Shown piece after piece: positions 1 through 64,000 of a stretch of 64,000 nt of DNA. Both the position numbers and the translations under genes were made by a program. The notes under the pieces were generated by a model, which saw only the letters and a program-made list of their open reading frames with translations, did not search any database and had not been told where the DNA came from. The stretch's first letter is position 1, and each line of letters begins with the position of its first letter. The stretch is from Cytobacillus firmus (GTDB lineage Bacteria > Bacillota > Bacilli > Bacillales > Cytobacillaceae), in the NCBI RefSeq assembly GCF_023612095.1, contig NZ_CP086235.1, forward strand, positions 3,793,501 through 3,857,500, written 5' to 3'.

Positions 1-3
1 GGG

Positions 4-1773
4 ATGCTTGAACTGCTGATTACAATGCTCGAGCGGCTTGGAATCATTGTCACCATTGCGCTGATTCTGACAAGATTCCGCTTTTTCAGAGAGATGATTT
101 ATGGTGAAAGATTAAAACGGCAGCACGAGTATAAAGCCATTCTTTTTTTCGGTTTTTTTGGCATCATTGGAACCTATTCCGGATTGGCCTTTAATACAGA
201 CACACTGCAGTTTAACCGCTGGGCATCCGAGCTTGCTTCTGATGAAGCCATTGCCAATTCCAGGGTGATCGGGGTCGTGCTCGCAGGATTGCTTGGCGGC
301 CCTAAAGTAGGAATTGGCGCAGGAATTATCGCTGGACTCCACCGGTTTACGCTTGGAGGCTTTACCGGGATTGCCTGCGGGCTGGCGTCCATAGTGGCTG
401 GGCTGCTTGCCGGCTTTTTCCGCCGAAAGAACGAGCATGTGAAGCTATCATCAGCTTTCTTCATTGGTGCTGCGGCTGAAGCCGTGCAAATGCTGATTAT
501 CCTTGGAATATCACGGCCCATTGAAAAGGCGGTGGCGCTTGTCGAAATGATTGGGATTCCTATGATTTTAGCCAATGGGCTTGGCAGTGCCTTATTCCTG
601 CTGATCATAAAAAATGTCATTAACGAAGAAGAAAAAGCAGGTGCTTTTCATGCACAGAAAACGCTGCGGATTGCAGACCAGACCCTTGCCCACCTTCGGG
701 AAGGCATCAATCATAAGTCCGCTCTGGCAGTCTGCCTGATTTTACATAAGGAACTTCAAATGAAAGCAGTTGCCATCACCAATCACACTGAAATTCTTGC
801 CCATGTCGGCCTTGGAAATGACCACCATCGTTCCGGAAGCCCGATTCAGACCCAGATCACACGGGATGTCATTCAACACGGTGAAATTGCTGTTGCCAAT
901 GACCAGTCCATTCATTGCCGGGAGGAAAACTGCCCACTTGGTGCAGCCATTGTCGCTCCTTTAAAGCTGCGCGGCGAAACAATCGGAACGCTGAAGTTTT
1001 ACTTCACTTCGGAAAAAGAAATGACAAATCTCGTGATGGAGCTGATTTCGGGACTCAGTGTACTCCTCAGCAATCAGATTGAAATCGCTGAAGCTGATAA
1101 AGCCTTCCAGCTGGCAAAGGAAGCTGAAATTAAAGCGCTGCAGGCGCAAATATCACCGCACTTTTTATTTAATTCATTAAATACGATTATCTCCCTTGTG
1201 CGGATTGAACCTGCCCAGGCACGGAAATTGCTTGTTTCACTCTCCCATTTTCTGCGCCAGAACCTGACGGCCACAACTGTCAGCTTTACAACTCTTGAAC
1301 AGGAACTCAGACATGTAAAGGCCTATCTGTCAATTGAAGAAACCCGGTTTGTGGATCGGCTCGAAGTCATATACGACATTGAAGAAGATGCCCTATTGGA
1401 GAGAATCCCGCCGCTCACTCTGCAGCCGATTGTGGAAAACGCGGTAAAGCATGGGATTAAGAACAAGGAACAAGACTGTATCATTATGATCAAAATTCAG
1501 AAACAGGACGGAATGACGATAGTAAAGGTGAAGGATAATGGACAGGGAATGAGCCGGGAAAGAGCCGAACAGCTTGGCAAGGAAACCCTGCAGTCAGAAT
1601 CGGGATCAGGACTTGCATTGTACAATGTAAACCGCCGGCTGACCATGATGTTTGGTGAGGAAGCTTCGCTGCAAATTGCAAGCACGCCGGGCATAGGCAC
1701 TGACATCCAATTCGCCATTCCGAAAACGGAGGAAAAAGCTGATGGAAAAAACGATCCGAGCCTTAATCGCTGA
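4..1773 (+). CDS. lytS: LytS-type sensor histidine kinase
   Basis: Membrane sensor kinase of 589 aa, close to the length of Bacillus LytS, so the ATG at position 4 is probably the true start even though its RBS lies outside the window. The N-terminal ~200 residues are hydrophobic helices of the 5TMR-LYT type. A GAF-like region follows (~220-365), then a His_kinase domain with the phospho-acceptor in SPHFLFNSLN (about His386), an N-box VENAVKHG (~477) and G-boxes GQGM and GSGLAL. The gene overlaps the next response regulator by 32 nt, so the two form one operon. In Bacillus and E. coli, LytS/BtsS-type systems sense pyruvate and switch on a pyruvate carrier. The cstA-family gene immediately downstream fits that role (inference). 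Confidence 0.93.
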   Translation: MLELLITMLERLGIIVTIALILTRFRFFREMIYGERLKRQHEYKAILFFGFFGIIGTYSGLAFNTDTLQFNRWASELASDEAIANSRVIGVVLAGLLGGPKVGIGAGIIAGLHRFTLGGFTGIACGLASIVAGLLAGFFRRKNEHVKLSSAFFIGAAAEAVQMLIILGISRPIEKAVALVEMIGIPMILANGLGSALFLLIIKNVINEEEKAGAFHAQKTLRIADQTLAHLREGINHKSALAVCLILHKELQMKAVAITNHTEILAHVGLGNDHHRSGSPIQTQITRDVIQHGEIAVANDQSIHCREENCPLGAAIVAPLKLRGETIGTLKFYFTSEKEMTNLVMELISGLSVLLSNQIEIAEADKAFQLAKEAEIKALQAQISPHFLFNSLNTIISLVRIEPAQARKLLVSLSHFLRQNLTATTVSFTTLEQELRHVKAYLSIEETRFVDRLEVIYDIEEDALLERIPPLTLQPIVENAVKHGIKNKEQDCIIMIKIQKQDGMTIVKVKDNGQGMSRERAEQLGKETLQSESGSGLALYNVNRRLTMMFGEEASLQIASTPGIGTDIQFAIPKTEEKADGKNDPSLNR

Positions 1774-2473
1774 TGATGAACGCTACAGCAGAGATGAATT
1801 AAAGCATTTACTGGAGGAATTTCCTGCAATTCAGGTTGTCGGCGAGGCTGAATCAGGTGAAGCAGCGGTGATGAAAGCCATCCAGCTTCAGCCGGATGTT
1901 GTTTTCCTTGATGTGGAGATGCCCAAAATGAATGGGATGGAAGCAGCCCAATCCCTGCACGAGCTGAAAAAAGTGCCGCTTATCATCTTTGCAACGGCCT
2001 ACCCGCAGTTTGCTGCTGAAGCCTTCCGCTATGAAGCGACCGATTATTTACTGAAGCCCTACGACGAGGATCAGCTCGAGCAGACCATCAGGCGAGTGGA
2101 AAAATTGATTGGCGCCAAAAAAGAAAATGATATCGGCAAGCCGGCGGGCAAACTGGCTGTTGAAGAAGATGGGGAAATTTTATACCTGGAGCCAAAAGAG
2201 ATCCTCTATATCGGCCGGGACGAAAAAGTATCCCGGATTATCACCAGGACCGGAGAGCATGAAACCAAAACCCCGCTGAAGGACCTGGAGAGCAGGCTTT
2301 TACCCTTCTCTTTTTTCAGGATTCACAAAAGTTACCTGGTGAATCTGGATTATGTAACTCGGCTGACCCCCTGGTTTAACGGGGCCTATCAGCTTGAGAT
2401 GGAAGGCCGGGAAGAACTCTTGTCTGTGAGCAGGAACTATGTGAAGGCACTGCGGGTGCGATTGGAATTGTGA
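1742..2473 (+). CDS. lytT: LytTR-family response regulator
   Basis: Cytoplasmic response regulator of 243 aa, the partner of the preceding kinase. Receiver domain residues 1-120 show the acidic pair DD at 11-12, the phospho-acceptor D57 in VVFLDVEMPKM and K108-region KPYD. The C-terminal ~100 residues are a LytTR DNA-binding domain (IGRDEKVSRI ... FFRIHKSYLVNL ... LSVSRNYVK). The ATG lies inside lytS, 32 nt before its stop, which suggests translational coupling. Homologues are called LytR (Staphylococcus), LytT (B. subtilis) or BtsR (E. coli). The likely target is the cstA promoter downstream; I could not define its binding repeats with confidence. Confidence 0.93.
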   Translation: MEKTIRALIADDERYSRDELKHLLEEFPAIQVVGEAESGEAAVMKAIQLQPDVVFLDVEMPKMNGMEAAQSLHELKKVPLIIFATAYPQFAAEAFRYEATDYLLKPYDEDQLEQTIRRVEKLIGAKKENDIGKPAGKLAVEEDGEILYLEPKEILYIGRDEKVSRIITRTGEHETKTPLKDLESRLLPFSFFRIHKSYLVNLDYVTRLTPWFNGAYQLEMEGREELLSVSRNYVKALRVRLEL

Positions 2474-2506
2474 AAAGCATCGGGGACGGTGCTTTTTTGT
2501 TTTTTT
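2473..2506 (+). terminator. Rho-independent terminator after lytST
   Basis: AAAAGCA pairs with TGCTTTT around a 10-nt loop, followed directly by a T-rich run. It begins at the lytT stop codon. Confidence 0.7.
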
Positions 2507-2622
2507 GGTGGGGGGGTAGCTCAAAATATAGCGAATTTTCGAATCATTCACATCTTTCCATGCATCTTAATCCCCCTTCATTGCCTTTTAATCTTCATTT
2601 TTTACATGTTGGACACAAATTG

Positions 2623-2668
2623 TTCAAATTTTCTCCTTCTTTTATATAATTAATGTAAACGCATTCAT
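2623..2668 (+). promoter_or_regulatory. cstA promoter with overlapping CcpA cre box
   Basis: A TATAAT -10 box lies at 2645-2650, with a weak -35 (TTCAAA, 2623-2628) 16 bp upstream. ATGTAAACGCATTCAT at 2653-2668 matches the CcpA consensus WTGNAARCGNWWWCAW at every position and sits over the expected transcription start. Glucose repression through CcpA/HPr-Ser-P is therefore predicted for cstA. The region upstream (2540-2600) has imperfect CTTCATT repeats that could be LytT sites, but this is weak. Confidence 0.8.
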
Positions 2669-2682
2669 AAAGGGGGATTAAT

Positions 2683-4134
2683 ATGATTACTTTTTTATCC
2701 TGTATTGCACTTTTAATTGTAGGTTATTTTACGTACGGCAAGTATGTTGAAAAAGTGTTCGGTGTGAAGGAGGCACGAACAACACCTGCCTATACACATG
2801 CTGACGGTGTGGATTATATCGCCATGAGCACGCCAAAGAACTCGTTAATCCAGCTGTTGAACATTGCTGGTACCGGCCCGATATTCGGTCCGATCATGGG
2901 AGCTCTTTACGGGCCTGCAGCTTTTATCTGGATCGTGGTCGGCTGTATTTTTGCCGGTGCTGTTCATGACTATTTAACAGGAATGATTTCCATCCGCAAC
3001 CGCGGCGCACATTTGCCTGAGCTTGCGAGCAAGTTCCTCGGGAAAGTCATGAAGCATGTTGTGAACGCTTTCGCTGTTCTGCTTCTGTTATTGGTTGGTA
3101 CGGTGTTTGTTACGACTCCGGCTGATCTGCTTTATGTGGTGATGGATCAGAAGGTATCTGTAACCCTCATCATTGCTGCAATTTTCATTTATTACATTTT
3201 GGCGACTTTACTGCCTGTTGATAAAATTATTGGCCGCTTATACCCATACTTTGGAGCATTGCTTTTAATCAGTGCACTTGGGGTTGGTATCGGGTTAGTT
3301 GCGACCGGCGCTAATATTCCCGAAATTTCACTGCAGAATTTCCACCCGGCTAATGCACCTATTTTTCCATTGCTGTTTTTCACGATTACTTGCGGTGCTC
3401 TTTCCGGCTTCCATGCGACACAGACACCGATTATCTCCCGCACAACTCAAAATGAGAATCAGGGACGCAAAATTTTCTATGGCATGATGATTGCAGAAGG
3501 AATTATCGCGATGATCTGGGCGGCTGCTGCGATGAGCTTGTTTGATGGCTATAACGGATTAAGTGATTTCCTTGCAAACGGCGGTCCGGGAGCAGTCGTC
3601 AGTGAAGCTTCCACTATGATGCTTGGTGCGATCGGCGGAACACTTGCTGTTCTTGGAGTTGTTGTTCTTCCAATCACTTCAGGAGATACGGCTTTCCGGA
3701 GTGCACGGATGATTATTGCTGATTATATTAATTTTGCTCAGAAGAAATTCTCAAGCCGTTTGTGGATCGCTATTCCTTTGTTCGCGGTCTCACTGGCACT
3801 AACGCAAATCGACTTTAACATTTTATGGAGATACTTCAGCTGGGCAAACCAATCAACAGCGGTCATCGCACTGTTTGTCGGTGCCATGTACTTGTATATC
3901 GCAAAGAAAAATTACTGGATTTCGCTTATTCCTGGCACATTCATGCTGCTGATGGTCTTAACGTATATCTTAAACGCACCAATCGGTTTCGGATTATCCT
4001 GGAATACTGCCTGGATTGGCGGTGCAATCGGTACAGTTGCTCTTGTAGCCCTGTTCTTCTCCGCTGCTAAAAAAGCTCGGGCGAATAATCTGCCGCTTGA
4101 AGAGGATATTTCCGGCTGGAAGAGATCTGCTTAA
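2683..4134 (+). CDS. cstA: CstA-family carbon starvation / pyruvate transporter
   Basis: Integral membrane transporter of 483 aa with many hydrophobic helices. The N-terminal half shows the CstA-type features GTGPIFGP and GAVHDYLTGMIS. E. coli CstA and BtsT are ~700 aa, whereas many Firmicutes members are short like this one. BtsT and CstA are H+/pyruvate symporters, and the family also moves peptides; pyruvate is favoured here because the gene follows a LytS/LytT pair. The start has a good RBS (AAAGGGGGAT). It has its own promoter with a cre box, so expression should need release from glucose repression plus LytT activation. The stop codon overlaps the next small gene. Confidence 0.9.
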   Translation: MITFLSCIALLIVGYFTYGKYVEKVFGVKEARTTPAYTHADGVDYIAMSTPKNSLIQLLNIAGTGPIFGPIMGALYGPAAFIWIVVGCIFAGAVHDYLTGMISIRNRGAHLPELASKFLGKVMKHVVNAFAVLLLLLVGTVFVTTPADLLYVVMDQKVSVTLIIAAIFIYYILATLLPVDKIIGRLYPYFGALLLISALGVGIGLVATGANIPEISLQNFHPANAPIFPLLFFTITCGALSGFHATQTPIISRTTQNENQGRKIFYGMMIAEGIIAMIWAAAAMSLFDGYNGLSDFLANGGPGAVVSEASTMMLGAIGGTLAVLGVVVLPITSGDTAFRSARMIIADYINFAQKKFSSRLWIAIPLFAVSLALTQIDFNILWRYFSWANQSTAVIALFVGAMYLYIAKKNYWISLIPGTFMLLMVLTYILNAPIGFGLSWNTAWIGGAIGTVALVALFFSAAKKARANNLPLEEDISGWKRSA

Positions 4135-4280
4135 TGGGCTGCTGTAATCCCAAATACCGGGAAGCAGTAAATGAGGAAGAGAAGAGAATAAATGCGCAAG
4201 GTGAAGCTTCTCTCTCTCTTTCTATTAAATTACTTTTTTGCGTGGTATCCATAATCGGGGTATTCTTCTATTTAACTTAG
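4134..4280 (+). CDS. 48-aa membrane peptide coupled to cstA
   Basis: A short gene whose ATG shares its A with the cstA stop (TAATG), so translation is probably coupled. The peptide begins MGCCNPKYRE, continues with a charged stretch rich in Glu/Lys, and ends in one hydrophobic segment of about 18 residues (IKLLFCVVSIIGVFFYLT). It is likely a one-pass inner-membrane protein with a Cys pair at positions 3-4. A strong terminator follows directly, which supports it as the last gene of the unit. E. coli cstA and btsT are also followed by a small gene (YbdD/YjiX), but I see no sequence similarity to those. I do not know its function; a role as an accessory subunit of CstA is only inference. Confidence 0.75.
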   Translation: MGCCNPKYREAVNEEEKRINAQGEASLSLSIKLLFCVVSIIGVFFYLT

Positions 4281-4281
4281 C

Positions 4282-4310
4282 AAAAAGTGCACGTACATGC
4301 GTGCACTTTT
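4282..4310 (+). terminator. Strong terminator of the cstA unit
   Basis: AAAAGTGCACG and CGTGCACTTTT form an 11-bp perfect stem around a TACATG loop. Confidence 0.85.
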
Positions 4311-4337
4311 CCATTTAACCAAAGGAGGCACTATAAT

Positions 4338-5258
4338 ATGAAGATATTAATAGTCGGAGCCGGAGCCATTGGTGGCTATTTTGGCGGAAGGCTTTTGGAA
4401 AAAGGTATGGATGTTACTTTTTTGGTAAGGGAAAAAAGAAAGCAGCAGCTTGAGAAATATGGGCTGCGCGTGGAAAGTGTTCATGGAGAAATGGTGTTTT
4501 CGGAACCAAAAACGATTCAGGCTGGAGAAAAGGCAGATTCATTCGACGTCATCCTGCTCTCTACCAAAGCTTATCATCTTGAGGGAGCCATCAGGGATAT
4601 CCGTCCATACACAGACAATAATACTATGATTCTTCCTCTCTTAAATGGAATTGCCCATATGGATCAGCTGACAGCTGCTTTTCGAGAAGAGAACGTTCTC
4701 GGGGGACTTTGTTTTATTGAAACCACTCTTGGTGAAAATGGGACAGTGGTTCATACCAGCCCTGTCCATGACTTGGTTTTCGGGGAGCGTTCCGGCGAAA
4801 AAACGGAGCGGATTTTAAAGCTTCAAGAGGCCTTTTCAGGTACAAAATCAAACTTTCGACTCTCTGAAAATATCGAACAGGAGATGTGGCATAAGTACCT
4901 GTTTATCTCCACACTTTCCGGTGTCACCTCCCTGTTCCGCTCACCTATCGGTCCGATCCGCGAGCAGGCTTTCGGATTGAATTCGATTAAAGAGGTTCTA
5001 AAAGAGGCATCTGCCATTATGAGAGGCCTGGGTGCTCCGCTGGCTGAAGGGATTGAAGAATCCCAGATGAAAAAAATACATGAAATGGGCTATGAAATGA
5101 AGTCCTCCCTTCAGCGCGATATGGAAAAGAGGCAGGCGATCGAAGCTGATCACTTCTTTGGCTATTTGCTGGAGAAAGCTGACATACTGGATTTGAGTGC
5201 CCCTGTTATCGGTGCCCTATATGCTAATTTGAAAGTATATGAGAAAAATAGTCTTTAA
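4338..5258 (+). CDS. panE: 2-dehydropantoate 2-reductase (ketopantoate reductase)
   Basis: Cytoplasmic NADPH-dependent reductase of 306 aa that converts ketopantoate to pantoate for pantothenate/CoA synthesis. The N-terminal Rossmann motif GAGAIGGYFG lies at residues 7-16, a conserved LLSTKAY segment follows, and the C-terminal domain contains the ApbA/PanE pattern (EMWHKYLFIS, SSLQRDMEKR). The start is the ATG at 4338 because AAAGGAGG (4321-4328) lies 9 nt upstream; an in-frame GTG at 4287 falls inside the previous terminator. It is monocistronic and not linked to panBCD. Bacilli often carry several paralogues, so it may act on another 2-oxoacid. Confidence 0.85.
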   Translation: MKILIVGAGAIGGYFGGRLLEKGMDVTFLVREKRKQQLEKYGLRVESVHGEMVFSEPKTIQAGEKADSFDVILLSTKAYHLEGAIRDIRPYTDNNTMILPLLNGIAHMDQLTAAFREENVLGGLCFIETTLGENGTVVHTSPVHDLVFGERSGEKTERILKLQEAFSGTKSNFRLSENIEQEMWHKYLFISTLSGVTSLFRSPIGPIREQAFGLNSIKEVLKEASAIMRGLGAPLAEGIEESQMKKIHEMGYEMKSSLQRDMEKRQAIEADHFFGYLLEKADILDLSAPVIGALYANLKVYEKNSL

Positions 5259-5261
5259 ACA

Positions 5262-5293
5262 AAAATCCGAGCAGGTCACCCTGCTCGGATTTT
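5262..5293. terminator. Bidirectional terminator
   Basis: AAAATCCGAGCAGG and CCTGCTCGGATTTT form a 14-bp perfect stem around TCAC. It lies between the convergent panE and M6 protease genes and can serve both. Confidence 0.9.
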
Positions 5294-5300
5294 CAGTCTA

Positions 5301-7127
5301 TTATTTTGTGCTGCTGTTCGAGTTATAGAAGAATTTCGCTGTGATGGATCCATCCGCTTTTTCTTTAATGTCTGTTACATGGATTCCGGAGTCAGCCGGT
5401 GTTGAGCTGTTGCCCTTCCAGAAATAGTAAGAGCCAGTATGAACCTTTCCGGAGACAGGTGTGATTTTGCTGCCTGTTTTGAAGAAGTCACCTGCATCAC
5501 CGCGGTTTTTATTTTTCTCTAGGTCATACTTCCCATCAGCCTGAAGGACAGATAATCCGTAATGTGTTACAACTGTTCCGTCACTCGCTGTTTCGGATTG
5601 GTTGTATTGGAAGCGTTTGTTCATCCAATTTTCAACATTGTTTGGACGGAAGCCGGCTGTCTGGTACAGGTTGATGATGTTCTCATCTACATGCCACGCC
5701 ACTAAGCCTTTAGCGTCTTCACCCTGGCGGATAAACCCTTTATTAAAGCCGTCCTGCTGAACGTTTTCAAATAGGAAGTATTCAGTACCATTTGAGCCTG
5801 GCACCTCCATTTTGACAATGCCGTTGTCAGCATCTGCTTTATTGATTGCAGGCAATGTGATTTCCTGCACGCCATCCTCGGGTTTCACTTCAACCGGATT
5901 TACCCATCCTAAGAAAATCTTAGAGAATGGATCAAAGTGTGCCGGAGAGTTTCCGCCAAATTCAGGTTTATTCGGATAGCGCAGCCATGATCCGCCTGCC
6001 ATCATCGAGTAGTTCCCTACCCCTTCAGAGCTATAAACCGTATCATAGAAATCAGGCAATCCCAGGGCATGTCCAAATTCATGGGCATAAACCCCAGTTT
6101 GAGCAGGGAATGGACCTGTTTTTGCTTCATCATTATACGTATTTGTTGCTGCATCAAATCCGGCCACGTTACCGCCGATTCCTGGCTGGATGTTGTAATT
6201 GTTAACGATTACGCCATCATACGTCATATCTTCTTTAACAGTTTTGTTTATCCATGCTTCTTCAGCCATTCCTTCTTTTACTGGTGCCGGCTGGCCAGTT
6301 TCATAGTATTTTCCATAATAAAGGGCACTCAGGATATTCCACTTATGAGACCAGAACTGGGCCGGGTCACGGCTGAATTCAGCCCCTGTTCCTTCATGAA
6401 TGACGAAAACGTTAGGCACTTCCCCATTTTCAGCATACTTTGAAAAGTCAACCTGATCGTCTGCCGCTTTCAGCAAGTCGCGGATGAATTCACCTGTATG
6501 GGCATCACCATTGACGTTCCCATTTACATATTTACCGCCTTCAGCATATTTACCTTCCTGATCCAGATAGTAGGAAGCACCTTTTGGCATCTCCACCCAG
6601 ACAAACTCTGTATTTTCCTTGCGGACCAGGTTCGTTTTTCCATAGCTGGATTCTTTATAAGCGTTTTGCATTGTGCGGTCCTTTGGAACATCCGGTCCAT
6701 CATATTGCTTGAACTGTTTAAGCTCATATGGGTTATACTCAGTTCCAAAAATTAAATCCTCATAATATTTTGCCGGGACTTGTCCAGGCATATCGCCGAC
6801 AGGCTCATCTCCATCCGGATACTTTGCGAGAAGAACCAAAACTGGAATATCCCCTGTTGCCTCTTTATATGCCACATGATTGTCGCCAGGCTGCTGGAAT
6901 TTTGCTCCCGCCTTGGCTGCTTTCTCAGCCGGATCGGCCTTTGACAGATCGATTCCCAGTTCCTTCGCTTTTGCAGCAAGCTCTGGAGACGCACCGACAT
7001 GATGTGCAAGATTGATTTGATACTTGTTTTCCTGCTTAGCCTGTGTATCTGCCGGTCCGGCTCCTGCAAAAACGGCACTTCCTGCTAAAGCAAGGGTTAA
7101 AGCTGAAGTTGATAGAACTTTTAACAA
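5301..7127 (-). CDS. Secreted M6 (immune inhibitor A-like) metalloprotease
   Basis: Secreted zinc protease of about 608 aa. A Sec signal peptide covers the first ~25 residues (LKVLSTSALTLALAGSAVFAGA). The catalytic motif HEFGHALGLPD at about residue 350 is the metzincin-type HExxHxxGxxD, followed by the Met-turn region YSMMAGGSW. B. cereus InhA is ~795 aa; this protein is shorter and seems to lack the extra C-terminal domain. The TTG at 7127 is the preferred start, because GGGAG lies 8 nt upstream and the in-frame GTG at 7136 overlaps that RBS. It is monocistronic. Likely roles are extracellular protein degradation or processing; no substrate can be read from the sequence. Confidence 0.88.
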   Translation of the reverse strand: MLKVLSTSALTLALAGSAVFAGAGPADTQAKQENKYQINLAHHVGASPELAAKAKELGIDLSKADPAEKAAKAGAKFQQPGDNHVAYKEATGDIPVLVLLAKYPDGDEPVGDMPGQVPAKYYEDLIFGTEYNPYELKQFKQYDGPDVPKDRTMQNAYKESSYGKTNLVRKENTEFVWVEMPKGASYYLDQEGKYAEGGKYVNGNVNGDAHTGEFIRDLLKAADDQVDFSKYAENGEVPNVFVIHEGTGAEFSRDPAQFWSHKWNILSALYYGKYYETGQPAPVKEGMAEEAWINKTVKEDMTYDGVIVNNYNIQPGIGGNVAGFDAATNTYNDEAKTGPFPAQTGVYAHEFGHALGLPDFYDTVYSSEGVGNYSMMAGGSWLRYPNKPEFGGNSPAHFDPFSKIFLGWVNPVEVKPEDGVQEITLPAINKADADNGIVKMEVPGSNGTEYFLFENVQQDGFNKGFIRQGEDAKGLVAWHVDENIINLYQTAGFRPNNVENWMNKRFQYNQSETASDGTVVTHYGLSVLQADGKYDLEKNKNRGDAGDFFKTGSKITPVSGKVHTGSYYFWKGNSSTPADSGIHVTDIKEKADGSITAKFFYNSNSSTK

Positions 7128-7285
7128 TATACTCACTCCCTATAATCTATTTCTGTAATCTAAATATTATAAAATATTCAGTATTTTCGAAATAGGAGGA
7201 AAGCATGGTTTTGTATGGAATTTCGTGATACTAAAGACTTATTTTTCAGAAAAGTTACAGGTGAAAAGAATATTTCTCTGAGAAA

Positions 7286-7314
7286 TTTCCTTTAATAGGT
7301 TAATGATTTATAAT
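7286..7314 (+). promoter_or_regulatory. Possible sigma-A promoter for the ywbE pair
   Basis: Perfect TATAAT at 7309-7314 with only a poor -35 (TTTCCT, 7286-7291) 17 bp upstream. It lies 32 nt before the ATG of the next gene. Confidence 0.45.
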
Positions 7315-7345
7315 AGAGGGATATGTAAATAAAGGAGACTCTAAC

Positions 7346-7534
7346 ATGACTAATATAGAAGATAATGCACCAAAGAAAATCAGCCTTAAAGAAGCAATGA
7401 AACAGCAGCTAATGAATAAAAAGCAGGGTCAGTCAGGCGGAACGTTCAATAATGCTCCGGTTAAATCCACGAAAGCGCTGAAAAGCCAGCAGACTAAGAA
7501 GACCAATAATCAGCGGAAACGGACGGGTGTGTAA
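7346..7534 (+). CDS. Conserved 62-aa basic protein upstream of ywbE
   Basis: Small hydrophilic protein, strongly basic, rich in Lys, Gln and Asn and probably disordered (NKKQGQSGG, QQTKKTNNQRKR at the end). The start has a good RBS (AAAGGAGA). Its stop overlaps the ywbE start (TAATG), so the two are coupled. The basic tail suggests nucleic-acid contact, but I do not recognise a named domain. Confidence 0.75.
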   Translation: MTNIEDNAPKKISLKEAMKQQLMNKKQGQSGGTFNNAPVKSTKALKSQQTKKTNNQRKRTGV

Positions 7535-7731
7535 TGGAGGGTCAGAATCGCGCTGCCATAGCGCCAGGATTAAAAGTGAAGATCGTTCTTAAAAAGGATC
7601 AGCGGACAGGTGTGCTGACAGAAGGAATTGTGAAAGACATTTTAACGAAGTCCCCTTCCCATCCGCATGGTATTAAAGTAAGGCTTGAAGATGGGCAGGT
7701 TGGCCGGGTAAAACAAATCCTGCGCCCATAA
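7534..7731 (+). CDS. ywbE: YwbE family protein (DUF2196)
   Basis: Compact protein of 65 aa matching the YwbE family: GLKVKIVLKKDQRTG, then the conserved SPSHPHGIKVRLEDGQVGRV core. The family is widespread in bacteria and its function is unknown; the fold is probably a small beta barrel. In B. subtilis ywbE sits near ywbD (rlmI); in this window rlmI is 28 kb away. It is coupled to the preceding 62-aa gene through a TAATG overlap. Confidence 0.9.
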   Translation: MEGQNRAAIAPGLKVKIVLKKDQRTGVLTEGIVKDILTKSPSHPHGIKVRLEDGQVGRVKQILRP

Positions 7732-7770
7732 GAAGCGGCCTTTTAATTTGATAACTCACGGAGGAGACTA

Positions 7771-9024
7771 TTGGTTACACTGATTAAACCTTTATTGGTA
7801 AATATTACGATACTATTCTCATTTACGTTTAACGGAAATTTGCTTTTTCCCTATCAGACAAAGGCACCCCTTACCTTTAAGCAGAAATTGATATATGGCC
7901 TGCTTGGCTCATTCGGGGCACTTCTGTGTATGTTTTACCCCATTGAAACACTGGGGGAAACCCATTTTGATTTGCGCATGGTCGCGATCATGATTGTGAC
8001 ACTGTATGCTGGATGGCTGCCGGGATCCATTGTGATGCTGAGCACCGTCATTAGCCGCTATGTAATAGGCGGCCAGTTTATTTATATTGGAATTTTGGTA
8101 TCTATTTTATCATTTGTGATTACATTTTCCTTTAGGAGGGTGTTTCTTAATTCCAAACACCGGGTGATTACTGGCTCATTTATTCTCTTTTTTTATTTTT
8201 ATCTGTATATAGCCATCCTTGCGACAGCCGTCATGTTTCTGGACACCTTTTTTTATCTGACCTACTTCGCAGCATTTTACCTGACTTTCATTGCTCTAAT
8301 ACTGATAATTGAGAGTCTATTCAGAACGAATAAACAGATCAGTGAAATGGTGTATATGGATAAGCTGACAATGGTCGGCCAGCTGGCAGCTTCGATTGCC
8401 CATGAAATTAGAAATCCTTTATCCACTGTGAGGGGCTTCATTCAATATTTGAGCCAGGATACGGCGGATGAGAACTTTAAAAAGTTCTCCCCTCTCATAA
8501 TTGAAGAACTGGATCGCACAAACAGCATCATTACCAACTATCTTAAAGTCTCAAAGCCCGAACAGTTCCATCTGGCTAATGTCCCCCTGCATGAGGTGAT
8601 CCAGGATTGCGTCCTGCTCATGAGGCCGCTTGCTTCTTATTCAAATGTAGTGATTGAGTACGGGAATAAAGGGCCGTTTTATGTGAGGGGTGATGAAGAT
8701 CACCTGAAACAGGCCATCATGAATGTGATCAAGAATGGCATTGAATCGGTTCAGGAAAAAGGAAGAATCTCTATAGATACTTCACCAGATTATTTTCTTA
8801 ATACGGTTAAAGTAACGATTGCGGATAATGGGCGGGGTATGACATCCGAGCAATTACAAAATATCGGTCTGCCTTTTTACACAACGAAAACTAAGGGAAC
8901 AGGCCTGGGGAGCATGGTGACGAACAAAATCATTCGTGAAATGCAGGGAACGATTGAGTATGATAGTGAAATCGACAAGGGGACGACAGTCAACATCACC
9001 CTTCCTTTGCTGAAGAATGAATAA
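7771..9024 (+). CDS. KinB-like membrane sensor histidine kinase
   Basis: Sensor kinase of 417 aa with a TTG start behind GGAGGAG. The first ~190 residues form about six membrane helices of the 5TMR-LYT/KinB type. HisKA follows with the acceptor His211 in IAHEIRNPL, then an N-box NVIKNGIES (~317), G1 DNGRGM and G2 GTGLGSM. There is no PAS domain and no adjacent response regulator. Orphan kinases of this shape feed the Spo0F phosphorelay in Bacillus (KinB), so a role in sporulation or biofilm entry is likely but inferred. A close structural paralogue lies at 21880-23139. Confidence 0.88.
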   Translation: MVTLIKPLLVNITILFSFTFNGNLLFPYQTKAPLTFKQKLIYGLLGSFGALLCMFYPIETLGETHFDLRMVAIMIVTLYAGWLPGSIVMLSTVISRYVIGGQFIYIGILVSILSFVITFSFRRVFLNSKHRVITGSFILFFYFYLYIAILATAVMFLDTFFYLTYFAAFYLTFIALILIIESLFRTNKQISEMVYMDKLTMVGQLAASIAHEIRNPLSTVRGFIQYLSQDTADENFKKFSPLIIEELDRTNSIITNYLKVSKPEQFHLANVPLHEVIQDCVLLMRPLASYSNVVIEYGNKGPFYVRGDEDHLKQAIMNVIKNGIESVQEKGRISIDTSPDYFLNTVKVTIADNGRGMTSEQLQNIGLPFYTTKTKGTGLGSMVTNKIIREMQGTIEYDSEIDKGTTVNITLPLLKNE

Positions 9025-9025
9025 G

Positions 9026-9052
9026 AAAAAGAGTGCCGGATGCACTCTTTTT
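9026..9052. terminator. Bidirectional terminator
   Basis: AAAAAGAGTGC and GCACTCTTTTT form an 11-bp stem between the convergent kinase and exonuclease genes. Confidence 0.85.
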
Positions 9053-9065
9053 CCTGTATAGACTT

Positions 9066-9674
9066 TTAGCCAAGCCGGCCCTGGGCTGCTGGCTGGTATT
9101 TCCTCATCGGGCCTTTTGCCAGAACATCACGCAGATAGAAGTCACCGGCCGGATTTGTTTTTTTCAGCAGTTCTAAAAGGTATGTAATATCATCCATGGC
9201 GCGGTGTGTCTGACTATCCGCGATCCGGTGGGATTGAAGAAGGGTGAGCAGCTTGCTGTCTGCAAAGCCGTATTCCTTCCACGGAACACTTCTCATTGTG
9301 CAATACCATTTTAATTCGTTAATATCTTCAGGGTACATCCGGTATAAAAAGCTGCGGTCAAAGGATGCATTATGAGCGAAAACCGAATCAGCGTGAAAAA
9401 AGTATTTTTTAATCTTGATATCATCAAAGTATTTTCCGCTGACCGCTTCATAGGGAATACCGTGGACTCTGAATGCACGGCTGTAATTGTTTTTGGCCGA
9501 GTTGCTGATGGGCTCCCGCAGGAAGGCGGATTTATCCTTTATATCAAGAATCTCCCCTGTGTCGGCACGATAGGAAAATAGCTTTAATGCCAGTTCGATG
9601 ATTTCATCGGAATTTGGTCCAAGCCCCGTGGTCTCCACATCCAGCAGCAATCCCAACTTTTCCTCGTTTTTCAT
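9066..9674 (-). CDS. DnaQ-like 3'-5' exonuclease (DEDDh)
   Basis: Cytoplasmic exonuclease-fold protein of 202 aa. The three Exo motifs are visible: DVETTG (D12, E14), HNASFDRSFL in the middle, and HRAMDD, which supplies the DEDDh histidine and last aspartate. It stands alone, without a polymerase or helicase domain, and could act in DNA repair, proofreading or RNA processing. The ATG is preceded by GAGGAGG. Substrate cannot be told from sequence. Confidence 0.87.
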   Translation of the reverse strand: MKNEEKLGLLLDVETTGLGPNSDEIIELALKLFSYRADTGEILDIKDKSAFLREPISNSAKNNYSRAFRVHGIPYEAVSGKYFDDIKIKKYFFHADSVFAHNASFDRSFLYRMYPEDINELKWYCTMRSVPWKEYGFADSKLLTLLQSHRIADSQTHRAMDDITYLLELLKKTNPAGDFYLRDVLAKGPMRKYQPAAQGRLG

Positions 9675-9744
9675 GGCCTGCCTCCTCTATAGATTTTAAA
9701 TTAAGCATATAATAGAGGAGTGCTGAAAGCCAGCGGAACCGCTC

Positions 9745-9969
9745 TTAGATTTTTTTATCATTTTTCAGGCGATCTACATAGTCCGCATGATAATTCTGGT
9801 GCATGTATTCGCGGTTTTTCATGGAATAGAAATATCCTGTTGAAAGAGACAAAAATGCGAATAGAAAGCCTACCCCAAAGCCGAAGCTGTGGTAGCCCAT
9901 GACAATGCTGACAACGGTAGTGATCAATAGCGTCACCAATATATAAAATAAAATGTTTTTGTTTTTCAA
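9745..9969 (-). CDS. Small two-helix membrane protein
   Basis: A 74-aa protein with two hydrophobic segments (about residues 5-25 and 29-48) and a charged C-terminal tail ending in KNDKKI. The TTG start is supported by GAGGAGG 6-10 nt upstream. I do not recognise the family. It lies alone between the exonuclease gene (same strand) and a divergent membrane gene. Confidence 0.7.
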   Translation of the reverse strand: MKNKNILFYILVTLLITTVVSIVMGYHSFGFGVGFLFAFLSLSTGYFYSMKNREYMHQNYHADYVDRLKNDKKI

Positions 9970-10075
9970 GGATGTGCCTCCTCATATATAAAACTAAAAA
10001 TCTGTCTTATTATTATACCAAAACCGAAACAAAATGGACGCTTTATCCGTAAAGAATAGCAAGGAGGTTTTTGCC

Positions 10076-10804
10076 ATGATTGGACTTGTCATTACTCAAA
10101 TTTCTGTAATCCTGCTCTTCCTGATTCTGGGATGGGCTGTACGATTCAAAAAAGCTTACTGGCTCATTTCCGGTTTCGCCTCGCGGTCTGAGATCGAAAA
10201 AGAACAATTAATTAACAGCGGTTATCCGCAAAAAACCGGCAGCCTGCTCATTGGCACCGCTATCGGGATGCTGGTGCTTCTGCCTTTATCATTTACCGAA
10301 TTCAGATTTGCAATGGAAGTGCAATTCGGCTTTATGATGATTGTTTTACTTGGAGGATTAATCTATTTATCGAGATATGAAGTGCCGGCTAAAAGAAAAC
10401 GAAGTTATATTATTGCTCTCATTATTTTTATAGTGACGCTTGTCCCCCTCACTTACCTGACTGTCTCCAGCCATAAAGGCTATGAAATGGCATTAGCAGA
10501 GCATTCATTTGAAATCTCCGGGATGTACGGAGACGAATGGGAATATCGGGATATTCAGTCTGTTCAATTATTGAAGGAGATGCCTGAGGTAACCTGGAAG
10601 CAGAATGGAATCGGCCTCCCCACCCTTTCACAGGGACATTTTAAAGTGACAGGCTATGGCAGCAGCTTATTATTCATACAGAAAGGCCATACGCCGATTC
10701 TGTACATTGATCTTAAAAATGAGCAGATCTTTGTGAACAGCAAAGATTCCGCAGAAACTGAAAGCTGGTATAAGGTTATGAAAGAACAAACAGATATCAA
10801 ATGA
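10076..10804 (+). CDS. DUF3784 membrane protein with PH-like domain
   Basis: Membrane protein of 242 aa. The N-terminal ~105 residues match DUF3784: a helix, the signature LISGFASRSEIEKEQ, then two more helices. A further helix pair near 110-140 leads to an extracytoplasmic or cytoplasmic ~100-residue domain that resembles bacterial PH-like folds (YRDIQSVQLL). The ATG at 10076 was chosen because AAGGAGG lies 8 nt upstream; an ATG at 10034 has no RBS. Function unknown. Confidence 0.8.
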   Translation: MIGLVITQISVILLFLILGWAVRFKKAYWLISGFASRSEIEKEQLINSGYPQKTGSLLIGTAIGMLVLLPLSFTEFRFAMEVQFGFMMIVLLGGLIYLSRYEVPAKRKRSYIIALIIFIVTLVPLTYLTVSSHKGYEMALAEHSFEISGMYGDEWEYRDIQSVQLLKEMPEVTWKQNGIGLPTLSQGHFKVTGYGSSLLFIQKGHTPILYIDLKNEQIFVNSKDSAETESWYKVMKEQTDIK

Positions 10805-10873
10805 AGCCGCAACGGCTTTTGATTGAATCCATAAATGGATAATCACAGTAAAAACAAGAGGTGACTCGTAAAG

Positions 10874-11830
10874 GTGTCATATTTACTTTTAATTATTGGA
10901 TTTTCTTTATTGATTGCAGGGGCAAACTTTTTTGTGGATGGCGCTTCAAAAATTGCAGGGTTTCTAAAGATTTCCCCACTGCTTGTCGGGCTGACAATCG
11001 TTGCATTCGGAACGAGTTCACCTGAAGCCACTGTCAGCATTCTCGCTGCGCTGGATGGAAATGCCGATGTGGCTATAGGAAATGTTGTCGGCAGTAATAT
11101 CTTTAACATCACTCTGGTGGTCGGTGTGACCGCCATGCTTTTCCCTTTAAAAGTTGAAAGTGCAACCATCCGCAAGGAGATTCCCTTTACTTTGCTTGCC
11201 ACGGCCGCTCTTATGATTTTCATCAGTGATACATATCTTGACTCTATCAGCAGCAATGTGGTTTCACGCAGTGATGGCCTTGTGCTGCTGCTAATATTTG
11301 CTGTATTCATGTACTACTTATTTGAGGTGGCCCGTGAGAGCCGAAGCAGCACGGAGTCTGCTCCTGTCAAAACAAGTGCCGCCCAATGGACAAAGCAAAG
11401 TCTTTTGACGATTGCCGGATTGGCTGCCATTATTTTTGGCGGTGACCTGGTTGTTAGAAGCAGTACAGAGATTGCCTTTTCTTTGGGGATGAGTGAAACA
11501 TTAGTCGGTTTAACGATTGTTGCTATCGGGACTTCTCTGCCGGAACTGGTGACATCTGTCGCTGCTGCCATAAAAAAAGAGAGTGAAATTGCTTTAGGAA
11601 ATATTGTCGGGAGCAATATCTTTAACATCCTTTTCGTCCTTGGAGCATCCGCTGCCATATCCCCACTTCCTGTAGACCCTAAAATGTTCATCGATATTAC
11701 GATCTTAATTTTAATTACATTCGTGCTCCTTATCTTTTCAAGAAGCCATTATGCCATTGGTAAATATGAAGGGGGCATTCTCGCAGCCTCTTACATTATT
11801 TATTTGATTTATATCATAATGCGGAATTAA
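10874..11830 (+). CDS. Calcium/sodium antiporter, CaCA family (YrbG-like)
   Basis: Integral membrane cation exchanger of 318 aa. The two inverted alpha repeats are clear: GTSSPEATVS ... AIGNVVGSNIFNI in the first half and GTSLPELVTS ... ALGNIVGSNIFNI in the second, which carry the ion-binding acidic and Asn residues. About ten membrane helices are predicted. The start is GTG with AAGAGGTGA nine bases upstream. E. coli YrbG is the best-known relative, and the usual exchange is Na+ for Ca2+. It is a single gene followed by a terminator. Confidence 0.9.
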   Translation: MSYLLLIIGFSLLIAGANFFVDGASKIAGFLKISPLLVGLTIVAFGTSSPEATVSILAALDGNADVAIGNVVGSNIFNITLVVGVTAMLFPLKVESATIRKEIPFTLLATAALMIFISDTYLDSISSNVVSRSDGLVLLLIFAVFMYYLFEVARESRSSTESAPVKTSAAQWTKQSLLTIAGLAAIIFGGDLVVRSSTEIAFSLGMSETLVGLTIVAIGTSLPELVTSVAAAIKKESEIALGNIVGSNIFNILFVLGASAAISPLPVDPKMFIDITILILITFVLLIFSRSHYAIGKYEGGILAASYIIYLIYIIMRN

Positions 11831-11836
11831 TAACAG

Positions 11837-11866
11837 TGCCGGTCCTTTAGGATCGGCATTTCCTTT
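11837..11866. terminator. Terminator between antiporter and MFS genes
   Basis: TGCCGGTCC pairs with GGATCGGCA (one G-T pair) around TTTA, followed by TTTCC. It is placed between convergent genes. Confidence 0.7.
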
Positions 11867-13089
11867 TAAGCGGAAGTTGTTTCAGAAAAATACTGCTGCT
11901 TTCCGGGTTTTAAAAGCTGCAGGCAGACATATAGAGAAAGAAGTAAATTCAGGACTGCTAAAATGACAATCGTATAGCGGAGCGTAAACAGGTCACCAAG
12001 AACACCGATAACCATGAGCAAGATAATCTGCGTAAAGCTTTGAATGACACCGATCACGCTTGTCATTCTGCCCATGATTTCAACAGGCACATTATTTTGG
12101 TAAAAGGTTTGATATCCCGCACTTGAAAAGGCATTAAAAATGCCGAGTACAGTAAATCCAATAACAACCATAATAAAAGAGTCTGCCAATGCATAAATCA
12201 TATAGCCTGCAGCACCCAAAAGCATGCCATAGCCCATGAGCTGTTTAATACTAAGCATTTTTGAAGCGATGGTGATAAAGAGAGCTCCCACCGCAAAGGC
12301 GATTCCCGTGATGCTGACAAGGAAACTATAGTCCGCTTCTGTCAGCCCGACAACATCCTGGATAAAAACAACCTCCTGCGAATCCATTGCGAGAGAGAAC
12401 AAACCAAATGCCAGGAAGCATCCGTAGACAGAGATGAAAAAAGCCTCTCTCCTGCCAAACGCAATGACCTGCTTCCAATCATCCCGGAGCGTTTCATAGG
12501 CTGACGTTTTGATTGAAGCCTCCCCCAAATCTTTATCCATGTCCGGCAGCAGCCAAATGATGACAGCTGAAAAAATAAAAGAAGCCGCATTTAGAAAGAT
12601 GGCTGTTTCAATGGTTCCAATCAAGAATAAGCCGCCGGCGATGGCTGGCCCTACGATGAAAGCGCCTGAAGTCACAAGACTGTTGATAGAGTTAAATCTT
12701 TTTCTGCTTTCGATTGGAACCAGCTTGGTTATATACGTGGCGGAAGCCGGCATAAATAGGGCTTTCGCTATGCTGATCAGAAAGAGGACTACATAAATGA
12801 AGCTGATGCTTCCGAGAAACGGTATCAGCGCTACACCTAGTGCCCTGGCCACATCCGTCCAAATCATGATGCTCTTTTTATTCTTCCGGTCAATCATGCC
12901 CCCGCTCCATGAATTGGTTAAAACGGAAGTGATAGGGCCGATAATCCATAAGCCTGCCACAGCGGCAGCCGATTTGGTCATTTCATAGACAATTAGATTA
13001 ATAGCAATCAGGTAAATGAAATCTCCCAACCTGGAAATTCCAATCCCCGTCAGCAGTAATGATGATATTTTCCAATTAAATTGTTTCAT
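11866..13089 (-). CDS. MFS transporter (MFS_3-type, probable efflux)
   Basis: Membrane transporter of 407 aa with about twelve hydrophobic segments. The loop 2-3 pattern WSGGMIDRKNKKSIM is typical of the major facilitator superfamily. It resembles the MFS_3/enterobactin-exporter group and macrolide efflux proteins. The ATG is preceded by CAGGTGATCT. No neighbouring regulator points to a substrate, so the assignment stops at probable efflux. Confidence 0.8.
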   Translation of the reverse strand: MKQFNWKISSLLLTGIGISRLGDFIYLIAINLIVYEMTKSAAAVAGLWIIGPITSVLTNSWSGGMIDRKNKKSIMIWTDVARALGVALIPFLGSISFIYVVLFLISIAKALFMPASATYITKLVPIESRKRFNSINSLVTSGAFIVGPAIAGGLFLIGTIETAIFLNAASFIFSAVIIWLLPDMDKDLGEASIKTSAYETLRDDWKQVIAFGRREAFFISVYGCFLAFGLFSLAMDSQEVVFIQDVVGLTEADYSFLVSITGIAFAVGALFITIASKMLSIKQLMGYGMLLGAAGYMIYALADSFIMVVIGFTVLGIFNAFSSAGYQTFYQNNVPVEIMGRMTSVIGVIQSFTQIILLMVIGVLGDLFTLRYTIVILAVLNLLLSLYVCLQLLKPGKQQYFSETTSA

Positions 13090-13137
13090 AGATCACCTGT
13101 TTATATTTAGAGTTTTTCCAATTATTAGTATAACATG

Positions 13138-13170
13138 AAAAAATGCCCCGGAGAAACTCCAGAGCATTCA
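13138..13170 (-). terminator. Terminator of the haem-copper oxidase operon
   Basis: On the minus strand GAATGCTC-GGAG pairs with CTCC-GGGCATT and is followed by a run of six T. Confidence 0.8.
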
Positions 13171-13174
13171 GCAA

Positions 13175-14640
13175 TCAGCCAGCAGCTGAGTTTTTATTGT
13201 AAGGTACGTTCGTGCCAACACTTCTTAAACCGGCAAAAAACCTTGCGGTGAAGATGATCGCAGCCAGAACGATAAAGATTCCGCTGACAGCGCCTATCTG
13301 GTCGGACAGTACCCACTGCGGCAGGTGCTCTGCCCATCTTCTCGGAGCACTGATTCCGCCGGCATAAAGGAATGAGCCCACGAGACCCGTAAAAAACGTA
13401 AAATAGAGCGCAATGGTGAATGTATCGATTCCCCTGTGCTGCTGATTGCCTTCGGTTTTATTGAAATAATACATAAATCCGATAATCATAGCGACTACAC
13501 CCATTCCCATATACGTATGGAAATGGCCAGGAACCCACTTCGTGTTATGCATCACATGATTGACAACAATGGTGGCATCAATGATGGCCGGAATGGCTCC
13601 TGCCACCCAACCGAACATGGAAAGGAAAAACAGGCTTGAAGCAAAGTCCCATTTCATCCGCGAGCGGTAGACAATCATCAGTGCTCCGTAGGCCGTAACG
13701 ACCATAACGGGCAAGCCGTTTGCATAAGAAAACACCTGTCCAATGATGAGCATCCATTTTGGCACTGCAAAGTCCATCAGTAGATGGTGCGTATAAATCA
13801 TTAAGGTAAAAAGTGTCGAGCAGTTCCAAGCAATTAGAAAAACTTTATTAGCTTTCCAAGGCCGTTTTGTATATTCTGACAGGACCTCATAAACGGCAAT
13901 AACAGCCATATAGATGGTGCAGTTGGCAAAGATATGGCCGAATGCATAGGTAAGATGCTTGGCAAGCATCGGATCTATCGTAATGGCCGGATTGATAATA
14001 TTCACCAGTGATGCGGCCAGCACCGTGGCCCCTGCCAGCAGTGCAGTCGAGTTGGTGATGATGACCATGGCTGTAGCCACGACAGCAGCAGGCGGTCCGT
14101 ATCCTTTCTTCCCCTAAAAATGATATCCCATCCAAGCGCCTTTCCAAGGCCTCCATAAACTGCTGTCAGTCTTGCAGCCAGGTACATGTACAGAAGTAAA
14201 AAGCCAATGCCGAGAATCAGCATGCCAGATAAGAAGAAAACTGCCCCTGCAATCCCGTACATTTTGGCTGACTGGGCAGGAAGCGGATATAAGAACGTCC
14301 ATCCATCGGAAAAGTCAAAGACAAAAATAGCGATGAGAACCATTGTGACTCCGGTTAAAAAAAGGACAAAGTTTACAATGAGGATGGCAGGGTTAAGCTT
14401 TACGTATTTAGACAGGAAGTACCATAGGATGGCCGTTCCGCCCAAAGCCGCGATGCCAACCATGCCTGTACCGTGTGCAGTCATGATTTTATAAAACCAC
14501 TGCGGTGTGATGCTGATCATTTCCCCCTGATTCATCAGCATAATGACCCCAAAGATCATCATAAGAATTATAACAAGTGCAGTCACTGCCAGGTGCCATA
14601 TCACTGCTTTCCTGGCTAAAGGGTGAATGCCTTCATTCAT
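13175..14640 (-). pseudogene. Frameshifted haem-copper oxidase/NO-reductase-like subunit I
   Basis: Two abutting reading frames (14640 to ~14111, then ~14117 to 13175) together encode one ~488-aa haem-copper oxidase subunit. Adding one base to the CCCC run at 14111-14114 (GGGG in sense) joins them as IIFRGKKGYGPPAAVVATAM. Ligands are present: low-spin haem His in MTAHGTG, the copper-B pair THH in YTHHLLMD, and two haem His in GHFHTYMGMG. In helix VI the first copper-B His (GHIFAN, codon 13934-13936) is followed at +4 by Asn (13922-13924), where A- and B-type oxidases have the cross-linked Tyr and cNOR has Glu. The protein may therefore be a NO reductase rather than an O2 reductase. It is translated 8 nt inside the subunit II gene. 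The frameshift may be a sequencing error. Confidence 0.82.
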
Positions 14641-15184
14641 CAGATGCTCCCCCTTCCGGTTCTACAACAATTTCTTTGACCATCACATGATGTCCGGTTG
14701 AACAGTATTCAAGGCATAATATCTGATACGTTCCAGGCTCTTCAAATGTATAATATACGGTATTGGTATATTCAGGCATGGCCTGAGTTTGTGCGACAAG
14801 CTCCATTTTTTCATTATATAAGCCGAAACCGTGGGTAACATCCGAGGCTGTCACATCAAATTGAACTTTATCCCCAGCCTTAAACCTTTCCTCACTCATC
14901 TCCCACGCATATTGGATTCCAGTTACCTTCACTACCTTCGTTTCACTAAACCCTTCCGCTTCTGCCTGATTGCGGTCATACGGCAGCCTGCCAAGCGTCA
15001 TAACAGAGGCAAAAGCCATAACGGCAATAAGTCCGAGAAAATAGAATTTCCTGATTTTATATCCTTTTTCCTGAATGGCGCTATATTCACCGCTGCGCTT
15101 GGATTCACCGTAAACAAACGCAAAAGCCAGCGCCAGCAGGAAAACAAAGAAAACAGTTGCATACATTGCGATAAGCTGATACAT
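14633..15184 (-). CDS. CuA-type oxidase subunit II
   Basis: Membrane-anchored electron-entry subunit of 183 aa. Two helices (~5-25 and ~47-65) precede a cupredoxin domain facing outward. The binuclear CuA site is intact: His in VTHGFGLY and the loop CLEYCSTGHHVM, which provides Cys, Cys, His and Met. It should accept electrons from cytochrome c or a membrane quinol/cytochrome carrier and pass them to subunit I. The ATG at 15184 is preferred, since GGGAGGGG lies just upstream; an in-frame ATG at 15199 overlaps that RBS. Its 3' end overlaps subunit I by 8 nt. A TTTTGTGAA-AAAATTTT stretch at 15285-15301 upstream resembles ResD boxes, weakly. Confidence 0.85.
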   Translation of the reverse strand: MYQLIAMYATVFFVFLLALAFAFVYGESKRSGEYSAIQEKGYKIRKFYFLGLIAVMAFASVMTLGRLPYDRNQAEAEGFSETKVVKVTGIQYAWEMSEERFKAGDKVQFDVTASDVTHGFGLYNEKMELVAQTQAMPEYTNTVYYTFEEPGTYQILCLEYCSTGHHVMVKEIVVEPEGGASDE

Positions 15185-15300
15185 TTCTACCCCTCCCATA
15201 AAATATTCAACAATCCCCCAAACCCTATTTTATGGAAGCGTAAAAATTAATTCGGTGATTTATGTCCTATTCGACGATTTTTTTAAAATTTTTTCACAAA

Positions 15301-15331
15301 AAAAATGCCCTGGATTTTTCAGAGCATTTTC
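15301..15331 (-). terminator. Terminator of the GNAT gene
   Basis: AAAATGC-CTG and CAG-GCATTTT form a stem that includes the acetyltransferase stop codon, with T-rich sequence after it on the minus strand. Confidence 0.7.
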
Positions 15332-16119
15332 TTCTCTATCGTGTACATCATCCAAAAACCTATATCTTCAAATCCGATGCGTTTATAGATTGCACCGGCT
15401 GCCGGGTTATCATAAAACAGGCACAGCTCTTTATTTTCCGAAAGAAGCTGGCGGCAGAGCTTGACCATGCACTGAGTGGCATACCCCTTCTTCTTGAATT
15501 CACTGTCTGTTGCTACCCCTACAACCATGGCTGAAAGGGAATTTTCAGCTGTTGTTGAAGCAGTGCTGACCATCTTTCCATCCTCTTTGATAAAGAAGGA
15601 ACGGGATGAGCCATCCTTTAGCACCCTGCGCTTTCGTTCAACAGTAATGGCTGAATCGCTGAATTCAGGAATGCTGTTCAGAAGCTCCACCAGCTGTTCT
15701 GCATCTTCAGGACCAGCCTGGCACACTGCTGAAACTTCAACACCTTCAGCATTTAACTTTATGCATTTTGCATAATAGGTTTCCCGCTTTCTTTTTATGC
15801 GGTGAGAAACATAAGGTTCAATTTTCGCCGTTACAGCTTTCAGGCCGGACATCATTCCAAAGTTCGCGTCCTCGAGCATTTTCTCCCCAAATCCCTTGGC
15901 GTCAAAGTCTCCTGCTGCATAGGGGATGAAATTTTCTTCGTATTTTAATAAAACGGCCTTTAATTTGCCGTCTTCCCCAAAGTCCCCCCACACCTTTTGA
16001 AAGTCCTGTTCATAGCCGTATGCTTCAATATCTCCAATAATGAACAGATTCTCAGCCGGCTGCTGTTTTAAAAGACTAAAGCACATTTCATGATCTTGTT
16101 CAGTAAGTTGTCTGATCAT
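15319..16119 (-). CDS. GNAT family N-acetyltransferase
   Basis: Cytoplasmic protein of 266 aa with a C-terminal GNAT domain. The acetyl-CoA pyrophosphate loop region reads VGVATDSEFKKKGYATQ (motif A, about residue 195), followed by LFYDNPAAGAIYKRIGF (motif B). The N-terminal ~120 residues look like a degenerate second GNAT-like half, as in FR47-type proteins. It overlaps the upstream DinB gene by 20 nt, so they are co-transcribed. Substrate unknown. Confidence 0.85.
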   Translation of the reverse strand: MIRQLTEQDHEMCFSLLKQQPAENLFIIGDIEAYGYEQDFQKVWGDFGEDGKLKAVLLKYEENFIPYAAGDFDAKGFGEKMLEDANFGMMSGLKAVTAKIEPYVSHRIKRKRETYYAKCIKLNAEGVEVSAVCQAGPEDAEQLVELLNSIPEFSDSAITVERKRRVLKDGSSRSFFIKEDGKMVSTASTTAENSLSAMVVGVATDSEFKKKGYATQCMVKLCRQLLSENKELCLFYDNPAAGAIYKRIGFEDIGFWMMYTIEKKML

Positions 16120-16588
16120 ATTTAATTAATCTCCTTCCGATCAAATTGGCTGATACAGGCGGGAGATTCAGGTCCCTTGCCCAAACTGACAGCTGTCCAA
16201 TGTGATGGATTTCATGGGCAATCACATGGTTCAAGATGTCTCCCTTTTTATATTGCTTCTCCATCCATGGCGGTGTAACAAACTCATTGTATTGGACTGG
16301 CCATTCCTCCTTAAAAAAGCGTTCTAATCCCCGCCGGTATTCTTCAGAGAGTGCCATTACTTTATCCAATTGGGCATAGTCGGAAAACAGAGGATCCTTC
16401 ACTTCCTTGCCCTGTACCACACAAATCCAGCTGTATTCTACTTCTGCTATATGAAAGAGGGTTTCCAGAATGCCTCCAACTCCTCCAGTCCGGCTGGCAT
16501 TCAGCTCTTCGGCTGAGAGCTGACGGCACCATTCAAACCACTCATCACGCACTTGCCAGTTATAGCGGAATAATGTCAGCAAATTCAC
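16100..16588 (-). CDS. DinB family protein
   Basis: Four-helix-bundle protein of 162 aa. The metal-binding His positions are visible in LFHIAEVEYSW and AHEIHHIGQLSVW. DinB/YfiT-like proteins include metal-dependent thiol transferases and many stress-linked proteins of unknown activity. GTG start with GGAGGTAA upstream. It overlaps the acetyltransferase gene, suggesting a common transcript. A second DinB gene lies at 26161-26703. Confidence 0.85.
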   Translation of the reverse strand: MNLLTLFRYNWQVRDEWFEWCRQLSAEELNASRTGGVGGILETLFHIAEVEYSWICVVQGKEVKDPLFSDYAQLDKVMALSEEYRRGLERFFKEEWPVQYNEFVTPPWMEKQYKKGDILNHVIAHEIHHIGQLSVWARDLNLPPVSANLIGRRLIKYDQTTY

Positions 16589-16722
16589 TTACCTCCTTGT
16601 CCAGATACCTTTGAATTTCGTCAGTATATGGGAATTTCCTGCAAATTTATTTTTCCGCCGCATAATTACTAACCATATATTGAATCCTAAAGGAAGCAGC
16701 ATGAGAAGAAAGGGGATTGCAT

Positions 16723-18237
16723 GTGAAGAATAGCTTAATGGTTTTCTATATATCGGTCGGAATTTTATTATTGCTTGTTTTATTCGGTGTGTTTGTCCCG
16801 GATTCACTGGAGAGCGTTACAGCCAATTTGCAGGCTTTTATCACCGATAAATTCGGCTGGTATTATTTGATTCTTGTTTCGTTTATTGTCATTGTTTGTT
16901 TATATTTTTTAATCAGCCCTTTAGGAAGAATCAAGCTTGGGAAGCAGGATGATAAACCGGAATTTTCCCGCCCTACCTGGTTTGCGATGCTGTTCAGTGC
17001 GGGGATGGGAATCGGGCTGGTTTTCTGGGGTTCAGCAGAACCGATTTATCACTATGCAGTCGGGTCTCCAACCGGCGGTGCTGTGGGGACGGACGAGGCG
17101 ATTAAGAATGCGATGAGATATACGTACTTCCATTGGGGTGTCCATGCATGGGCGATTTATGGAATTGTTGCGCTTGTGCTGGCATACTTTAATTTCCGTC
17201 ATGGGGAACCCGGTTTAATCAGTGCCACCTTAAAGCCCATATTGGGAGACCGTACACAGGGGGTTACAGGAAAAGTCATTGATATTCTATCAGTAGTAGC
17301 AACCGTCATCGGTGTGGCAACAACACTGGGGTTTGGAGCTGTACAGATTAATGGCGGATTGTCCTATTTATACGGCCTTCCTGTCAATTTCACAGTGCAG
17401 TTTATCATTGTCGTGATCGTTACGGTCCTATTTGTCCTCTCAGCTCTTTCAGGACTGGGAAAAGGCATCAAAATTTTGAGCAATGCCAATATGATTCTTG
17501 CGGCTGTTCTATTTGTTCTGGCGTTCTTTCTTGGACCGTCATTATTTATACTGAACCTATTCACCAATACACTTGGAAGCTATCTTCAATATTTGCCCGG
17601 CATGAGCCTCAGGATTGCGCCGCTGAATCCGGAGGTCAGGGAATGGATTAATGGCTGGACGATTTTTTACTGGGCCTGGTGGATTGCCTGGGCGCCGTTC
17701 GTTGGCATTTTCATTGCCCGTGTTTCAAAAGGGAGAACGATCCGGGAATTTGTCTTTGGGGTTCTGCTTGTTCCGTCACTCATCGGCTTCATCTGGTTTG
17801 CCACTTTTGGGGGAACAGCCATTATGCAGGAGCATCAGGGCACAGCGAAGATCTCTGAATTGGCTACTGAGGAAGCATTGTTTGGCGTATTCTCCAACCT
17901 GCCGATGGGAACGGTGCTGTCGATCATCGCCATCCTGCTTATTTGCACATTTTTTATTACCTCTGCCGACTCCGGCACCTATGTCCTGGGTATGATGACA
18001 ACAAATGGCTCACATCACCCAGGCAACAAGATTAAATTGGTGTGGGGTATAATGCTGGCTGCCATTTCATTGGTTCTGCTTTATTCCGGAGGACTGCAGG
18101 CACTGCAGAATACAATGATTGCAGCAGCTCTTCCTTTTTCCGTTATCATGGCTTTAATGACCTTCAGTCTGATCAAAGCTCTGCAGAAAGAAGCCAGGGA
18201 GCTTGGGATTGGGAAGATCCCGAAGAAGAAGGTTTAG
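16723..18237 (+). CDS. BCCT family betaine/choline/carnitine transporter
   Basis: Membrane transporter of about 504 aa, the usual length, with twelve helices. BCCT hallmarks are GMGIGLVFWGSAEP (helix 3, the Gly-rich unwound segment) and the aromatic box region FYWAWWIAWAPFVGIFIARV. It takes up quaternary amines such as glycine betaine with Na+ for osmoprotection; in B. subtilis the relative is OpuD. The GTG at 16723 is used because AAAGGGG lies 7 nt upstream and the in-frame TTG at 16717 is too close. It is a single gene with its own terminator, likely osmotically induced (family knowledge). Confidence 0.9.
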   Translation: MKNSLMVFYISVGILLLLVLFGVFVPDSLESVTANLQAFITDKFGWYYLILVSFIVIVCLYFLISPLGRIKLGKQDDKPEFSRPTWFAMLFSAGMGIGLVFWGSAEPIYHYAVGSPTGGAVGTDEAIKNAMRYTYFHWGVHAWAIYGIVALVLAYFNFRHGEPGLISATLKPILGDRTQGVTGKVIDILSVVATVIGVATTLGFGAVQINGGLSYLYGLPVNFTVQFIIVVIVTVLFVLSALSGLGKGIKILSNANMILAAVLFVLAFFLGPSLFILNLFTNTLGSYLQYLPGMSLRIAPLNPEVREWINGWTIFYWAWWIAWAPFVGIFIARVSKGRTIREFVFGVLLVPSLIGFIWFATFGGTAIMQEHQGTAKISELATEEALFGVFSNLPMGTVLSIIAILLICTFFITSADSGTYVLGMMTTNGSHHPGNKIKLVWGIMLAAISLVLLYSGGLQALQNTMIAAALPFSVIMALMTFSLIKALQKEARELGIGKIPKKKV

Positions 18238-18241
18238 ATGC

Positions 18242-18274
18242 AAAAACCTGCAGATCTGGCATCTGCAGGTTTTT
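18242..18274. terminator. Bidirectional terminator
   Basis: AAAAACCTGCAGA and TCTGCAGGTTTTT form a perfect 13-bp stem between the convergent BCCT and AraC-type genes. Confidence 0.92.
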
Positions 18275-18280
18275 AAATTG

Positions 18281-19144
18281 TTATTTTACCGGAATCCAGA
18301 TCTCTGAATAATAATCCTGGCTGGATGCATCACCGGCAGTATACACTTCCAGTTCGGGTGCAGCGGCATGTTCATGACCGCTTGATGGAAACCATTCCGA
18401 GAAGATTTTTTTCCAGGTGTTTTGCATGGCTTGCGGCATGGCACCATGTACTTCGAACACCGCCCATTTGGAGGCCGGAACTTCCAGGGTGTCGAAGCTG
18501 TCAGGCTTATCACCTTTGAAGCTTGCCCCGATCCAGTAGTCCATGCTGTCAGGCTTCTGGCTGCGATTATCCACACACACGCCTAGAAGACCTTTAATAT
18601 CCCCATTATTCAGCTTGAACAGCTTATCAGAGGTTCCGTTACTATTCACTTTATCCCACATTTTCGGGATGCCTGCCAGATTTTCTTCATTAATTAAACT
18701 GAACTCTTTCTTGATACCGGCTACTTGAAAAGCTTCTTTTTCGACAATTGCGTATTGCATTGGTTCTGCCCCTTTCAGACTCACCTGGATCACCAGGCGG
18801 TTATAGGATTTCAGCTTTCCGGAAAAATTTCTGGCTTCTGTTGGAGTGATGCCATGCTGCCTGCGGAAAGCTTTTGTAAAAGCTTCGGGAGTGTCATAGC
18901 CGTATTTATAAGCAAGATCAATCACTTTAAGGTCTGTACGGAACAGGTCCTGTGCAGCGAGAGTTAACTTTCTTTTCCGGATATATTCGCCGGCTGGCAT
19001 ATCTGTCAGAATAGCGAATGTGCGCTGAAAATGAAATACGGAGGAGTTTGCTGCCTCCGCAGCCTTCTGGATTGAAAAATCCTCATCCAGCAAATGCTCC
19101 TCTATATAATCAATAGCCTTCTGCAGGGATTCAACCCATGACAT
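18281..19144 (-). CDS. AraC-type regulator with GyrI-like effector domain
   Basis: Transcription factor of 287 aa. The N-terminal ~105 residues carry two AraC helix-turn-helix units (FSIQKAAEAANSSVFHFQR, then DLAYKYGYDTPEAFTKAF with the typical HGITPTEAR end). The C-terminal ~160 residues are a GyrI-like/SRPBCC small-molecule domain that often binds hydrophobic drugs (MDYWIGASF, WAVFEVHGAMP). Relatives include B. subtilis YdeE and E. coli Rob/SoxS-like proteins. ATG preceded by GGAGTGATCAG. The target is not obvious. A 21-bp repeat array lies 175-280 bp upstream of its start. Confidence 0.87.
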   Translation of the reverse strand: MSWVESLQKAIDYIEEHLLDEDFSIQKAAEAANSSVFHFQRTFAILTDMPAGEYIRKRKLTLAAQDLFRTDLKVIDLAYKYGYDTPEAFTKAFRRQHGITPTEARNFSGKLKSYNRLVIQVSLKGAEPMQYAIVEKEAFQVAGIKKEFSLINEENLAGIPKMWDKVNSNGTSDKLFKLNNGDIKGLLGVCVDNRSQKPDSMDYWIGASFKGDKPDSFDTLEVPASKWAVFEVHGAMPQAMQNTWKKIFSEWFPSSGHEHAAAPELEVYTAGDASSQDYYSEIWIPVK

Positions 19145-19318
19145 TACTGATCACTCCCTTATGTATATCTTATCTTTATCTTTTTTTGGCTGCCTGTCAT
19201 TTTTTGCTTTGTTTTGGCAGGCGGAATATTAAAGAATTCTTATTTTAGGCGAAGAATACCTGCTGAATGGGGAATTTTTAATGCTGTTTGCTGTCGGGCA
19301 GGGGCAGAACAGTATAAT

Positions 19319-19423
19319 ACAGGCCGAAACGGAGGATTTACCGGCCAATTATACTGTTTTACCGGCCAAATTCAAGAAAATACCGGCCAATATGAAGCAT
19401 TTACCGGCCAAATACCTTTCATT
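19319..19423. repeat. 21-bp direct repeat array with ACCGGCCAA core
   Basis: Four copies of ACCGGCCAA start at 19340, 19361, 19382 and 19403, exactly 21 bp apart. A degenerate fifth unit (ACAGGCCGAA) starts at 19319, in the same register. The 12 bases between cores are AT-rich and vary. The array sits in the 357-bp gap between the AraC-type gene and katE. The rest of the gap holds the katE terminator and nothing else that I recognise. A TTG-started frame crossing the array (19214-19444) has no RBS and is judged non-coding. Confidence 0.85.
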
Positions 19424-19456
19424 ATTTCGGTGATACTAATTTAATCAGAAGAGCAG

Positions 19457-19492
19457 AAAAAAGCCAGCGCCCGTTAACAGGCAGCTGGCTTC
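19457..19492 (-). terminator. katE terminator
   Basis: On the minus strand GAAGCCAGC pairs with GCTGGCTTTTTT around a GC-rich loop, followed by T. Confidence 0.85.
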
Positions 19493-19501
19493 AAATGCAT
19501 T

Positions 19502-21589
19502 TTATATGGCACGTCCCCAATGACGGTGCATGGCAATCGTATTGATTAAATTCTCACTGGAGGATGTATCTCCGCTTCTGATTTCTACAATCCCCATATC
19601 AGAGAGTGTTTGTGATTGCCCCAGCATGTTTAAGGCTTCTGGAGGCAGCAATTCCGCTCCCTCGCCGCCAAACGCAATCGTTTTAAAATGCTTGTAGGCT
19701 TCACTGACGAATTCCCTGGCCTGCGGCACCTTTTTCAGCGCTTCTGCACTTTCTTTGCCGCCGGCAGCATAAATGGCATCATACATCACGGAATGAGAAG
19801 TCAGGAAGGTTTTCATAACTTCCAGTTCTCCGCCGTCACCTTTAATCATGCCCAGGTTTCTGCTGACAATCTCCGGCATGATTCCAGCCGCTTTCAAGGC
19901 TTCCATTACGCTTTTGACTTCTGAATAATCGAACCCATTATCAGCAAGAATGGCTACTTTCCGGGTCTTAGCTGATTTGACTGTATTCATTTGACTTAAT
20001 GCCGGAGAAGAAAGCGTGACTTTGGATTCTGCCGCCGCATCCGGCACCTTCGCGCCGACACCAAGGGCAATTTGTTCAGCCAGGTAAAGATCCACATTAC
20101 TGAACATATCGACAACCTGCTGCTTTATATCCTTGTTCTGCACCTTGCCAACTTCAAAGCGGAATGCTTCGATAATATGCTCCTTTTCTACTTCGGACAT
20201 GCTGTTCCAGAACAATTTCGCCTGGCTGTAGTGGTCTTTGAAGCTGTCGCTCCGCTGACGCACCTTGCGCCCTTCGACCTTTTCCTGATAATGAACATAG
20301 CCGCCCTCTTCTGCTGTAGCAGGGCTTGGATCATTATTCTGCATCGAGTTTTTATGATAAGCAACCGGCCCTTTGTTGATGGTCATGCGATGATAGCCGT
20401 CATACTGATTATTATGGAATGGACATACAGGACGGTTGATCGGAATCTCATGGAAGTTTGGTCCGCCTAAGCGGATCAGCTGTGTATCTGTATAGGAAAA
20501 CAGGCGGCCCTGCAGCAATGGGTCATTTGAAAAATCAATGCCAGGTACCACATGCCCAGGGTGGAACGCGACTTGTTCTGTTTCAGCAAACACGTTATCC
20601 TGGTTGCGGTTCAGGGTCATTTTTCCGATAATCCTTACCGGGACCATTTCCTCCGGCCACAGCTTTGTTGCATCCAGAATATCAAAATCGAAGGAGAATT
20701 CATCTTCTTCATCAATCATCTGGACACCCAGCTCAAATTCGGGGTAGTCTCCCATTTCGATGGCTTCCCAAAGGTCGCGGCGGTGGAAATCCGGATCCTT
20801 TCCGGCAAGCTTTTGGGCTTCGTCAAAAACAAGTGAATGCGTGCCCAGAACCGGCTTCCAGTGAAACTTTACAAATCGTGCCCTGCCCTGCTCATTCACA
20901 AACCGGAATGTGTGAACACCGAAGCCTTCCATCATGCGGTAGCTGCGCGGAATGGCACGATCTGACATTGTCCACATGATCATGTGGGCAGTTTCCGTAT
21001 TGTTGGCTGCAAAATCCCAGAACGTATCATGGGCCGTTGAAGCCTGCGGCATTTCATTATGCGGCTCCGGCTTGAATGAATGAACGAGATCCGGGAATTT
21101 AATGGCATCCTGGATGAAGAATACCGGGATATTATTGCCGACTAAATCGTAATTGCCTTCTTCCGTGTAAAACTTGGTGGCAAATCCGCGGGCATCACGT
21201 ACAGAGTCTGCCGAGCCCCGGGAGCCGGCAACGGTTGAGAACCGGACAAAGACCGGGGTTTTGACAGATGGGTCCTGCAGAAACTTGGCCCTGGTGTATT
21301 CTGCCATGGATTCATACACCTGGAAATAGCCATGTGCGCCAAACCCGCGGGCATGAACAACCCGTTCAGGGATGCGTTCATGGTCAAAATGCGTCATTTT
21401 TTCCCGAAAGTGAAAGTCCTCCATCAAGGTCGGTCCGCGGGTACCTGCTTTCAGTGAATGCTCATCCTCCGAAACCTTTACCCCTTGATTCGTCGTCAGT
21501 TTCTTGCCTGCGTTATCCATGCGGAATTCCTCAAGCTGCCTGTCCTTGCTGTGTTCATTTACACCTTTGTTTTTCGGATCCTGTTTCAA
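19502..21589 (-). CDS. katE: Large-subunit catalase KatE (HPII type)
   Basis: Cytoplasmic haem catalase of 695 aa, 2 H2O2 to O2 plus water. The distal His79 lies in RVVHARGFGAHG, the distal Asn in GNNIPVFFIQDA, and the proximal Tyr in RLFSYTDTQ. The C-terminal ~150 residues (RKVAILADNGFDYSEVK ...) are the DJ-1/PfpI-like glutamine-amidotransferase-fold domain typical of large catalases. The start is TTG with AAGGAGG nine bases upstream. A clear sigma-B promoter lies 66-90 bp upstream, which matches B. subtilis katE, a general-stress gene. Single gene with terminator. Confidence 0.95.
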   Translation of the reverse strand: MKQDPKNKGVNEHSKDRQLEEFRMDNAGKKLTTNQGVKVSEDEHSLKAGTRGPTLMEDFHFREKMTHFDHERIPERVVHARGFGAHGYFQVYESMAEYTRAKFLQDPSVKTPVFVRFSTVAGSRGSADSVRDARGFATKFYTEEGNYDLVGNNIPVFFIQDAIKFPDLVHSFKPEPHNEMPQASTAHDTFWDFAANNTETAHMIMWTMSDRAIPRSYRMMEGFGVHTFRFVNEQGRARFVKFHWKPVLGTHSLVFDEAQKLAGKDPDFHRRDLWEAIEMGDYPEFELGVQMIDEEDEFSFDFDILDATKLWPEEMVPVRIIGKMTLNRNQDNVFAETEQVAFHPGHVVPGIDFSNDPLLQGRLFSYTDTQLIRLGGPNFHEIPINRPVCPFHNNQYDGYHRMTINKGPVAYHKNSMQNNDPSPATAEEGGYVHYQEKVEGRKVRQRSDSFKDHYSQAKLFWNSMSEVEKEHIIEAFRFEVGKVQNKDIKQQVVDMFSNVDLYLAEQIALGVGAKVPDAAAESKVTLSSPALSQMNTVKSAKTRKVAILADNGFDYSEVKSVMEALKAAGIMPEIVSRNLGMIKGDGGELEVMKTFLTSHSVMYDAIYAAGGKESAEALKKVPQAREFVSEAYKHFKTIAFGGEGAELLPPEALNMLGQSQTLSDMGIVEIRSGDTSSSENLINTIAMHRHWGRAI

Positions 21590-21654
21590 ATGTTCATTCC
21601 TCCTTATATTTAAGAAGCAAATGCTTCTGGATTACGTATGTATCTACAATTGAA

Positions 21655-21679
21655 GTACCCTACATCAAAGGAGGTAAAC
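21655..21679 (-). promoter_or_regulatory. Sigma-B promoter of katE
   Basis: On the minus strand GTTTAC (21679-21674), a 13-bp spacer and GGGTAC (21660-21655) match the sigma-B consensus GTTTAA-N13/15-GGGTAT with one mismatch in each box. A short hairpin AGAAGC-AAAT-GCTTCT (21613-21628) lies in the leader just before the RBS. Confidence 0.8.
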
Positions 21680-21879
21680 AGCAAAATAAAAGAAAACAGC
21701 GGGACCATTCCGATTAATTCAAAAGAAAACTCATTTACTTTTTACAGGAATTGGTTCTTTAGCTTGCCAAATTTTTGTTTTTTCTGACAATGTTATATAA
21801 AAAAAGCAAATGAGTATTGTCAATAATAGTAAAACAATATAGAATTTTCTTATAACCTCACGAAGAGGCAGGTGAAACG

Positions 21880-23139
21880 ATGGAAATTACCAAGCATCTT
21901 TTCTTTAATCTATCGCTTTTGATCGTTATCTTGTTTGTTGTGCTTGTATGGGCGGAAAAAAGTTCTAAATTCCGGTTTTCCAAAGGCTGCTCTTTTGTAT
22001 GGCTTTTGTTTATGATCTGGATATGCTTTCAGTTTTCCTATCAGACAAGCCCCCATTATTTTTTTGATTTACGATTGATACCTGTCATCATCGGCGGTTT
22101 ATATGCGGGGATTGGCCTTGCATTGGCCGGAACTGTGATTTTGATGAGAAGTTTTTATGGAATAGAGCCTGGGTTTTATTCTAATATTCTTTTATATTTG
22201 CCCCTGGGAATTATTCTTTGGAAGCTCTACCCCTGGTTTTGGAAGCAGGTGCCCCGAAAAAGGATTCGCTTTTCGGTTATTATTACCCTGATTTTAAGTG
22301 TACTGACGGTCATAGTAATGGAACTAAGCGCGCCGCCACAAAACCGGTTCGATGCCTGGTTTGCCTATTTGATGATTCCGCCATTGGGTGTTTTTATGAT
22401 TACATATGTATTTGAATTTGCTAAAAGAAATCTGGATATGCGTGAGAATCTCGTCCGAGCCGAAAAACTTGAAGCTGTCGAGCAAATGGGTGCAGCCATC
22501 TCCCATGAAATCCGCAATCCCCTGACAGCCGCGATCGGATTTGTTCAGCTTTTGCAGGAGCAGCGGCTGCAACCGCGAAAAAGGGTGGAATATTTGAACA
22601 TTGTGAAGGCTGAGCTGGAATCAGCGGAGCAGGTCATCCAGAACTATTTAACCTTTTCCAAGCCATCCTTGGATAAGATCGAGGAGATCAATGTAAAAAA
22701 AGAGCTCATGCAGGTATTGAATATATTAAAACCGACAGCCAACCAGAATTCCGTCGAAATCAATGCCCACTTTTCCCTCCTCGGATCTATTAAGGGAGAT
22801 CGGCAAAAATTCCACCAATGCTTCTTGAATGTAATTAAAAATTCAATTGAGGCTATGCCGCGCGGCGGGCAATTATACATAGAAACGCACTACAGCAGCA
22901 GCCAAATCACCATCGAAATAAAAGACACTGGCGTGGGCATGACTCCAGAACAGCTTCAGCGCCTGGGAGAACCCTATTATTCTACTAAAGGCTCCAAAGG
23001 GACCGGCCTTGGAATGATGGTCGTATTCAGTATTGTAAGAGCCATGGATGGCAATGTCCGCGTCAAAAGCGAAGTCGATAAAGGAACTGTTTTCAGCTTT
23101 ACTTTTCCGAATTATAAGTCGGAAATACATAAGGTCTAA
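21880..23139 (+). CDS. KinB-like membrane sensor histidine kinase
   Basis: Sensor kinase of 419 aa, built like the protein at 7771-9024: about six membrane helices (~1-190), HisKA with His209 in ISHEIRNPL, N-box NVIKNSIEA, G1 DTGVGM and G2 GTGLGMMV. It has no PAS domain and no partner response regulator. Such orphan kinases usually feed Spo0F/Spo0A in bacilli (inference). The start ATG follows AGGTGAAACG. It ends in a terminator just before the ECF sigma promoter. Confidence 0.87.
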   Translation: MEITKHLFFNLSLLIVILFVVLVWAEKSSKFRFSKGCSFVWLLFMIWICFQFSYQTSPHYFFDLRLIPVIIGGLYAGIGLALAGTVILMRSFYGIEPGFYSNILLYLPLGIILWKLYPWFWKQVPRKRIRFSVIITLILSVLTVIVMELSAPPQNRFDAWFAYLMIPPLGVFMITYVFEFAKRNLDMRENLVRAEKLEAVEQMGAAISHEIRNPLTAAIGFVQLLQEQRLQPRKRVEYLNIVKAELESAEQVIQNYLTFSKPSLDKIEEINVKKELMQVLNILKPTANQNSVEINAHFSLLGSIKGDRQKFHQCFLNVIKNSIEAMPRGGQLYIETHYSSSQITIEIKDTGVGMTPEQLQRLGEPYYSTKGSKGTGLGMMVVFSIVRAMDGNVRVKSEVDKGTVFSFTFPNYKSEIHKV

Positions 23140-23142
23140 AAG

Positions 23143-23176
23143 AAACAGCAGGGTCAACACTGCTGTTTTTCTTTTT
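23143..23176 (+). terminator. Terminator of the kinase gene
   Basis: AAACAGCAG and CTGCTGTTT form a 9-bp stem followed by TTCTTTTT. Confidence 0.85.
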
Positions 23177-23187
23177 CCAATTTTTAT

Positions 23188-23215
23188 GGAACCTCGAGCC
23201 AGTACCCCTCGTCTA
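23188..23215 (+). promoter_or_regulatory. ECF-type promoter before the sigma factor gene
   Basis: GGAACC (23188-23193; TGGAAC if shifted by one), a 16-bp spacer and CGTCTA (23210-23215) fit the ECF pattern of Bacillus (TGAAAC-N16-CGTCTA). Its place directly before the sigma gene indicates autoregulation. Confidence 0.75.
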
Positions 23216-23242
23216 AGTGTTACCAACGAAAGGAGTATAAAC

Positions 23243-23812
23243 ATGCTGGTAAAAATAACAGACAATCAAGGGCCGCCCCTTCAATCCGATACAGAGTCCA
23301 AAGAAGAGAAGCTTATTTGGCTAATGGATAAATATGGGGACATGGTTATCAGGGTTGCCTTCTCCTATTTAAAACAAAAGCAGCTGGCTGAAGACGTATC
23401 TCAGGAAGTTTTTATTAGCTGCTACCAGAACCTTGAAGGTTTTCAGAAGAAAGCTGCCTATAAAACCTGGCTTTACAGGATCACTGTCAACAAATGCAAG
23501 GATGTTTTAAAAAGCTGGTCTTATAAAAATTTATTTTATAAAGAATGGATTGGATCCCTGCTGGCAGATCGAATGGATTCTGTTGAGACTGAGCTGCTTC
23601 ACATAGAAAATAAGGAGGATCTGTATAGCAGAGTTCTTAGGCTCCCATTGAAAATGCGTGAAGTCATTATCCTTCACTATTATGAAGATCTAACGCTTGC
23701 CGAAATTTCCGACCTCCTGAACTTAAATATGAATACAGTCAAATCGCGGCTTCACCGGGCAAGAAATTCCTTAAAAGACGTTCTTTCAGAGAAGGGAGAT
23801 GAACAGACATGA
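23243..23812 (+). CDS. ECF RNA polymerase sigma factor
   Basis: Sigma-70 family group 4 protein of 189 aa. Region 2 reads YGDMVIRVAFSYLKQKQLAEDVSQEVF and KTWLYRITVNKCKD; region 4 reads LPLKMREVIILHYYEDLT and MNTVKSRLHRARNSLK. The ATG at 23243 has AAAGGAG seven bases upstream; longer in-frame readings run back through the promoter and are rejected. The stop overlaps the next gene as ATGA, typical of a sigma/anti-sigma pair. It probably answers an envelope signal through the membrane-spanning partner. It is closest to the SigV/SigX/SigM-like group, without a firm assignment. Confidence 0.9.
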   Translation: MLVKITDNQGPPLQSDTESKEEKLIWLMDKYGDMVIRVAFSYLKQKQLAEDVSQEVFISCYQNLEGFQKKAAYKTWLYRITVNKCKDVLKSWSYKNLFYKEWIGSLLADRMDSVETELLHIENKEDLYSRVLRLPLKMREVIILHYYEDLTLAEISDLLNLNMNTVKSRLHRARNSLKDVLSEKGDEQT

Positions 23813-24861
23813 CCAATCATTTTAAATACCCAGATAATCAAATTCGATTCGAGGATAGACAGAAAGAAATGGTATTAAAAGCTGTAAGACCTAACTCCTA
23901 TTCTTTTCAAAAGAAAGAAAGAATTAGCCGGATAAAGAGATGGGCTTATGCAGGCACAGCTGCAGCAGCTTTGTTCATTCTTTTTATCGGGACAGCTTAT
24001 TTTTCTCCCGGAATGGCAAAGGTAGCCGCCAAGATTCCTTACTTCAGCGTATTTATAAAACAGGAAGAATACAAATATGCTTTATATGATGTCATTAGTG
24101 ATACTGCTAATAAGCATCGCTATGACTTGAGAAGAATGGATGCCTCCATCCCCGATAAAGAGTTAACCGTCTGGCTTGGAGGAACAAAGGAGGATGTAAA
24201 CAGCATTAAAGGAGATGTAAAAAAAACCTTCAGCCACTCATTAAAAGATCATAACTTTGGTGCGTATGATATCAGAATAAAAAGGGACAAACATGATAAC
24301 ACGATACCAGAAGAAACCCCTGAAATGAAAAAGCAGCAAGCTGACAGCCTGGAGCTGGAACAAAAAATCATTAAAGCGCTTGAAGCGAATAATTACACGA
24401 TGGCCTTCCCAGTTCAGGCAAGGATAAATGAAATTGAGAAATACATTTTTGTAGCTATTCCGAAGACCGAAGAAAGGACTGACGAGCTTAATAGTTTATT
24501 GAATTCCATTTCAAGTGAATATGGAAAGGGGTTCAAATATGACATTAGACAGATTGATATGGAAGCCAGAGAACAGGAACAGCAATGGGATGAAGCCGGA
24601 GTCATTCACGTCATCGCAAGCGGCTTGATGGAAAACAAAGAATTCAAGGTAAAAGGGTTTTCATACTCGTTCCATCCTCTCCCGCTGCAAATAAAGGTGA
24701 AAACATCCGTGAAAGCAGATGATCCGGACGCAAAGGTGCTGGCAGAACGCATTGAAGAGGAAATCAAGAGCTTCTTACAAACACATGAAAAAGCAGAAGA
24801 TATTCGAAATGACCCATATGAGCTGACGATCTTAAGTAAAGATAAAAAGAAAATAAATTAA
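23809..24861 (+). CDS. Probable membrane anti-sigma factor (DUF4030-like)
   Basis: One-pass membrane protein of 350 aa that starts in an ATGA overlap with the sigma gene. The N-terminal ~44 residues are cytoplasmic and charged, one helix lies at ~45-64 (WAYAGTAAAALFILFIGTAYF), and ~285 residues lie outside. The outer part looks like DUF4030-type repeats found in Bacillus cereus-group anti-sigma proteins: two related segments around IKALEANNY and VKVKTSVKADDPDAK. There is no zinc-binding ZAS Cys/His motif in the short cytoplasmic part, so sigma binding would use another mode. The role is inferred mainly from the operon layout. Confidence 0.8.
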   Translation: MTNHFKYPDNQIRFEDRQKEMVLKAVRPNSYSFQKKERISRIKRWAYAGTAAAALFILFIGTAYFSPGMAKVAAKIPYFSVFIKQEEYKYALYDVISDTANKHRYDLRRMDASIPDKELTVWLGGTKEDVNSIKGDVKKTFSHSLKDHNFGAYDIRIKRDKHDNTIPEETPEMKKQQADSLELEQKIIKALEANNYTMAFPVQARINEIEKYIFVAIPKTEERTDELNSLLNSISSEYGKGFKYDIRQIDMEAREQEQQWDEAGVIHVIASGLMENKEFKVKGFSYSFHPLPLQIKVKTSVKADDPDAKVLAERIEEEIKSFLQTHEKAEDIRNDPYELTILSKDKKKIN

Positions 24862-24881
24862 AATATGTACTGGTAAGCTTT

Positions 24882-24910
24882 GCCTCCCGGTTCGGGGAGG
24901 CTTTTATTTT
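24882..24910 (+). terminator. Terminator of the ECF sigma operon
   Basis: GCCTCCC and GGGGAGGC form a stem around GGTTC, followed by TTTTATTTT. Confidence 0.85.
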
Positions 24911-24968
24911 CTCTCAGGAAAAGGCTGCGATTCCGCCTGTCCGGCCTCTTTTGCTTATGCTTTTTTCA

Positions 24969-25562
24969 TTATGATTCTATCTGCTCCGCTTCCAAATGCT
25001 TCGTGCAATTATAAAGCTCACAGTCCCACTTGCTTTCTTTTATTAACAGTTCCGTGATAGATGTGTTTTTCGGCGGAGTGGATAGGTCTGTCTGCGGAAC
25101 CAGCTCTCTTAACAGATGGCGAATGAAGGCGCCATGGCTTACAATCAGCACGTTTTCGCCCGGGTGCTTTTCTGTAATTTCCTGCAGGAAGCCAAGCCCT
25201 CTTTCCATAACACTTTCTTTCGGCTCGAAACCAAGGTCCATTTCACGCCAATTCTGGCCCCATTTTTCAAGTCGTTCGGCTTCTGTTGTGCCTTCAATCA
25301 TTCCGCCGCCGACTTCTCTAATTCGGGGATCGAGGTGAAGGGGAATGGAGCCGTTTCTCTTCTGAATGGCTTCTGCCGTCTGCCTTGCCCTTAAGAGATT
25401 ACTGGAGTAAATTACATCCCAGTTTTCGCCGCTAACCCGTTCCGCCAGGCGTTCTGCCTCGGCCAATCCTTCTTCATGGAGAGGAATATCCGAGCTTCCC
25501 TGTGCGCGCCCCTCCTTGTTCCAAGCTGTAATCCCGTGTCTAATCAATCCGATTTTTGTCAT
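24969..25562 (-). CDS. Histidine phosphatase (phosphoglycerate mutase-like)
   Basis: Cytoplasmic protein of 197 aa of the histidine phosphatase superfamily. The phospho-acceptor motif RHGITAWN begins at residue 8 (His9), and the second catalytic His lies in VSHGAFIRHLL. It is of the broad-specificity acid/alpha-ribazole/PhoE type. The ATG at 25562 is preferred; the in-frame ATG at 25574 overlaps the RBS AAAGGA. Substrate is not identified. Confidence 0.85.
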   Translation of the reverse strand: MTKIGLIRHGITAWNKEGRAQGSSDIPLHEEGLAEAERLAERVSGENWDVIYSSNLLRARQTAEAIQKRNGSIPLHLDPRIREVGGGMIEGTTEAERLEKWGQNWREMDLGFEPKESVMERGLGFLQEITEKHPGENVLIVSHGAFIRHLLRELVPQTDLSTPPKNTSITELLIKESKWDCELYNCTKHLEAEQIES

Positions 25563-25616
25563 ATGTAAAAACATCCTTTCTTTTGAATAGATTGTTCAGG
25601 TGTTCCCTTATCTAAG

Positions 25617-25640
25617 TAAAAAGAGCGGTGCTTGCCGCCC
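25617..25640 (-). terminator. Probable terminator after lepB
   Basis: On the minus strand GGCGG...CCGCTC forms a short stem, followed by TTTTTAC. Confidence 0.55.
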
Positions 25641-25646
25641 GTGTAG

Positions 25647-26168
25647 CTAATCTACTTTCCTCATGCTTGTAAAAGGATACCAGACAAATTCACTGACGCC
25701 AATAATGCGCTCTTTCTCAATAAAACCGAGCCCATTTCGGCTGTCCAGGCTGACAAGGCGGTTGTCCCCCATGACGTAATAGTGATCACTCGGAACCGTG
25801 AGAGGACCGAAGTCACCGGTCAGTTTGCTGACAATTCCTTCTGCTGCTTCGCGATTTTCAGTAAGGTAGTCTTCATCCCATTGCTGGCCGTTAATATACA
25901 GATGGTCTTCCTTCATTTCCAGTTCATCGCCGGGGAAACCTATTAATCTCTTGACATAGTTCTTTTCATCGCCCCTGATGATGACAATATCGCCTCTGTT
26001 CAGTTCTTTTAATTTATTTACTAATATTTTTTCCTCGTCATGAAGGGTAGGATCCATGGAGGCTCCTTCCACATAGTACGGTGAAAAAAGAAAGACTCTG
26101 ATGACCAGTGCGATTCCAAAGGCAATCAAAAGGGACTTGAGCCAGCTCGCTATTTCATGCTTATTCAT
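25647..26168 (-). CDS. lepB: Type I signal peptidase
   Basis: Membrane serine protease of 173 aa that removes signal peptides on the outer face of the membrane. One N-terminal helix is visible (~8-28). The catalytic Ser37 lies in EGASMDPTL and the general-base Lys73 in NYVKRLIGFPGD; box D GDNR and box E SLDSRNGLGF are present. It is the short Sip type of Bacillus. Its start overlaps the end of the upstream DinB gene by 8 nt. Several paralogues are normal in bacilli. Confidence 0.92.
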   Translation of the reverse strand: MNKHEIASWLKSLLIAFGIALVIRVFLFSPYYVEGASMDPTLHDEEKILVNKLKELNRGDIVIIRGDEKNYVKRLIGFPGDELEMKEDHLYINGQQWDEDYLTENREAAEGIVSKLTGDFGPLTVPSDHYYVMGDNRLVSLDSRNGLGFIEKERIIGVSEFVWYPFTSMRKVD

Positions 26169-26703
26169 GTGCTACACCAAAGCTTTCTGCACCCATATAC
26201 CGGTCTTTGATTAAGGTGCGGTGGTGAAGTTCATGTCCGGCAATGATATAGGCAATGGCTCTGGCGGTAACTCTGGTGCCGTTCGCATTCCCTCGCCTCA
26301 GCAATGCCTCATCATCCAGGCTTTTCAGTAAAGCAATCGTATTTTGGCGAACCTGGGACAGCTGTACTGAAAGCTCCCCAATGCTGAAGGAGTTGAATTT
26401 GCCATTCTTTACATACTGGTTATCATCATATCCCGGCAGCTCAGCCTTCTCCCCTCTGCCAATGCAAAGCAGGCGGTAGCTCATGATACGTTCAGTATCT
26501 GTAATATGGCCGATCACTTCCTTAACCGTCCATTTTTCCGGAGCATAGCGGAAATGTGCCTGGTCTTCATTCAGGTCTTTTACCAGATTGTTTGTCTCCT
26601 TCATTTGTTCATCGAGGATTTGCAGAAGGTCCCTTTCCGGTACTGAGCTGACGTATTTCTCATAATATGGTGCATACTCATCCAATCCAGGTTTCTTTAA
26701 CAT
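26161..26703 (-). CDS. DinB family protein
   Basis: Protein of 180 aa with the DinB fold. The three metal-ligand His are visible in VIGHITDTERIM and AGHELHHRTLIKDRY. The EKWTVKEVIGHITD and RGNANGTRVTARAI patterns are typical of the DinB_2 group near bacillithiol transferases. The ATG at 26703 is chosen because GGGAGGG lies just before it; an ATG at 26718 overlaps the RBS. It overlaps lepB, so the pair is co-transcribed. Confidence 0.85.
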   Translation of the reverse strand: MLKKPGLDEYAPYYEKYVSSVPERDLLQILDEQMKETNNLVKDLNEDQAHFRYAPEKWTVKEVIGHITDTERIMSYRLLCIGRGEKAELPGYDDNQYVKNGKFNSFSIGELSVQLSQVRQNTIALLKSLDDEALLRRGNANGTRVTARAIAYIIAGHELHHRTLIKDRYMGAESFGVAHE

Positions 26704-26761
26704 CTCGTTCCCTCCCATTCTATTACCTTATTTTACTGAATTTTCACCCATAGAGCCAACT

Positions 26762-27586
26762 TCAGGTCTGAAAAAGCTCGCCCCTGATTGCTTTAACATA
26801 CCGTTCGGCTGATCGCTGCACTGCAAGGTCTGCCTCCTTTTCTACCACTCTGTGAAACGCATTGTAAATCCGGTCAAATGACAGTGGTCTGATTTTGCCG
26901 GCCATCCTTTCAACTGTTTCAGCGGGAAGCGGAATGAGGTTCGGATAGCTGTACATGAAGCTGACCCAATCCCTGTCCGCAGCGACCTGAATGATGTCGC
27001 CGGTAAGCATGACGCCTTTGCCCCCATTCCCCTTTTCCCAATGAAGGACAGCACCGCCTTTAAAATGGCCGCCGATGCGGTGGATGACCAGGCCATCATG
27101 AATCTTAAGGCTTTCTCCGCTCCAGAAAATGATGTGATCACTTTCCCTAATTACCCACTCCCTGTCGTCTTCATGGATATAAATCGGCGCATTGAATGCT
27201 TCCGCCCATTCAACTTGTGCTGAGTAATAATGGGGATGGGACAGTGCAATCGCGCTAATCCCGCCCAGTTCTTTGATGGCTTCAATCGTGCACTCATCAA
27301 GATAGGTAATGCAATCCCACATTAGATTAAAACCGTTATGCTGAACAAGATAAGCTGTCTGGCCGATGGCAAACTCCGGAGCTGTTTTCAAGCTGTAAAG
27401 ATTGGATTCCTCCCGCTTTATTTCATTCGTATAATTTTGGCTTTCCGTCATTTCATGTAAAATAGTCCACTCTTGGCCGCCGGGTCCAACATACTGGCGC
27501 TCTTCCATGCAGATCGGGCAGCTTTCAGGCTGTTGATCGCATGGTGGAAATTGCGTTCCGCACGTTTTGCATATATATTTTTCCAT
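26762..27586 (-). CDS. MBL-fold protein with zinc ribbon and altered metal motif
   Basis: Cytoplasmic protein of 274 aa. The first ~30 residues hold a rubredoxin-like zinc ribbon (CKTC at 6-9, CPIC near 24). The remainder is a metallo-beta-lactamase fold, but the metal motif HxHxDH reads HPHYYS: the Asp and third His are replaced by Tyr and Ser. A second His lies in IGGHFKGGAVLHW and an Asp in MLTGDIIQ. The family member is intact and conserved in length, so the altered motif is probably a family trait. It may bind one metal or act differently. RBS GGAGG before the ATG. Substrate unknown. Confidence 0.8.
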   Translation of the reverse strand: MEKYICKTCGTQFPPCDQQPESCPICMEERQYVGPGGQEWTILHEMTESQNYTNEIKREESNLYSLKTAPEFAIGQTAYLVQHNGFNLMWDCITYLDECTIEAIKELGGISAIALSHPHYYSAQVEWAEAFNAPIYIHEDDREWVIRESDHIIFWSGESLKIHDGLVIHRIGGHFKGGAVLHWEKGNGGKGVMLTGDIIQVAADRDWVSFMYSYPNLIPLPAETVERMAGKIRPLSFDRIYNAFHRVVEKEADLAVQRSAERYVKAIRGELFQT

Positions 27587-27824
27587 AAATAATGCCTCCG
27601 TTTCTCATACTGGTTATATTAACCATTTTACTGCTGGAAACGTTCTGTTAAATCGACGTTTCGGCTGAAACCGGCTACAGATTTAGACTGAGGACTTATA
27701 CTTTAAGCTTAATAAATCTACTTCACAATGGAATCCTATTCCTATTCGGGTTCGGTGCAGAAAAATCCTTCCTTTTAAGGATTATGCAGTCCTGAGGCAC
27801 AAGAACACTTAAGGATCAGCTTTT

Positions 27825-27852
27825 TGAAACTTTTTTTATTTTCATCCGTAGA
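27825..27852 (+). promoter_or_regulatory. ECF-type promoter before the 562-aa membrane protein
   Basis: TGAAAC (27825-27830), a 16-bp spacer and CGTAGA (27847-27852) match the sigma-W/ECF consensus TGAAAC-N16-CGTATA with one mismatch. It lies 36 nt before the ATG. The rest of the 301-bp gap (27587-27824) shows only a small AATCCTT/AAGGATT hairpin at 27765-27784. Confidence 0.65.
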
Positions 27853-27887
27853 GGATACTAACGAACTTAATTTAGGAGAGATTCATT

Positions 27888-29576
27888 ATGGGAAATATAT
27901 TTATTTTTTCACTCATCGCCGGACTGGCGATTTCAATCCTGCTTATTCCGTTTAGCTATAAAGCGAAGGAAAAGGCGAAGGAAAACAAAGGCAGGAAAAT
28001 GGGAACCGGAATCATGGCCGCCACAGCTGCTTTATCTGTGCTGCTTGTTTTTGCCGTGTATTATTTAACCAACCTGGACCGTAACTTGACCAGCTTGTGG
28101 CTGTTCGCGGTTATCGCTTCTGTAATCGGGGCCGTTTTCGCGACTGGCCGGGAGCGTATGATCAAAATGGGTGTGTTTGTCCTTAGTTTAGCTGCAGGGG
28201 CTTTCTTTCTGACAGCTTTCCTGTTTAATGCAGACGATAAGTATGAAAGTGCCAAAATGAAGGAAAAAACGGAGATTGAAACGTTTGATGAAAAAGAAAC
28301 ACCGGCGAGCGTGCCGCCTAAGTTTGCGCGCAATAAGATGAAGAAGGCTTTCGGGCAGGTTCCTAACACAAGTTATTATGAACTTGGCAGCCTGCAAATC
28401 CAGAAAGTCAATGGAGAGTATGTATATATTGCGCCTGTTGAGTTTTCGGGCTTTTTCAAATGGTTGAATGGGGATAAGACACCAGGCTATTTTACAATTA
28501 GCGCGACTGATTCCTCAGCTAATCCAAAATTCATGAAGAGCGATATGGTGTACACACCATCCTCTTATTTTAATAAAAATATAGAGCGCCATATCCGGAT
28601 GCAGTATCCGCAAGCCATTTTTTACGGAGAAGTGCAGCTGGAAGTGGATGACGACGGAAAGCCGTTTTATATTCGCTCGTATGGTGAGTTTATATCGGCG
28701 CGAAACGGTTTTGATGTTCAAGGGGTAGTCATGGTTGACCCGCTGAACGGACAGACAAAGTCTTATAAACTTGCGGATGTGCCGGCCTTTATTGATGGAG
28801 CAGTTTCCCCTGAGACGGTCAGTCTGCAGAACAGCTATTTCGGAAATTATATCCATGGCTTCTGGAACAGCAAATTCGGAAAGTCTGATGTAAGGCTTCC
28901 ATCTGATGAGGGAACAGAAGCCAATGTGAGCCCTATTTTTGATGAAAATGGCGACATGTACTACTTCACTGATTTTACGAGTCCAAAAGAAGGCGTTGAC
29001 TCGATGCTTGGCTATTCTCTGACAAATTCAAGGACGGGCGAAGCGACCTTCTTTACAGGCAATCTTGAAGAATCTTATATGGATTCGCAGGGTGCTCTCC
29101 AGATTATTGAGAAAAAATTCATTGAGAAGAAATGGAGCGGCGAAATGCCTGTTCTGTATAACTTCTACGGTGAAGCGAGCTGGCTGACGCCTGTTCTGGA
29201 TGCCAACGGATTCCTGCAGAACTATTTCATTGTTTCAGCTGCCAATCCGGAAATTTCCGCCTATGGCACAACGCCAAATGAAGCATTGCGTTTGTATAAA
29301 ACCGCATTGCAGCGGGGCGGAGGCACGGTTGACGGAAGCTCGAAAGCAGAGGAAAAACAGATAAGCGGTACTGTGGTGCGGGTGTATAAGGAGAAATCCG
29401 GTGATTTCACCGTTGTATCATTCCTTCTGGACAACCGCAAAAGCTATGTGGTTTCATCTGAAACCGTGCCGATGGCCATTTACCTGCAGGACGGTGATCA
29501 GGTCAGCGTTAACTATCTGGATACAGGTGAGGCATTCCTGCCTGTGAAGGAAATGAGTATTAAAGGATTGGAATAG
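27888..29576 (+). CDS. Large conserved membrane protein of unknown function
   Basis: Protein of 562 aa. Four hydrophobic helices (about 3-21, 41-62, 68-86 and 93-113) are followed by ~440 residues outside the membrane. This domain has repeated Gly/Tyr/Asp-rich strands (GYFTISATDSS, GNYIHGFWNSKFGKSD) and ends in a small OB-like beta domain (SGTVVRVYKEKSGDFTVVSF). I do not recognise a named family. RBS AGGAGAG precedes the ATG. The ECF-type promoter just upstream suggests an envelope-stress role, perhaps with the ECF system 4 kb away (inference). Confidence 0.75.
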   Translation: MGNIFIFSLIAGLAISILLIPFSYKAKEKAKENKGRKMGTGIMAATAALSVLLVFAVYYLTNLDRNLTSLWLFAVIASVIGAVFATGRERMIKMGVFVLSLAAGAFFLTAFLFNADDKYESAKMKEKTEIETFDEKETPASVPPKFARNKMKKAFGQVPNTSYYELGSLQIQKVNGEYVYIAPVEFSGFFKWLNGDKTPGYFTISATDSSANPKFMKSDMVYTPSSYFNKNIERHIRMQYPQAIFYGEVQLEVDDDGKPFYIRSYGEFISARNGFDVQGVVMVDPLNGQTKSYKLADVPAFIDGAVSPETVSLQNSYFGNYIHGFWNSKFGKSDVRLPSDEGTEANVSPIFDENGDMYYFTDFTSPKEGVDSMLGYSLTNSRTGEATFFTGNLEESYMDSQGALQIIEKKFIEKKWSGEMPVLYNFYGEASWLTPVLDANGFLQNYFIVSAANPEISAYGTTPNEALRLYKTALQRGGGTVDGSSKAEEKQISGTVVRVYKEKSGDFTVVSFLLDNRKSYVVSSETVPMAIYLQDGDQVSVNYLDTGEAFLPVKEMSIKGLE

Positions 29577-29580
29577 ATGC

Positions 29581-29617
29581 AAAAACACGATGAAGACATT
29601 CTTCATCGTGTTTTTTT
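29581..29617. terminator. Bidirectional terminator
   Basis: AAAAACACGATGAAG and CTTCATCGTGTTTTT form a 15-bp perfect stem around ACATT between convergent genes. Confidence 0.93.
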
Positions 29618-29618
29618 A

Positions 29619-30464
29619 TTAACCTGCGATTATGTTCGCTGATTTAATGGCACTCGATAGCGTGGATTTGATGCTGACGTGATCAAAAGACAGCCCAAGC
29701 TGTACTGCGGTTTGGGCAATTTCCGGTCTTAACCCGGAGATTGTGGTCTTTACGCCGATCAGGCTTAGCGCTTCGATCAGCTGGAATAGCTTATGGGCTA
29801 CCATTGTATCGATCATGACTACGCCTGAAAGGTCAAGAAACAGCTGGCTGACGCCTAATTTATTGCATTGCTGCAGTGTATTTTCAAGCATGATTTTCGC
29901 TCGTGCTGTATCAATATCCCCGACAAGCGGCAGAAGTGCGATATTTTCTGTCAAAGAAATGACCGGGGAGCTGAGCTCAAGGATTAAAGCCTGCTGAGCC
30001 TGCAGCCTCTTCTGGGAATGGTTATTATACTCTTCCGTGAACCAGGTAACTATTTCCCCAATGGTTCTGATGATCATCCTGCGCCATAAGGCGATATGTT
30101 TGTCATCATATTGGCCCTGATTGATTTCAAGGAACTGCTCAAGCAGATTCAAATACTGTTCCTGAGTGTTAAAGAACTCCTTGTGAATCATCTCAAGAGG
30201 TGTGCGGAGATGTTCATCATCCTGCGCCACATTGACAATCCAGACTTCCAAATCATTAAAGAAGGATTCTTCATCTTTATGGAACACTTCGGAGAACTTC
30301 TTGTGAAATTCGTAATTTTGCTTTTTTACGCCTTCGATCACAGCGGGGTCTTCCGAGGCATACACTCCGCCGCTCTCTTCTTTATTTACGCTTTTATACC
30401 ATTCTTCAGTTAAATCCCACGTTTTCTCAAGGAAAAATTGATATAGATCATGATTACGATGCAT
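29619..30464 (-). CDS. RsbR-family stressosome protein (RsbRD-like)
   Basis: Cytoplasmic protein of 281 aa with an RsbR layout: a helical N-terminal sensor-like domain (~1-150) and a C-terminal STAS domain (~160-281). The STAS part shows LELSSPVISL, LLPLVGDIDTARA and LDLSGVVMIDTMVAHKL. IDTM contains the Thr that RsbT phosphorylates in RsbRA (T205). RsbR paralogues build the stressosome that releases RsbT and activates sigma-B. GGGGAGA precedes the ATG. It is an isolated gene, as RsbRD is in B. subtilis. Confidence 0.85.
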   Translation of the reverse strand: MHRNHDLYQFFLEKTWDLTEEWYKSVNKEESGGVYASEDPAVIEGVKKQNYEFHKKFSEVFHKDEESFFNDLEVWIVNVAQDDEHLRTPLEMIHKEFFNTQEQYLNLLEQFLEINQGQYDDKHIALWRRMIIRTIGEIVTWFTEEYNNHSQKRLQAQQALILELSSPVISLTENIALLPLVGDIDTARAKIMLENTLQQCNKLGVSQLFLDLSGVVMIDTMVAHKLFQLIEALSLIGVKTTISGLRPEIAQTAVQLGLSFDHVSIKSTLSSAIKSANIIAG

Positions 30465-30770
30465 GCCTGTCTCCCCTAACCGACTGTTCTTTCAATATCA
30501 ATATTTTAACCGATGGGATATAAAAGTGTCGATTTTAAGCTCCTGGCTATTTCCCTGCTGTCCGGATACTGATGGTCTGCCCCTGTTCCCGGAAGCATTA
30601 TGCTCTATGCGGAAGCTAGGATATGAAGGATGATGGCAGGTTTCGCGTTTATTCAACAATTTACTTTTCAATCAAACGTTTGATTGAAATGACCTGAAAG
30701 CACTTTCCCATCTGATCTTTCCCCGGGAAATAGCTGCAGGAATTGTCGTCTGCACTGCTGGTCTTTCGAC
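30465..30770. other. Gene-free region upstream of the rsbR paralogue
   Basis: No convincing coding frame. It contains the 24-bp perfect palindrome listed separately and otherwise ordinary AT-rich sequence that should hold the rsbR-paralogue promoter. I found no convincing sigma-B boxes here. Confidence 0.5.
30666..30689. promoter_or_regulatory. 24-bp perfect palindrome, TetR-type operator candidate
   Basis: TTTCAATCAAAC is followed directly by its exact reverse complement, giving 24 bp of uninterrupted symmetry. The length and the AATCAAAC-GTTTGATT core suit a TetR-family homodimer. No TetR gene is adjacent. Confidence 0.55.
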
Positions 30771-30804
30771 AAAAAAAGACCATTCCCCTTAGCGGAGAAT
30801 GGCC
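30771..30804 (-). terminator. dctP terminator
   Basis: On the minus strand GGCCATTC pairs with GAATGGTC, followed by TTTTTTT. Confidence 0.85.
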
Positions 30805-30818
30805 TTTCCCTTTATACT

Positions 30819-32108
30819 TTATACTGCCTGCTTTTGCTGTTCCTGCTTCATTAATTTCATTTCACTGATGGCTTTCTTAGCCTTATTTTCATCAAACTCA
30901 TTTTCGCTCTTTGCTACAACCATTGTTGCGATTCCATTTCCAATCAGGTTCACGATCGCTCTTCCTTCACTCATGAAGCGGTCTACGCCAAGAAGAAGCG
31001 CCAATCCTTCAAGAGGAATAACCTGAAGGGCTGCAAGCGTGGAAGCCAATACGATAAATCCGCTGCCTGTTACACCTGCTGCACCTTTTGAAGTCAGCAT
31101 GAGCACTAATAAAATGGTAACCTGCTGGCCGATTGTCAGATCCACTCCGAACACCTGGGCTAAGAAGACAACCGCCATGGACAGGTAGATGGATGTCCCG
31201 TCCAGGTTGAAGGAATAGCCGGTTGGAATGACAAGTCCAACTACTGATTTGGAGCAGCCGATGCGCTCCATTTTATCCATCATTCGCGGAAGCACTGATT
31301 CTGAAGAACTGGTACCTAATACGATCAAAATTTCATCTTTGATGAACTTCAGATAATTCCATAAGCTGAATCCGTACATTTTGCAGATGATGTTCAAAAC
31401 AACAAAGATAAATAAGAACATGGTCACATACACGGAAATCATCAGTTTGCCAAGCGGTACAAGTGAGGCCAGTCCGAAATGCCCAATTGTATAGGCCATG
31501 GCTCCAAATGCTCCAAGCGGGGCTGCCTTCATGATATAGCCGATGATTTTAAAGAAGACCAATGATAGCTTATCCAAAAATTCAATGACGGTTTTGCCTT
31601 TTTCCCCAAGAGCCGCCAAGCCGACACCGAATAGAACAGAAAAGAATAATACCTGCAGGATATCGCCTTTTGCAAAAGCATCCACCATGTTGGAAGGAAC
31701 AATATGTGTCACAAACTCAATCCAATTAATGCCCTCTCCGCCATTGGCTGTGTACTGTGAAACATCTCCTTTTTCCAATTCATTAAAGTTCAGTCCTGCA
31801 CCTGGTTTAATGACATTAACGACCATCAGGCCAATCATTAAAGCAAGTGTAGTAACAATCTCGAAGTATATGAACGCTTTTCCGCCCACTTTGCCGACTT
31901 TTTTCATATCGCCCATTTTAGCGATTCCAAGGACGATGGTCAGGAAAATAATTGGGGCGATGACCATTTTGACTGCGTTGATAAAGGTGTCGCCGACCGG
32001 CTTCATTTCTTTACCGACTTCCGGCCAAATCAGCCCGACCATAACACCGATAAAAATAGCCGTTAACACCTGGAAGGTTAAATTCTTATAAATCCGCTGC
32101 TTCTTCAC
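30819..32108 (-). CDS. dctP: C4-dicarboxylate symporter DctP/DctA
   Basis: Membrane symporter of 429 aa of the DAACS family, for succinate, fumarate and malate with protons or sodium. Hallmarks are the Ser-rich hairpin LGTSSSESVLPRM, the motif GYSFNLDGTSIY, and a second hairpin TSKGAAGVTGSGF. Family members also carry glutamate, but dctR, dctS and dctB next door make C4-dicarboxylate the best call (B. subtilis YdbH). GTG start, AAGGAG about 11 nt upstream. A cre-like box lies 42-58 bp upstream. Confidence 0.92.
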   Translation of the reverse strand: MKKQRIYKNLTFQVLTAIFIGVMVGLIWPEVGKEMKPVGDTFINAVKMVIAPIIFLTIVLGIAKMGDMKKVGKVGGKAFIYFEIVTTLALMIGLMVVNVIKPGAGLNFNELEKGDVSQYTANGGEGINWIEFVTHIVPSNMVDAFAKGDILQVLFFSVLFGVGLAALGEKGKTVIEFLDKLSLVFFKIIGYIMKAAPLGAFGAMAYTIGHFGLASLVPLGKLMISVYVTMFLFIFVVLNIICKMYGFSLWNYLKFIKDEILIVLGTSSSESVLPRMMDKMERIGCSKSVVGLVIPTGYSFNLDGTSIYLSMAVVFLAQVFGVDLTIGQQVTILLVLMLTSKGAAGVTGSGFIVLASTLAALQVIPLEGLALLLGVDRFMSEGRAIVNLIGNGIATMVVAKSENEFDENKAKKAISEMKLMKQEQQKQAV

Positions 32109-32150
32109 TTTTATCCCAGCTCCTTTTTCTAACTATTCATTCTATTAGAA

Positions 32151-32166
32151 ATGATAGCGTTTTCAG
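32151..32166 (-). promoter_or_regulatory. CcpA cre box upstream of dctP
   Basis: On the minus strand CTGAAAACGCTATCAT matches WTGNAARCGNWWWCAW at 15 of 16 positions (only the first base differs). It sits between the dctP start and dctR, in the short promoter region. Confidence 0.7.
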
Positions 32167-32229
32167 AGAAATGAGAGAAGTTTATGGTCATAACGGATGT
32201 TTTGTTCATTTTGGTCTCAGGGAATGCAA

Positions 32230-32916
32230 CTAAACGATGACATACCGATTCACAGGTCTGCCCACGCCTCCGTACTGCACATCCAGCCGGATTGCACCGC
32301 TTTTTTCAAGATAATCAAGATAGCGGCGGGCGGTGACTCTGGCAATGCCGATGCCGTTCGCGACTTCTTCGGCAGAGCGGGGTTCGGTCTGCTGTTTCAT
32401 GAAAGCAGTAATTTCATTTAAAGTGAATTCATTTAGCCCTTTCGGCAGAACATTTACTTCTTTTTTCACCTGCCTGGCATAAATCAGGGCATCAAGCTGC
32501 TCCTGTGATAATGTGCCCGATTCCTTCAGGCTCTCTCTGTAATGTCGGTATTTTTCGAGGGCCTGCTGGATCCTGTTCAGCTTAAAGGGCTTGATAATAT
32601 AATCCCTGGCGCCGTTTTGAAGCATCAGCTTAATGGTTTCCTTATCCTTTGCAGCGGAAACGACGATGACATCAGAATCGAGGTGCTGCTTTCTGAATTC
32701 CTGCAGAGTTTGAATGCCATCTTTCTTCGGCATAAAAATATCTAAAATCACCAGATCAGGCTGCAGCTTTTTCGCCAGGGCAATGCCTTCCTCCCCATTC
32801 CCGGCCGCAGCAATGATTGTAAAGCCGGGCACACTTGCAATAAATTCCTTATTCACTTCCTGGACCATTGGGTCATCTTCAATCAGCAGCACACTGATTT
32901 CTTCATTAACCGCCAT
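32230..32916 (-). CDS. dctR: DctR response regulator (CitB/DcuR family)
   Basis: Response regulator of 228 aa. Receiver domain: acidic EDD at ~12-14, phospho-acceptor Asp in LVILDIFMPKKDG, and KPFKLNRI at its end. The C-terminal helix-turn-helix (SAEEVANGIGIARVTARRYL) is the CitB/DctR kind. The ATG at 32916 follows GGAGGGAGAA; the longer in-frame extension lies inside dctS and is rejected. It overlaps dctS by 11 nt. With DctS it activates dctP in B. subtilis. Confidence 0.92.
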   Translation of the reverse strand: MAVNEEISVLLIEDDPMVQEVNKEFIASVPGFTIIAAAGNGEEGIALAKKLQPDLVILDIFMPKKDGIQTLQEFRKQHLDSDVIVVSAAKDKETIKLMLQNGARDYIIKPFKLNRIQQALEKYRHYRESLKESGTLSQEQLDALIYARQVKKEVNVLPKGLNEFTLNEITAFMKQQTEPRSAEEVANGIGIARVTARRYLDYLEKSGAIRLDVQYGGVGRPVNRYVIV

Positions 32917-34507
32917 GTAATTCTCCCTCCGCTTCCATCGGAAAAGTAATCGTAAAAGAAGTTCCTTCATTGGGGCCAGTTGATACCTCGATCGCTCCTC
33001 CGCCTTTTTCTGCAATTTGTTTGACAAGGTAAAGCCCGTAGCCTGTCCCGCCAGATTTATTGGCGGTAAATCCTTTTTCATATATTCTCGGCAATATCGC
33101 TTCCTCTATCCCGCTGCCGTTATCTTCCACCAGCACCGCACAAATCTCATTCGTCTGTTCAATGCTGATGTCAATTTTTCTATCTTCACGTTCACTATGC
33201 TCAAAAGCCCCGAAAGCATTCTCAATCAGATTGCCCAGCAGCAAAACAAAGTCATGGTGATCCAGGTTGCTCGGAAACTCCTCCAGATTGCTGTTTGGGT
33301 CGATAACCACCGTGATGCCCAATTCCTTGCCGCGCCGTACTTTGCTTAATAAAAGCCCTGCAATGGCATCATTCCTAACTTTATCACTGAGGAAATTCGA
33401 AAGGTTCTCCTGTTCTTCAGATGCATCAAACGTCAGCTGGAGTGCTTTATCGGCTTTTCCTAACTGAATCAATCCGGCAATGGTGTGAAGCTTGTTCATA
33501 TGTTCATGGTTCTGCACCCTGAGCGCCTCAACAAAGCTTTTTACACCGGTCAGCTCTTCGGCCAGTTTCGTAACTTCCGTGCGGTCCTGGAAGATGGCCA
33601 CAGCTCCAATCTTCTCATTGTCTTTCCGGATGGGAATTCTGGTGCTCAGAATGACCTTTCCGCTTACAATGATCTGTTCGTTATAGACAGCACGATTACT
33701 TTCTACAATCTCGGGAAGCCTTGTGTCCTTTAGCACATCCCTAATTTTTTTACCTGCGACTTTGCCTGATACATTAAAAATTTTCTTTGCCTTTTCATTG
33801 AAAATCGTAATGTTTTCCTGGTTATCAATCGCAATTACACCTTCATTGATCGAGTGGAAAGTGGCTGTCCTTTCCTCCAGCATCCGTTTGATTTCATGGG
33901 GCTCCAGCTGAAACATCTGCTTTTTAATATGATTGGCGAGCATTAGAGAGCCGATCAGCCCAAATATGAGCGTCAAAAGCACAATGATGCTGATCTCGTC
34001 TGCCAGATTTGTGATAATCTCCGTAATCGAAGGGATCTTATTGCCGACAACAACCACGCCGATTTGATTGAGGCTTTCATCTTTAATCGGGATGAATGCG
34101 CGGATAAAGGTGCCGACGTCTCCCTCTGCCTTGGAAAAATATATATGCTCGGCAAAAGCCGGTTTCTCATCCTCACCTGATGATGGCCTGCCGATCAGCT
34201 CCCTGACCGGATGGGAATAGCGGATACGCTCCATATTCATGATCACGATATAGTCTGTTTCATTAATAATCCGGATTTCCTCTGCAACTTTGTTTACTGT
34301 CTTCCAGCCCTGCGGCTGCAGGATTCCTTTTTTTACATCTGACAGCTCTGCTACCGTTCTGGCGGTATTCATCGAGCGTATCCTCAGTTCTTTTTCTTCC
34401 TGCTCCTGGATGTTTGCGATCACGACCATCCCGCCAATCAATAGAGAAAAAATGACGACGGCATAAGACAGGATGGTAATCTTCCAGCGGATGGGCAGCT
34501 GATTCAC
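32906..34507 (-). CDS. dctS: DctS sensor kinase (CitA/DcuS family)
   Basis: Membrane sensor kinase of 533 aa. One helix at ~12-30, an outer sensory domain (~35-165, PASC type, binding C4-dicarboxylates), a second helix ~170-190, a cytoplasmic PAS domain (FHSINEGVIAIDNQ), then the kinase core with the acceptor His in NHEHMNKLHTI. ATP-binding boxes: NLIENAFGAF, DNGSGI and GTGYGLYLV. GTG start with GGAGGG seven bases upstream. It is divergent from dctB, whose product is a binding-protein co-sensor in B. subtilis. Confidence 0.92.
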   Translation of the reverse strand: MNQLPIRWKITILSYAVVIFSLLIGGMVVIANIQEQEEKELRIRSMNTARTVAELSDVKKGILQPQGWKTVNKVAEEIRIINETDYIVIMNMERIRYSHPVRELIGRPSSGEDEKPAFAEHIYFSKAEGDVGTFIRAFIPIKDESLNQIGVVVVGNKIPSITEIITNLADEISIIVLLTLIFGLIGSLMLANHIKKQMFQLEPHEIKRMLEERTATFHSINEGVIAIDNQENITIFNEKAKKIFNVSGKVAGKKIRDVLKDTRLPEIVESNRAVYNEQIIVSGKVILSTRIPIRKDNEKIGAVAIFQDRTEVTKLAEELTGVKSFVEALRVQNHEHMNKLHTIAGLIQLGKADKALQLTFDASEEQENLSNFLSDKVRNDAIAGLLLSKVRRGKELGITVVIDPNSNLEEFPSNLDHHDFVLLLGNLIENAFGAFEHSEREDRKIDISIEQTNEICAVLVEDNGSGIEEAILPRIYEKGFTANKSGGTGYGLYLVKQIAEKGGGAIEVSTGPNEGTSFTITFPMEAEGELHGG

Positions 34508-34588
34508 AAGGGGTCCCTCCCTTCTGTCTTTACGGATAGAATTCTTGTAAGTATGATAACATTAATAGTTTTAAAAAGGAGGATTCAA

Positions 34589-35633
34589 ATGAAAAGCTAT
34601 ATTCTCCTTGCCGGCATGGTTTTGCTGCTGGCTGCCTTCTTGGGCTATCGAAGCTTTTTTCCGGGGAAGAGATTCCCTACGATGATGACCAGGAAGGGCT
34701 CAAGGATCAAATTGTCTTTAAATTCAGCCATGTGGTGGCAGAAAATACGCCGAAGGGCCTTGCCGCTCAACGGTTTGCAGATCTTGTCGCCGAAAAATCG
34801 GATGGCCATATTAAGATAGAAGTGTTTCCAAACGGCAGCCTTTATTCTGATATTGAAGAAATCAATGCGCTTAAGGAAGGACAGGTTCACTTTATTGCCC
34901 CTTCCACCTCTAAGCTTGGGATGCTTTCGCCTAAGTGGGCCGTGCTGGATTTGCCCTTTGCCTTTCCTTCACGTGAGGCTGCACTTGAAGGCCTGAATGG
35001 GGATATCGGCAAGCAGCTGCTGGATTCTCTAAAGGGGGACGGCATTAAAGGGCTCGCCCACTGGCCTAATGGATTTAAGCAGATCACCACGAATAATGGG
35101 CCCATTCAAAAACCGGAGGATCTGAAAGGGCAATCCTTCCGTATTATGCAAAGTGATGTGATATCGGCCCAATTCAGCCGCCTGAAGGCAAAGACTATTC
35201 AGGATTCCTTCAATTCCACTTATAAGCTGCTGGAGGATGGTGAAGTGGATGGTGAAGAAAACACGGTTTCCAATATCTACTCAAAGAAATTTTATAACCT
35301 GCAAAAGCATATGACAATCAGCAATCATGGCTATCTGGGGTATGCGGTGATGATGAGCGGGAAGGTCTGGAATGAGCAGAGTGAGGAAACAAAGAAGATT
35401 CTGCTCGAGGCAATGGAAGAAACAACTGAATGGAATAGCCGGATGGCCTTTGAAATGAACGAAGAACTACTTGAAAAAATCAGGCAGAATTCCTCCATTC
35501 AGATACATGAGCTCACACCCGAAGAAAAAGGGAATGGCAAGATGTACTGGATCCCATCTATGAAGACTTCTCACAGGATATCGGGAAGAATCTGGTGGAA
35601 GAGATGAAGGAACTGCGGGGTAAATATGAATGA
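34589..35633 (+). pseudogene. dctB: Frameshifted DctB, TRAP-type dicarboxylate-binding protein
   Basis: One ~348-aa DctP-family solute-binding protein is split into three frames. The start MKSYILLAGMVLLLAAF (a signal anchor) follows AAAGGAGG. One extra G in the GGGG run at 34663-34666 joins it to EEIPYDDDQEGLKDQ. One extra A in the AAAAA run at 35525-35529 joins the tail KREWQDVLDP ... RGKYE. Adding both restores a frame divisible by three and a normal family C-terminus ending at 35633. In B. subtilis YdbE/DctB binds C4-dicarboxylates and works with DctS in sensing. It lacks TRAP permease partners here, consistent with a sensor role. Both shifts look like homopolymer read errors. Confidence 0.85.
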
Positions 35634-35638
35634 ATGAA

Positions 35639-35689
35639 GGTGACAGGTACCTATACCAGTTGGCCGAAGTGGTATAGGTGCCTGTCACC
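35639..35689. repeat. GTGACAGG palindrome, copy 1
   Basis: A 51-nt near-perfect palindrome starting GGTGACAGGTACCTATACCA and ending in its complement with two mismatches. It lies between dctB and rlmI and may also end both transcripts. A nearly identical copy lies on the other side of rlmI at 36938-36986. Confidence 0.85.
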
Positions 35690-35694
35690 CTTTG

Positions 35695-36888
35695 TTACAG
35701 CTTCTGTATGACTGCTACTTTAAGGTAGTCTCCTTCTTTGAATTCCTTAATGGTGCGGAAGTCTTCAGGAAGGGTGAATTCCTCCAGGATTTTGTAGCGG
35801 TCCCCTGTTTGTGCGAACGCTTTTTTGATAAAGTCTTTGAATTTCTTCATGCTGAATGTGCTGCAGTTGGATGAGGCCACAATGATTCCGTCTTTTTCTG
35901 TAATTTGGATTGCCTGAGCGAGCAGCTCCGGATAATCCTTTCTGGCGCTGAAAGTATGCTTTTTGGAACGGGCAAAGCTTGGAGGGTCCAGGATGACCAT
36001 ATCAAATTTCAGCTGTTTCCGAACAGCATATTTGAAGTAGTTGAACACATCTTCCACAATGATATCCTGTGCCTCAAAATCAATGCCGTTAACGCTGAAC
36101 ATTTCGATGGTTTTGCTTTTGCTGCGGTTGGCAAGGTCGACACTGGTTGTTTTCACTGCTCCCCCTAATGCGGCAGCAGCTGAAAAAGCGCCCGTATAAG
36201 AGAACGTGTTAAGTACCGTTTTTCCATTTGAATACTTGTCCCTGATCGTCTTCCGTACATGCCTCTGATCAAGGAATACACCAACCATGGCCCCATCATT
36301 CAAATAAATGGGAAACCTGATTCCATTCTCCTTCACCATCAGCGGAAAAGATGCCCGTTCCCCTGCTGCAAAATCATCGTCCTCTATATAAGTGCCCTTT
36401 ACAGCAAACCGTTTCTTTTCATACAATCCTTTTACATCAGCACTGTTCATGAATGCCTGAATCACCGTATCCCTGAACGTATAAATGCCTTCACTGTACC
36501 AGCTGATCACATAAAAGCCATCATAATAATCAATCGTGATGCCTCCGATTCCGTCTCCTTCTCCATTAAAAACACGAAAGGCGGTTGTATTGGGATCATG
36601 GAACAGAGCTTCACGTCTTCTTAACGATTCTTGGAATTTCTTCGCAAAAAATGCTTCATCAAAGGTTTCCTGAGGATTTCGCGACAGTATCCAGCCCCTG
36701 CCTTTATTCTGCTTTCCATAATATCCTTTGCCGATAAACCGGCCGCTCTCATCAGTCAGCTCAATGACCGCACCCTCTTCGATGTTCTTCGGAATCCGCT
36801 GCACCGACTCCTCCGTCACAAGCGGATAGCCATCCCTAAAACTATTCTTATATTTAGAAGCCGCGATTAATTTGATAGCATTACTCAT
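35695..36888 (-). CDS. rlmI: 23S rRNA m5C methyltransferase RlmI family (YwbD)
   Basis: Cytoplasmic SAM-dependent methyltransferase of 397 aa. An N-terminal PUA-like domain (~1-75) precedes an EEHEE domain and a Rossmann MTase domain with VLNTFSYTGAFS (SAM motif I), DPPSFARS (motif IV) and the catalytic ASSNCSTFS loop (motif VI Cys). E. coli RlmI makes m5C1962 in 23S rRNA; the B. subtilis name is YwbD. The ATG at 36888 is chosen over the in-frame TTG at 36900. The gene is bounded on both sides by GTGACAGG palindromes. Confidence 0.9.
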   Translation of the reverse strand: MSNAIKLIAASKYKNSFRDGYPLVTEESVQRIPKNIEEGAVIELTDESGRFIGKGYYGKQNKGRGWILSRNPQETFDEAFFAKKFQESLRRREALFHDPNTTAFRVFNGEGDGIGGITIDYYDGFYVISWYSEGIYTFRDTVIQAFMNSADVKGLYEKKRFAVKGTYIEDDDFAAGERASFPLMVKENGIRFPIYLNDGAMVGVFLDQRHVRKTIRDKYSNGKTVLNTFSYTGAFSAAAALGGAVKTTSVDLANRSKSKTIEMFSVNGIDFEAQDIIVEDVFNYFKYAVRKQLKFDMVILDPPSFARSKKHTFSARKDYPELLAQAIQITEKDGIIVASSNCSTFSMKKFKDFIKKAFAQTGDRYKILEEFTLPEDFRTIKEFKEGDYLKVAVIQKL

Positions 36889-36937
36889 AAATTCACCCAA
36901 TCATTTTGTTAGTATAGCTATCATTGTAACATTAAAA

Positions 36938-36986
36938 GTGACAGGTACCTATACCACTTGGATGAAGTGGTATAGGTACCTGTCAC
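36938..36986. repeat. GTGACAGG palindrome, copy 2
   Basis: A 22-bp perfect inverted repeat, GTGACAGGTACCTATACCA plus CTT on the left arm, with a GGATG loop. It lies between two divergently transcribed genes (rlmI and the CBS gene), so it cannot be a normal terminator of either. Confidence 0.88.
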
Positions 36987-37065
36987 CATCTTTCTAATTT
37001 ATTATCATTCCCGGATAGGCACGGGCATAGAATAGAGAAGGTTAGGGGTAAAGGAGGATGCTCGT

Positions 37066-37710
37066 ATGCTGATTCGCCATCAGATGGTGGATAAAAAAGA
37101 TGTCCGGTTTTGTGATGAAACCTTTAATTTGGAACAGGCACTGCAGTTTTTAAATAAAACTGGCTACCGCTGTGTCCCTATTCTGGATGCCGCACATACA
37201 AAGTTTGTCGGCAATATTTATAAGGTTGATATTTTAGAATATAAGGAAAATCATTCTTTGGATGAACCGATTACGGCTCTGGCTAAAGACCAGCAGACTA
37301 TAATTGATGAGGATGACTCCTTCATGAAAGCCTTTTTCACGCTGAAGAGATATCCTTATCTGCCGGTTGAAAATGACCAGGGGCAGTTTGTCGGATTGCT
37401 GACACATGCGGCCGTACTGGAGCTGCTGGAGGAAGCGTGGGGACTGAACCGAGGCAGCTATACGCTGACTGTGGGAAGCTATGGCACACAGGGAACATTG
37501 AAAAAGATAAGCAGTATTATCAGTAAATACAGCGATATCCAAGGAGTCATCTCACTGGATTCATCCAACTTCCATGTCAGTCTGATACGCCGTATCCTTT
37601 TTACATTGCCGAAGGATACGACAGAAGAAACTTTAGATAAAATCAAGAAAGAACTGGACACAAATGGATTCCGTGTGATCGGAGTCGAGTGTCATAATGG
37701 AGAATGCTGA
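37066..37710 (+). CDS. cbpA: CBS-ACT protein, CbpA-type c-di-AMP-binding candidate
   Basis: Cytoplasmic protein of 214 aa. Two CBS motifs (~1-60 and ~70-130; GYRCVPILD and RYPYLPVENDQGQFVGLLT) are followed by an ACT-like domain (~140-214, YTLTVGSYGTQGTL). The same order occurs in Listeria CbpA, a c-di-AMP-binding protein; B. subtilis DarB lacks the ACT part. It probably senses c-di-AMP or an adenine nucleotide and controls a partner protein (inference). AAAGGAGG precedes the ATG. Confidence 0.82.
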   Translation: MLIRHQMVDKKDVRFCDETFNLEQALQFLNKTGYRCVPILDAAHTKFVGNIYKVDILEYKENHSLDEPITALAKDQQTIIDEDDSFMKAFFTLKRYPYLPVENDQGQFVGLLTHAAVLELLEEAWGLNRGSYTLTVGSYGTQGTLKKISSIISKYSDIQGVISLDSSNFHVSLIRRILFTLPKDTTEETLDKIKKELDTNGFRVIGVECHNGEC

Positions 37711-37724
37711 TAAAGTGAAACTTC

Positions 37725-38110
37725 AATCAGTGGGGGGTTCCTTATCCCCCACTGATTGTTAGTCGCGTTCTAGTGTCGCTAAGATCTCCGCTAGCGCTTC
37801 GATCAATCGACACTACGAACCCGATTGGTTCAACTAAGCCTCTGCCTGCGCCTCGGCAAGTTTCACTGTATCTCACCAATCGGGCCTTTACATTATAAAG
37901 CGAGGCGACTTGCCTTGGGGTGACAAGCATAAGACGAGCAGATGGTGGGGAGTGCTTTTCTTCCCATCAGCTGATTGGCTTATGACCTCGAGCCCCTAGG
38001 AGCCGCAGCTAGATCGGGCAGTTTGACCCCCACTTATCCTCCTTTGATTACTCTAAGTCTTGAAGCGGGGGGCTTACTGCCCGTTAGACTGCGATAAAAG
38101 ATGAAAAGCC
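37725..38110. repeat. Highly structured intergenic repeat region
   Basis: This gene-free stretch is built of nested inverted repeats. AATCAGTGGGGG/CCCCCACTGATT (37725-37757) may end the CBS transcript. TAGTGTCG (37771) pairs with CGACACTA (37808). CCCGATTGGT (37820) pairs with ACCAATCGGG (37875). GGCAAG (37855) pairs with CTTGCC (37909). AAGCATAAG (37924) pairs with CTTATG (37979). GGGCAG (38016) pairs with CTGCCC (38077). The segment GACAAGCATAAGACGAGC ... TTATGACCTCGAGCCCC ... GCAGCTAGA matches a dispersed element I recall from Bacillus intergenic regions. Its end is shared with the element at 58134-58247. It may be a mobile structured repeat or a non-coding RNA. Confidence 0.65.
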
Positions 38111-38134
38111 GTTCCTTGATGGAGCGGCTTTTTC

Positions 38135-38590
38135 TTACCTTTGATTCCTATGAAAGAATTCCTGGTACCCGTAAATAATCCATGCGTAAGAGGTGAAGAA
38201 CAGGAAAATATGGATAGGCTTGAATTTTACGAGCTTATACAAGTTAAGTCTTTGATACAAGTAGTTTAGCGGGTATGCAAACAGCAGATCCATGATGGCA
38301 TTTACTGCCAGGTACTTCTTGAAACTGCCGAAGGTGAAATGGAAGATCCATAGGGTCCCGATAAAGAATGGGCCCATTATGAAGGTCAGGTCATTGATAA
38401 GTTTCTTGAAGTGTCCGCCTTCCACAGTCCACCATTTAAAGGGTATGGCCAGTGTGCTTAAAATTAACACTAAAATCCCTGCAAAAACCGAAACGGTTGA
38501 AAATTTATTAAATGACTTCCTGGGCAGAAAGAATATGGTCAGCCACGGAATGACCAAATGAAGCAGCCTGATCGCTGTAGTTGCTTTCAT
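38135..38590 (-). CDS. Four-to-five-helix membrane protein, unknown function
   Basis: Membrane protein of 151 aa with hydrophobic segments at about 8-24, 33-50, 70-86, 94-110 and 124-141. It contains a Phe/Tyr-rich C-terminus. I do not recognise the family beyond a resemblance in layout to small Bacillus membrane proteins such as the CBO0543 group. The RBS (AAGGGGG) is part of a hairpin arm that also serves as the terminator of the lhgO operon upstream, so its expression may depend on read-through. Confidence 0.7.
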   Translation of the reverse strand: MKATTAIRLLHLVIPWLTIFFLPRKSFNKFSTVSVFAGILVLILSTLAIPFKWWTVEGGHFKKLINDLTFIMGPFFIGTLWIFHFTFGSFKKYLAVNAIMDLLFAYPLNYLYQRLNLYKLVKFKPIHIFLFFTSYAWIIYGYQEFFHRNQR

Positions 38591-38596
38591 ATAAAA

Positions 38597-38630
38597 ATCC
38601 CCCTTCTTCCATATTGTGGTTTAGGGGGAT
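38597..38630 (-). terminator. Terminator of the lhgO operon overlapping the next RBS
   Basis: On the minus strand ATCCCCC pairs with GGGGGAT, followed by TTTTAT. The 3' arm contains the RBS of the 38135-38590 gene. Confidence 0.6.
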
Positions 38631-38653
38631 ATGAATTATTCTCCATTTTTTTA

Positions 38654-39862
38654 TTAAACAGCTGATTCCACCTTAAACATTCCGTCCATCTTCCTCACGA
38701 TCTCTTTTCCAATCTCTATGGACGCCGTCGCGGCCGGAGACGGTGCATTTAAAACATGGATGGAGCGTTTGCTGGGCACAATGAAAAAGTCATCGACTAA
38801 TGAACCATCGTCCTTCAAGGCCTGAGCTCTGACACCGGCAGGCCCGGGAACAATATCATCCTTCTGAATGTCCGGCATAAGCTTCTGGACATTTTTCATG
38901 AAAAGCTCTTTGGAAGCAGAGCGGATCATTTCTTCCACTCCCTCCTTCATATATTTCTTTGCGAGCTTCCAGAAGCCTTTATAAGCCATAACCTCCATCA
39001 GGTCTGCCACATTCAGGTCCGTCTTTTTATAGCCCTCCCTTTTAAAGCTTAGAACGGCATTTGGCCCCACATCAATAGCTCCGTTAATCATGCGGGTAAA
39101 ATGAACCCCAAGGAACGGGAAGTTAGGATTTGGCACAGGATAGATCAGATTTTTGACGAGACTGCTTTTCTCCGGCTTGAGCATGAAATACTCGCCCCTG
39201 AATGGCACGATTTTAACATCCGTTTTCAATCCGGCAAGCTTGGCAATCCGGTCTGACTGCAGTCCGCCGCAGTTTACATAGTAAGCTCCCCTTACCTCTC
39301 CCCTGCTGGTCTGGACAATTACTTCCTGAGCTGTTTCGTCAATGGCTGATACTTTATGATTCAGCAGGATGTCCCCGCCTTTTGCTGTAATGATCTCAGC
39401 CATTTTTTCCGAAACCTGCTTATAGTTGACAATGCCGGCCATTGGCACATGAATGGCCTTTTTTCCGTTCACATGCGGCTCGATTTCATGCAGCTCACCC
39501 TGATCGATCATTCTGATTCCAAGGCCGTTGTCCAGCCCGCGCTGATATAAATCGTCCAATAGCGGCAGCTCGAAATCTTCGCTCGCGACAATGACTTTCC
39601 CGCAGATATCCACTTCAAGCCCATGCTTCCGGCAAAATTCTGTCATGGACTCACTGCCTTTTTTGGCAAGCCTGGCTTTATAACTGCCGGGTTTATAGTA
39701 AATTCCTGAATGGATGACACCGCTGTTATGGCCTGTCTGATGCGCCGCCACATGGCTTTCTTTTTCCAGGATGGCCACTTTTGCTGATGGAAACCGTTTC
39801 AGCAGCTCCATTCCTGTTGACAGGCCGACAATGCCCCCGCCAATAATGATGTAATCGTACAT
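38654..39862 (-). CDS. lhgO: L-2-hydroxyglutarate oxidase/dehydrogenase
   Basis: FAD-dependent oxidoreductase of 402 aa, DAO superfamily. The N-terminal dinucleotide fold reads IIIGGGIVGLSTGMEL, and HQTGHNSGVIHSGIYY is the LhgO/L2HGDH signature. It oxidises L-2-hydroxyglutarate to 2-oxoglutarate and passes electrons to the membrane quinone pool. It is the last gene of the six-gene operon, 18 nt after glcF. In E. coli lhgO belongs to the csiD-lhgO-gab set; here it sits with D-2-hydroxyacid oxidase subunits, which suggests use of both enantiomers (inference). Confidence 0.9.
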   Translation of the reverse strand: MYDYIIIGGGIVGLSTGMELLKRFPSAKVAILEKESHVAAHQTGHNSGVIHSGIYYKPGSYKARLAKKGSESMTEFCRKHGLEVDICGKVIVASEDFELPLLDDLYQRGLDNGLGIRMIDQGELHEIEPHVNGKKAIHVPMAGIVNYKQVSEKMAEIITAKGGDILLNHKVSAIDETAQEVIVQTSRGEVRGAYYVNCGGLQSDRIAKLAGLKTDVKIVPFRGEYFMLKPEKSSLVKNLIYPVPNPNFPFLGVHFTRMINGAIDVGPNAVLSFKREGYKKTDLNVADLMEVMAYKGFWKLAKKYMKEGVEEMIRSASKELFMKNVQKLMPDIQKDDIVPGPAGVRAQALKDDGSLVDDFFIVPSKRSIHVLNAPSPAATASIEIGKEIVRKMDGMFKVESAV

Positions 39863-39880
39863 GCTCCTCCACCCTTTCTC

Positions 39881-41146
39881 TTATTTATGATCAAACCCGC
39901 AGGCTTCTGCCAGTAATTCGATGATATGGACCACACGCACCTTATCCTCAAGCCCCTCACGTTTCACCCCGAGGCACATCTGCAGATGGCAGCCAGGATT
40001 GGACGTGACGATGGTATCAGGCGAGATGCTATGGACGTGTTCCATTTTGGCGTCGAGTATTTCCATGGACACTTCATAGTGAACAATATTATAGATTCCG
40101 GCCGATCCGCAGCACATATCCGCTTTCGGAAGCGGAACATATGTAATGCCTGGTATGCTTTCAAGGAGCTGAACAGGGTCATCCGCCACCTTCTGCACAT
40201 TTAATAAATGGCATGATGGCTGATAGGTCACAGCACCTGAGAGTTCCCGGCTGAAACTGATTCCGAGTTTGTTCAGTATTACACTTACATCCTTATTCTT
40301 TTGGGCAAACACCCTGGCACGCTCTGCCCATTCCGGGTCTTCTGCGAGAAGGTGATCATATTCAACGAGCATCGCACCGCAGCCGCCAATCGCATTAACC
40401 ACAAAATCAAAGTTCCCTTTTTCAAAAGCCGCAATATTTTCCTTCGCCAATTTCCTTGATGTTCCCGTATCTCCGCTATGGTTCTGCAGCGCCCCGCAGC
40501 AGGTCTGTTCCTTAATTACGGTGACTTCGCAGCCGGCATGCTGAAGCAGCTTGATGCTGAGGTCATTGATTTTGGCAAAAAACACATCCATAATACAGCC
40601 TGTAAAAAAAGCAACACGGGCTTTCGGCTCGCGCTCTGGCAGAAGGATGCCTGTTCTCAGCTGTTTATTTGGCATTTCCACAGCAGGGGCTATTTCTTCA
40701 AAAGCACGAAGCTGTTCTGGAAGAATGCTGAGCGCCTTGCTTTTACGGGCAATCGAATCCATGCCTGTTTTCTGATAGGCCCGAAGTGAAGCTCTCATGG
40801 CTGACAGCAGTTTTTTATTCGGCAAGGCCTTCTGCAGAGCCATGTTCTCCACGAATGGAGATGGTGCTTCGGCCCTCTTTACTTGCTTAAAAGACTCGAG
40901 GATTTTCCCATATTGAACATTGGTTGGACATGCCGTCTCACAGGCGCGGCAGCCGAGGCAGAGCTCCATCGACTCGGTAATTTCATCGATGGTTATTTTT
41001 CCTTCCGCCGCCATTTGCACAAGATTGATCCGTCCCCGAGGAGAGTGACTTTCTTTTCCCATGCTGCCGTATGTGGGGCATGCTGGAAGACAATAGCCGC
41101 ATTGGACACAGTCAAACGTTTCTTTATAGGCGAGCTGGCTAGTCAT
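39881..41146 (-). CDS. glcF: Glycolate oxidase iron-sulfur subunit
   Basis: Protein of 421 aa with two 4Fe-4S motifs near the N-terminus (CVQCGYCLPACPT and CLGCRACETACPT) and two CCG domains (CCGALQNHSG and MCCGSAGIYN) of the heterodisulfide reductase kind. It carries electrons from GlcD towards quinones. It overlaps glcD by 8 nt. B. subtilis YsfD is the relative. With only D and F subunits, substrates could be glycolate, D-lactate or another D-2-hydroxyacid. Confidence 0.9.
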   Translation of the reverse strand: MTSQLAYKETFDCVQCGYCLPACPTYGSMGKESHSPRGRINLVQMAAEGKITIDEITESMELCLGCRACETACPTNVQYGKILESFKQVKRAEAPSPFVENMALQKALPNKKLLSAMRASLRAYQKTGMDSIARKSKALSILPEQLRAFEEIAPAVEMPNKQLRTGILLPEREPKARVAFFTGCIMDVFFAKINDLSIKLLQHAGCEVTVIKEQTCCGALQNHSGDTGTSRKLAKENIAAFEKGNFDFVVNAIGGCGAMLVEYDHLLAEDPEWAERARVFAQKNKDVSVILNKLGISFSRELSGAVTYQPSCHLLNVQKVADDPVQLLESIPGITYVPLPKADMCCGSAGIYNIVHYEVSMEILDAKMEHVHSISPDTIVTSNPGCHLQMCLGVKREGLEDKVRVVHIIELLAEACGFDHK

Positions 41147-42553
41147 GGACTAACACCAGCCTCTGTCCTTTGTTCTCGGGAAAAATTTTGCCCGGATTCA
41201 TAATGTTGTTTGGATCCCAAGCTTTTTTCATTCGTTTCATCATGTCCAGTCCAGCTTCCCCAAGTTCCATTTCCATAAACGGCGCCTTCATGGTTCCGAT
41301 TCCATGCTCGCCTGAGAGAGTTCCTCCCAATTCAATCGCTGCGGTAAAAATCTCCTCCACCGCTTTTTCCACGCGCTTCATTTCTTCTTTGTCCTGTTTA
41401 TCGGTAATGATATTCGGGTGCAAATTTCCGTCCCCTGCATGGCCGAATACGACTAAGTCGATTTCATATTTTGCTTTAATTTCCTGAAGCCTTCTGAACA
41501 TCTCAGGTATCTTGCTTCTAGGAATGGTGGCATCTTCGGAAATTTTCGTCGGCTTTTTCCTCACAATGGCCGGCGAAACTAGTTTTCTCGCTTTCCATAG
41601 GTTCCCGGCGGATTCCTCATCCCTGGCAATGATCGCTTCCCTCGCCCCAACTTCCAGGCACACCTGCTTCACCTGCTCGCTTTCATCCCTGATGGCGATT
41701 GGATGGCCATCAAGCTCAATCAGGATAATGGCATCCACATCTGTCGGGAGCCCGATCGGCTGAAATTCTTCCACAGCCTGGATCGAAGCCTGGTCCATAA
41801 TTTCCATTTTGGAAGGCAGGATGCCGGAAGTGAGCACAGCCGATATCGCTTTTCCGGCATCAATAATGTCATCAAAAATGACCATCATCGTTTGAGTGGC
41901 CTGCGGTCTTGGAATCAGCTGAAGAGTGGCCTCTGTGATGATGCCGAGCGTCCCCTCGGATCCAACAATCAGCTTCGTCAGGTCATAGCCTGTAACGTTT
42001 TTGACCGTCCGTCCGCCTGTCCGAATGATGTCCCCTTCCGGCGTGACGATCTCCAGACCGAGCACATAATCCTTTGTTACCCCGTACTTTAAACCGCGCG
42101 GCCCGCCTGCATTTTCAGCGAGGTTCCCTCCAATTGTGGAAACATGGGAACTGCTTGGGTCTGGGGATACATCAGCCCATAGCGCTGCGCTTCCCGGTCA
42201 ATATCAGCTGTGATGACCCCCGGTGATACTGTTGCGACTGTATCCTCCGGGTCAATGATCAGCTTTTGGGTCCACCTGGAAAAATCAAGGACCATCCCGC
42301 CATGGACAGGGAGCGGACCTCCGCTCAGACTCGTACCCCTGCCTCTTGGATAGACGGGAATTTTCAGTTCATTGGCGAGTTTTACAATGCCAGCCGTTTC
42401 CTCTGTCGAAACCGGCTGCAGGATGATCTCTGGAATATAGGCTCCAAATGAGCCGTCGTATGAATAAGAAACCAGGTCCGCTTTTTCAAGCAGAATGCGT
42501 TTTTCTGATCCCATAATGCTTTTAAGCCGTTCAACAATCTGTTCGGTGATCAC
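41139..42553 (-). pseudogene. glcD: Frameshifted glycolate/D-2-hydroxyacid oxidase FAD subunit
   Basis: A ~471-aa FAD-linked oxidase broken once. The first part (to about codon 130) has the FAD_binding_4 region PVYPRGRGTSLSGGP. The second part has GGNLAENAGGPRGLKYG and the FAD-oxidase C-terminal domain (VVFGHAGDGNLHPN, LSGEHGIGT). Adding one base to the GGGG run at 42163-42166 (CCCC in sense) restores GLMYPPDPSSSHVSTIGGN across the break, and the total becomes a multiple of three. The start is a GTG overlapping the gntR stop (GTGA). In the operon it works with GlcF. Sequencing error is likely, since both halves keep all conserved residues. Confidence 0.87.
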
Positions 42554-43269
42554 AACGGCACCTTCTTTCCTTCCCCTTCGTTCATCTTCAATTTCTTTGT
42601 TACATTCTCAAGATGGACTCTCATGGCCTGCGCTGCTTTTTCTTCATCCTGTTCTTTAATAGCCGTGAAAATGCTCATATGCTCCTGAAAAACCTGTTCA
42701 CGTTTTGCCGGAAGTCCCACGTTTTTCTTAAGAGAAAACGCAATTGCTTTCCTATACAGATCATCGATGTTTTCCATTACCTGTATCATGAAGCGATTTT
42801 TCGTTGCTTTGATCAGGTGTTTATGAAAATTCACGTCTGCCAGATCGCCAACTGCTTCGGGGTTCGTCAGTGTGATTTCAAATTGATCGAGGGCTCCCTT
42901 CATTTTTTCCAGGTCGGCCTCATCACGACGCAAGGCAGCAATAGCTGCTGCCTGTGTCTCCATAACCATCCTCATTTCCAATAGCTCAAATACCTGTTCC
43001 ACGGGAATGTATTCAATCGCTAACGAACCAAGCATGTCTGCCATATTAACCTCTTTAACGAAGCTTCTGCCGCCTTGCCTGGATTCAATGATCCCGCTGG
43101 CAGATAATACGCTCAATGCTTCCCGGACAGGCGCACGGCTGACGCCAAACCGTTTGGCCAGTTCATTCTCGGATGGCATCGGCTCATTTGGCGGGAACTT
43201 GCCTTCTTTTATCATTTCCTTCAGCTGATCCAGCACCTGGGCCGAGATTTTTTTTCGTTCGATTTTCAT
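42550..43269 (-). CDS. GntR-family regulator with FCD domain
   Basis: Transcription factor of 239 aa. The N-terminal winged helix reads MPSENELAKRFGVSRAPVREAL, followed by an all-helical FCD ligand domain (~90-225) with FHKHLIKATKN and EHMSIFTAIKEQD, whose Asp/His residues usually bind a metal and an organic acid. FadR/GlcC/LldR-type relatives respond to lactate, glycolate or other acids. The ATG at 43269 has AAGGAG 10 bases upstream. It lies inside the transport/oxidation operon and probably controls it; the effector is likely the transported hydroxyacid (inference). Confidence 0.88.
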   Translation of the reverse strand: MKIERKKISAQVLDQLKEMIKEGKFPPNEPMPSENELAKRFGVSRAPVREALSVLSASGIIESRQGGRSFVKEVNMADMLGSLAIEYIPVEQVFELLEMRMVMETQAAAIAALRRDEADLEKMKGALDQFEITLTNPEAVGDLADVNFHKHLIKATKNRFMIQVMENIDDLYRKAIAFSLKKNVGLPAKREQVFQEHMSIFTAIKEQDEEKAAQAMRVHLENVTKKLKMNEGEGKKVPL

Positions 43270-43282
43270 GGATGTTAGCTCC

Positions 43283-45247
43283 TTATATGGTGATTTCGAC
43301 TGAACTGCTTTTCTTAACTCTAATGATATGGAAAAGAATCGCGAACACACAAAGCCCGAATCCGGCAATATCCGTGATCATGCCTGGCTTAATCAGCATT
43401 AAAGCCCCTGCCAACATTAGGACTCTTTCAACAATCGTCAGCTTGGCATTCAGGTAGTTTCCAAGTGAACTTGCCAGGGCGTAAATGCCCAGTGTGCTTG
43501 TGATGACCACAAGTGCTACCGATAAAATGGATATCGTTTCTCCCTCTGCTGCCTGAAGCAGAATGATAGGATTATAGGCAATCATGAACGGGATGATAAA
43601 GCCCGGCAATGAGATTCTAAGCGCTTCCCATGATGTCTGCATTGCATTGGCGCCGGCCAATCCTGCTGCGGTATAAGATGCCAATGCCACAGGCGGTGTA
43701 ATGTTGGATAATGCACCAAACCAGAACACAAAGAAGTGGGCCGCAATCGGGTTAACGCCAGCTTCTACAAGGGCAGGAGCTGCCGTAACGGCAACGACGA
43801 TGTAAAGGGCTGTGGATGGAAGCCCCATGCTTAAAACGATGCAAGTGAGCATGACGACGATTAAAATCAGCCAAAGCTGACCGCCTGTTAATTCGACAAT
43901 ATTATAAGCTAGTGTAGATCCAATTCCCGTCATAGTGACAACGCAGATGATGATTCCGATAGCGGCACAGGCAATCCCGACCTGAATCGTCCCTCTACCG
44001 CCTTCAATGAAAGCTTCAATCGTTTTAGAGATCGTGATCCTGGAAGATTTATCTTTTGCCAGCCAGCTCGCAATGATGACTGCGCCGATCCCTGCAAATC
44101 CTGCAAACAGGGCTGTTTTTCCCATTAAGAGTGTAGTAATAACAACGATAATTGGGATAAGGAGAACCCCGCGTTCCTTCAGGATTTGGACGACATTCGG
44201 AATATTCTCTTTGCTGATGCCTTTTAGGCCTTGCTTTTTCGCTTCAATATCAATGGCAAAAATCAACGCAATGTAGTATAGAAAACTTGGAATGATCGCT
44301 GCCAGGATGACTGTCGTATAAGAGATTCCGAGGAAACCGGCCATGATAAAGGCCGCAGCGCCCATAATCGGCGGCATAATCATTCCGCCTGTTGAAGCAG
44401 CCGCCTCTACTGCACCGGCAAACTTTGGCTTAAGGCCAATGGATTTCATCAAAGGAATCGTAAAAGCTCCTGTTGTCGCAACATTGGCAACCGCACTTCC
44501 GCTCAAAGACCCTGTCAGCGCACTTGAGATGACCGCAACCTGAGCCGGGCCTCCGCGCTTTCTGCCTGCAATGGCAAGGGCGAGATCATTGAAAAGCTGG
44601 GTGGCACCGCTGACAGACAGGAAGGCACCAAAGAGGACGAACATGACGATGAATGTGGATGCCGTCGAAAGCGTTAACCCCAGCACGCCCTCAGTCGTCA
44701 TATAAAGACGGTACAGCAGGCGTTCCAGTGAAAAGCCGGCATGCCCGAATATCCACGGGAAATATGTGCCAAACAGGGCATATACAATAGCGCCTCCGCA
44801 CAGGATCGGGATAAAGATCCCAACTGCCCTTCTCGAAGCTTCTAGGAGGACAATGATCGTAATAGCACCAAAAATATAGTCGATCATAATAGGCTGGGAG
44901 CCCCGGTCCACATGAATGGTTGTGTAGTTCAGGAGCAGGTAGCCGAGACCTGCAATCGCAAGTGCCGCAAAAACATAATCAGGGGCTGTAAACCTTTTTT
45001 GATTGGAAGTCTTCCCGGCCGGATAATAGAAAAAAGTCATTACCAAAAGGATGCCGAGGAAAATCAGGTTTCTATAAATCTCTTGAATATTGGATAATCC
45101 ATTGGAATAAATAGCAAAAGCAGAAAACAATACAGCAATGATGGCAGCCGCTTTTTTGTATGGACCTTCCAGCAGCCGCATGCCGCCGCCAGCTTCTTTA
45201 TCCAGATCAGCTGGCTGTACAATGGGTTCGCTTGTTGATTTTGTCAT
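43283..45247 (-). CDS. Fused TRAP transporter permease (TAXI type)
   Basis: Membrane protein of 654 aa in which the small (4TM) and large (12TM) TRAP subunits are fused, as in TAXI-TRAP systems. The large-subunit signature regions GSLSGSAVANVATTGAFTIP and GGMIMPPIMGAAAFIMAGFL are clear. It uses the Na+ or proton gradient to import substrates delivered by the TAXI receptor encoded 14 nt upstream. Known TAXI-TRAP substrates include glutamate and 2-oxoglutarate. RBS AAAGGAGGG. Confidence 0.92.
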   Translation of the reverse strand: MTKSTSEPIVQPADLDKEAGGGMRLLEGPYKKAAAIIAVLFSAFAIYSNGLSNIQEIYRNLIFLGILLVMTFFYYPAGKTSNQKRFTAPDYVFAALAIAGLGYLLLNYTTIHVDRGSQPIMIDYIFGAITIIVLLEASRRAVGIFIPILCGGAIVYALFGTYFPWIFGHAGFSLERLLYRLYMTTEGVLGLTLSTASTFIVMFVLFGAFLSVSGATQLFNDLALAIAGRKRGGPAQVAVISSALTGSLSGSAVANVATTGAFTIPLMKSIGLKPKFAGAVEAAASTGGMIMPPIMGAAAFIMAGFLGISYTTVILAAIIPSFLYYIALIFAIDIEAKKQGLKGISKENIPNVVQILKERGVLLIPIIVVITTLLMGKTALFAGFAGIGAVIIASWLAKDKSSRITISKTIEAFIEGGRGTIQVGIACAAIGIIICVVTMTGIGSTLAYNIVELTGGQLWLILIVVMLTCIVLSMGLPSTALYIVVAVTAAPALVEAGVNPIAAHFFVFWFGALSNITPPVALASYTAAGLAGANAMQTSWEALRISLPGFIIPFMIAYNPIILLQAAEGETISILSVALVVITSTLGIYALASSLGNYLNAKLTIVERVLMLAGALMLIKPGMITDIAGFGLCVFAILFHIIRVKKSSSVEITI

Positions 45248-45260
45248 TCTTTTCCCTCCT

Positions 45261-46277
45261 TTATTTCGCTTCCGGCGGAATTAGATTGTCAGGTATATCA
45301 AGGCCTGCTTCTTTAAAATATCTGTAGGCTCCGGCATGCAATGGCACAGATACGCCATCAAGGGCCGTTTCGAGAGTCATTTCCTTGGCAGAGCTGTGAA
45401 CCTCATACATTTCATCAAGATTCTCATAAAGCGTTTTGGTTAAGATATAGATGGTTTCTTCATCCATTTCTTTTGTTGTGGATAAAAGGTTCGGCTGGGC
45501 AATGGTGTTGATATCTTCGTCAATTCGGGGATATGTCCCGCCAGGAATCACATAACGATACCAGCTGTCGGATATTGCATTAATGGCATCCAGCTGCTCA
45601 TCAGTTACTTCCAGGATCGATGCTTTGACATTACTTGCATACATATCTGTTACAGCGGAAATCGGGATACCTGCCGGAAGGGAGCCTCCATCCAATCTCC
45701 CGTCACGCATCGCGGAAACCGTGTCACTGTAGCCAAGATACTCAGGAGAAATATCCTTTTTCGTAAGACCGAGACCATCCATCATCACGACTGTGGATTG
45801 CTCCGTACCGCTGGCCTGCGGCCCAACAGAAAATTGCGTTCCTTTTATATCGTCGATAGTTCCGCTTTTGATCTTATTGTTCATCAGCACGAAATGCTCC
45901 ACATTGGGCCAGAGCATGGAGATTGTGCGGAGATCCTCATAGCGCTTTCCTTCAAAAGAGTCGTCACCGGCATAAGCCTGAGAAGATATTAATCCCTGAA
46001 GAATAGCAAGCTGTGCTTCCCCTTCACGCAGAAGTTCGATATTTTCAATGGATCCGGCAGAGGACTGGCCGCTCGCCTGGATTTTTTCACCCTTTAAATG
46101 GCTGCTCCAAATATTAGCCATTCCAACTCCTATCGGGTAATATGTACCTCCGGTTGATGCGGTCGCAACGGATACGAATTTTTTATCCTTGTTCTCAGCC
46201 GCTGTCCGCACGCCAACAATGGCAATAAAGACAAGTGTCAGAACCGATATGATAATCTTCCACTTTTTTTGAATCAT
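45261..46277 (-). CDS. TAXI family TRAP solute receptor
   Basis: Exported substrate-binding protein of 338 aa. The signal or anchor helix is at ~5-23 (IIISVLTLVFIAIVGV); no lipobox Cys is visible. The TAXI signature GGTYYPIGVGMANIW follows at about residue 40, then SAGSIENIELLREGEAQLAI. The ATG at 46277 has GGGAGG five bases upstream. It is the first gene of the operon. Ligand is unknown; 2-hydroxyglutarate, 2-oxoglutarate or glycolate would fit the downstream enzymes. Confidence 0.9.
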   Translation of the reverse strand: MIQKKWKIIISVLTLVFIAIVGVRTAAENKDKKFVSVATASTGGTYYPIGVGMANIWSSHLKGEKIQASGQSSAGSIENIELLREGEAQLAILQGLISSQAYAGDDSFEGKRYEDLRTISMLWPNVEHFVLMNNKIKSGTIDDIKGTQFSVGPQASGTEQSTVVMMDGLGLTKKDISPEYLGYSDTVSAMRDGRLDGGSLPAGIPISAVTDMYASNVKASILEVTDEQLDAINAISDSWYRYVIPGGTYPRIDEDINTIAQPNLLSTTKEMDEETIYILTKTLYENLDEMYEVHSSAKEMTLETALDGVSVPLHAGAYRYFKEAGLDIPDNLIPPEAK

Positions 46278-46301
46278 AAAATCCTCCCTTTCCAGGTAAT
46301 T

Positions 46302-46317
46302 ATGTAAGCGCTTCTTC
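46302..46317 (-). promoter_or_regulatory. Partial cre-like box upstream of the TAXI operon
   Basis: On the minus strand GAAGAAGCGCTTACAT matches 13 of 16 positions of the CcpA consensus; the right half is perfect and the left WTG is missing. It lies 25 bp before the ATG. Confidence 0.35.
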
Positions 46318-46487
46318 AAACTTGTATTACAAGTATACAAGATTACATGTTTTGAATTCAATTAAAATTCTGATTTTTCTTTTTTATTTAGCTGGATTCC
46401 TTGAGGATTCAGGGGTTTCTGAATTGAAAATAGGAAAATTTACCTTGTGGGGGTTGGAGGTTCATTTTATTAAGAGGGGTGGCGGCG

Positions 46488-46695
46488 GGTTCGGACTCTG
46501 AGTGGCGGATTTCGCCTTTCTCTGTCTGAAGTTGGGGCTGGTTCGGACTCCGGGTGCCGAGTTTCGGCTTTCTCTGTCCGAAGTTGGATCGGGTTCGGAC
46601 TCTGGGAGCTGGATTTCGGCTTTCTCTGTCCGAAGTTGAGCAGGGTTAGGACTCTGGATACCCGGTTTCGACTTTTTCTGTCCGAAGTGCCCTCA
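46488..46695. repeat. Four tandem copies of a 52-bp hairpin-forming repeat
   Basis: Units start at 46488, 46540, 46592 and 46644 (GGTTCGGAC, fourth GGTTAGGAC), exactly 52 bp apart. Each holds TTCGGAC near its start and GTCCGAA near its end (two copies with a mismatch), so each can fold into a hairpin. CTTTCTCTGTCCGAAG is the best-conserved block. The period is not a multiple of three, and the antisense frame spanning it is therefore judged spurious. The rest of the 46278-46751 gap holds the operon leader on the right-hand side of the TAXI gene and the terminator listed next. Confidence 0.9.
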
Positions 46696-46711
46696 GGGTT
46701 TAGACCTGAAG

Positions 46712-46748
46712 AAAAGACCACTCCCTTGTTTTAAAGGGAGTGGCCTTT
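46712..46748 (-). terminator. Terminator of the GNAT gene
   Basis: On the minus strand GGCCACTCCCTT pairs with AAGGGAGTGGTC around TAAAAC, followed by TTTTCTTC. Confidence 0.88.
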
Positions 46749-46751
46749 CTG

Positions 46752-47249
46752 TTACAGCAGCTTACCCATATAATATTCATCCACAAATTCGCCGTTTATC
46801 ATAAGCGAATGTTTTTTGGTGCCTTCGATCTGGAATCCCGCCTTTTTATAGAGGGCGACACCGGCCTGATTCTGGATAACTGTTGTAAGCTCCAGCCTGT
46901 GGATATGGTTTTCACGCGCCCATCGGTCCAGTTCTTCAAACAGTTGGGTGCCGATGCCCCGGCCTCTGTGTTCCCTGAGAATGCCTGCAACCAGATAGGC
47001 TGAGTGCCGGTTTCTCTTTGCTGCACCGCCGATGGCCATTACGAAGCCTATCAATCTATTATCTTGTTCCGCGATGATGATGGTCGAATGATCTGCTTTT
47101 TGGATGGCTTCAATTCTCTTAAGCTGCGTATCGGCTGATGTCTGCCTTTCACCTGGCTCGAAAAGCATGTAGTCTGATTCGTTTTCTACGTGGGTGATCA
47201 GATCGGCAAGGGCCTGTGCGTCTGCTGGTTTTATGTGGCGAATATTCAT
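46752..47249 (-). CDS. GNAT family N-acetyltransferase
   Basis: Protein of 165 aa with a complete GNAT fold. The acetyl-CoA loop is HRGRGIGTQLFEEL (~94-107), preceded by the motif D strand IIIAEQDNRLIGFVMA and followed by the motif B region QNQAGVALYKKAGFQIEG. It resembles the RimI/YesJ-like group that acetylates small amines or protein N-termini. The ATG at 47249 has AAAGGAGAACC just upstream; longer in-frame readings overlap the neighbouring transporter gene and are rejected. Confidence 0.88.
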   Translation of the reverse strand: MNIRHIKPADAQALADLITHVENESDYMLFEPGERQTSADTQLKRIEAIQKADHSTIIIAEQDNRLIGFVMAIGGAAKRNRHSAYLVAGILREHRGRGIGTQLFEELDRWARENHIHRLELTTVIQNQAGVALYKKAGFQIEGTKKHSLMINGEFVDEYYMGKLL

Positions 47250-47263
47250 ATTGGTTCTCCTTT

Positions 47264-48490
47264 TTATTTTTCTATTAAACTCCCGTCTCTCTCCACCGTC
47301 CGCGCCAATACCGCCCCCGCAACAAGTCCCCAAACAGGAGCGCTGATATGAAGAAAGCTCACGCCTGATAAGGTGACGATGAAGGCAGCGAGGGAACTTA
47401 GCCTGTACCGGTTTCCGGAAAAGCCCGTTTGCAGGCTGGAATGGAGGACGCCAATCAGGGCAAACCCGGCGAGCAGTGAGACAAAAGCCTGCGGAAGCGA
47501 CTGGATGAAGGGCACGATTTTCCAGGCGAATATGCCAAACACAATCGTAATTACGCCTGACACCACTGCTCCCATATACCTTTTCTCCCTCGGCCCTGAA
47601 TCCATTCCGGCACAGATGGCGCTCATCATCCCGGCGATATTGGCACACTGTCCGCCAAAGAAGCTTGTGATTACGGAGAAGACACCGCTTGATGAGACGA
47701 TTTTCCGAATAGGGGGCTTGAAATCTTCGCTTTCCAATGCCCCGATTCCTGGTGCTGCATCATTGCTCAGAATCAGCATCGCGAGCGGGAGGGCAATGGT
47801 TACGAGCCCCATCCAGCTGAATTCAGGCATCTGAACAGACGGGAGAAAATACGATATCTCTTTGGCCGGATGGACATCGGCTGTCAAAAACAATGCGGCA
47901 AAGGCAGCCGCAACGGCTGCGAGCACAGGCGGGAACTTTTTCACATATCTCGTAAAAAGCAGAAAACTGACTAACGCCGCTCCTCCGACAACAGGCATTT
48001 CCTGTATGGCAGGCACGAGTTTCACGACATACCCGGCAACGAGCCCGCCAAGCATGGAGGCGATAACCTCTTTTGGCACCCAGCCAATGATTTTTGTAAA
48101 CAGACCTGAAATGCCTACCAGAAAAATCAGCAGCCCGGACATTACATACCCGCCAATCAGCTCAGGATACGAGTATTGTGCAGTCACCGTCGCCAAAAAG
48201 GCTGCACCTGTAATCGAATGCCCTCCTGTAATGGGAATACGATATAAAATCGGCATGAGGATGCTGTAGACACCACCGAAAAAATAAACCGCAAACATCC
48301 AGTTAATCGTCTGCTGATCCGTGAATCCACCTGCTGATGCTGCCTGCAGGATGATCAGGGCAGGCCCGGTCATGACCAGCGTGCTTGCAATGATCCCCGA
48401 TGATATATTTTCAGCATTTAGATCCCTTATGAAGGAACCCTTTTGTTCCGCCTGACTGTATCCGTTATGCCTCTCCTTCGGCAAACCCAT
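47264..48490 (-). CDS. BenE-family (benzoate-type) transporter
   Basis: Membrane protein of 408 aa with about twelve helices, matching the benzoate:H+ symporter family: PITGGHSITGAAFLA, LSNDAAPGIGALE and FGGQCANIAGMMSAICAG. Substrates in the family are aromatic acids, but many Bacillus members are uncharacterised. It is co-directional with the acetyltransferase gene 14 nt downstream, so they may share a transcript. Confidence 0.85.
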   Translation of the reverse strand: MGLPKERHNGYSQAEQKGSFIRDLNAENISSGIIASTLVMTGPALIILQAASAGGFTDQQTINWMFAVYFFGGVYSILMPILYRIPITGGHSITGAAFLATVTAQYSYPELIGGYVMSGLLIFLVGISGLFTKIIGWVPKEVIASMLGGLVAGYVVKLVPAIQEMPVVGGAALVSFLLFTRYVKKFPPVLAAVAAAFAALFLTADVHPAKEISYFLPSVQMPEFSWMGLVTIALPLAMLILSNDAAPGIGALESEDFKPPIRKIVSSSGVFSVITSFFGGQCANIAGMMSAICAGMDSGPREKRYMGAVVSGVITIVFGIFAWKIVPFIQSLPQAFVSLLAGFALIGVLHSSLQTGFSGNRYRLSSLAAFIVTLSGVSFLHISAPVWGLVAGAVLARTVERDGSLIEK

Positions 48491-48577
48491 TTTTCCTGCC
48501 CCCGACTTCTGAGTATTTTACTTACTATCATGATTTCAAACAGGGGAATTGTCAAACTATTTCGCCTATAAAAATAT

Positions 48578-49837
48578 CTACTCAGCCGATGTATTCTCGC
48601 TTGGCAGCTGCAGAACTCTCTTGTCGTCTTCAGTTTTGGTTAATTGATAGAATAAAAGTATACTAACTATCCCCATAGATCCAATTAACGTTGTCATAAT
48701 CATCGGAGACATCCAGTTGCTTACTATCATAAAGATCCCGGCTGCACTAACTCCGAGTATCATAGCAATGGTGTATAAAGCCATATAAGAGCTGCGTGCA
48801 TGATCTGGCACACTGCCTGCCAGCATGGTCTGCTGAACAGGGATATACAGCATTTCACCAATGGATGCTATGAACATAGCCAAAATCAAGATAAGCGGTG
48901 ATGTGCTGAAACTTACAACTGTGTATCCCGTGAAAAATAATAGCAGGCCAGCCAGGAATACATAGCGGTCATTATATTTTTTAATAGCTGCTGTAATCAT
49001 CATGGTAAAGCAAACAATAAGTATAGTGTTTTCCGTTTTCAATATACCAAGCATATTGACACCGTCCACTTCCAAGGGAAGAAAAGATAGAAGCGGAACA
49101 GGTTCGCCGATTTTATTTGCGAGGTGAACACCTATGTAATTGGTTAATTGCTCCTCCACCGAAACAATAAGAAGACTTGCTATTGAAAAAACAGTAAAGA
49201 ATCGGTGCGCCAATATGTTTCTGTATGCTTTTATTATGCTTGAAGTACTTCTGTTAGACTGGTTGGCTTTTGCGGGAATATATGTTTCTTGAATAAAGAA
49301 GGCAGTGATGAGGAATGAACATACTATCGACAGGGCGGCACCTAACAGCAGGTAAAAGAGATAATCAAAGAATAGGAAAGCGCCAGCCATGCTGCCCACG
49401 GCAATACCCGTATTGCGAACCCAATAAGAGTAGGAATAAATGGTCTTTCTTTCTTCCGGCAGGCTTACATCAATAATTAACGCCTGGTATACAGGATTGG
49501 CTGCACCGCTGCTGAATTGGATAAAAACAAAGGCGGCAAACATCAGATAAGGATGTGCGTGCACAAAGGCAGCACCAGTAAACCCTATAAACATAATAAA
49601 TTCAGCTAAAAGGATAATTTTTTTTCGTCCTATCCGGTCTGATGCGAATCCTCCCAAGATAGAACCCCCGACATGGGCAATCATGACTCCCAGGAATAAA
49701 AATCCCGTGATTAAATTTCCCGTCTTGCCGGAGAGGTAAATAATCAAATACGGCAATACAGACATCGTTGAAACGGATGAAAGGAAAATCAAAAACAGCC
49801 GAATTCGAATGGTTGAGTTAAAAGTCTTAAACTTCAT
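48578..49837 (-). CDS. MFS transporter paired with TetR regulator
   Basis: Transporter of 419 aa with twelve helices and the MFS motif GGFASDRIGRKK in loop 2-3. Helix 5 (YSYWVRNTGIAVGSMAGAF) resembles the motif C of drug antiporters. GGAGGCGATC precedes the ATG. It lies directly after the tetR gene on the same strand, with a matching operator in the 59-bp gap, so drug or metabolite efflux under TetR control is likely. Confidence 0.87.
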   Translation of the reverse strand: MKFKTFNSTIRIRLFLIFLSSVSTMSVLPYLIIYLSGKTGNLITGFLFLGVMIAHVGGSILGGFASDRIGRKKIILLAEFIMFIGFTGAAFVHAHPYLMFAAFVFIQFSSGAANPVYQALIIDVSLPEERKTIYSYSYWVRNTGIAVGSMAGAFLFFDYLFYLLLGAALSIVCSFLITAFFIQETYIPAKANQSNRSTSSIIKAYRNILAHRFFTVFSIASLLIVSVEEQLTNYIGVHLANKIGEPVPLLSFLPLEVDGVNMLGILKTENTILIVCFTMMITAAIKKYNDRYVFLAGLLLFFTGYTVVSFSTSPLILILAMFIASIGEMLYIPVQQTMLAGSVPDHARSSYMALYTIAMILGVSAAGIFMIVSNWMSPMIMTTLIGSMGIVSILLFYQLTKTEDDKRVLQLPSENTSAE

Positions 49838-49858
49838 ATTAAGATCGCCTCCACTAAC

Positions 49859-49874
49859 GATTGATTAATCAATC
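49859..49874. promoter_or_regulatory. TetR operator candidate 1
   Basis: GATTGATTAATCAATC is a perfect 16-bp palindrome between tetR and the MFS gene. It shares TGATTAATCAATCATT with a second site before tetR. Confidence 0.65.
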
Positions 49875-49896
49875 ATTATTGTGATAAAAAAGGAAC

Positions 49897-50499
49897 CTAC
49901 TTACTTATAGGCCCGAATAAATTTATGGCGGAAGATGCATAGCTCTCCGACACGTTACTATATCTTTCGTCTGTCGAGTTTAACCGGATTCCGATGAGAA
50001 GACTGGTATAAAGAGTTGCGGCAGTCAATGGATCCTGTTGAACTAATACCCCTTTTCGCTGGCCATTTTTTACTAGCTGGCTGACCTTCTCTCTAAATTC
50101 ATCATGAAATGCATCCAGCTTTGCAAAAATGGCCGGATACCGCTGATGCTGTCCGACAACCTGAACAACTAAAGCCAGATAATTGTTAATTCCAGCGAAA
50201 AGTTTAATATGGCCACGAATCATCTTTTCCAGCTCCAGCATTGGATCTTCAGCATCGGTGTTAAAGTCGAAAATTTTAACAGACAATTCATGCAGCGGCT
50301 CCGCTACTGCAGTATAAAAGAGCTCCTCTTTATCTTTGAAATAAGTAAAAACACTTCCAAAGCTAATATTTGCTGCCTGAGCTATCTTTTTAATGGTTGT
50401 TCCTTCATACCCCTCTGCAGCAAACAGGTATGTCGCTGCTTCTAGAATGGTTTCTCTTCTTTTTTTCATATTTGTTATTTGCTGTTCTGAAAGCGGCAT
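49897..50499 (-). CDS. TetR/AcrR family regulator
   Basis: Repressor of 200 aa. The N-terminal helix-turn-helix reads ILEAATYLFAAEGYEGTTIKK and FGSVFTYFKDKEELF; the C-terminal ~130 residues are the ligand/dimer domain. GGGAGT lies eight bases before the ATG. It is upstream of the MFS gene, and both promoters carry the same palindrome, so it probably represses itself and the exporter. Confidence 0.9.
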   Translation of the reverse strand: MPLSEQQITNMKKRRETILEAATYLFAAEGYEGTTIKKIAQAANISFGSVFTYFKDKEELFYTAVAEPLHELSVKIFDFNTDAEDPMLELEKMIRGHIKLFAGINNYLALVVQVVGQHQRYPAIFAKLDAFHDEFREKVSQLVKNGQRKGVLVQQDPLTAATLYTSLLIGIRLNSTDERYSNVSESYASSAINLFGPISK

Positions 50500-50518
50500 T
50501 TAAAAACTCCCATCTACG

Positions 50519-50572
50519 AGTGATTAATCAATCATTTGTAACTATTATACTGGAAAATATTGAAATTTCCAA
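50519..50572 (-). promoter_or_regulatory. tetR promoter with TetR operator candidate 2
   Basis: On the minus strand TTGGAA (50572-50567), 17 bp, TATAAT (50549-50544). TGATTAATCAATCATT at 50521-50536, the same 16 bases as in operator 1, covers the region just after the -10. Confidence 0.7.
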
Positions 50573-50605
50573 GCTCAAAAAAAAATACCCTCACAGGATA
50601 TTTCT

Positions 50606-50641
50606 CTGTTTCGACAAATTTCGGGTGGTGCCTGTCACTTT
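50606..50641. repeat. Partial copy of the GTGACAGG repeat family
   Basis: GTTTCGACAAATTTCGGG followed by TGGTGCCTGTCACTTT is one arm of the GTGACAGG palindrome family seen around rlmI. Here the second arm is missing. Confidence 0.6.
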
Positions 50642-50661
50642 ATGAGATTCCGGCGGTTCCG

Positions 50662-50692
50662 AAAAAAAGAGCCCCTATGAGGCCCCCAGCTC
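50662..50692 (-). terminator. Terminator of the B12/STAS operon
   Basis: On the minus strand GAGC and CCT pair with AGG and GCTC, followed by TTTTTTT. The stem includes the STAS stop codon. Confidence 0.65.
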
Positions 50693-51459
50693 GTTCCGAT
50701 TAAAATAGATATTTAAAACCTGCTTCAAAGATTGGTCGATCTGCACCCATTCATCCAGCTTGTAGTTATTCAGCACTTCCGCCAGGTTTGGCTTTATGCC
50801 AATCAATTTGATGATGCTGCCTGTCATGAAGTTCAACGTTTTAATCAGCTGGGTGAATTTCTCGATGCCTTTTCCCTCAATTTCTCCTACTGCTGTCAGA
50901 TCAAAAAGGATTTCGTCATATTCGCCGGCAAAAACAGCCTTCAGGCAGCTTTCGGAAATAATGTTAATTTTATCTGAAGTGATATCCCCAAATAATGGGA
51001 TCAGGCAAAGTGTTTCAGACAGCGGGATAAACGGTCCGGACAATTGATTCAGGCGGGTCAGCACCTGCTCCAGCTCTTCTTTTTTCTCCAAAAGTTCAAA
51101 GTCGGTGGAGGTGAGGCGCTGCTGCAGCTGCATCAGTTTATCCATCAGTCCTTCGTTTGAGCTGTCTTTGGGCAGAAATAGCATATTGGCATGATCCTCG
51201 CTGTCCCATTGGATATGAACCTCAAATAAACAGAGTGGCATTTCCTTGGTCTTCATATTCAGTTCCAGCTTTACAGGATCCACACCGGGCTCCCAGCTGT
51301 ACTGAATGAGCTTTTCAATGCTTTCTTCATCGATGATTCCTTTTAGGTGCCCCCGCTCAGGTCAAAACATTCCCGTGCGATAGTGGAGTAGCTTACTATT
51401 TTTCCGTTTCTGTCAGCTTTTAAAAACGCAAGCGGAAGCGCATGATTAAAATATTGCAT
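50675..51459 (-). pseudogene. Frameshifted PAS/STAS RsbR-like protein
   Basis: A ~261-aa protein in two frames. The first (start MQYFNHALPLAF, RBS GGGAGG) holds a PAS-like segment LKADRNGKIVSYST; the second has a coiled coil (LQQRLTSTDFELLEKKEELE) and a C-terminal STAS domain (CLIPLFGDITSDKIN, ILFDLTAVGEIEGKGIEK). One extra base in the CCCCC run at 51341-51346 (GGGGG in sense) joins them as LSGGHLKGIIDEE. Where RsbR proteins have the phosphorylatable Thr (IDTM), this one has IEGK, so RsbT-type phosphorylation there is unlikely. It overlaps the B12-binding gene by 14 nt and looks like the output partner of that sensor. Confidence 0.8.
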
Positions 51460-52090
51460 TTTGCCGTCCTCCCGCTTCATAATTTTGGAGCCATTTCTTT
51501 GTTTCCGGCAAATCTTTAAGGATAACTGTACGATCGGAACAATACGGAAGCAGGTCATACTTCCCTGCCAATCGCCCGCCAAGAATAACAGCCGGCTTAT
51601 GCGGCAGCTTGGCAAATGCCTCGGCATATTCCCTCAGCTTCGGCAGGTGATAGACGATGCTGACCGACAGGCCGATGACGCTTGGCTTCCATTCTTTAGC
51701 CGATTTCAGCGCATATTCCAAAGGCAGGCTCGGGCCAAAATATTTCGTCTCCCAGCCGTGCTCTTCAAAAAGACTGTTGACCATTTTCAGTCCAATATAG
51801 TGCTGTTCACCATCCAGGCAAAGAAACATGGCTTTTTGGGGCGATGATCTTTTTTCACGCTGATAAGCGAGCTTTGATAGTACAAAATCACATGTAGCTG
51901 TTGCCAGATGCTCATCTGCCACTGTGATTTGATTCGTCTCCCACAGATGGCCGATGTGCTGCATCGCAGGTGTAATCAGATTTTGATAAACCTCGATACG
52001 CGATAGCTGCGGGTGCTTTTGAAGGTTGGCCCAAACTTTTGCAGAATTACCTTCCAGCAGTAGAGAAGCGAGTGTTTCAGCCTGGTTCAC
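51446..52090 (-). CDS. Stand-alone CarH-like adenosylcobalamin sensor protein
   Basis: Cytoplasmic protein of 214 aa: a helical cap (~1-80) and a Rossmann-like B12-binding domain (~85-214). The base-off cobalamin motif is ExHxxG (E95, H97, G100), followed by SVS and GG loops (GLSVSIVY, ILGGRL). The cap holds Trp50, Glu60 and His61. Thermus CarH uses Trp131, Glu141, His142 and His177; the spacing here (+10, +11, +47) is almost the same as its +10, +11, +46. That set is characteristic of light-sensing adenosylcobalamin proteins. Unlike CarH/LitR, there is no MerR DNA-binding domain. It starts with GTG one base after the preceding stop. Output through the STAS protein is inferred. Confidence 0.85.
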   Translation of the reverse strand: MNQAETLASLLLEGNSAKVWANLQKHPQLSRIEVYQNLITPAMQHIGHLWETNQITVADEHLATATCDFVLSKLAYQREKRSSPQKAMFLCLDGEQHYIGLKMVNSLFEEHGWETKYFGPSLPLEYALKSAKEWKPSVIGLSVSIVYHLPKLREYAEAFAKLPHKPAVILGGRLAGKYDLLPYCSDRTVILKDLPETKKWLQNYEAGGRQNAIF

Positions 52091-52091
52091 T

Positions 52092-52457
52092 TTACACTCC
52101 TCCCTTCAAAGGTTCACCTTTCAAAACAGCAATGGCTTCGCCCAGGTATAGCTGGAACTTCTCTGTCTTTTCAGCAGAATCCTTATCTTCAGCCAGCACA
52201 GCCTGAATGATTTCGAAGTTGTCGATCAGATGCTGGGTCTTCATCCCGTGCTTAGTTAAAATGCCCTCAAGCCAAACGGCATAATCAGTGAAAAAAGCAG
52301 ATTTGTCCAGCTCATAGGCTGTCACCAGATGCTTCATATGATGATGATTGTCTTCCCGGCACTTCTCTTTTCCCTGTTCGCCGAACCGTTCCAGAAGGGA
52401 AGGCTCACGCTCATAAATTTTCTCGGTAACACTATTTACGATCTTATCATGATTCAC
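52092..52457 (-). CDS. Small all-helical protein in the B12 sensor operon
   Basis: Hydrophilic protein of 121 aa, predicted all-helical. Its most distinctive part is LLERFGEQGKEKCREDNHHH, then FTDYAVWLEGILTKHGM. This His/Cys-bearing block resembles a domain I have seen beside cobalamin-binding or STAS proteins, but I cannot name it. The GTG start shares GTGA with the stop of the monooxygenase gene, so translation is coupled. It may be a sensory or adaptor module that joins the B12 protein to STAS output. Confidence 0.75.
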   Translation of the reverse strand: MNHDKIVNSVTEKIYEREPSLLERFGEQGKEKCREDNHHHMKHLVTAYELDKSAFFTDYAVWLEGILTKHGMKTQHLIDNFEIIQAVLAEDKDSAEKTEKFQLYLGEAIAVLKGEPLKGGV

Positions 52458-52759
52458 TTAGCCACCACCTTGTATTGCGCTACTTTTGGAATCACAGCAG
52501 CCAGTTCCTGATCCGGATATTTCTTTTCCAAATCATGGATTCTTTTAAAGTCCTCGCTCCGGACCCAGTTTATATAGTTTTCCTTTGTATCAAAAATGAG
52601 CTGCACAGTCAGTTCACCGGCGCGTTTATCATTCTGCAGAAGCAGAAAATCGACAAACCCCTCTGCCTGGTCGACCGACCTCGAGCGATTTTTATATATG
52701 CGAATGACTTCTTCCGACTTTTCATCGGGAACGTCGAATGTTGAAAAAACAGTGTACAT
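52454..52759 (-). CDS. ABM-domain (haem monooxygenase-like) protein
   Basis: Protein of 101 aa with the antibiotic-biosynthesis-monooxygenase dimeric ferredoxin-like fold. VDQAEGFVDFLLLQ and WVRSEDFKRIH match the IsdG/HmoA group, where Trp and His ten residues later lie in the haem pocket. The Asn near residue 6-7 of true IsdG enzymes is not obvious. It is first in a four-gene operon with the cobalamin protein, so a tetrapyrrole link (haem or corrin) is possible. GGAGGAGAGTTC precedes the ATG. Confidence 0.8.
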   Translation of the reverse strand: MYTVFSTFDVPDEKSEEVIRIYKNRSRSVDQAEGFVDFLLLQNDKRAGELTVQLIFDTKENYINWVRSEDFKRIHDLEKKYPDQELAAVIPKVAQYKVVAK

Positions 52760-52797
52760 GAACTCTCCTCCAATTTTGGGAGTCTTATGGCTTCTTC

Positions 52798-52825
52798 AGT
52801 ATAACACACTGTTTAAGATTGTCAT
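52798..52825 (-). promoter_or_regulatory. Sigma-A promoter of the B12 sensor operon
   Basis: On the minus strand ATGACA (52825-52820), 16 bp, TATACT (52803-52798), each five of six to consensus. It lies 39 nt before the first ATG of the operon. Confidence 0.7.
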
Positions 52826-53086
52826 TTTGGAAGGGTTACAGGTTGGAGCCGGGGGATTAACAGCAATCTCACCTCCGCTGCGTTCCACAAGTTCGTCTAT
52901 ATTCACCCATGGCCACCAATACTCAGCCTTAGGTCTGATAGCAAGATATGTCTCTGGCTCCTTATAGCTCTCCTTTATCCCGGTTAAGATAGTATTTGTA
53001 ATAATTGTTATTTTTTACCTGAAAATAAGGTCAAACATCGGCGAAATAGGTCGGACGAATTATTGGGAAATTTAAGAAAAAAGTAG
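52826..53086. other. Gene-free region between the B12 operon and RND gene
   Basis: No convincing coding frame. It has a stretch with GGCGAAATAGG and GGTCGGACGAA (53038-53058) that may be a decayed intergenic repeat. Otherwise I see nothing clear. Confidence 0.4.
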
Positions 53087-53115
53087 TTATTAATACCTAT
53101 TAACCTCTGTATAAT
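53087..53115 (+). promoter_or_regulatory. RND promoter with palindromic operator candidate
   Basis: TATAAT at 53110-53115 with a weak TTATTA at 53087-53092, 17 bp apart. TTAATACCTATTAA (53090-53103) is an inverted repeat over the spacer, a typical place for a repressor site. Confidence 0.5.
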
Positions 53116-53163
53116 TAGATCTTGGGTGCAATTTTTCACCATTAGGGAGTTAGGAGAATGTTT

Positions 53164-56100
53164 ATGAAAGTATTAAAATTGGTTGTAGAGAGAAAGATTT
53201 TGGTTGCGCTTATGACAGTGCTGGTTTTGGCCATTGGCAGCTTTTCCATTATGGAATTGGATAAGGAGCTGATGCCACCTGTGACAATGGATGGCGCATA
53301 TGTGGAAGTTAGCGCTGGTGAAATGGCTGCTATTGAAGTGGAGCGATCGATTACCAATCCTCTGGAGCAGCAAATCAGGGGAATTGAGGGAGTTGAATCA
53401 GTAGACTCCACATCGGCAATCGGACGGAGCTCATTTCAAATTACGTTCGATGAAGGCCTGGGCGATGAGCTGTTTAATGAAGTAGAGGCAGCTGCCAACG
53501 CAGCAAAGGGCGACAATGCCGCGATAACGGATGTCACGGCCGGGCAGTACGGTACCACTCAAAGCTATGAATTTTATATGGATGTATCCGGCGGCAGCAT
53601 GGAAGAGATGACCGCTTTTGCTAATAAAGTTCTGGAGCCGCGCCTGGAAGCATTGCCGGAAGTCCGGGATGTATCGCTTGCAGGGGTTCAGGAGCACGAA
53701 GTACTCATTGAATTGGACCGCAGCAAATTGGCTGAAAAAGGACTGGATTCAGCAGCTGTGATCGGTGCTATTCAGCAGGTTAACAGCGAAGCCACACTGG
53801 GAGAACTCAGCAGCGATGACAGCTCTCCTTCCCTTCGCTGGAATATGAAGCTTGAAAATACCGCAGATGTACAAAATATCACCATCCCCTCACAAAATGG
53901 ATTTGTTGATTTGAAAGATGTGGCAGATGTTAAATTTCAGCCGGTTGAAAGCTCATCGTTCGTCTGGAAAAACGGCACTAAGGACTTCATTTTCGTTCAG
54001 GTTGGACGCTCAGCAAATGCCACACAAATTGAAATGGCAGCCGCGGTCCGTGATGAGGTGAAGAACATTCGCAAAGACGGTCTGGTAAAAGACTTTGAAC
54101 TGAATGAAATGGTGGCACAGGCCGATTATGTGCAGGAATCGATTGATGGCGTAACCGGCAACATTTTAATCGGCGGCGTCATTGCCATTGCCATTCTGCT
54201 GATCTTTTTAAGGAATGTAAAAGCCACCTTTATCATCGGTCTGTCGATTCCGACTTCCATCCTGCTGACATTTACAGCGATGTGGGTTTTTGATTACAGC
54301 TTTAATATTCTGACTCTGATTGGCCTCGGTTTGGGGATCGGAATGATGGTGGATTCCTCGATTGTCATTATAGAATCCATCTATCGAAAGAAGGAACAGG
54401 GCCTTGGCAAGCTTGAGTCCGTGCTGGAAGGAACCAAAGAAGTATCCTCAGCTGTCATTGCTTCGATGCTCACCACAATTGTGGTATTCCTGCCAATCGG
54501 CCTGATTGGCGGCGATGCGGGCACATTCATGATCATGCTGTCTGCTGTGGTAGCCATTACGCTCATCAGTTCGGTTATTGTCTCGTTTACATTAATTCCT
54601 TCACTTTCGGAAAAAATGCTGAAGCTCCGCAAGCCAAAGAAAGCACACAAAGAAGGACCGATTATGCGTATGTATAGCCGTCTTGTAGCCTGGGCCATCC
54701 GGAAAAAACGCTACAGCTTTGCGGTCATTGCGATTTTCTTCCTGATGTTTGCCGGTTCCTTAACACTTGTGACGAAAATTCCGATGACGATCATGCCCGA
54801 TATGTTCAACCGCTACACAGAGCTGATAGTTAACCTGGAAACAGGGCTATCTCCTGATGAAAAAGAAGACATCGCTCAAGGAATCAACCAGAAACTGCAA
54901 TCCATTGAAGATGTTGAGTCCAATTATGTCATGGACGAGGGCGGGATGTTCTACACGATCATCAATATGACAAAAGGCGATGACATTACAAGAGAACAGA
55001 AAGATGTCAATGAAGAGATTATGAAGGAACTTCGCAACCTGTCCGATACTCTTCCGGTGAAAAATGTCCAGAGTGCGATGTCAGCTGGCGGCGGCTCTCC
55101 AGTTCAGGTAAATATCAAGGGAAAAGATTTTGCAGATTTGCAGAACCTTGCCAGGGATTTTACAGAGGATCTGGAAAAGATTGACGGCATTGTCGGTGTG
55201 ACCAACTCAATGGTGCGCACATCAAAGGAGCAGGTTGTTGTTTTAAAAGAAGAAGCAATTGAAAAAGCAGACTTAACCCAGCTGCAAATCAGGCAGTTTA
55301 TCGAGCAGGCGTTTATGGAAATGCCTGTCGGAGTACTGAGCATAAATGAAGAAAATGTGCCGCTTGCTTTAAAGTGGTCTGAGAAAACAGATTCCAAATC
55401 AGCTCTTCTGGACTTAAAAATTCCGACTGCTGAGGGAGAGAAAGCATTATCTTCCTTTATAGAATTAAAAAGTATCGATACACCGAATGAAATTTCCCAT
55501 AATGACGGGGAGCGCTTCATCTCCATTTCGGCTGACATAGAAGGCAAAGATCTTGGGGCTGTGAATCGCGAAGTTCAAAAGCTGATTAATGATTTTGAAG
55601 CCCCTGCCGGCTATAGTGCTGCAGCTGCCGGGGATCTTGAGCAGCAGCAGGAATTAATTATGGATATGGTGTTTGTTTTAGCGATTGCCATTTTCCTTGT
55701 CTATCTGGTGATGGCTGTCCAGTTCAACCACCTTGGACATCCGCTGATCGTTATGTCTGTCATTCCGATGACCATCGTCGGCGTCATTCTTGGATTGTTC
55801 CTGACACAAATGGAGCTGAGCGTGATGTCTGGAATGGGTATTGTTATGCTGATTGGGATCGTGCTTAATAACGCCATACTGCTGATCGACCGTACGAATC
55901 AGCTCCGCAAGGAAGGATTCTCTGTTGAAGATGCACTTATTGAAGCAGGTAAAAACCGCATCCGTCCGATTTTCATGACTACTCTCACTACAGTTGGCGG
56001 AATGCTTCCCCTTGCTTTGGCTTCGGGAACTTCCGGCAACTACCAGGCACCGATGGCAACCGTCATTATTTCCGGTCTGCTGTTTGCTACCTTTATTACG

Positions 56101-56211
56101 CTTCTCCTGATTCCGGCGGTTTACCGCTTGTTCACCGCGTCCAGCCTCCGTTTTGGCTGGTTAAAGAAAAAGCAGAAAAAAGTGAAAGTGATTCCCGAAA
56201 CCGTTAATTAA
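53164..56211 (+). CDS. RND efflux transporter (SwrC/HAE1-like)
   Basis: Large membrane pump of about 1015 aa with twelve helices and two big outer loops, full RND length. Typical features are the helix 4 segment LGLGIGMMVDSSIVIIESI (two acidic-region positions of the proton relay) and the duplicated second half (MLIGIVLNNAILLIDRTNQL). In B. subtilis SwrC exports surfactin and other amphiphiles. No membrane-fusion protein is encoded beside it, as usual for Gram-positive RND pumps. The ATG at 53164 is preferred, since TTAGGAGA is then eight bases upstream; the ATG at 53158 is too close. Confidence 0.92.
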   Translation: MKVLKLVVERKILVALMTVLVLAIGSFSIMELDKELMPPVTMDGAYVEVSAGEMAAIEVERSITNPLEQQIRGIEGVESVDSTSAIGRSSFQITFDEGLGDELFNEVEAAANAAKGDNAAITDVTAGQYGTTQSYEFYMDVSGGSMEEMTAFANKVLEPRLEALPEVRDVSLAGVQEHEVLIELDRSKLAEKGLDSAAVIGAIQQVNSEATLGELSSDDSSPSLRWNMKLENTADVQNITIPSQNGFVDLKDVADVKFQPVESSSFVWKNGTKDFIFVQVGRSANATQIEMAAAVRDEVKNIRKDGLVKDFELNEMVAQADYVQESIDGVTGNILIGGVIAIAILLIFLRNVKATFIIGLSIPTSILLTFTAMWVFDYSFNILTLIGLGLGIGMMVDSSIVIIESIYRKKEQGLGKLESVLEGTKEVSSAVIASMLTTIVVFLPIGLIGGDAGTFMIMLSAVVAITLISSVIVSFTLIPSLSEKMLKLRKPKKAHKEGPIMRMYSRLVAWAIRKKRYSFAVIAIFFLMFAGSLTLVTKIPMTIMPDMFNRYTELIVNLETGLSPDEKEDIAQGINQKLQSIEDVESNYVMDEGGMFYTIINMTKGDDITREQKDVNEEIMKELRNLSDTLPVKNVQSAMSAGGGSPVQVNIKGKDFADLQNLARDFTEDLEKIDGIVGVTNSMVRTSKEQVVVLKEEAIEKADLTQLQIRQFIEQAFMEMPVGVLSINEENVPLALKWSEKTDSKSALLDLKIPTAEGEKALSSFIELKSIDTPNEISHNDGERFISISADIEGKDLGAVNREVQKLINDFEAPAGYSAAAAGDLEQQQELIMDMVFVLAIAIFLVYLVMAVQFNHLGHPLIVMSVIPMTIVGVILGLFLTQMELSVMSGMGIVMLIGIVLNNAILLIDRTNQLRKEGFSVEDALIEAGKNRIRPIFMTTLTTVGGMLPLALASGTSGNYQAPMATVIISGLLFATFITLLLIPAVYRLFTASSLRFGWLKKKQKKVKVIPETVN

Positions 56212-56220
56212 CTGTGAACA

Positions 56221-56244
56221 GCCCCCTCAAAAAAATGAGGGGGC
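56221..56244 (+). terminator. RND gene terminator
   Basis: GCCCCCTCA and TGAGGGGGC form a 9-bp perfect stem around A-rich sequence; the T run after it is short. Confidence 0.75.
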
Positions 56245-56331
56245 ATTTGCGGATATTTCAAGCAATATGGACAAGGGCTCTTTCCTTCTGATTTTTCCTT
56301 CATATATTAGGAGGAGAAAGGAGTGAAACCC

Positions 56332-56592
56332 ATGTGCCATTTTTGTGTTGAAGAATATTATTACAAGAAAAAGGTCTGCTGCAAAAAGAAAGAAGAGCCA
56401 GAACATCACGGCTGCAAGAAATGCACAAGCGATTTTAAACACCACTGTTCCTGCCCAAAATGTTCCTTTGAACATAAAAGCTGCTCCTGTAAAAAATGCT
56501 CACCTGAAATTCATCATTGCACCTGCAAAAAATGCTCATTTGAACGTCATCACAGCTGCTGTAAAAAGTGTTTCCACAGCTCTCACTATTAA
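56332..56592 (+). CDS. Cys/His-rich repeat protein
   Basis: Small protein of 86 aa with 17 or more Cys and many His and Lys. A unit like CSCKKCSxExHH recurs about four times (CSCPKCSFEHKS, CSCKKCSPEIHH, CTCKKCSFERHH, CCKKCFHSSHY). This suggests repeated metal-binding knuckles or a cross-linked structural protein. The ATG at 56332 has AAAGGAG eight bases upstream, and a strong terminator follows. I do not recognise the family. A spore-coat, metal-storage or zinc/copper-buffer role is possible, but none is shown. Confidence 0.72.
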   Translation: MCHFCVEEYYYKKKVCCKKKEEPEHHGCKKCTSDFKHHCSCPKCSFEHKSCSCKKCSPEIHHCTCKKCSFERHHSCCKKCFHSSHY

Positions 56593-56604
56593 TCCAGTAA
56601 AAAC

Positions 56605-56641
56605 AGCGGCCAGCATTGCTGACCGCTTGCTTTATTTTTTT
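56605..56641 (+). terminator. Terminator of the Cys/His-rich gene
   Basis: AGCGG-CAGC and GCTG-CCGCT form a stem around ATT, followed by a long T run. Confidence 0.85.
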
Positions 56642-57180
56642 GCTGCGCTCTTCAAACCCATCATCAAAAGGCGAATAACCAGAAAAAAGAGGATAAAGCC
56701 TATGAACGAATAAGTATGCTTCCAATGGATGAGCACAAACATATCCAGTAAGCTAAATAACGGTTCAATGATATAAGCAAACAGGATTCCGAGGCCCAAT
56801 GATGCTGCCGCATAGCTTTTCCAGGTGCTGAAGTACTGGTAAATCAGCATCCCTGACACCGGAATGACCACAAAATCCGCCGGGACTAACGGAGGAATAA
56901 AGTGAAACAGCTTATCAGGATATCCCCACAAAAGAAAGCTCACTCCCACAACATCCAGGAAACAGGCGAAGATCGCACAAATTAAGCCGAATGTCATAAT
57001 TTCAAATAACCTGCCCTTATCCACCAGCCTCCACCAAATAAAAAATGGCAAAATGCTCGCAGCCAGCAGCAGCCACCAATTAAAGCTGAACAAATCCTCA
57101 TTCAGCCAATGTTCAAGAGAAACATCTCTTAATTTCTCCCTTAGGGTTTGCTCATCTTTATAGGAAGGAATGCGGCTCAT
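56632..57180 (-). CDS. CBO0543-family membrane protein
   Basis: Membrane protein of 182 aa with about five or six helices. The pattern FHFIPPLVPADFVVIPVSGM followed by IYQYFSTWKSY is typical of the CBO0543 group found in sporulating Firmicutes. Function is unknown. The ATG at 57180 is preferred, since AGGTGACGAG lies just before it; an ATG at 57195 lacks an RBS. Confidence 0.82.
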   Translation of the reverse strand: MSRIPSYKDEQTLREKLRDVSLEHWLNEDLFSFNWWLLLAASILPFFIWWRLVDKGRLFEIMTFGLICAIFACFLDVVGVSFLLWGYPDKLFHFIPPLVPADFVVIPVSGMLIYQYFSTWKSYAAASLGLGILFAYIIEPLFSLLDMFVLIHWKHTYSFIGFILFFLVIRLLMMGLKSAAKK

Positions 57181-57314
57181 CTCGTCACCTGCCATTTTGA
57201 GTTTGTATCTTGTTACTCATCTTCCCCATTGGAAGGAGTTACATACAGTAAGCAGATGGTTTTAGTGAAATATTGGCGGATAACGAATTTATCCTCTTAG
57301 CGGCGTATTCGCCC

Positions 57315-57346
57315 AAAAAAAGCGGCCGGGCAGAGCCAGCCGCTTT
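57315..57346 (-). terminator. Terminator of the MerR/TipAS gene
   Basis: On the minus strand AAAGCGGC pairs with GCCGCTTT, followed by TTTTT. Confidence 0.85.
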
Positions 57347-57351
57347 CATAC

Positions 57352-58113
57352 CTATTGCTGTCCAGTATAAATCTGAATTGCATCCCTTAAAAACTCAGCG
57401 GCACCCGGCTGAATTTTATCATAATAAGCTTTAAACCTTTCATCTGCCACATACATTTCCGCAAGACCGGCGTGCGCCTCTTTGCTGTATTCGCTCCAAT
57501 AGAATGTAATCCACTGCTTATGCAGGTCGGCTGCTTTTTGAGCAAGCCCGCTTGCCGGATCACCTGTTTCCATGGCCTGGGTTAAGGTGCTGTTCACCTC
57601 TTCGGCCAGTTTCGTTACAGCCTCATGCTCCTCCTCGCTCATGTTCAGGAGTTTGGCATTTGACTTATCGACAGTCTCATCCCCGTATTTTTCGCGGACT
57701 TCTTTTCCGTATTGCTTCTCGTTATCTTCAATCATTTTCTTTTTGAATCCTTCAAACTTTTCTTTATCTGACATGGTTGTTCTCCCTTCTGCTGACGCTA
57801 TCGTTTTTTCTACATTCGTAATAAGCAGATCAAGCTGCTTTCTTTTCTCAAGGAGTTTCTCGCGGTGCTCCTTCAGTGCATCTGCAGTGTCGAAAGCAGG
57901 TGCTGTGATGATTTCCTTGATCTGTTCGAGACTGACACCCAATTCTCTGTAGAACAGAATCTGCTGCAGTCTGTCAACTTCCTGCTGGCCATATATGCGA
58001 TATCCCGACGAATTGGTTCTTGCCGGCTTAAGAATCCCAATTTCATCATAATACCTGAGGGTCCTTGAGCTGACCCCAGCCAGCTGCGCGAGCTTCTGCA
58101 CTGTGTATTCCAT
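57352..58113 (-). CDS. MerR-family regulator with TipAS domain (Mta-like)
   Basis: Transcription activator of 253 aa. The N-terminal MerR winged helix (VQKLAQLAGVSSRTLRYYDE, GYRIYGQQEVDRL) is followed by a coiled-coil linker (~80-110) and a C-terminal TipAS globin-like drug-binding domain (~120-253). B. subtilis Mta and Streptomyces TipA bind hydrophobic drugs and activate efflux genes. AAAGGAGG lies before the ATG. No exporter lies beside it, though the RND pump is 1 kb away. Confidence 0.9.
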   Translation of the reverse strand: MEYTVQKLAQLAGVSSRTLRYYDEIGILKPARTNSSGYRIYGQQEVDRLQQILFYRELGVSLEQIKEIITAPAFDTADALKEHREKLLEKRKQLDLLITNVEKTIASAEGRTTMSDKEKFEGFKKKMIEDNEKQYGKEVREKYGDETVDKSNAKLLNMSEEEHEAVTKLAEEVNSTLTQAMETGDPASGLAQKAADLHKQWITFYWSEYSKEAHAGLAEMYVADERFKAYYDKIQPGAAEFLRDAIQIYTGQQ

Positions 58114-58133
58114 GCGATGGTCCTCCTTTCAAG

Positions 58134-58247
58134 AAAAGCGGAAGCGCCTCCAGATGAACTTCAACTAAAAACCGCCACGTCCTGTGGCGAACGTTGAAGT
58201 CAGCACATCCTGGTGCAAGCCTGAGGGCTAGGCGCTGCAGCTAGACA
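58134..58247. repeat. Intergenic structured repeat with CAGCTAGACA end
   Basis: AAAAGCGGAAGCGCCT at the left and GGGCTAGGCGCTGCAGCTAG at the right are joined by a two-part stem: ACTTCAAC (58158) with GTTGAAGT (58193), and inside it CGCCAC (58173) with GTGGCG (58184). AGCGCCT also pairs with AGGCGCT, closing the whole element. The right end resembles the element near 38010. I recall this arrangement as a dispersed repeat in many Bacillus genomes. Confidence 0.7.
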
Positions 58248-58328
58248 ATGAAGTTAAAGAAAGTACTTTCTGTTACTAACGATACACCTTTACGCAGCGT
58301 GAAGGTCAAACACTTTTTATAAAAAAAA

Positions 58329-58700
58329 TTAATCCAGCTTTTTAATCAGGAGAGCCGCGGTGGTTCTGGAGACTCTGCATCCTTCCAGGTCAGCTTCCTT
58401 GATCAATCCAACGTCTATGGCGGATTTTATTTTTCCATCATCCGGACGCTTTTGAATCAGATCGATAAGATTCAGCTCCTCCAGTTTGCTGACAGTTGGA
58501 ACTGGATCAAATTTTTCTGTTCTTCTAATCTGCCTCTGCAATTTGTAGCTATCAATCTTGACTTCTCCTTTTTCATTCTGTCCCACTGCTGTATCGAAAT
58601 ACTGGTGAAAAAGATCTTTCAATTTATCCAATTCTGCTTCAAGGTCTTTTTTCCTGCGGTTCAGCTCATCAAAACGGACCAGCATCTCTTTTGTAATCAT
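58329..58700 (-). CDS. Coiled-coil protein of unknown function
   Basis: Hydrophilic protein of 123 aa. The N-terminal ~40 residues form a strong coiled coil (FDELNRRKKDLEAELDKLKD). The rest has a small basic region (YKLQRQIRRTEKF) and a compact C-terminal part ending in RVSRTTAALLIKKLD. It resembles small phage-associated or Bacillus orphan proteins, but I do not recognise it. AGAGGCGATC precedes the ATG. Confidence 0.72.
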   Translation of the reverse strand: MITKEMLVRFDELNRRKKDLEAELDKLKDLFHQYFDTAVGQNEKGEVKIDSYKLQRQIRRTEKFDPVPTVSKLEELNLIDLIQKRPDDGKIKSAIDVGLIKEADLEGCRVSRTTAALLIKKLD

Positions 58701-58942
58701 GGTTGGATCGCCTCTTTTCTTGGATGATACTTCATCTTATTTTGGAAGCGGCGGAATTATACCTAAAAACAGGATCATATGTTCTGGTTTAGTCCTTGAA
58801 TTCGAGTAGTCACCATTTGGTGTAAAATGGAATTAATCATGAGGGTGGATGAACTGGTTCTGCATGAGAACATGCAGGGGAATCCGATCTTTTTTTGGCC
58901 CACTTGCTGGCATCCGTTATCTATCGAATAAAGCATTAAATA

Positions 58943-58963
58943 GCCTGGCGGGTTCCGCCAGGC
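58943..58963. terminator. Terminator near the acyl-CoA dehydrogenase gene
   Basis: GCCTGGCGG and CCGCCAGGC form a 9-bp perfect stem around GTT, with AT-rich sequence on both sides. The rest of the 58701-58942 gap shows no gene. Confidence 0.75.
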
Positions 58964-58974
58964 ATCTATTTATT

Positions 58975-60582
58975 TTAATTCCTCCAGTGCAATTGTCTGG
59001 TATGCTTTAAAAAAGAATCGCAGAACATATCCCACTCTTCAGCCGCTTCCATGGAAGCCTCGCTCACTTCCCCGCACACCGGACGCTGCAGGAGATCCGT
59101 CAGCTGCTCCGTAAATAGATCAATCGTTTCCTTAGAAGCACCTTCCAGCACATTTGATACGAATTCAGCCGGCGGATACCAGTCTGCCACTCTCTGAATA
59201 TCCCGGTAAATTTGCGTCAGCAGCAGATTGCGCGGGCCTTCCCACTGCTCGTTGACGACGACATCCCGGAAGATGCGCGGCAATGACGAAAATTCCTCCA
59301 TGACGCCGTGGCCGGCAAAAACGGAGATGGCATCGCGCAGCACTTCTGCTCCTTCGTTCGTTGCACAGATTTTCTGCAGCAGCACAAGCTCCCTCAGGTT
59401 AAAAAGCTGTTTTCTCAGTTCGACCGGCTGATCAGCCGGAATACCGGCATTCAGAGGCTGGTCAAGACGCAGGAATAGATCATAGATTTTAAAAGCGCCA
59501 GCACCTGTGCGGTGGGCGGCGTTTTCAATATTTTTCAGCGTTCTTGCTGATAACGGGTAATCTTTTACCTTTTTTCCAAAAACAGTCCGGAAATCACCAT
59601 AAAGGCTGGCTTCACGGGATGCACGTAGCATGAAGCCTGCACAGGCAATGCCGATTTCAAGGCGGGATAGTGTCAGAACGATGCCCGCTGCAACGGCCAC
59701 CCCTTTTCCTGCCGGGCCAACCGGGTAAGCAAGAGCCCCATTATACTGAAATTCCCCTGTAGGCAGCTCGGCTGTGCCCATTTTCCACTTGATCCGGTTG
59801 ATTTCATAGCCATTGCGCATTTCCTTCTCCTTATCACCAGGCAGCCAGGACGGCACAATGAACGTGGATACTTTATCAGTGCCGGATATTTTCGCAGTCA
59901 CCACGGAATAATCGGCATGTGCAACCGAGCAGAAAAATTTATTGCCATAAAGGCGATAGTTTTTACCATCTGGAACCGCCTCAAGCACATTGGCAGGCAA
60001 ATCGGATCCTCCCTGTATCTCCGTCATGAATTGAGCACCAATGGCAAAATCCCCGTCCAGTCCCTCTTTCGTATGCTGTAAAATTTGCTCGAGCTCAGGA
60101 AGATCTTCATTCGGATATTGTTCAAGGAGTGCAATTAATCCAATCGTGCATGTCAGAGGACAGGCGACACCCGCCTCCCCCAGCTGATGAATCAGCATCC
60201 GCTTCGCGAAACTTTCCCAGGACGGCATGAGGCTTGAAAACAGGCCTTCCCCGAACACTTCTTTTTCCAGCTGATGCGTTTCCAATGGACGGACGACACG
60301 GTCAATGCGGTGATTGAAGGCATCAAAATGAAGCATATACGGACGGGATTCAGGCCTTGCTGCACTTTCTGCAAGCGTGTTCCATTTGGACGAAACAGCC
60401 GGCGAAAAATCCTGAAGTTTATTATGCAGCTGTTCATATTGCGAGCCAGCATATTTTTTTAACGCCTTTTGCAAAAAGGAATTATCCTTATACCAATCCT
60501 GGTTGGCACGCCGATCTAAAAACTCATCAAATGTGTATGAATTCTTTCCTTTTATCTGCTGGTCCTGGGAAGTTATCGCCAT
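58975..60582 (-). CDS. AidB-like acyl-CoA dehydrogenase
   Basis: Flavin-dependent protein of 535 aa. The acyl-CoA dehydrogenase core (FMTEIQGGSDLPANV, CSVAHADYSVVTAK, SRLEIGIACAGFMLRASREA) is followed by a C-terminal extension (~430-535) as in AidB. The length and the VFAGHGVMEEFSSLPRIFRD segment support the AidB-like group rather than short-chain dehydrogenases. It probably acts on a branched or unusual acyl-CoA together with the ligase on the other side of the promoter. RBS AAAAGGAG. Confidence 0.87.
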   Translation of the reverse strand: MAITSQDQQIKGKNSYTFDEFLDRRANQDWYKDNSFLQKALKKYAGSQYEQLHNKLQDFSPAVSSKWNTLAESAARPESRPYMLHFDAFNHRIDRVVRPLETHQLEKEVFGEGLFSSLMPSWESFAKRMLIHQLGEAGVACPLTCTIGLIALLEQYPNEDLPELEQILQHTKEGLDGDFAIGAQFMTEIQGGSDLPANVLEAVPDGKNYRLYGNKFFCSVAHADYSVVTAKISGTDKVSTFIVPSWLPGDKEKEMRNGYEINRIKWKMGTAELPTGEFQYNGALAYPVGPAGKGVAVAAGIVLTLSRLEIGIACAGFMLRASREASLYGDFRTVFGKKVKDYPLSARTLKNIENAAHRTGAGAFKIYDLFLRLDQPLNAGIPADQPVELRKQLFNLRELVLLQKICATNEGAEVLRDAISVFAGHGVMEEFSSLPRIFRDVVVNEQWEGPRNLLLTQIYRDIQRVADWYPPAEFVSNVLEGASKETIDLFTEQLTDLLQRPVCGEVSEASMEAAEEWDMFCDSFLKHTRQLHWRN

Positions 60583-60603
60583 GAAAAATCACTCCTTTTT
60601 TGG

Positions 60604-60659
60604 TTGACAAATACTAATTTTCAGAATTATTATAAAACTAAGCTAACGTTAACGTCAAC
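60604..60659. promoter_or_regulatory. Divergent promoters with shared palindromic operator
   Basis: Rightward: TTGACA (60604-60609) and TATTAT (60628-60633), 18 bp apart, for the MerR/ligase genes. Leftward: TTGACG (60658-60653) and TATAAT (60634-60629), 18 bp apart, for the dehydrogenase. The palindrome around TAACGTTAACGTCA (60644-60657) covers the leftward -35 and the rightward start region. It resembles the ACGT-rich sites of LiuR-type MerR regulators of acyl-CoA catabolism (from memory). Confidence 0.72.
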
Positions 60660-60673
60660 TAGGAGGATGCATA

Positions 60674-61062
60674 ATGGCAGAAGAAAAGGTTTTTACCATC
60701 AGCGAGCTTGCGGCAATGTTTGATATCAGCTCCAGAACGATCCGCTATTACGAGGAAATTGGCATGCTGGCTTCGGAAAACCGGGACAGTCTGACTAAGC
60801 AGCGAAGCTATACGAATCGGGAACGACGGCGCCTGAAGATGATTCTGCGGGGAAAAAGCTCGGCTTCAGCCTTCAGGAAATCAGAGAAATGATTGATCTC
60901 TATGAATCGAACCCGGAAGGCGAAGCAGAGAAAAGCAGGATTATTGCATTTGCTGACAGCAAGCTGAGGGAAATCGAAGAACAGATCATGCAGCTGCAAA
61001 TGCTGCGGGAAGACATTTTGACGTACAAAGAAAAGTATGAAAACAGCCGGGTGAAGACATAG
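60674..61062 (+). pseudogene. Frameshifted MerR-family regulator (LiuR-like)
   Basis: Full-length frame is ~129 aa: MerR winged helix (VFTISELAAMFDISSRTIRY, RSYTNRERRRLKMIL) and a dimer coiled coil (LQEIREMIDLY ... REIEEQIMQLQ). The reading frame breaks at 60849-60857 (CGGGGAAAAAG); one extra G or A gives RGKKLGFSLQEI, the usual MerR sequence, and the total becomes a multiple of three. The start has AGGAGG six bases upstream. It is the first gene of the rightward unit and the natural ligand-controlled regulator of both acyl-CoA genes. The break is probably a read error. Confidence 0.82.
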
Positions 61063-61091
61063 ATTCATTTTTAAAAAAGGGGTTGAGTATA

Positions 61092-62576
61092 ATGGGAGCA
61101 ACCATTCATGGAGTATTGGAAAGAAACGCGAGGAAGTTTCCTGAAAAAGATGCTTTTATAACGGCATCGAACCGCCTTACATATGGAGACATGAACAGAA
61201 CTTGCAACAGGCTGGCACGATACCTTCAGGGTGAAGGAGTCCAGCGGGACGACCGTGTTGCGGTAATGTCCCGCAATTCGGAGCACTTCTTTTATGCCTT
61301 TTTTGCCTGCATGAAGATCGGCGCGATTCCAATGCCGATGAATATTCGACTGACACAGAAAGAATTGTCGGCTATTTTTCAAAGTGCGAATGCAGCCGGG
61401 GTTCTGTATGAGGTTGAGCTTGCTGAATCAGTTTCGGCGTTAAAGGAGAATTTGCATTTTCATTTTCCGATTCAGGATTCGCTTGAGGCTTCTGCTCATT
61501 TTTCTGACAGCAATCTTGATGTGCCGATTGATTCGCGGGATGTCTGTGAGATTCTTTTTACATCCGGAACAACCGGGACTCCAAAAGGGGTTGTGTTTAA
61601 CCATGAACGCATTCTGGCGATCGCTTCGGCGGTTTCGGTTAATTTCAGCTTGTCGCATAGTGATTCCATGCTCACCCTGATGCCGCTCTCCCACTCTGCT
61701 CCTTTGAATACCTTTTTCATGAGCGGGCTTTATTGCGGAGCATCCCATGTGATCGGCGACTTTACTCCAAAGGCATTCCTGAACTGGATTCAGCAGGAAA
61801 AGACGACCTTCTCATTTGCGGCACCTGTCGCCTATTTGCTTGCGGCCAAGGATCCGGAATTAGCTTCTTATGATTTATCCAGCATGCGTGTCTTTGCGTA
61901 TGGCGGCGGCCCGCTGGCTCTTGCTTCCTATCACCATGTGAAAAAGGCGTTCCAAAACGAAAACTTCTATCAGGTATACGGACTGACGGAAGCGGGACCA
62001 AATGGCATTTTATTATATCCGGAAGAGCATCTCGAGAAGGCCGGAAGCATCGGCAAAAATCCGACGGTGAACATGGAAATTCGGGTCGTCCGGCCGGATG
62101 GCACCGATACGGCTCCAAATGAATATGGCGAGATTCTTCTGACAGGCGACAGCCTCATGCTTAGTTATGACAATAATCCGGATGAAACGAACGCTGTACT
62201 GAAAGACGGCTGGCTCTATACCGGCGACATTGCCTATCGGGATGAGGAGGGCTACTTTTACATCGTGGACCGTAAAAAGGATGTCATCATTACGGGCGGC
62301 GTCAACATTTATCCCCGTGAAATCGAAGAAGTACTCGCGAAGCATGATGCGATTTTGGAATCCTGTGTCGTCGGTGTGCCTCATGAAGAATGGGGTGAGA
62401 CCGTCAAAGCAGTCGTTGTGCTGAAGGGCCAGGTGTCTGAGGAAGAATTGCGGGCGTTTATAGCCGAGCATCTCGCAGAATTTAAGTGTCCGCGGATTTA
62501 TTCCTTTGTGGATGCACTGCCGCGGAACGCGAGCGGAAAGATTTTGAAGCAGCAGGTGAAAATGGTGCATGCTTAA
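61092..62576 (+). CDS. Acyl-CoA synthetase (AMP-binding ligase)
   Basis: Cytoplasmic ligase of 494 aa that activates a carboxylic acid to acyl-CoA with ATP. Motifs: P-loop TSGTTGTPKG (~157), YGLTEAGPNG, hinge DGWLYTGDIA, and the C-terminal catalytic Lys in NASGKILK. It is of medium-chain/aryl type by length. The ATG at 61092 is used; the in-frame TTG at 61083 is too close to AAGGGG. With the MerR gene upstream and the divergent dehydrogenase, it forms a small fatty- or branched-acid catabolic locus. Confidence 0.9.
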   Translation: MGATIHGVLERNARKFPEKDAFITASNRLTYGDMNRTCNRLARYLQGEGVQRDDRVAVMSRNSEHFFYAFFACMKIGAIPMPMNIRLTQKELSAIFQSANAAGVLYEVELAESVSALKENLHFHFPIQDSLEASAHFSDSNLDVPIDSRDVCEILFTSGTTGTPKGVVFNHERILAIASAVSVNFSLSHSDSMLTLMPLSHSAPLNTFFMSGLYCGASHVIGDFTPKAFLNWIQQEKTTFSFAAPVAYLLAAKDPELASYDLSSMRVFAYGGGPLALASYHHVKKAFQNENFYQVYGLTEAGPNGILLYPEEHLEKAGSIGKNPTVNMEIRVVRPDGTDTAPNEYGEILLTGDSLMLSYDNNPDETNAVLKDGWLYTGDIAYRDEEGYFYIVDRKKDVIITGGVNIYPREIEEVLAKHDAILESCVVGVPHEEWGETVKAVVVLKGQVSEEELRAFIAEHLAEFKCPRIYSFVDALPRNASGKILKQQVKMVHA

Positions 62577-62586
62577 TAGTGGCGGG

Positions 62587-62617
62587 ATCAGGTGCTTGGG
62601 ATGGCGCCTGATTCTTT
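62587..62617 (+). terminator. Terminator of the ligase gene
   Basis: ATCAGGTGC and GCGCCTGAT pair (one G-T) around TTGGGATG, followed by TCTTT. Confidence 0.7.
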
Positions 62618-62687
62618 AAAGCCGCCAGCAGGAATTCGCCCCTAAAAAAAGTAACTTAATAGTATAACCAAACAACCAGGAGGCCAC

Positions 62688-63566
62688 ATGAAGTCAAGAA
62701 CCGAAACCGAGATGTTGAATTTGATTTTAACAGCTGCAAAGGATGATGGGCGCGTCCGTGCGGTTATTTTGAATGGATCTCGTGCAAATCCTAATGTAAA
62801 GAAAGATATCTTTCAGGATTATGATATTGTGTACATCGTGAGGGAAATGGATTCCTTCACCTGTGATCATAGCTGGGTGGATGTGTTTGGCGAGCGGGTG
62901 ATGATGCAGATGCCGGAGGAGAAGGTGCTGCCGCCTGCCGGTGGGAACGGCCGCTTTCCCTATCTGATGCAGTTTATGGACGGGAACCGGATCGATTTGA
63001 CGCTGATTCCGGCTGAAAGGATGGATGCGCTGCTGGAGCCTGAAAGCCTGAGTGTGCTGCTTCTTGATAAGGATGGGCTGATTGTGTCCCTGCCGCCAGC
63101 CAGTGACCGGGATTACCACATCAAGAAACCTGATGCCAGAGAGTTTGCAGATCTGTGCAATGAGTTTTGGTGGATTACGATGAATATCAGTAAAGGACTC
63201 TGGCGCAGGGAGCTGACTTACGCGATGTTTATGTATGAGCAGATCAACCGCAATGTGCTGATAACCATGCTGGAATGGAAGGCCGGCATCACAGCCGATT
63301 TTACAAAGAGCGCAGGTAAAGCAGGCAAGTATCTTCCCGATTTTCTTCCTGCCGGGGAATGGGAACAGTTTCAGGCTACTTACTCAGACGCCGAATTTGA
63401 ACACATCTGGGATGCCCTTTTTATCATGTGCTCCCTTTTCAGAAAAACAGCAGTCGAGGTCGCGGAGAAACTCGGCTTTGAGTACCCATTTGAAGATGAT
63501 AAGCGTGTGACCGGATTCTTAAAGCATGTCCGCAGCCTGCCTGCAGACGCAAAATCCATCTATTAA
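62688..63566 (+). CDS. Aminoglycoside 6-adenylyltransferase-like protein (AadK)
   Basis: Nucleotidyltransferase of 292 aa matching ANT(6)/AadK. The NTase motif reads VILNGSRANP followed by DYDIVYIV (D44, D46), with a third acidic residue in RIDLTLI. B. subtilis AadK adenylylates streptomycin. The gene is intact and chromosomal, with no mobile element nearby, so it is probably a native bacillar gene rather than acquired resistance. CAGGAGG lies before the ATG. Confidence 0.88.
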   Translation: MKSRTETEMLNLILTAAKDDGRVRAVILNGSRANPNVKKDIFQDYDIVYIVREMDSFTCDHSWVDVFGERVMMQMPEEKVLPPAGGNGRFPYLMQFMDGNRIDLTLIPAERMDALLEPESLSVLLLDKDGLIVSLPPASDRDYHIKKPDAREFADLCNEFWWITMNISKGLWRRELTYAMFMYEQINRNVLITMLEWKAGITADFTKSAGKAGKYLPDFLPAGEWEQFQATYSDAEFEHIWDALFIMCSLFRKTAVEVAEKLGFEYPFEDDKRVTGFLKHVRSLPADAKSIY

Positions 63567-63594
63567 AAAAATCCCCTTTGCTCAGGGGATTTTT
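63567..63594. terminator. Bidirectional terminator
   Basis: AAAAATCCCC and GGGGATTTTT form a 10-bp stem between convergent genes. Confidence 0.9.
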
Positions 63595-64000
63595 CTAGTT
63601 GTTCTTTAATTCCAGCTGTTCAAACGCAGACCAGTTCACCATTTTTTCCAACAGAATGGAGATCAGGACGCCCATCAGCAGCCCGTTTGAGATGAATGGC
63701 TGAATCAGTACAGGGAATTCCGCGAACACGGCAGACGGTGTATTCATCAGACTGATGCCGATCAGGACGGGTGCCGCTAAACGGAAGATGGTGTCTGAGT
63801 TAAACACTTTTCCGCTTAAGCTGTTGAATGCAGTCCCGAACAGCTGCAGATACGCGACAAACAGCACGGCGTTCCCGACTGTTACCGGCATGCCGGCGAG
63901 CCATGAGCCCAAGTGCGGGACCAGGCCAATTACAGTTAAGAGCGCTCCCCCAATAAAGAAGGGTGTTCTCATCAAAACGCGCGTACTCTGCAGGAAACCG
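63595..64000 (-). CDS. Nucleobase permease (NCS2 family), 3' part
   Basis: Only the last ~135 residues lie in the window; the frame stays open to base 64000 (FLQSTRVLMRTPFF ...). About four helices are visible. FIGGALLTVIGLVPHLG and SNGLLMGVLISILLE fit the uracil/xanthine (NCS2) permeases of Bacillus. Such proteins import uracil, xanthine or other purines with protons. The in-frame TTG/ATG near 63975 is internal, not the start. Confidence 0.8.
   Translation of the reverse strand, partial: GFLQSTRVLMRTPFFIGGALLTVIGLVPHLGSWLAGMPVTVGNAVLFVAYLQLFGTAFNSLSGKVFNSDTIFRLAAPVLIGISLMNTPSAVFAEFPVLIQPFISNGLLMGVLISILLEKMVNWSAFEQLELKNN

Follow-up and report, generated by a model that had tools for sequence, protein, structure and literature searches.

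Introduction

The closest described counterparts of the locus presented herein are the photocobilins SasPcob (8J2W/8J2X) and AbPcob (8J2Y), which bind adenosylcobalamin (AdoCbl) and biliverdin in one chain and change their quaternary structure in response to light (PMC10979010). In SasPcob, a Trp and a Glu-His pair keep the adenosyl group in place and make links from one side of the dimer to the other; the Saccharothrix protein is predicted to interact with STAS, SpoIIE, and PP2C proteins, and SasPcob on its own might control an enzyme in trans through protein contact (PMC10979010). Photoglobins and BBAG-2, too, are phycobiliprotein-like globins with links to B12-binding proteins; BBAG-2 is generally associated with heme oxygenase as well (PMC10151467). 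Beyond the globins, CarH/LitR proteins combine a B12 domain and its light-sensing residues with a MerR-type DNA-binding domain, and YtvA and RsbR of the stressosome family share a layout of sensor domain, helix, and STAS domain.

We analyzed a window of 64,000 nt from Cytobacillus firmus (GCF_023612095.1, NZ_CP086235.1, 3,793,501-3,857,500, forward strand), to which the coordinates below refer. It contains an operon that has in common with photocobilins (PMC10979010) a phycobiliprotein-like globin and a B12 domain that carries Trp, Glu-His, and E/DxH. Unlike photocobilins, the operon places these in two separate genes, with an ABM gene in front and a PAS-STAS or PAS-kinase partner behind; unlike photoglobins and BBAG-2, it is found in Bacillales, carries an IsdG-like ABM gene, and has no FDBR among its four genes. 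We argue that its products probably, if with considerable reservation, make up a photocobilin that is split in two and connected to the stressosome.

Results

Operon layout

The operon runs from 52759 to 50675 on the minus strand. Its genes specify an ABM-fold protein, a helical protein of 121 aa, a cobalamin protein of 214 aa, and, last, a PAS-STAS protein, and they are joined by two overlaps (4 and 14 nt) and a gap of 1 nt. These coordinates agree with the four tightly coupled genes described in a sequence-only reading of the same DNA, of which, taken as a whole, the gene layout and motifs stand and the single PAS/STAS reading frame does not. By eye, a ribosome-binding site (GGAGGAG, 52765..52771, minus strand) precedes the ABM gene, the first of the operon, and a weak Sigma-A-like promoter candidate (ATGACA, 16 nt, TATACT) lies at 52798..52825 on the same strand. 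Across loci, a candidate SigB promoter was seen 5' of the ABM gene in 3/76 (0.6 in simple shuffles) and a candidate SigA-like promoter in 6/76 (2.5 in simple shuffles). No cobalamin riboswitch was detected at gathering level between 44000 and 60000. Elsewhere on the plus strand, the window holds a Bacillaceae-1 RNA (RF01690, 55.5 bits; 58149-58216) and a small Cys/His/Lys-rich ORF with repeated CKKC pieces (56323-56592), which may be a spore-coat-like protein or a chance frame.

The cobalamin protein

The cobalamin protein (51446..52090, minus strand) contains Pfam B12-binding and B12-binding_2 domains. Against the PDB, its best match is SasPcob (8J2W, E 1.5e-13), followed by 8jbs ("putative cobalamin binding protein"), AbPcob, and CarH (1.6e-7); its best NCBIfam model is CarH, at 50.2 bits against a cut-off of 400. 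Trp50, Glu60, His61, and His97, as well as E-x-H-x-x-G, are all present as had been read from the sequence (W50-x9-E60-H61, E-x-H97-x-x-G), and include the Trp, Glu-His, and E/DxH of the photocobilin B12 domain. The earlier reading had staked its claim beforehand on the conservation of Trp/Glu/His among homologues, which was kept: W-x9-EH followed by E-x-H-x-x-G occurs in 64/68 homologous ORFs, whether counted with a loose or, subsequently, a strict pattern. The four exceptions are two halves of one frameshifted gene (L077) and two HD-GYP-type proteins (L078:6948-8708 and L087:6933-8912), which lie near an ABM-globin pair, match the B12 profile in their C-terminal part, and lack W-x9-EH. The near-CarH spacing that had been proposed holds exactly between Trp and Glu (10 residues) and loosely between the two His residues, where 36 residues separate His61 from His97, as also in SasPcob (His72-His108), versus 35 by the CarH numbers of the earlier reading, with a range of 36-43 across the 64 homologues.

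Pfam found no MerR domain in the 214 aa, as had been claimed, which sets the protein apart from CarH/LitR; its identity as a CarH transcription factor is ruled out, the DNA-binding domain being absent. Domain and structure comparisons support a putative CarH-type B12 photoreceptor domain, closer to SasPcob than to CarH. The former description as a stand-alone CarH-like B12 sensor is thus apt for a domain of this type without DNA-binding partner and misleading as to a lone sensor, since a globin gene adjoins it and the pair resembles a photocobilin cut in two (ORFs 51446-52090 and 52092-52457). Judged by length and coverage, no fused photocobilin appeared in close relatives among the 120 listed of 192 matches. 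The genome encodes a cobalamin adenosyltransferase. Outside the window, it also encodes a MerR-B12 protein of LitR/CarH type (L146:1310-2215; CarH 144.6 bits versus a cut-off of 400), and the strain may therefore hold two kinds of B12 sensor.

The globin

The second gene (52092..52457, minus strand, 121 aa) had been described as a helical His/Cys protein; the gene is real, and its identity as a bilin-type globin had been missed. On its AlphaFold model, it is a stand-alone phycobiliprotein-type globin of the photoglobin kind, with the SasPcob globin domain as the best match and phycobiliproteins next. Foldseek with this globin returned no match at 0.001, and the fold assignment accordingly rests on VIA, profile, and residues together. 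Across a family alignment of 46 of the 102 homologues, from which redundant sequences and a fragment of 66 aa had been removed, Pfam detected Phycobilisome in 20/46 members (best 5.8e-5), MetOD1 in 15/46 (best 0.0015), and a further 15 families, none of them in more than two members.

The globin keeps Cys-x-x-Asp at the bilin site (C33-x-E35-D36). Rather than the CXRD/CXQD chromophore motif, it has CXED, with Cys and Asp kept and Glu at the third place in 46/46; photoglobins are said to have CXQD (PMC10151467), and photocobilins are said to lack the biliverdin-linking Cys (PMC10979010), whereas here a Cys lies three residues before the Asp. D36 and W62 are 26 apart, as are photocobilin Asp270 and Trp296, and both are invariant (46/46). 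W62 aligns with the biliverdin-contact Trp of both photocobilins in ungapped but weak matches (E 0.4-0.5), with the Asp just outside the matched stretch.

The ABM protein

The first gene (52454..52759, minus strand, 101 aa) had been called an ABM monooxygenase, which Pfam bears out (ABM, 1.1e-11); the protein can now be placed as IsdG/HmuQ-like (NCBIfam HmuQ 1.1e-11, 44.9 bits versus a cut-off of 130), with PDB matches to TT1380 (2.6e-4) and IsdI (8.3e-4). IsdG-type heme-degrading monooxygenases carry an Asn-Trp-His triad. Among 78 ABM proteins (77 from the loci plus the window copy), Ser stands at the Asn place in 77, with Trp kept in 70 and His in 76; the window copy has Ser6, Trp65, and His75. 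It thus shares with IsdG/IsdI/HmuQ the fold and the Trp and His of the triad, but Ser replaces Asn and scores stay below NCBIfam cut-offs. From its domain, structure matches, and column counts, it is a predicted candidate for a heme-to-bilin enzyme, and with an IsdG/HmuQ-like first gene the whole operon fits a single scheme. Its position almost always directly before the globin gene suggests a role with the globin's ligand. That it forms the bilin itself is a guess. IsdG-family enzymes are said to yield staphylobilin and formaldehyde, not biliverdin (PMC9393634). Since the genome has three further ABM proteins, bilin could come from elsewhere.

The PAS-STAS gene

The frame that opens at 51459, the start also used by the intact gene of relatives, stops at 51343 after 38 codons (51343..51459, minus strand), and the rest of the gene, comprising the PAS remainder, linker helix, and STAS domain, lies in another frame (50675..51283, minus strand, as listed from a GTG; the open frame extends slightly further upstream). 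At the frameshift (approximate limits 51343..51361, minus strand), the window copy has one base fewer than 10/10 relatives compared, and PAS and STAS share one frame in 14/15 same-genus loci (L002-L016). In the exception, L009 (genome G035), the B12 and PAS-STAS genes are both split by frame changes, perhaps assembly errors. The PAS/STAS protein read earlier as one frame is therefore broken in this sequence, and the gene is either a pseudogene or a product of sequencing or assembly error; correspondingly, the arm is lost in this strain or the sequence is in error.

This second part of the gene matches Pfam STAS (2.1e-7) and NCBIfam YtvA_fam (54.6 bits versus a cut-off of 250). A fold search with the intact protein of a relative (P0104; mean pLDDT 74, with a poorly modeled linker) placed YtvA and RsbR at the top, and the sensor domain-helix-STAS layout of these proteins is retained. 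Unlike YtvA, with its LOV domain and photoactive Cys, 42 PAS-STAS proteins show no Cys in invariant or nearly invariant columns, and in an alignment of 57 the highest Cys column reaches 39% (21-32% in the PAS part); photosensing would be in trans, through other proteins. The equivalents of Thr171 and Thr205 in RsbR, a phosphorylated co-antagonist, placed by eye against the genome's own RsbR, are Gly and Val in the reference protein and mostly replaced elsewhere, with Thr/Ser at the first place in 7 and Thr at the second in 2 of 57 relatives. IEGK is present in the STAS part as reported, but the missing Thr, from which a signaling mode unlike that of RsbR had been deduced, is nothing special: at least three other STAS proteins of the genome (L151, L152, L153, by eye) lack it, and family members themselves differ at this position. 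The window encodes a second STAS protein (29619-30464, minus strand; L150:920-1765), which is RsbR-like and has the usual Asp-Thr motif.

Conservation and co-occurrence

Among the 80 closest of 113 loci found, ABM, globin, B12, and PAS-STAS genes follow in order on one strand in 56, an arrangement that is therefore far beyond chance, and the four-gene operon is present in many Bacillus relatives. Globin and B12 genes adjoin in 61/80 loci and ABM and globin genes in 77/80; in the three exceptions to the latter (L079, L083, L103, all Paenibacillus), the globin gene is divergent from a B12 gene. Across 249 genomes of the order (thresholds 1e-8 for globin, 1e-30 for B12 protein), the globin was found in 101, fragments in G121 and G124 included, the B12 protein in 106, and both in 92, with 14 genomes having a B12 protein without detected globin. 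In a first set of 61 genomes, the B12 protein accompanied the globin in 29/29 globin genomes, on different contigs in two. The joint conservation that the sequence-only reading had proposed to check thus holds for gene order and for co-occurrence (92/101 globin genomes). As a family-wide system, the finding is stronger than first described; as a single case it is weaker, given that the output gene of this copy is frameshifted.

Several loci depart from the common layout. One genome (G033) has two clusters, ABM-B12-PAS/STAS without a globin (L161) and B12-PAS-kinase-globin (L162). At L158, L159, and L160, the B12 gene precedes one for a short PAS-like protein (180-220 aa), for which Pfam gave no match in the two scanned; a gene alongside encodes a repetitive coiled-coil reminiscent of CheB/CheR-PAS proteins. 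An RsbR-like STAS gene lies shortly 5' of the ABM gene at L046:3611-4459 and L056:3541-4353, and behind the B12 gene of L056 no PAS-STAS gene was detected.

Link to the stressosome

The output protein form was assigned for all but 26 of the 101 globin genomes; PAS-STAS, the form pointing to the general stress response, is present in at least 66, and the counts of PAS-kinase and PAS-only forms are lower bounds, with at most 10 candidates scored in most genomes. The stressosome kinase RsbT (E < 1e-40; E < 1e-50 in the first 61 genomes) was found in 76/77 genomes with PAS-STAS, a set that counts the frameshifted copy and a partial match in G119 and leaves out the G121 fragment. In at least seven genomes, only the kinase type was seen (G099, G189, G214, and G240 confirmed by Pfam; G086, G124, and G156 by frame length and coverage), and RsbT was not found in four of them; G156 has neither a globin nor a B12 match. 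NCBIfam at 1e-10 gave no match for the RsbS-, RsbT-, RsbX-, and long ABM proteins, so these names are based on resemblance, on gene order, and on Pfam STAS/HATPase matches. The earlier proposal that couples a B12 photoreceptor domain with a stressosome-type STAS protein is supported at the level of predicted domains and gene content.

Discussion

The folds, motifs, gene order, co-occurrence, and RsbT link were computed, and from them we infer cofactor binding, a light response, complex formation, and the direction of output. In the split photocobilin that we favor, the globin, as the bilin half, and the cobalamin protein, as the AdoCbl half, would build in trans the complex that a photocobilin makes inside a single chain. 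This is the simple reading, as the two halves have their match in a single fused protein whose structure is known. The ABM protein may make, trim, or deliver the linear tetrapyrrole. Light would alter the B12/bilin complex, protein contact would carry the change to the PAS domain in the YtvA-shaped PAS-STAS protein, and this protein, sitting in or on the RsbR-RsbS-RsbT stressosome, would alter RsbT release and so SigB. A more specific form of the proposal, in which a stressosome input senses light via AdoCbl and a linear tetrapyrrole on separate subunits, the tetrapyrrole coming from an altered IsdG-family enzyme in the same operon and being held covalently at globin Cys33, is possible, though we hold it doubtful.

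AdoCbl is light-sensitive in many settings, and a photoreceptor-like pocket is therefore no proof of a role in light sensing. The pair could instead report cobalamin and heme/bilin status, or oxygen/redox via heme breakdown, to the stressosome, with light having no physiological part. The heme-degradation-like gene directly before the globin in 77/80 loci fits such a chemical sensor, as does the general photolability just mentioned, but the adenosyl-holding, dimer-linking Trp and Glu-His of SasPcob type, kept in 64/68 homologous ORFs, speak against it, and we judge it unlikely. That the B12 protein acts by itself on PAS-STAS, the ABM and globin genes being incidental, appears improbable: the co-occurrence of globin and B12 protein in 92/101 globin genomes, even on different contigs, and the match of both halves to one fused protein weigh more heavily than the W-x9-EH motif, the STAS neighbor, the 14 genomes with a B12 protein and no detected globin, and the lack of a globin beside the B12 gene at L161.

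The output side admits another course, in which the STAS protein is no part of the stressosome and acts on a different partner-switching target, such as another anti-sigma factor or a transporter. RsbT in 76/77 PAS-STAS genomes, and its non-detection in four of at least seven kinase-type-only genomes, make this rather unlikely. Some sources name homologues of the cobalamin protein "methanogenic corrinoid protein MtbC1," which would make the operon a corrinoid methyltransferase system with accessory genes and an unrelated STAS regulator. We rejected this as very improbable, since Pfam and NCBIfam show no methyltransferase among the four genes, the MtbC model scores 24.8 bits (cut-off 350) versus 50.2 for CarH (cut-off 400), and the partner protein is of the STAS or histidine-kinase type.

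A light- or B12-responsive arm of the stress response had been put forward as new. Blue-light input to SigB through YtvA is already described, and PMC10979010 already predicts photocobilin-STAS interaction for Saccharothrix, which narrows that claim. Among titles and abstract beginnings in the open literature, we found no B12/bilin photosensor tied to the Bacillales stressosome and no IsdG-type enzyme tied to a bilin photosensor. The photoglobin paper of Schneider (2022), which reportedly studied gene neighborhoods, may already describe this operon.

If a split photocobilin is indeed wired to the stressosome, about two fifths of the genome spread in the order (globin in 101/249, B12 protein in 106/249) would hold an unrecognized B12/bilin photosensor, photocobilins would gain a concrete output, and orphan ABM and globin genes would be explained. 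As one and the same PAS is followed either by STAS or by a histidine kinase, the wiring can be put to the test, and two- or three-part optogenetic tools could follow. Were the two-cofactor form also true, an IsdG-type enzyme would supply a bilin photosensor in these bacteria, and their SigB response would have an arm for green-to-red light.
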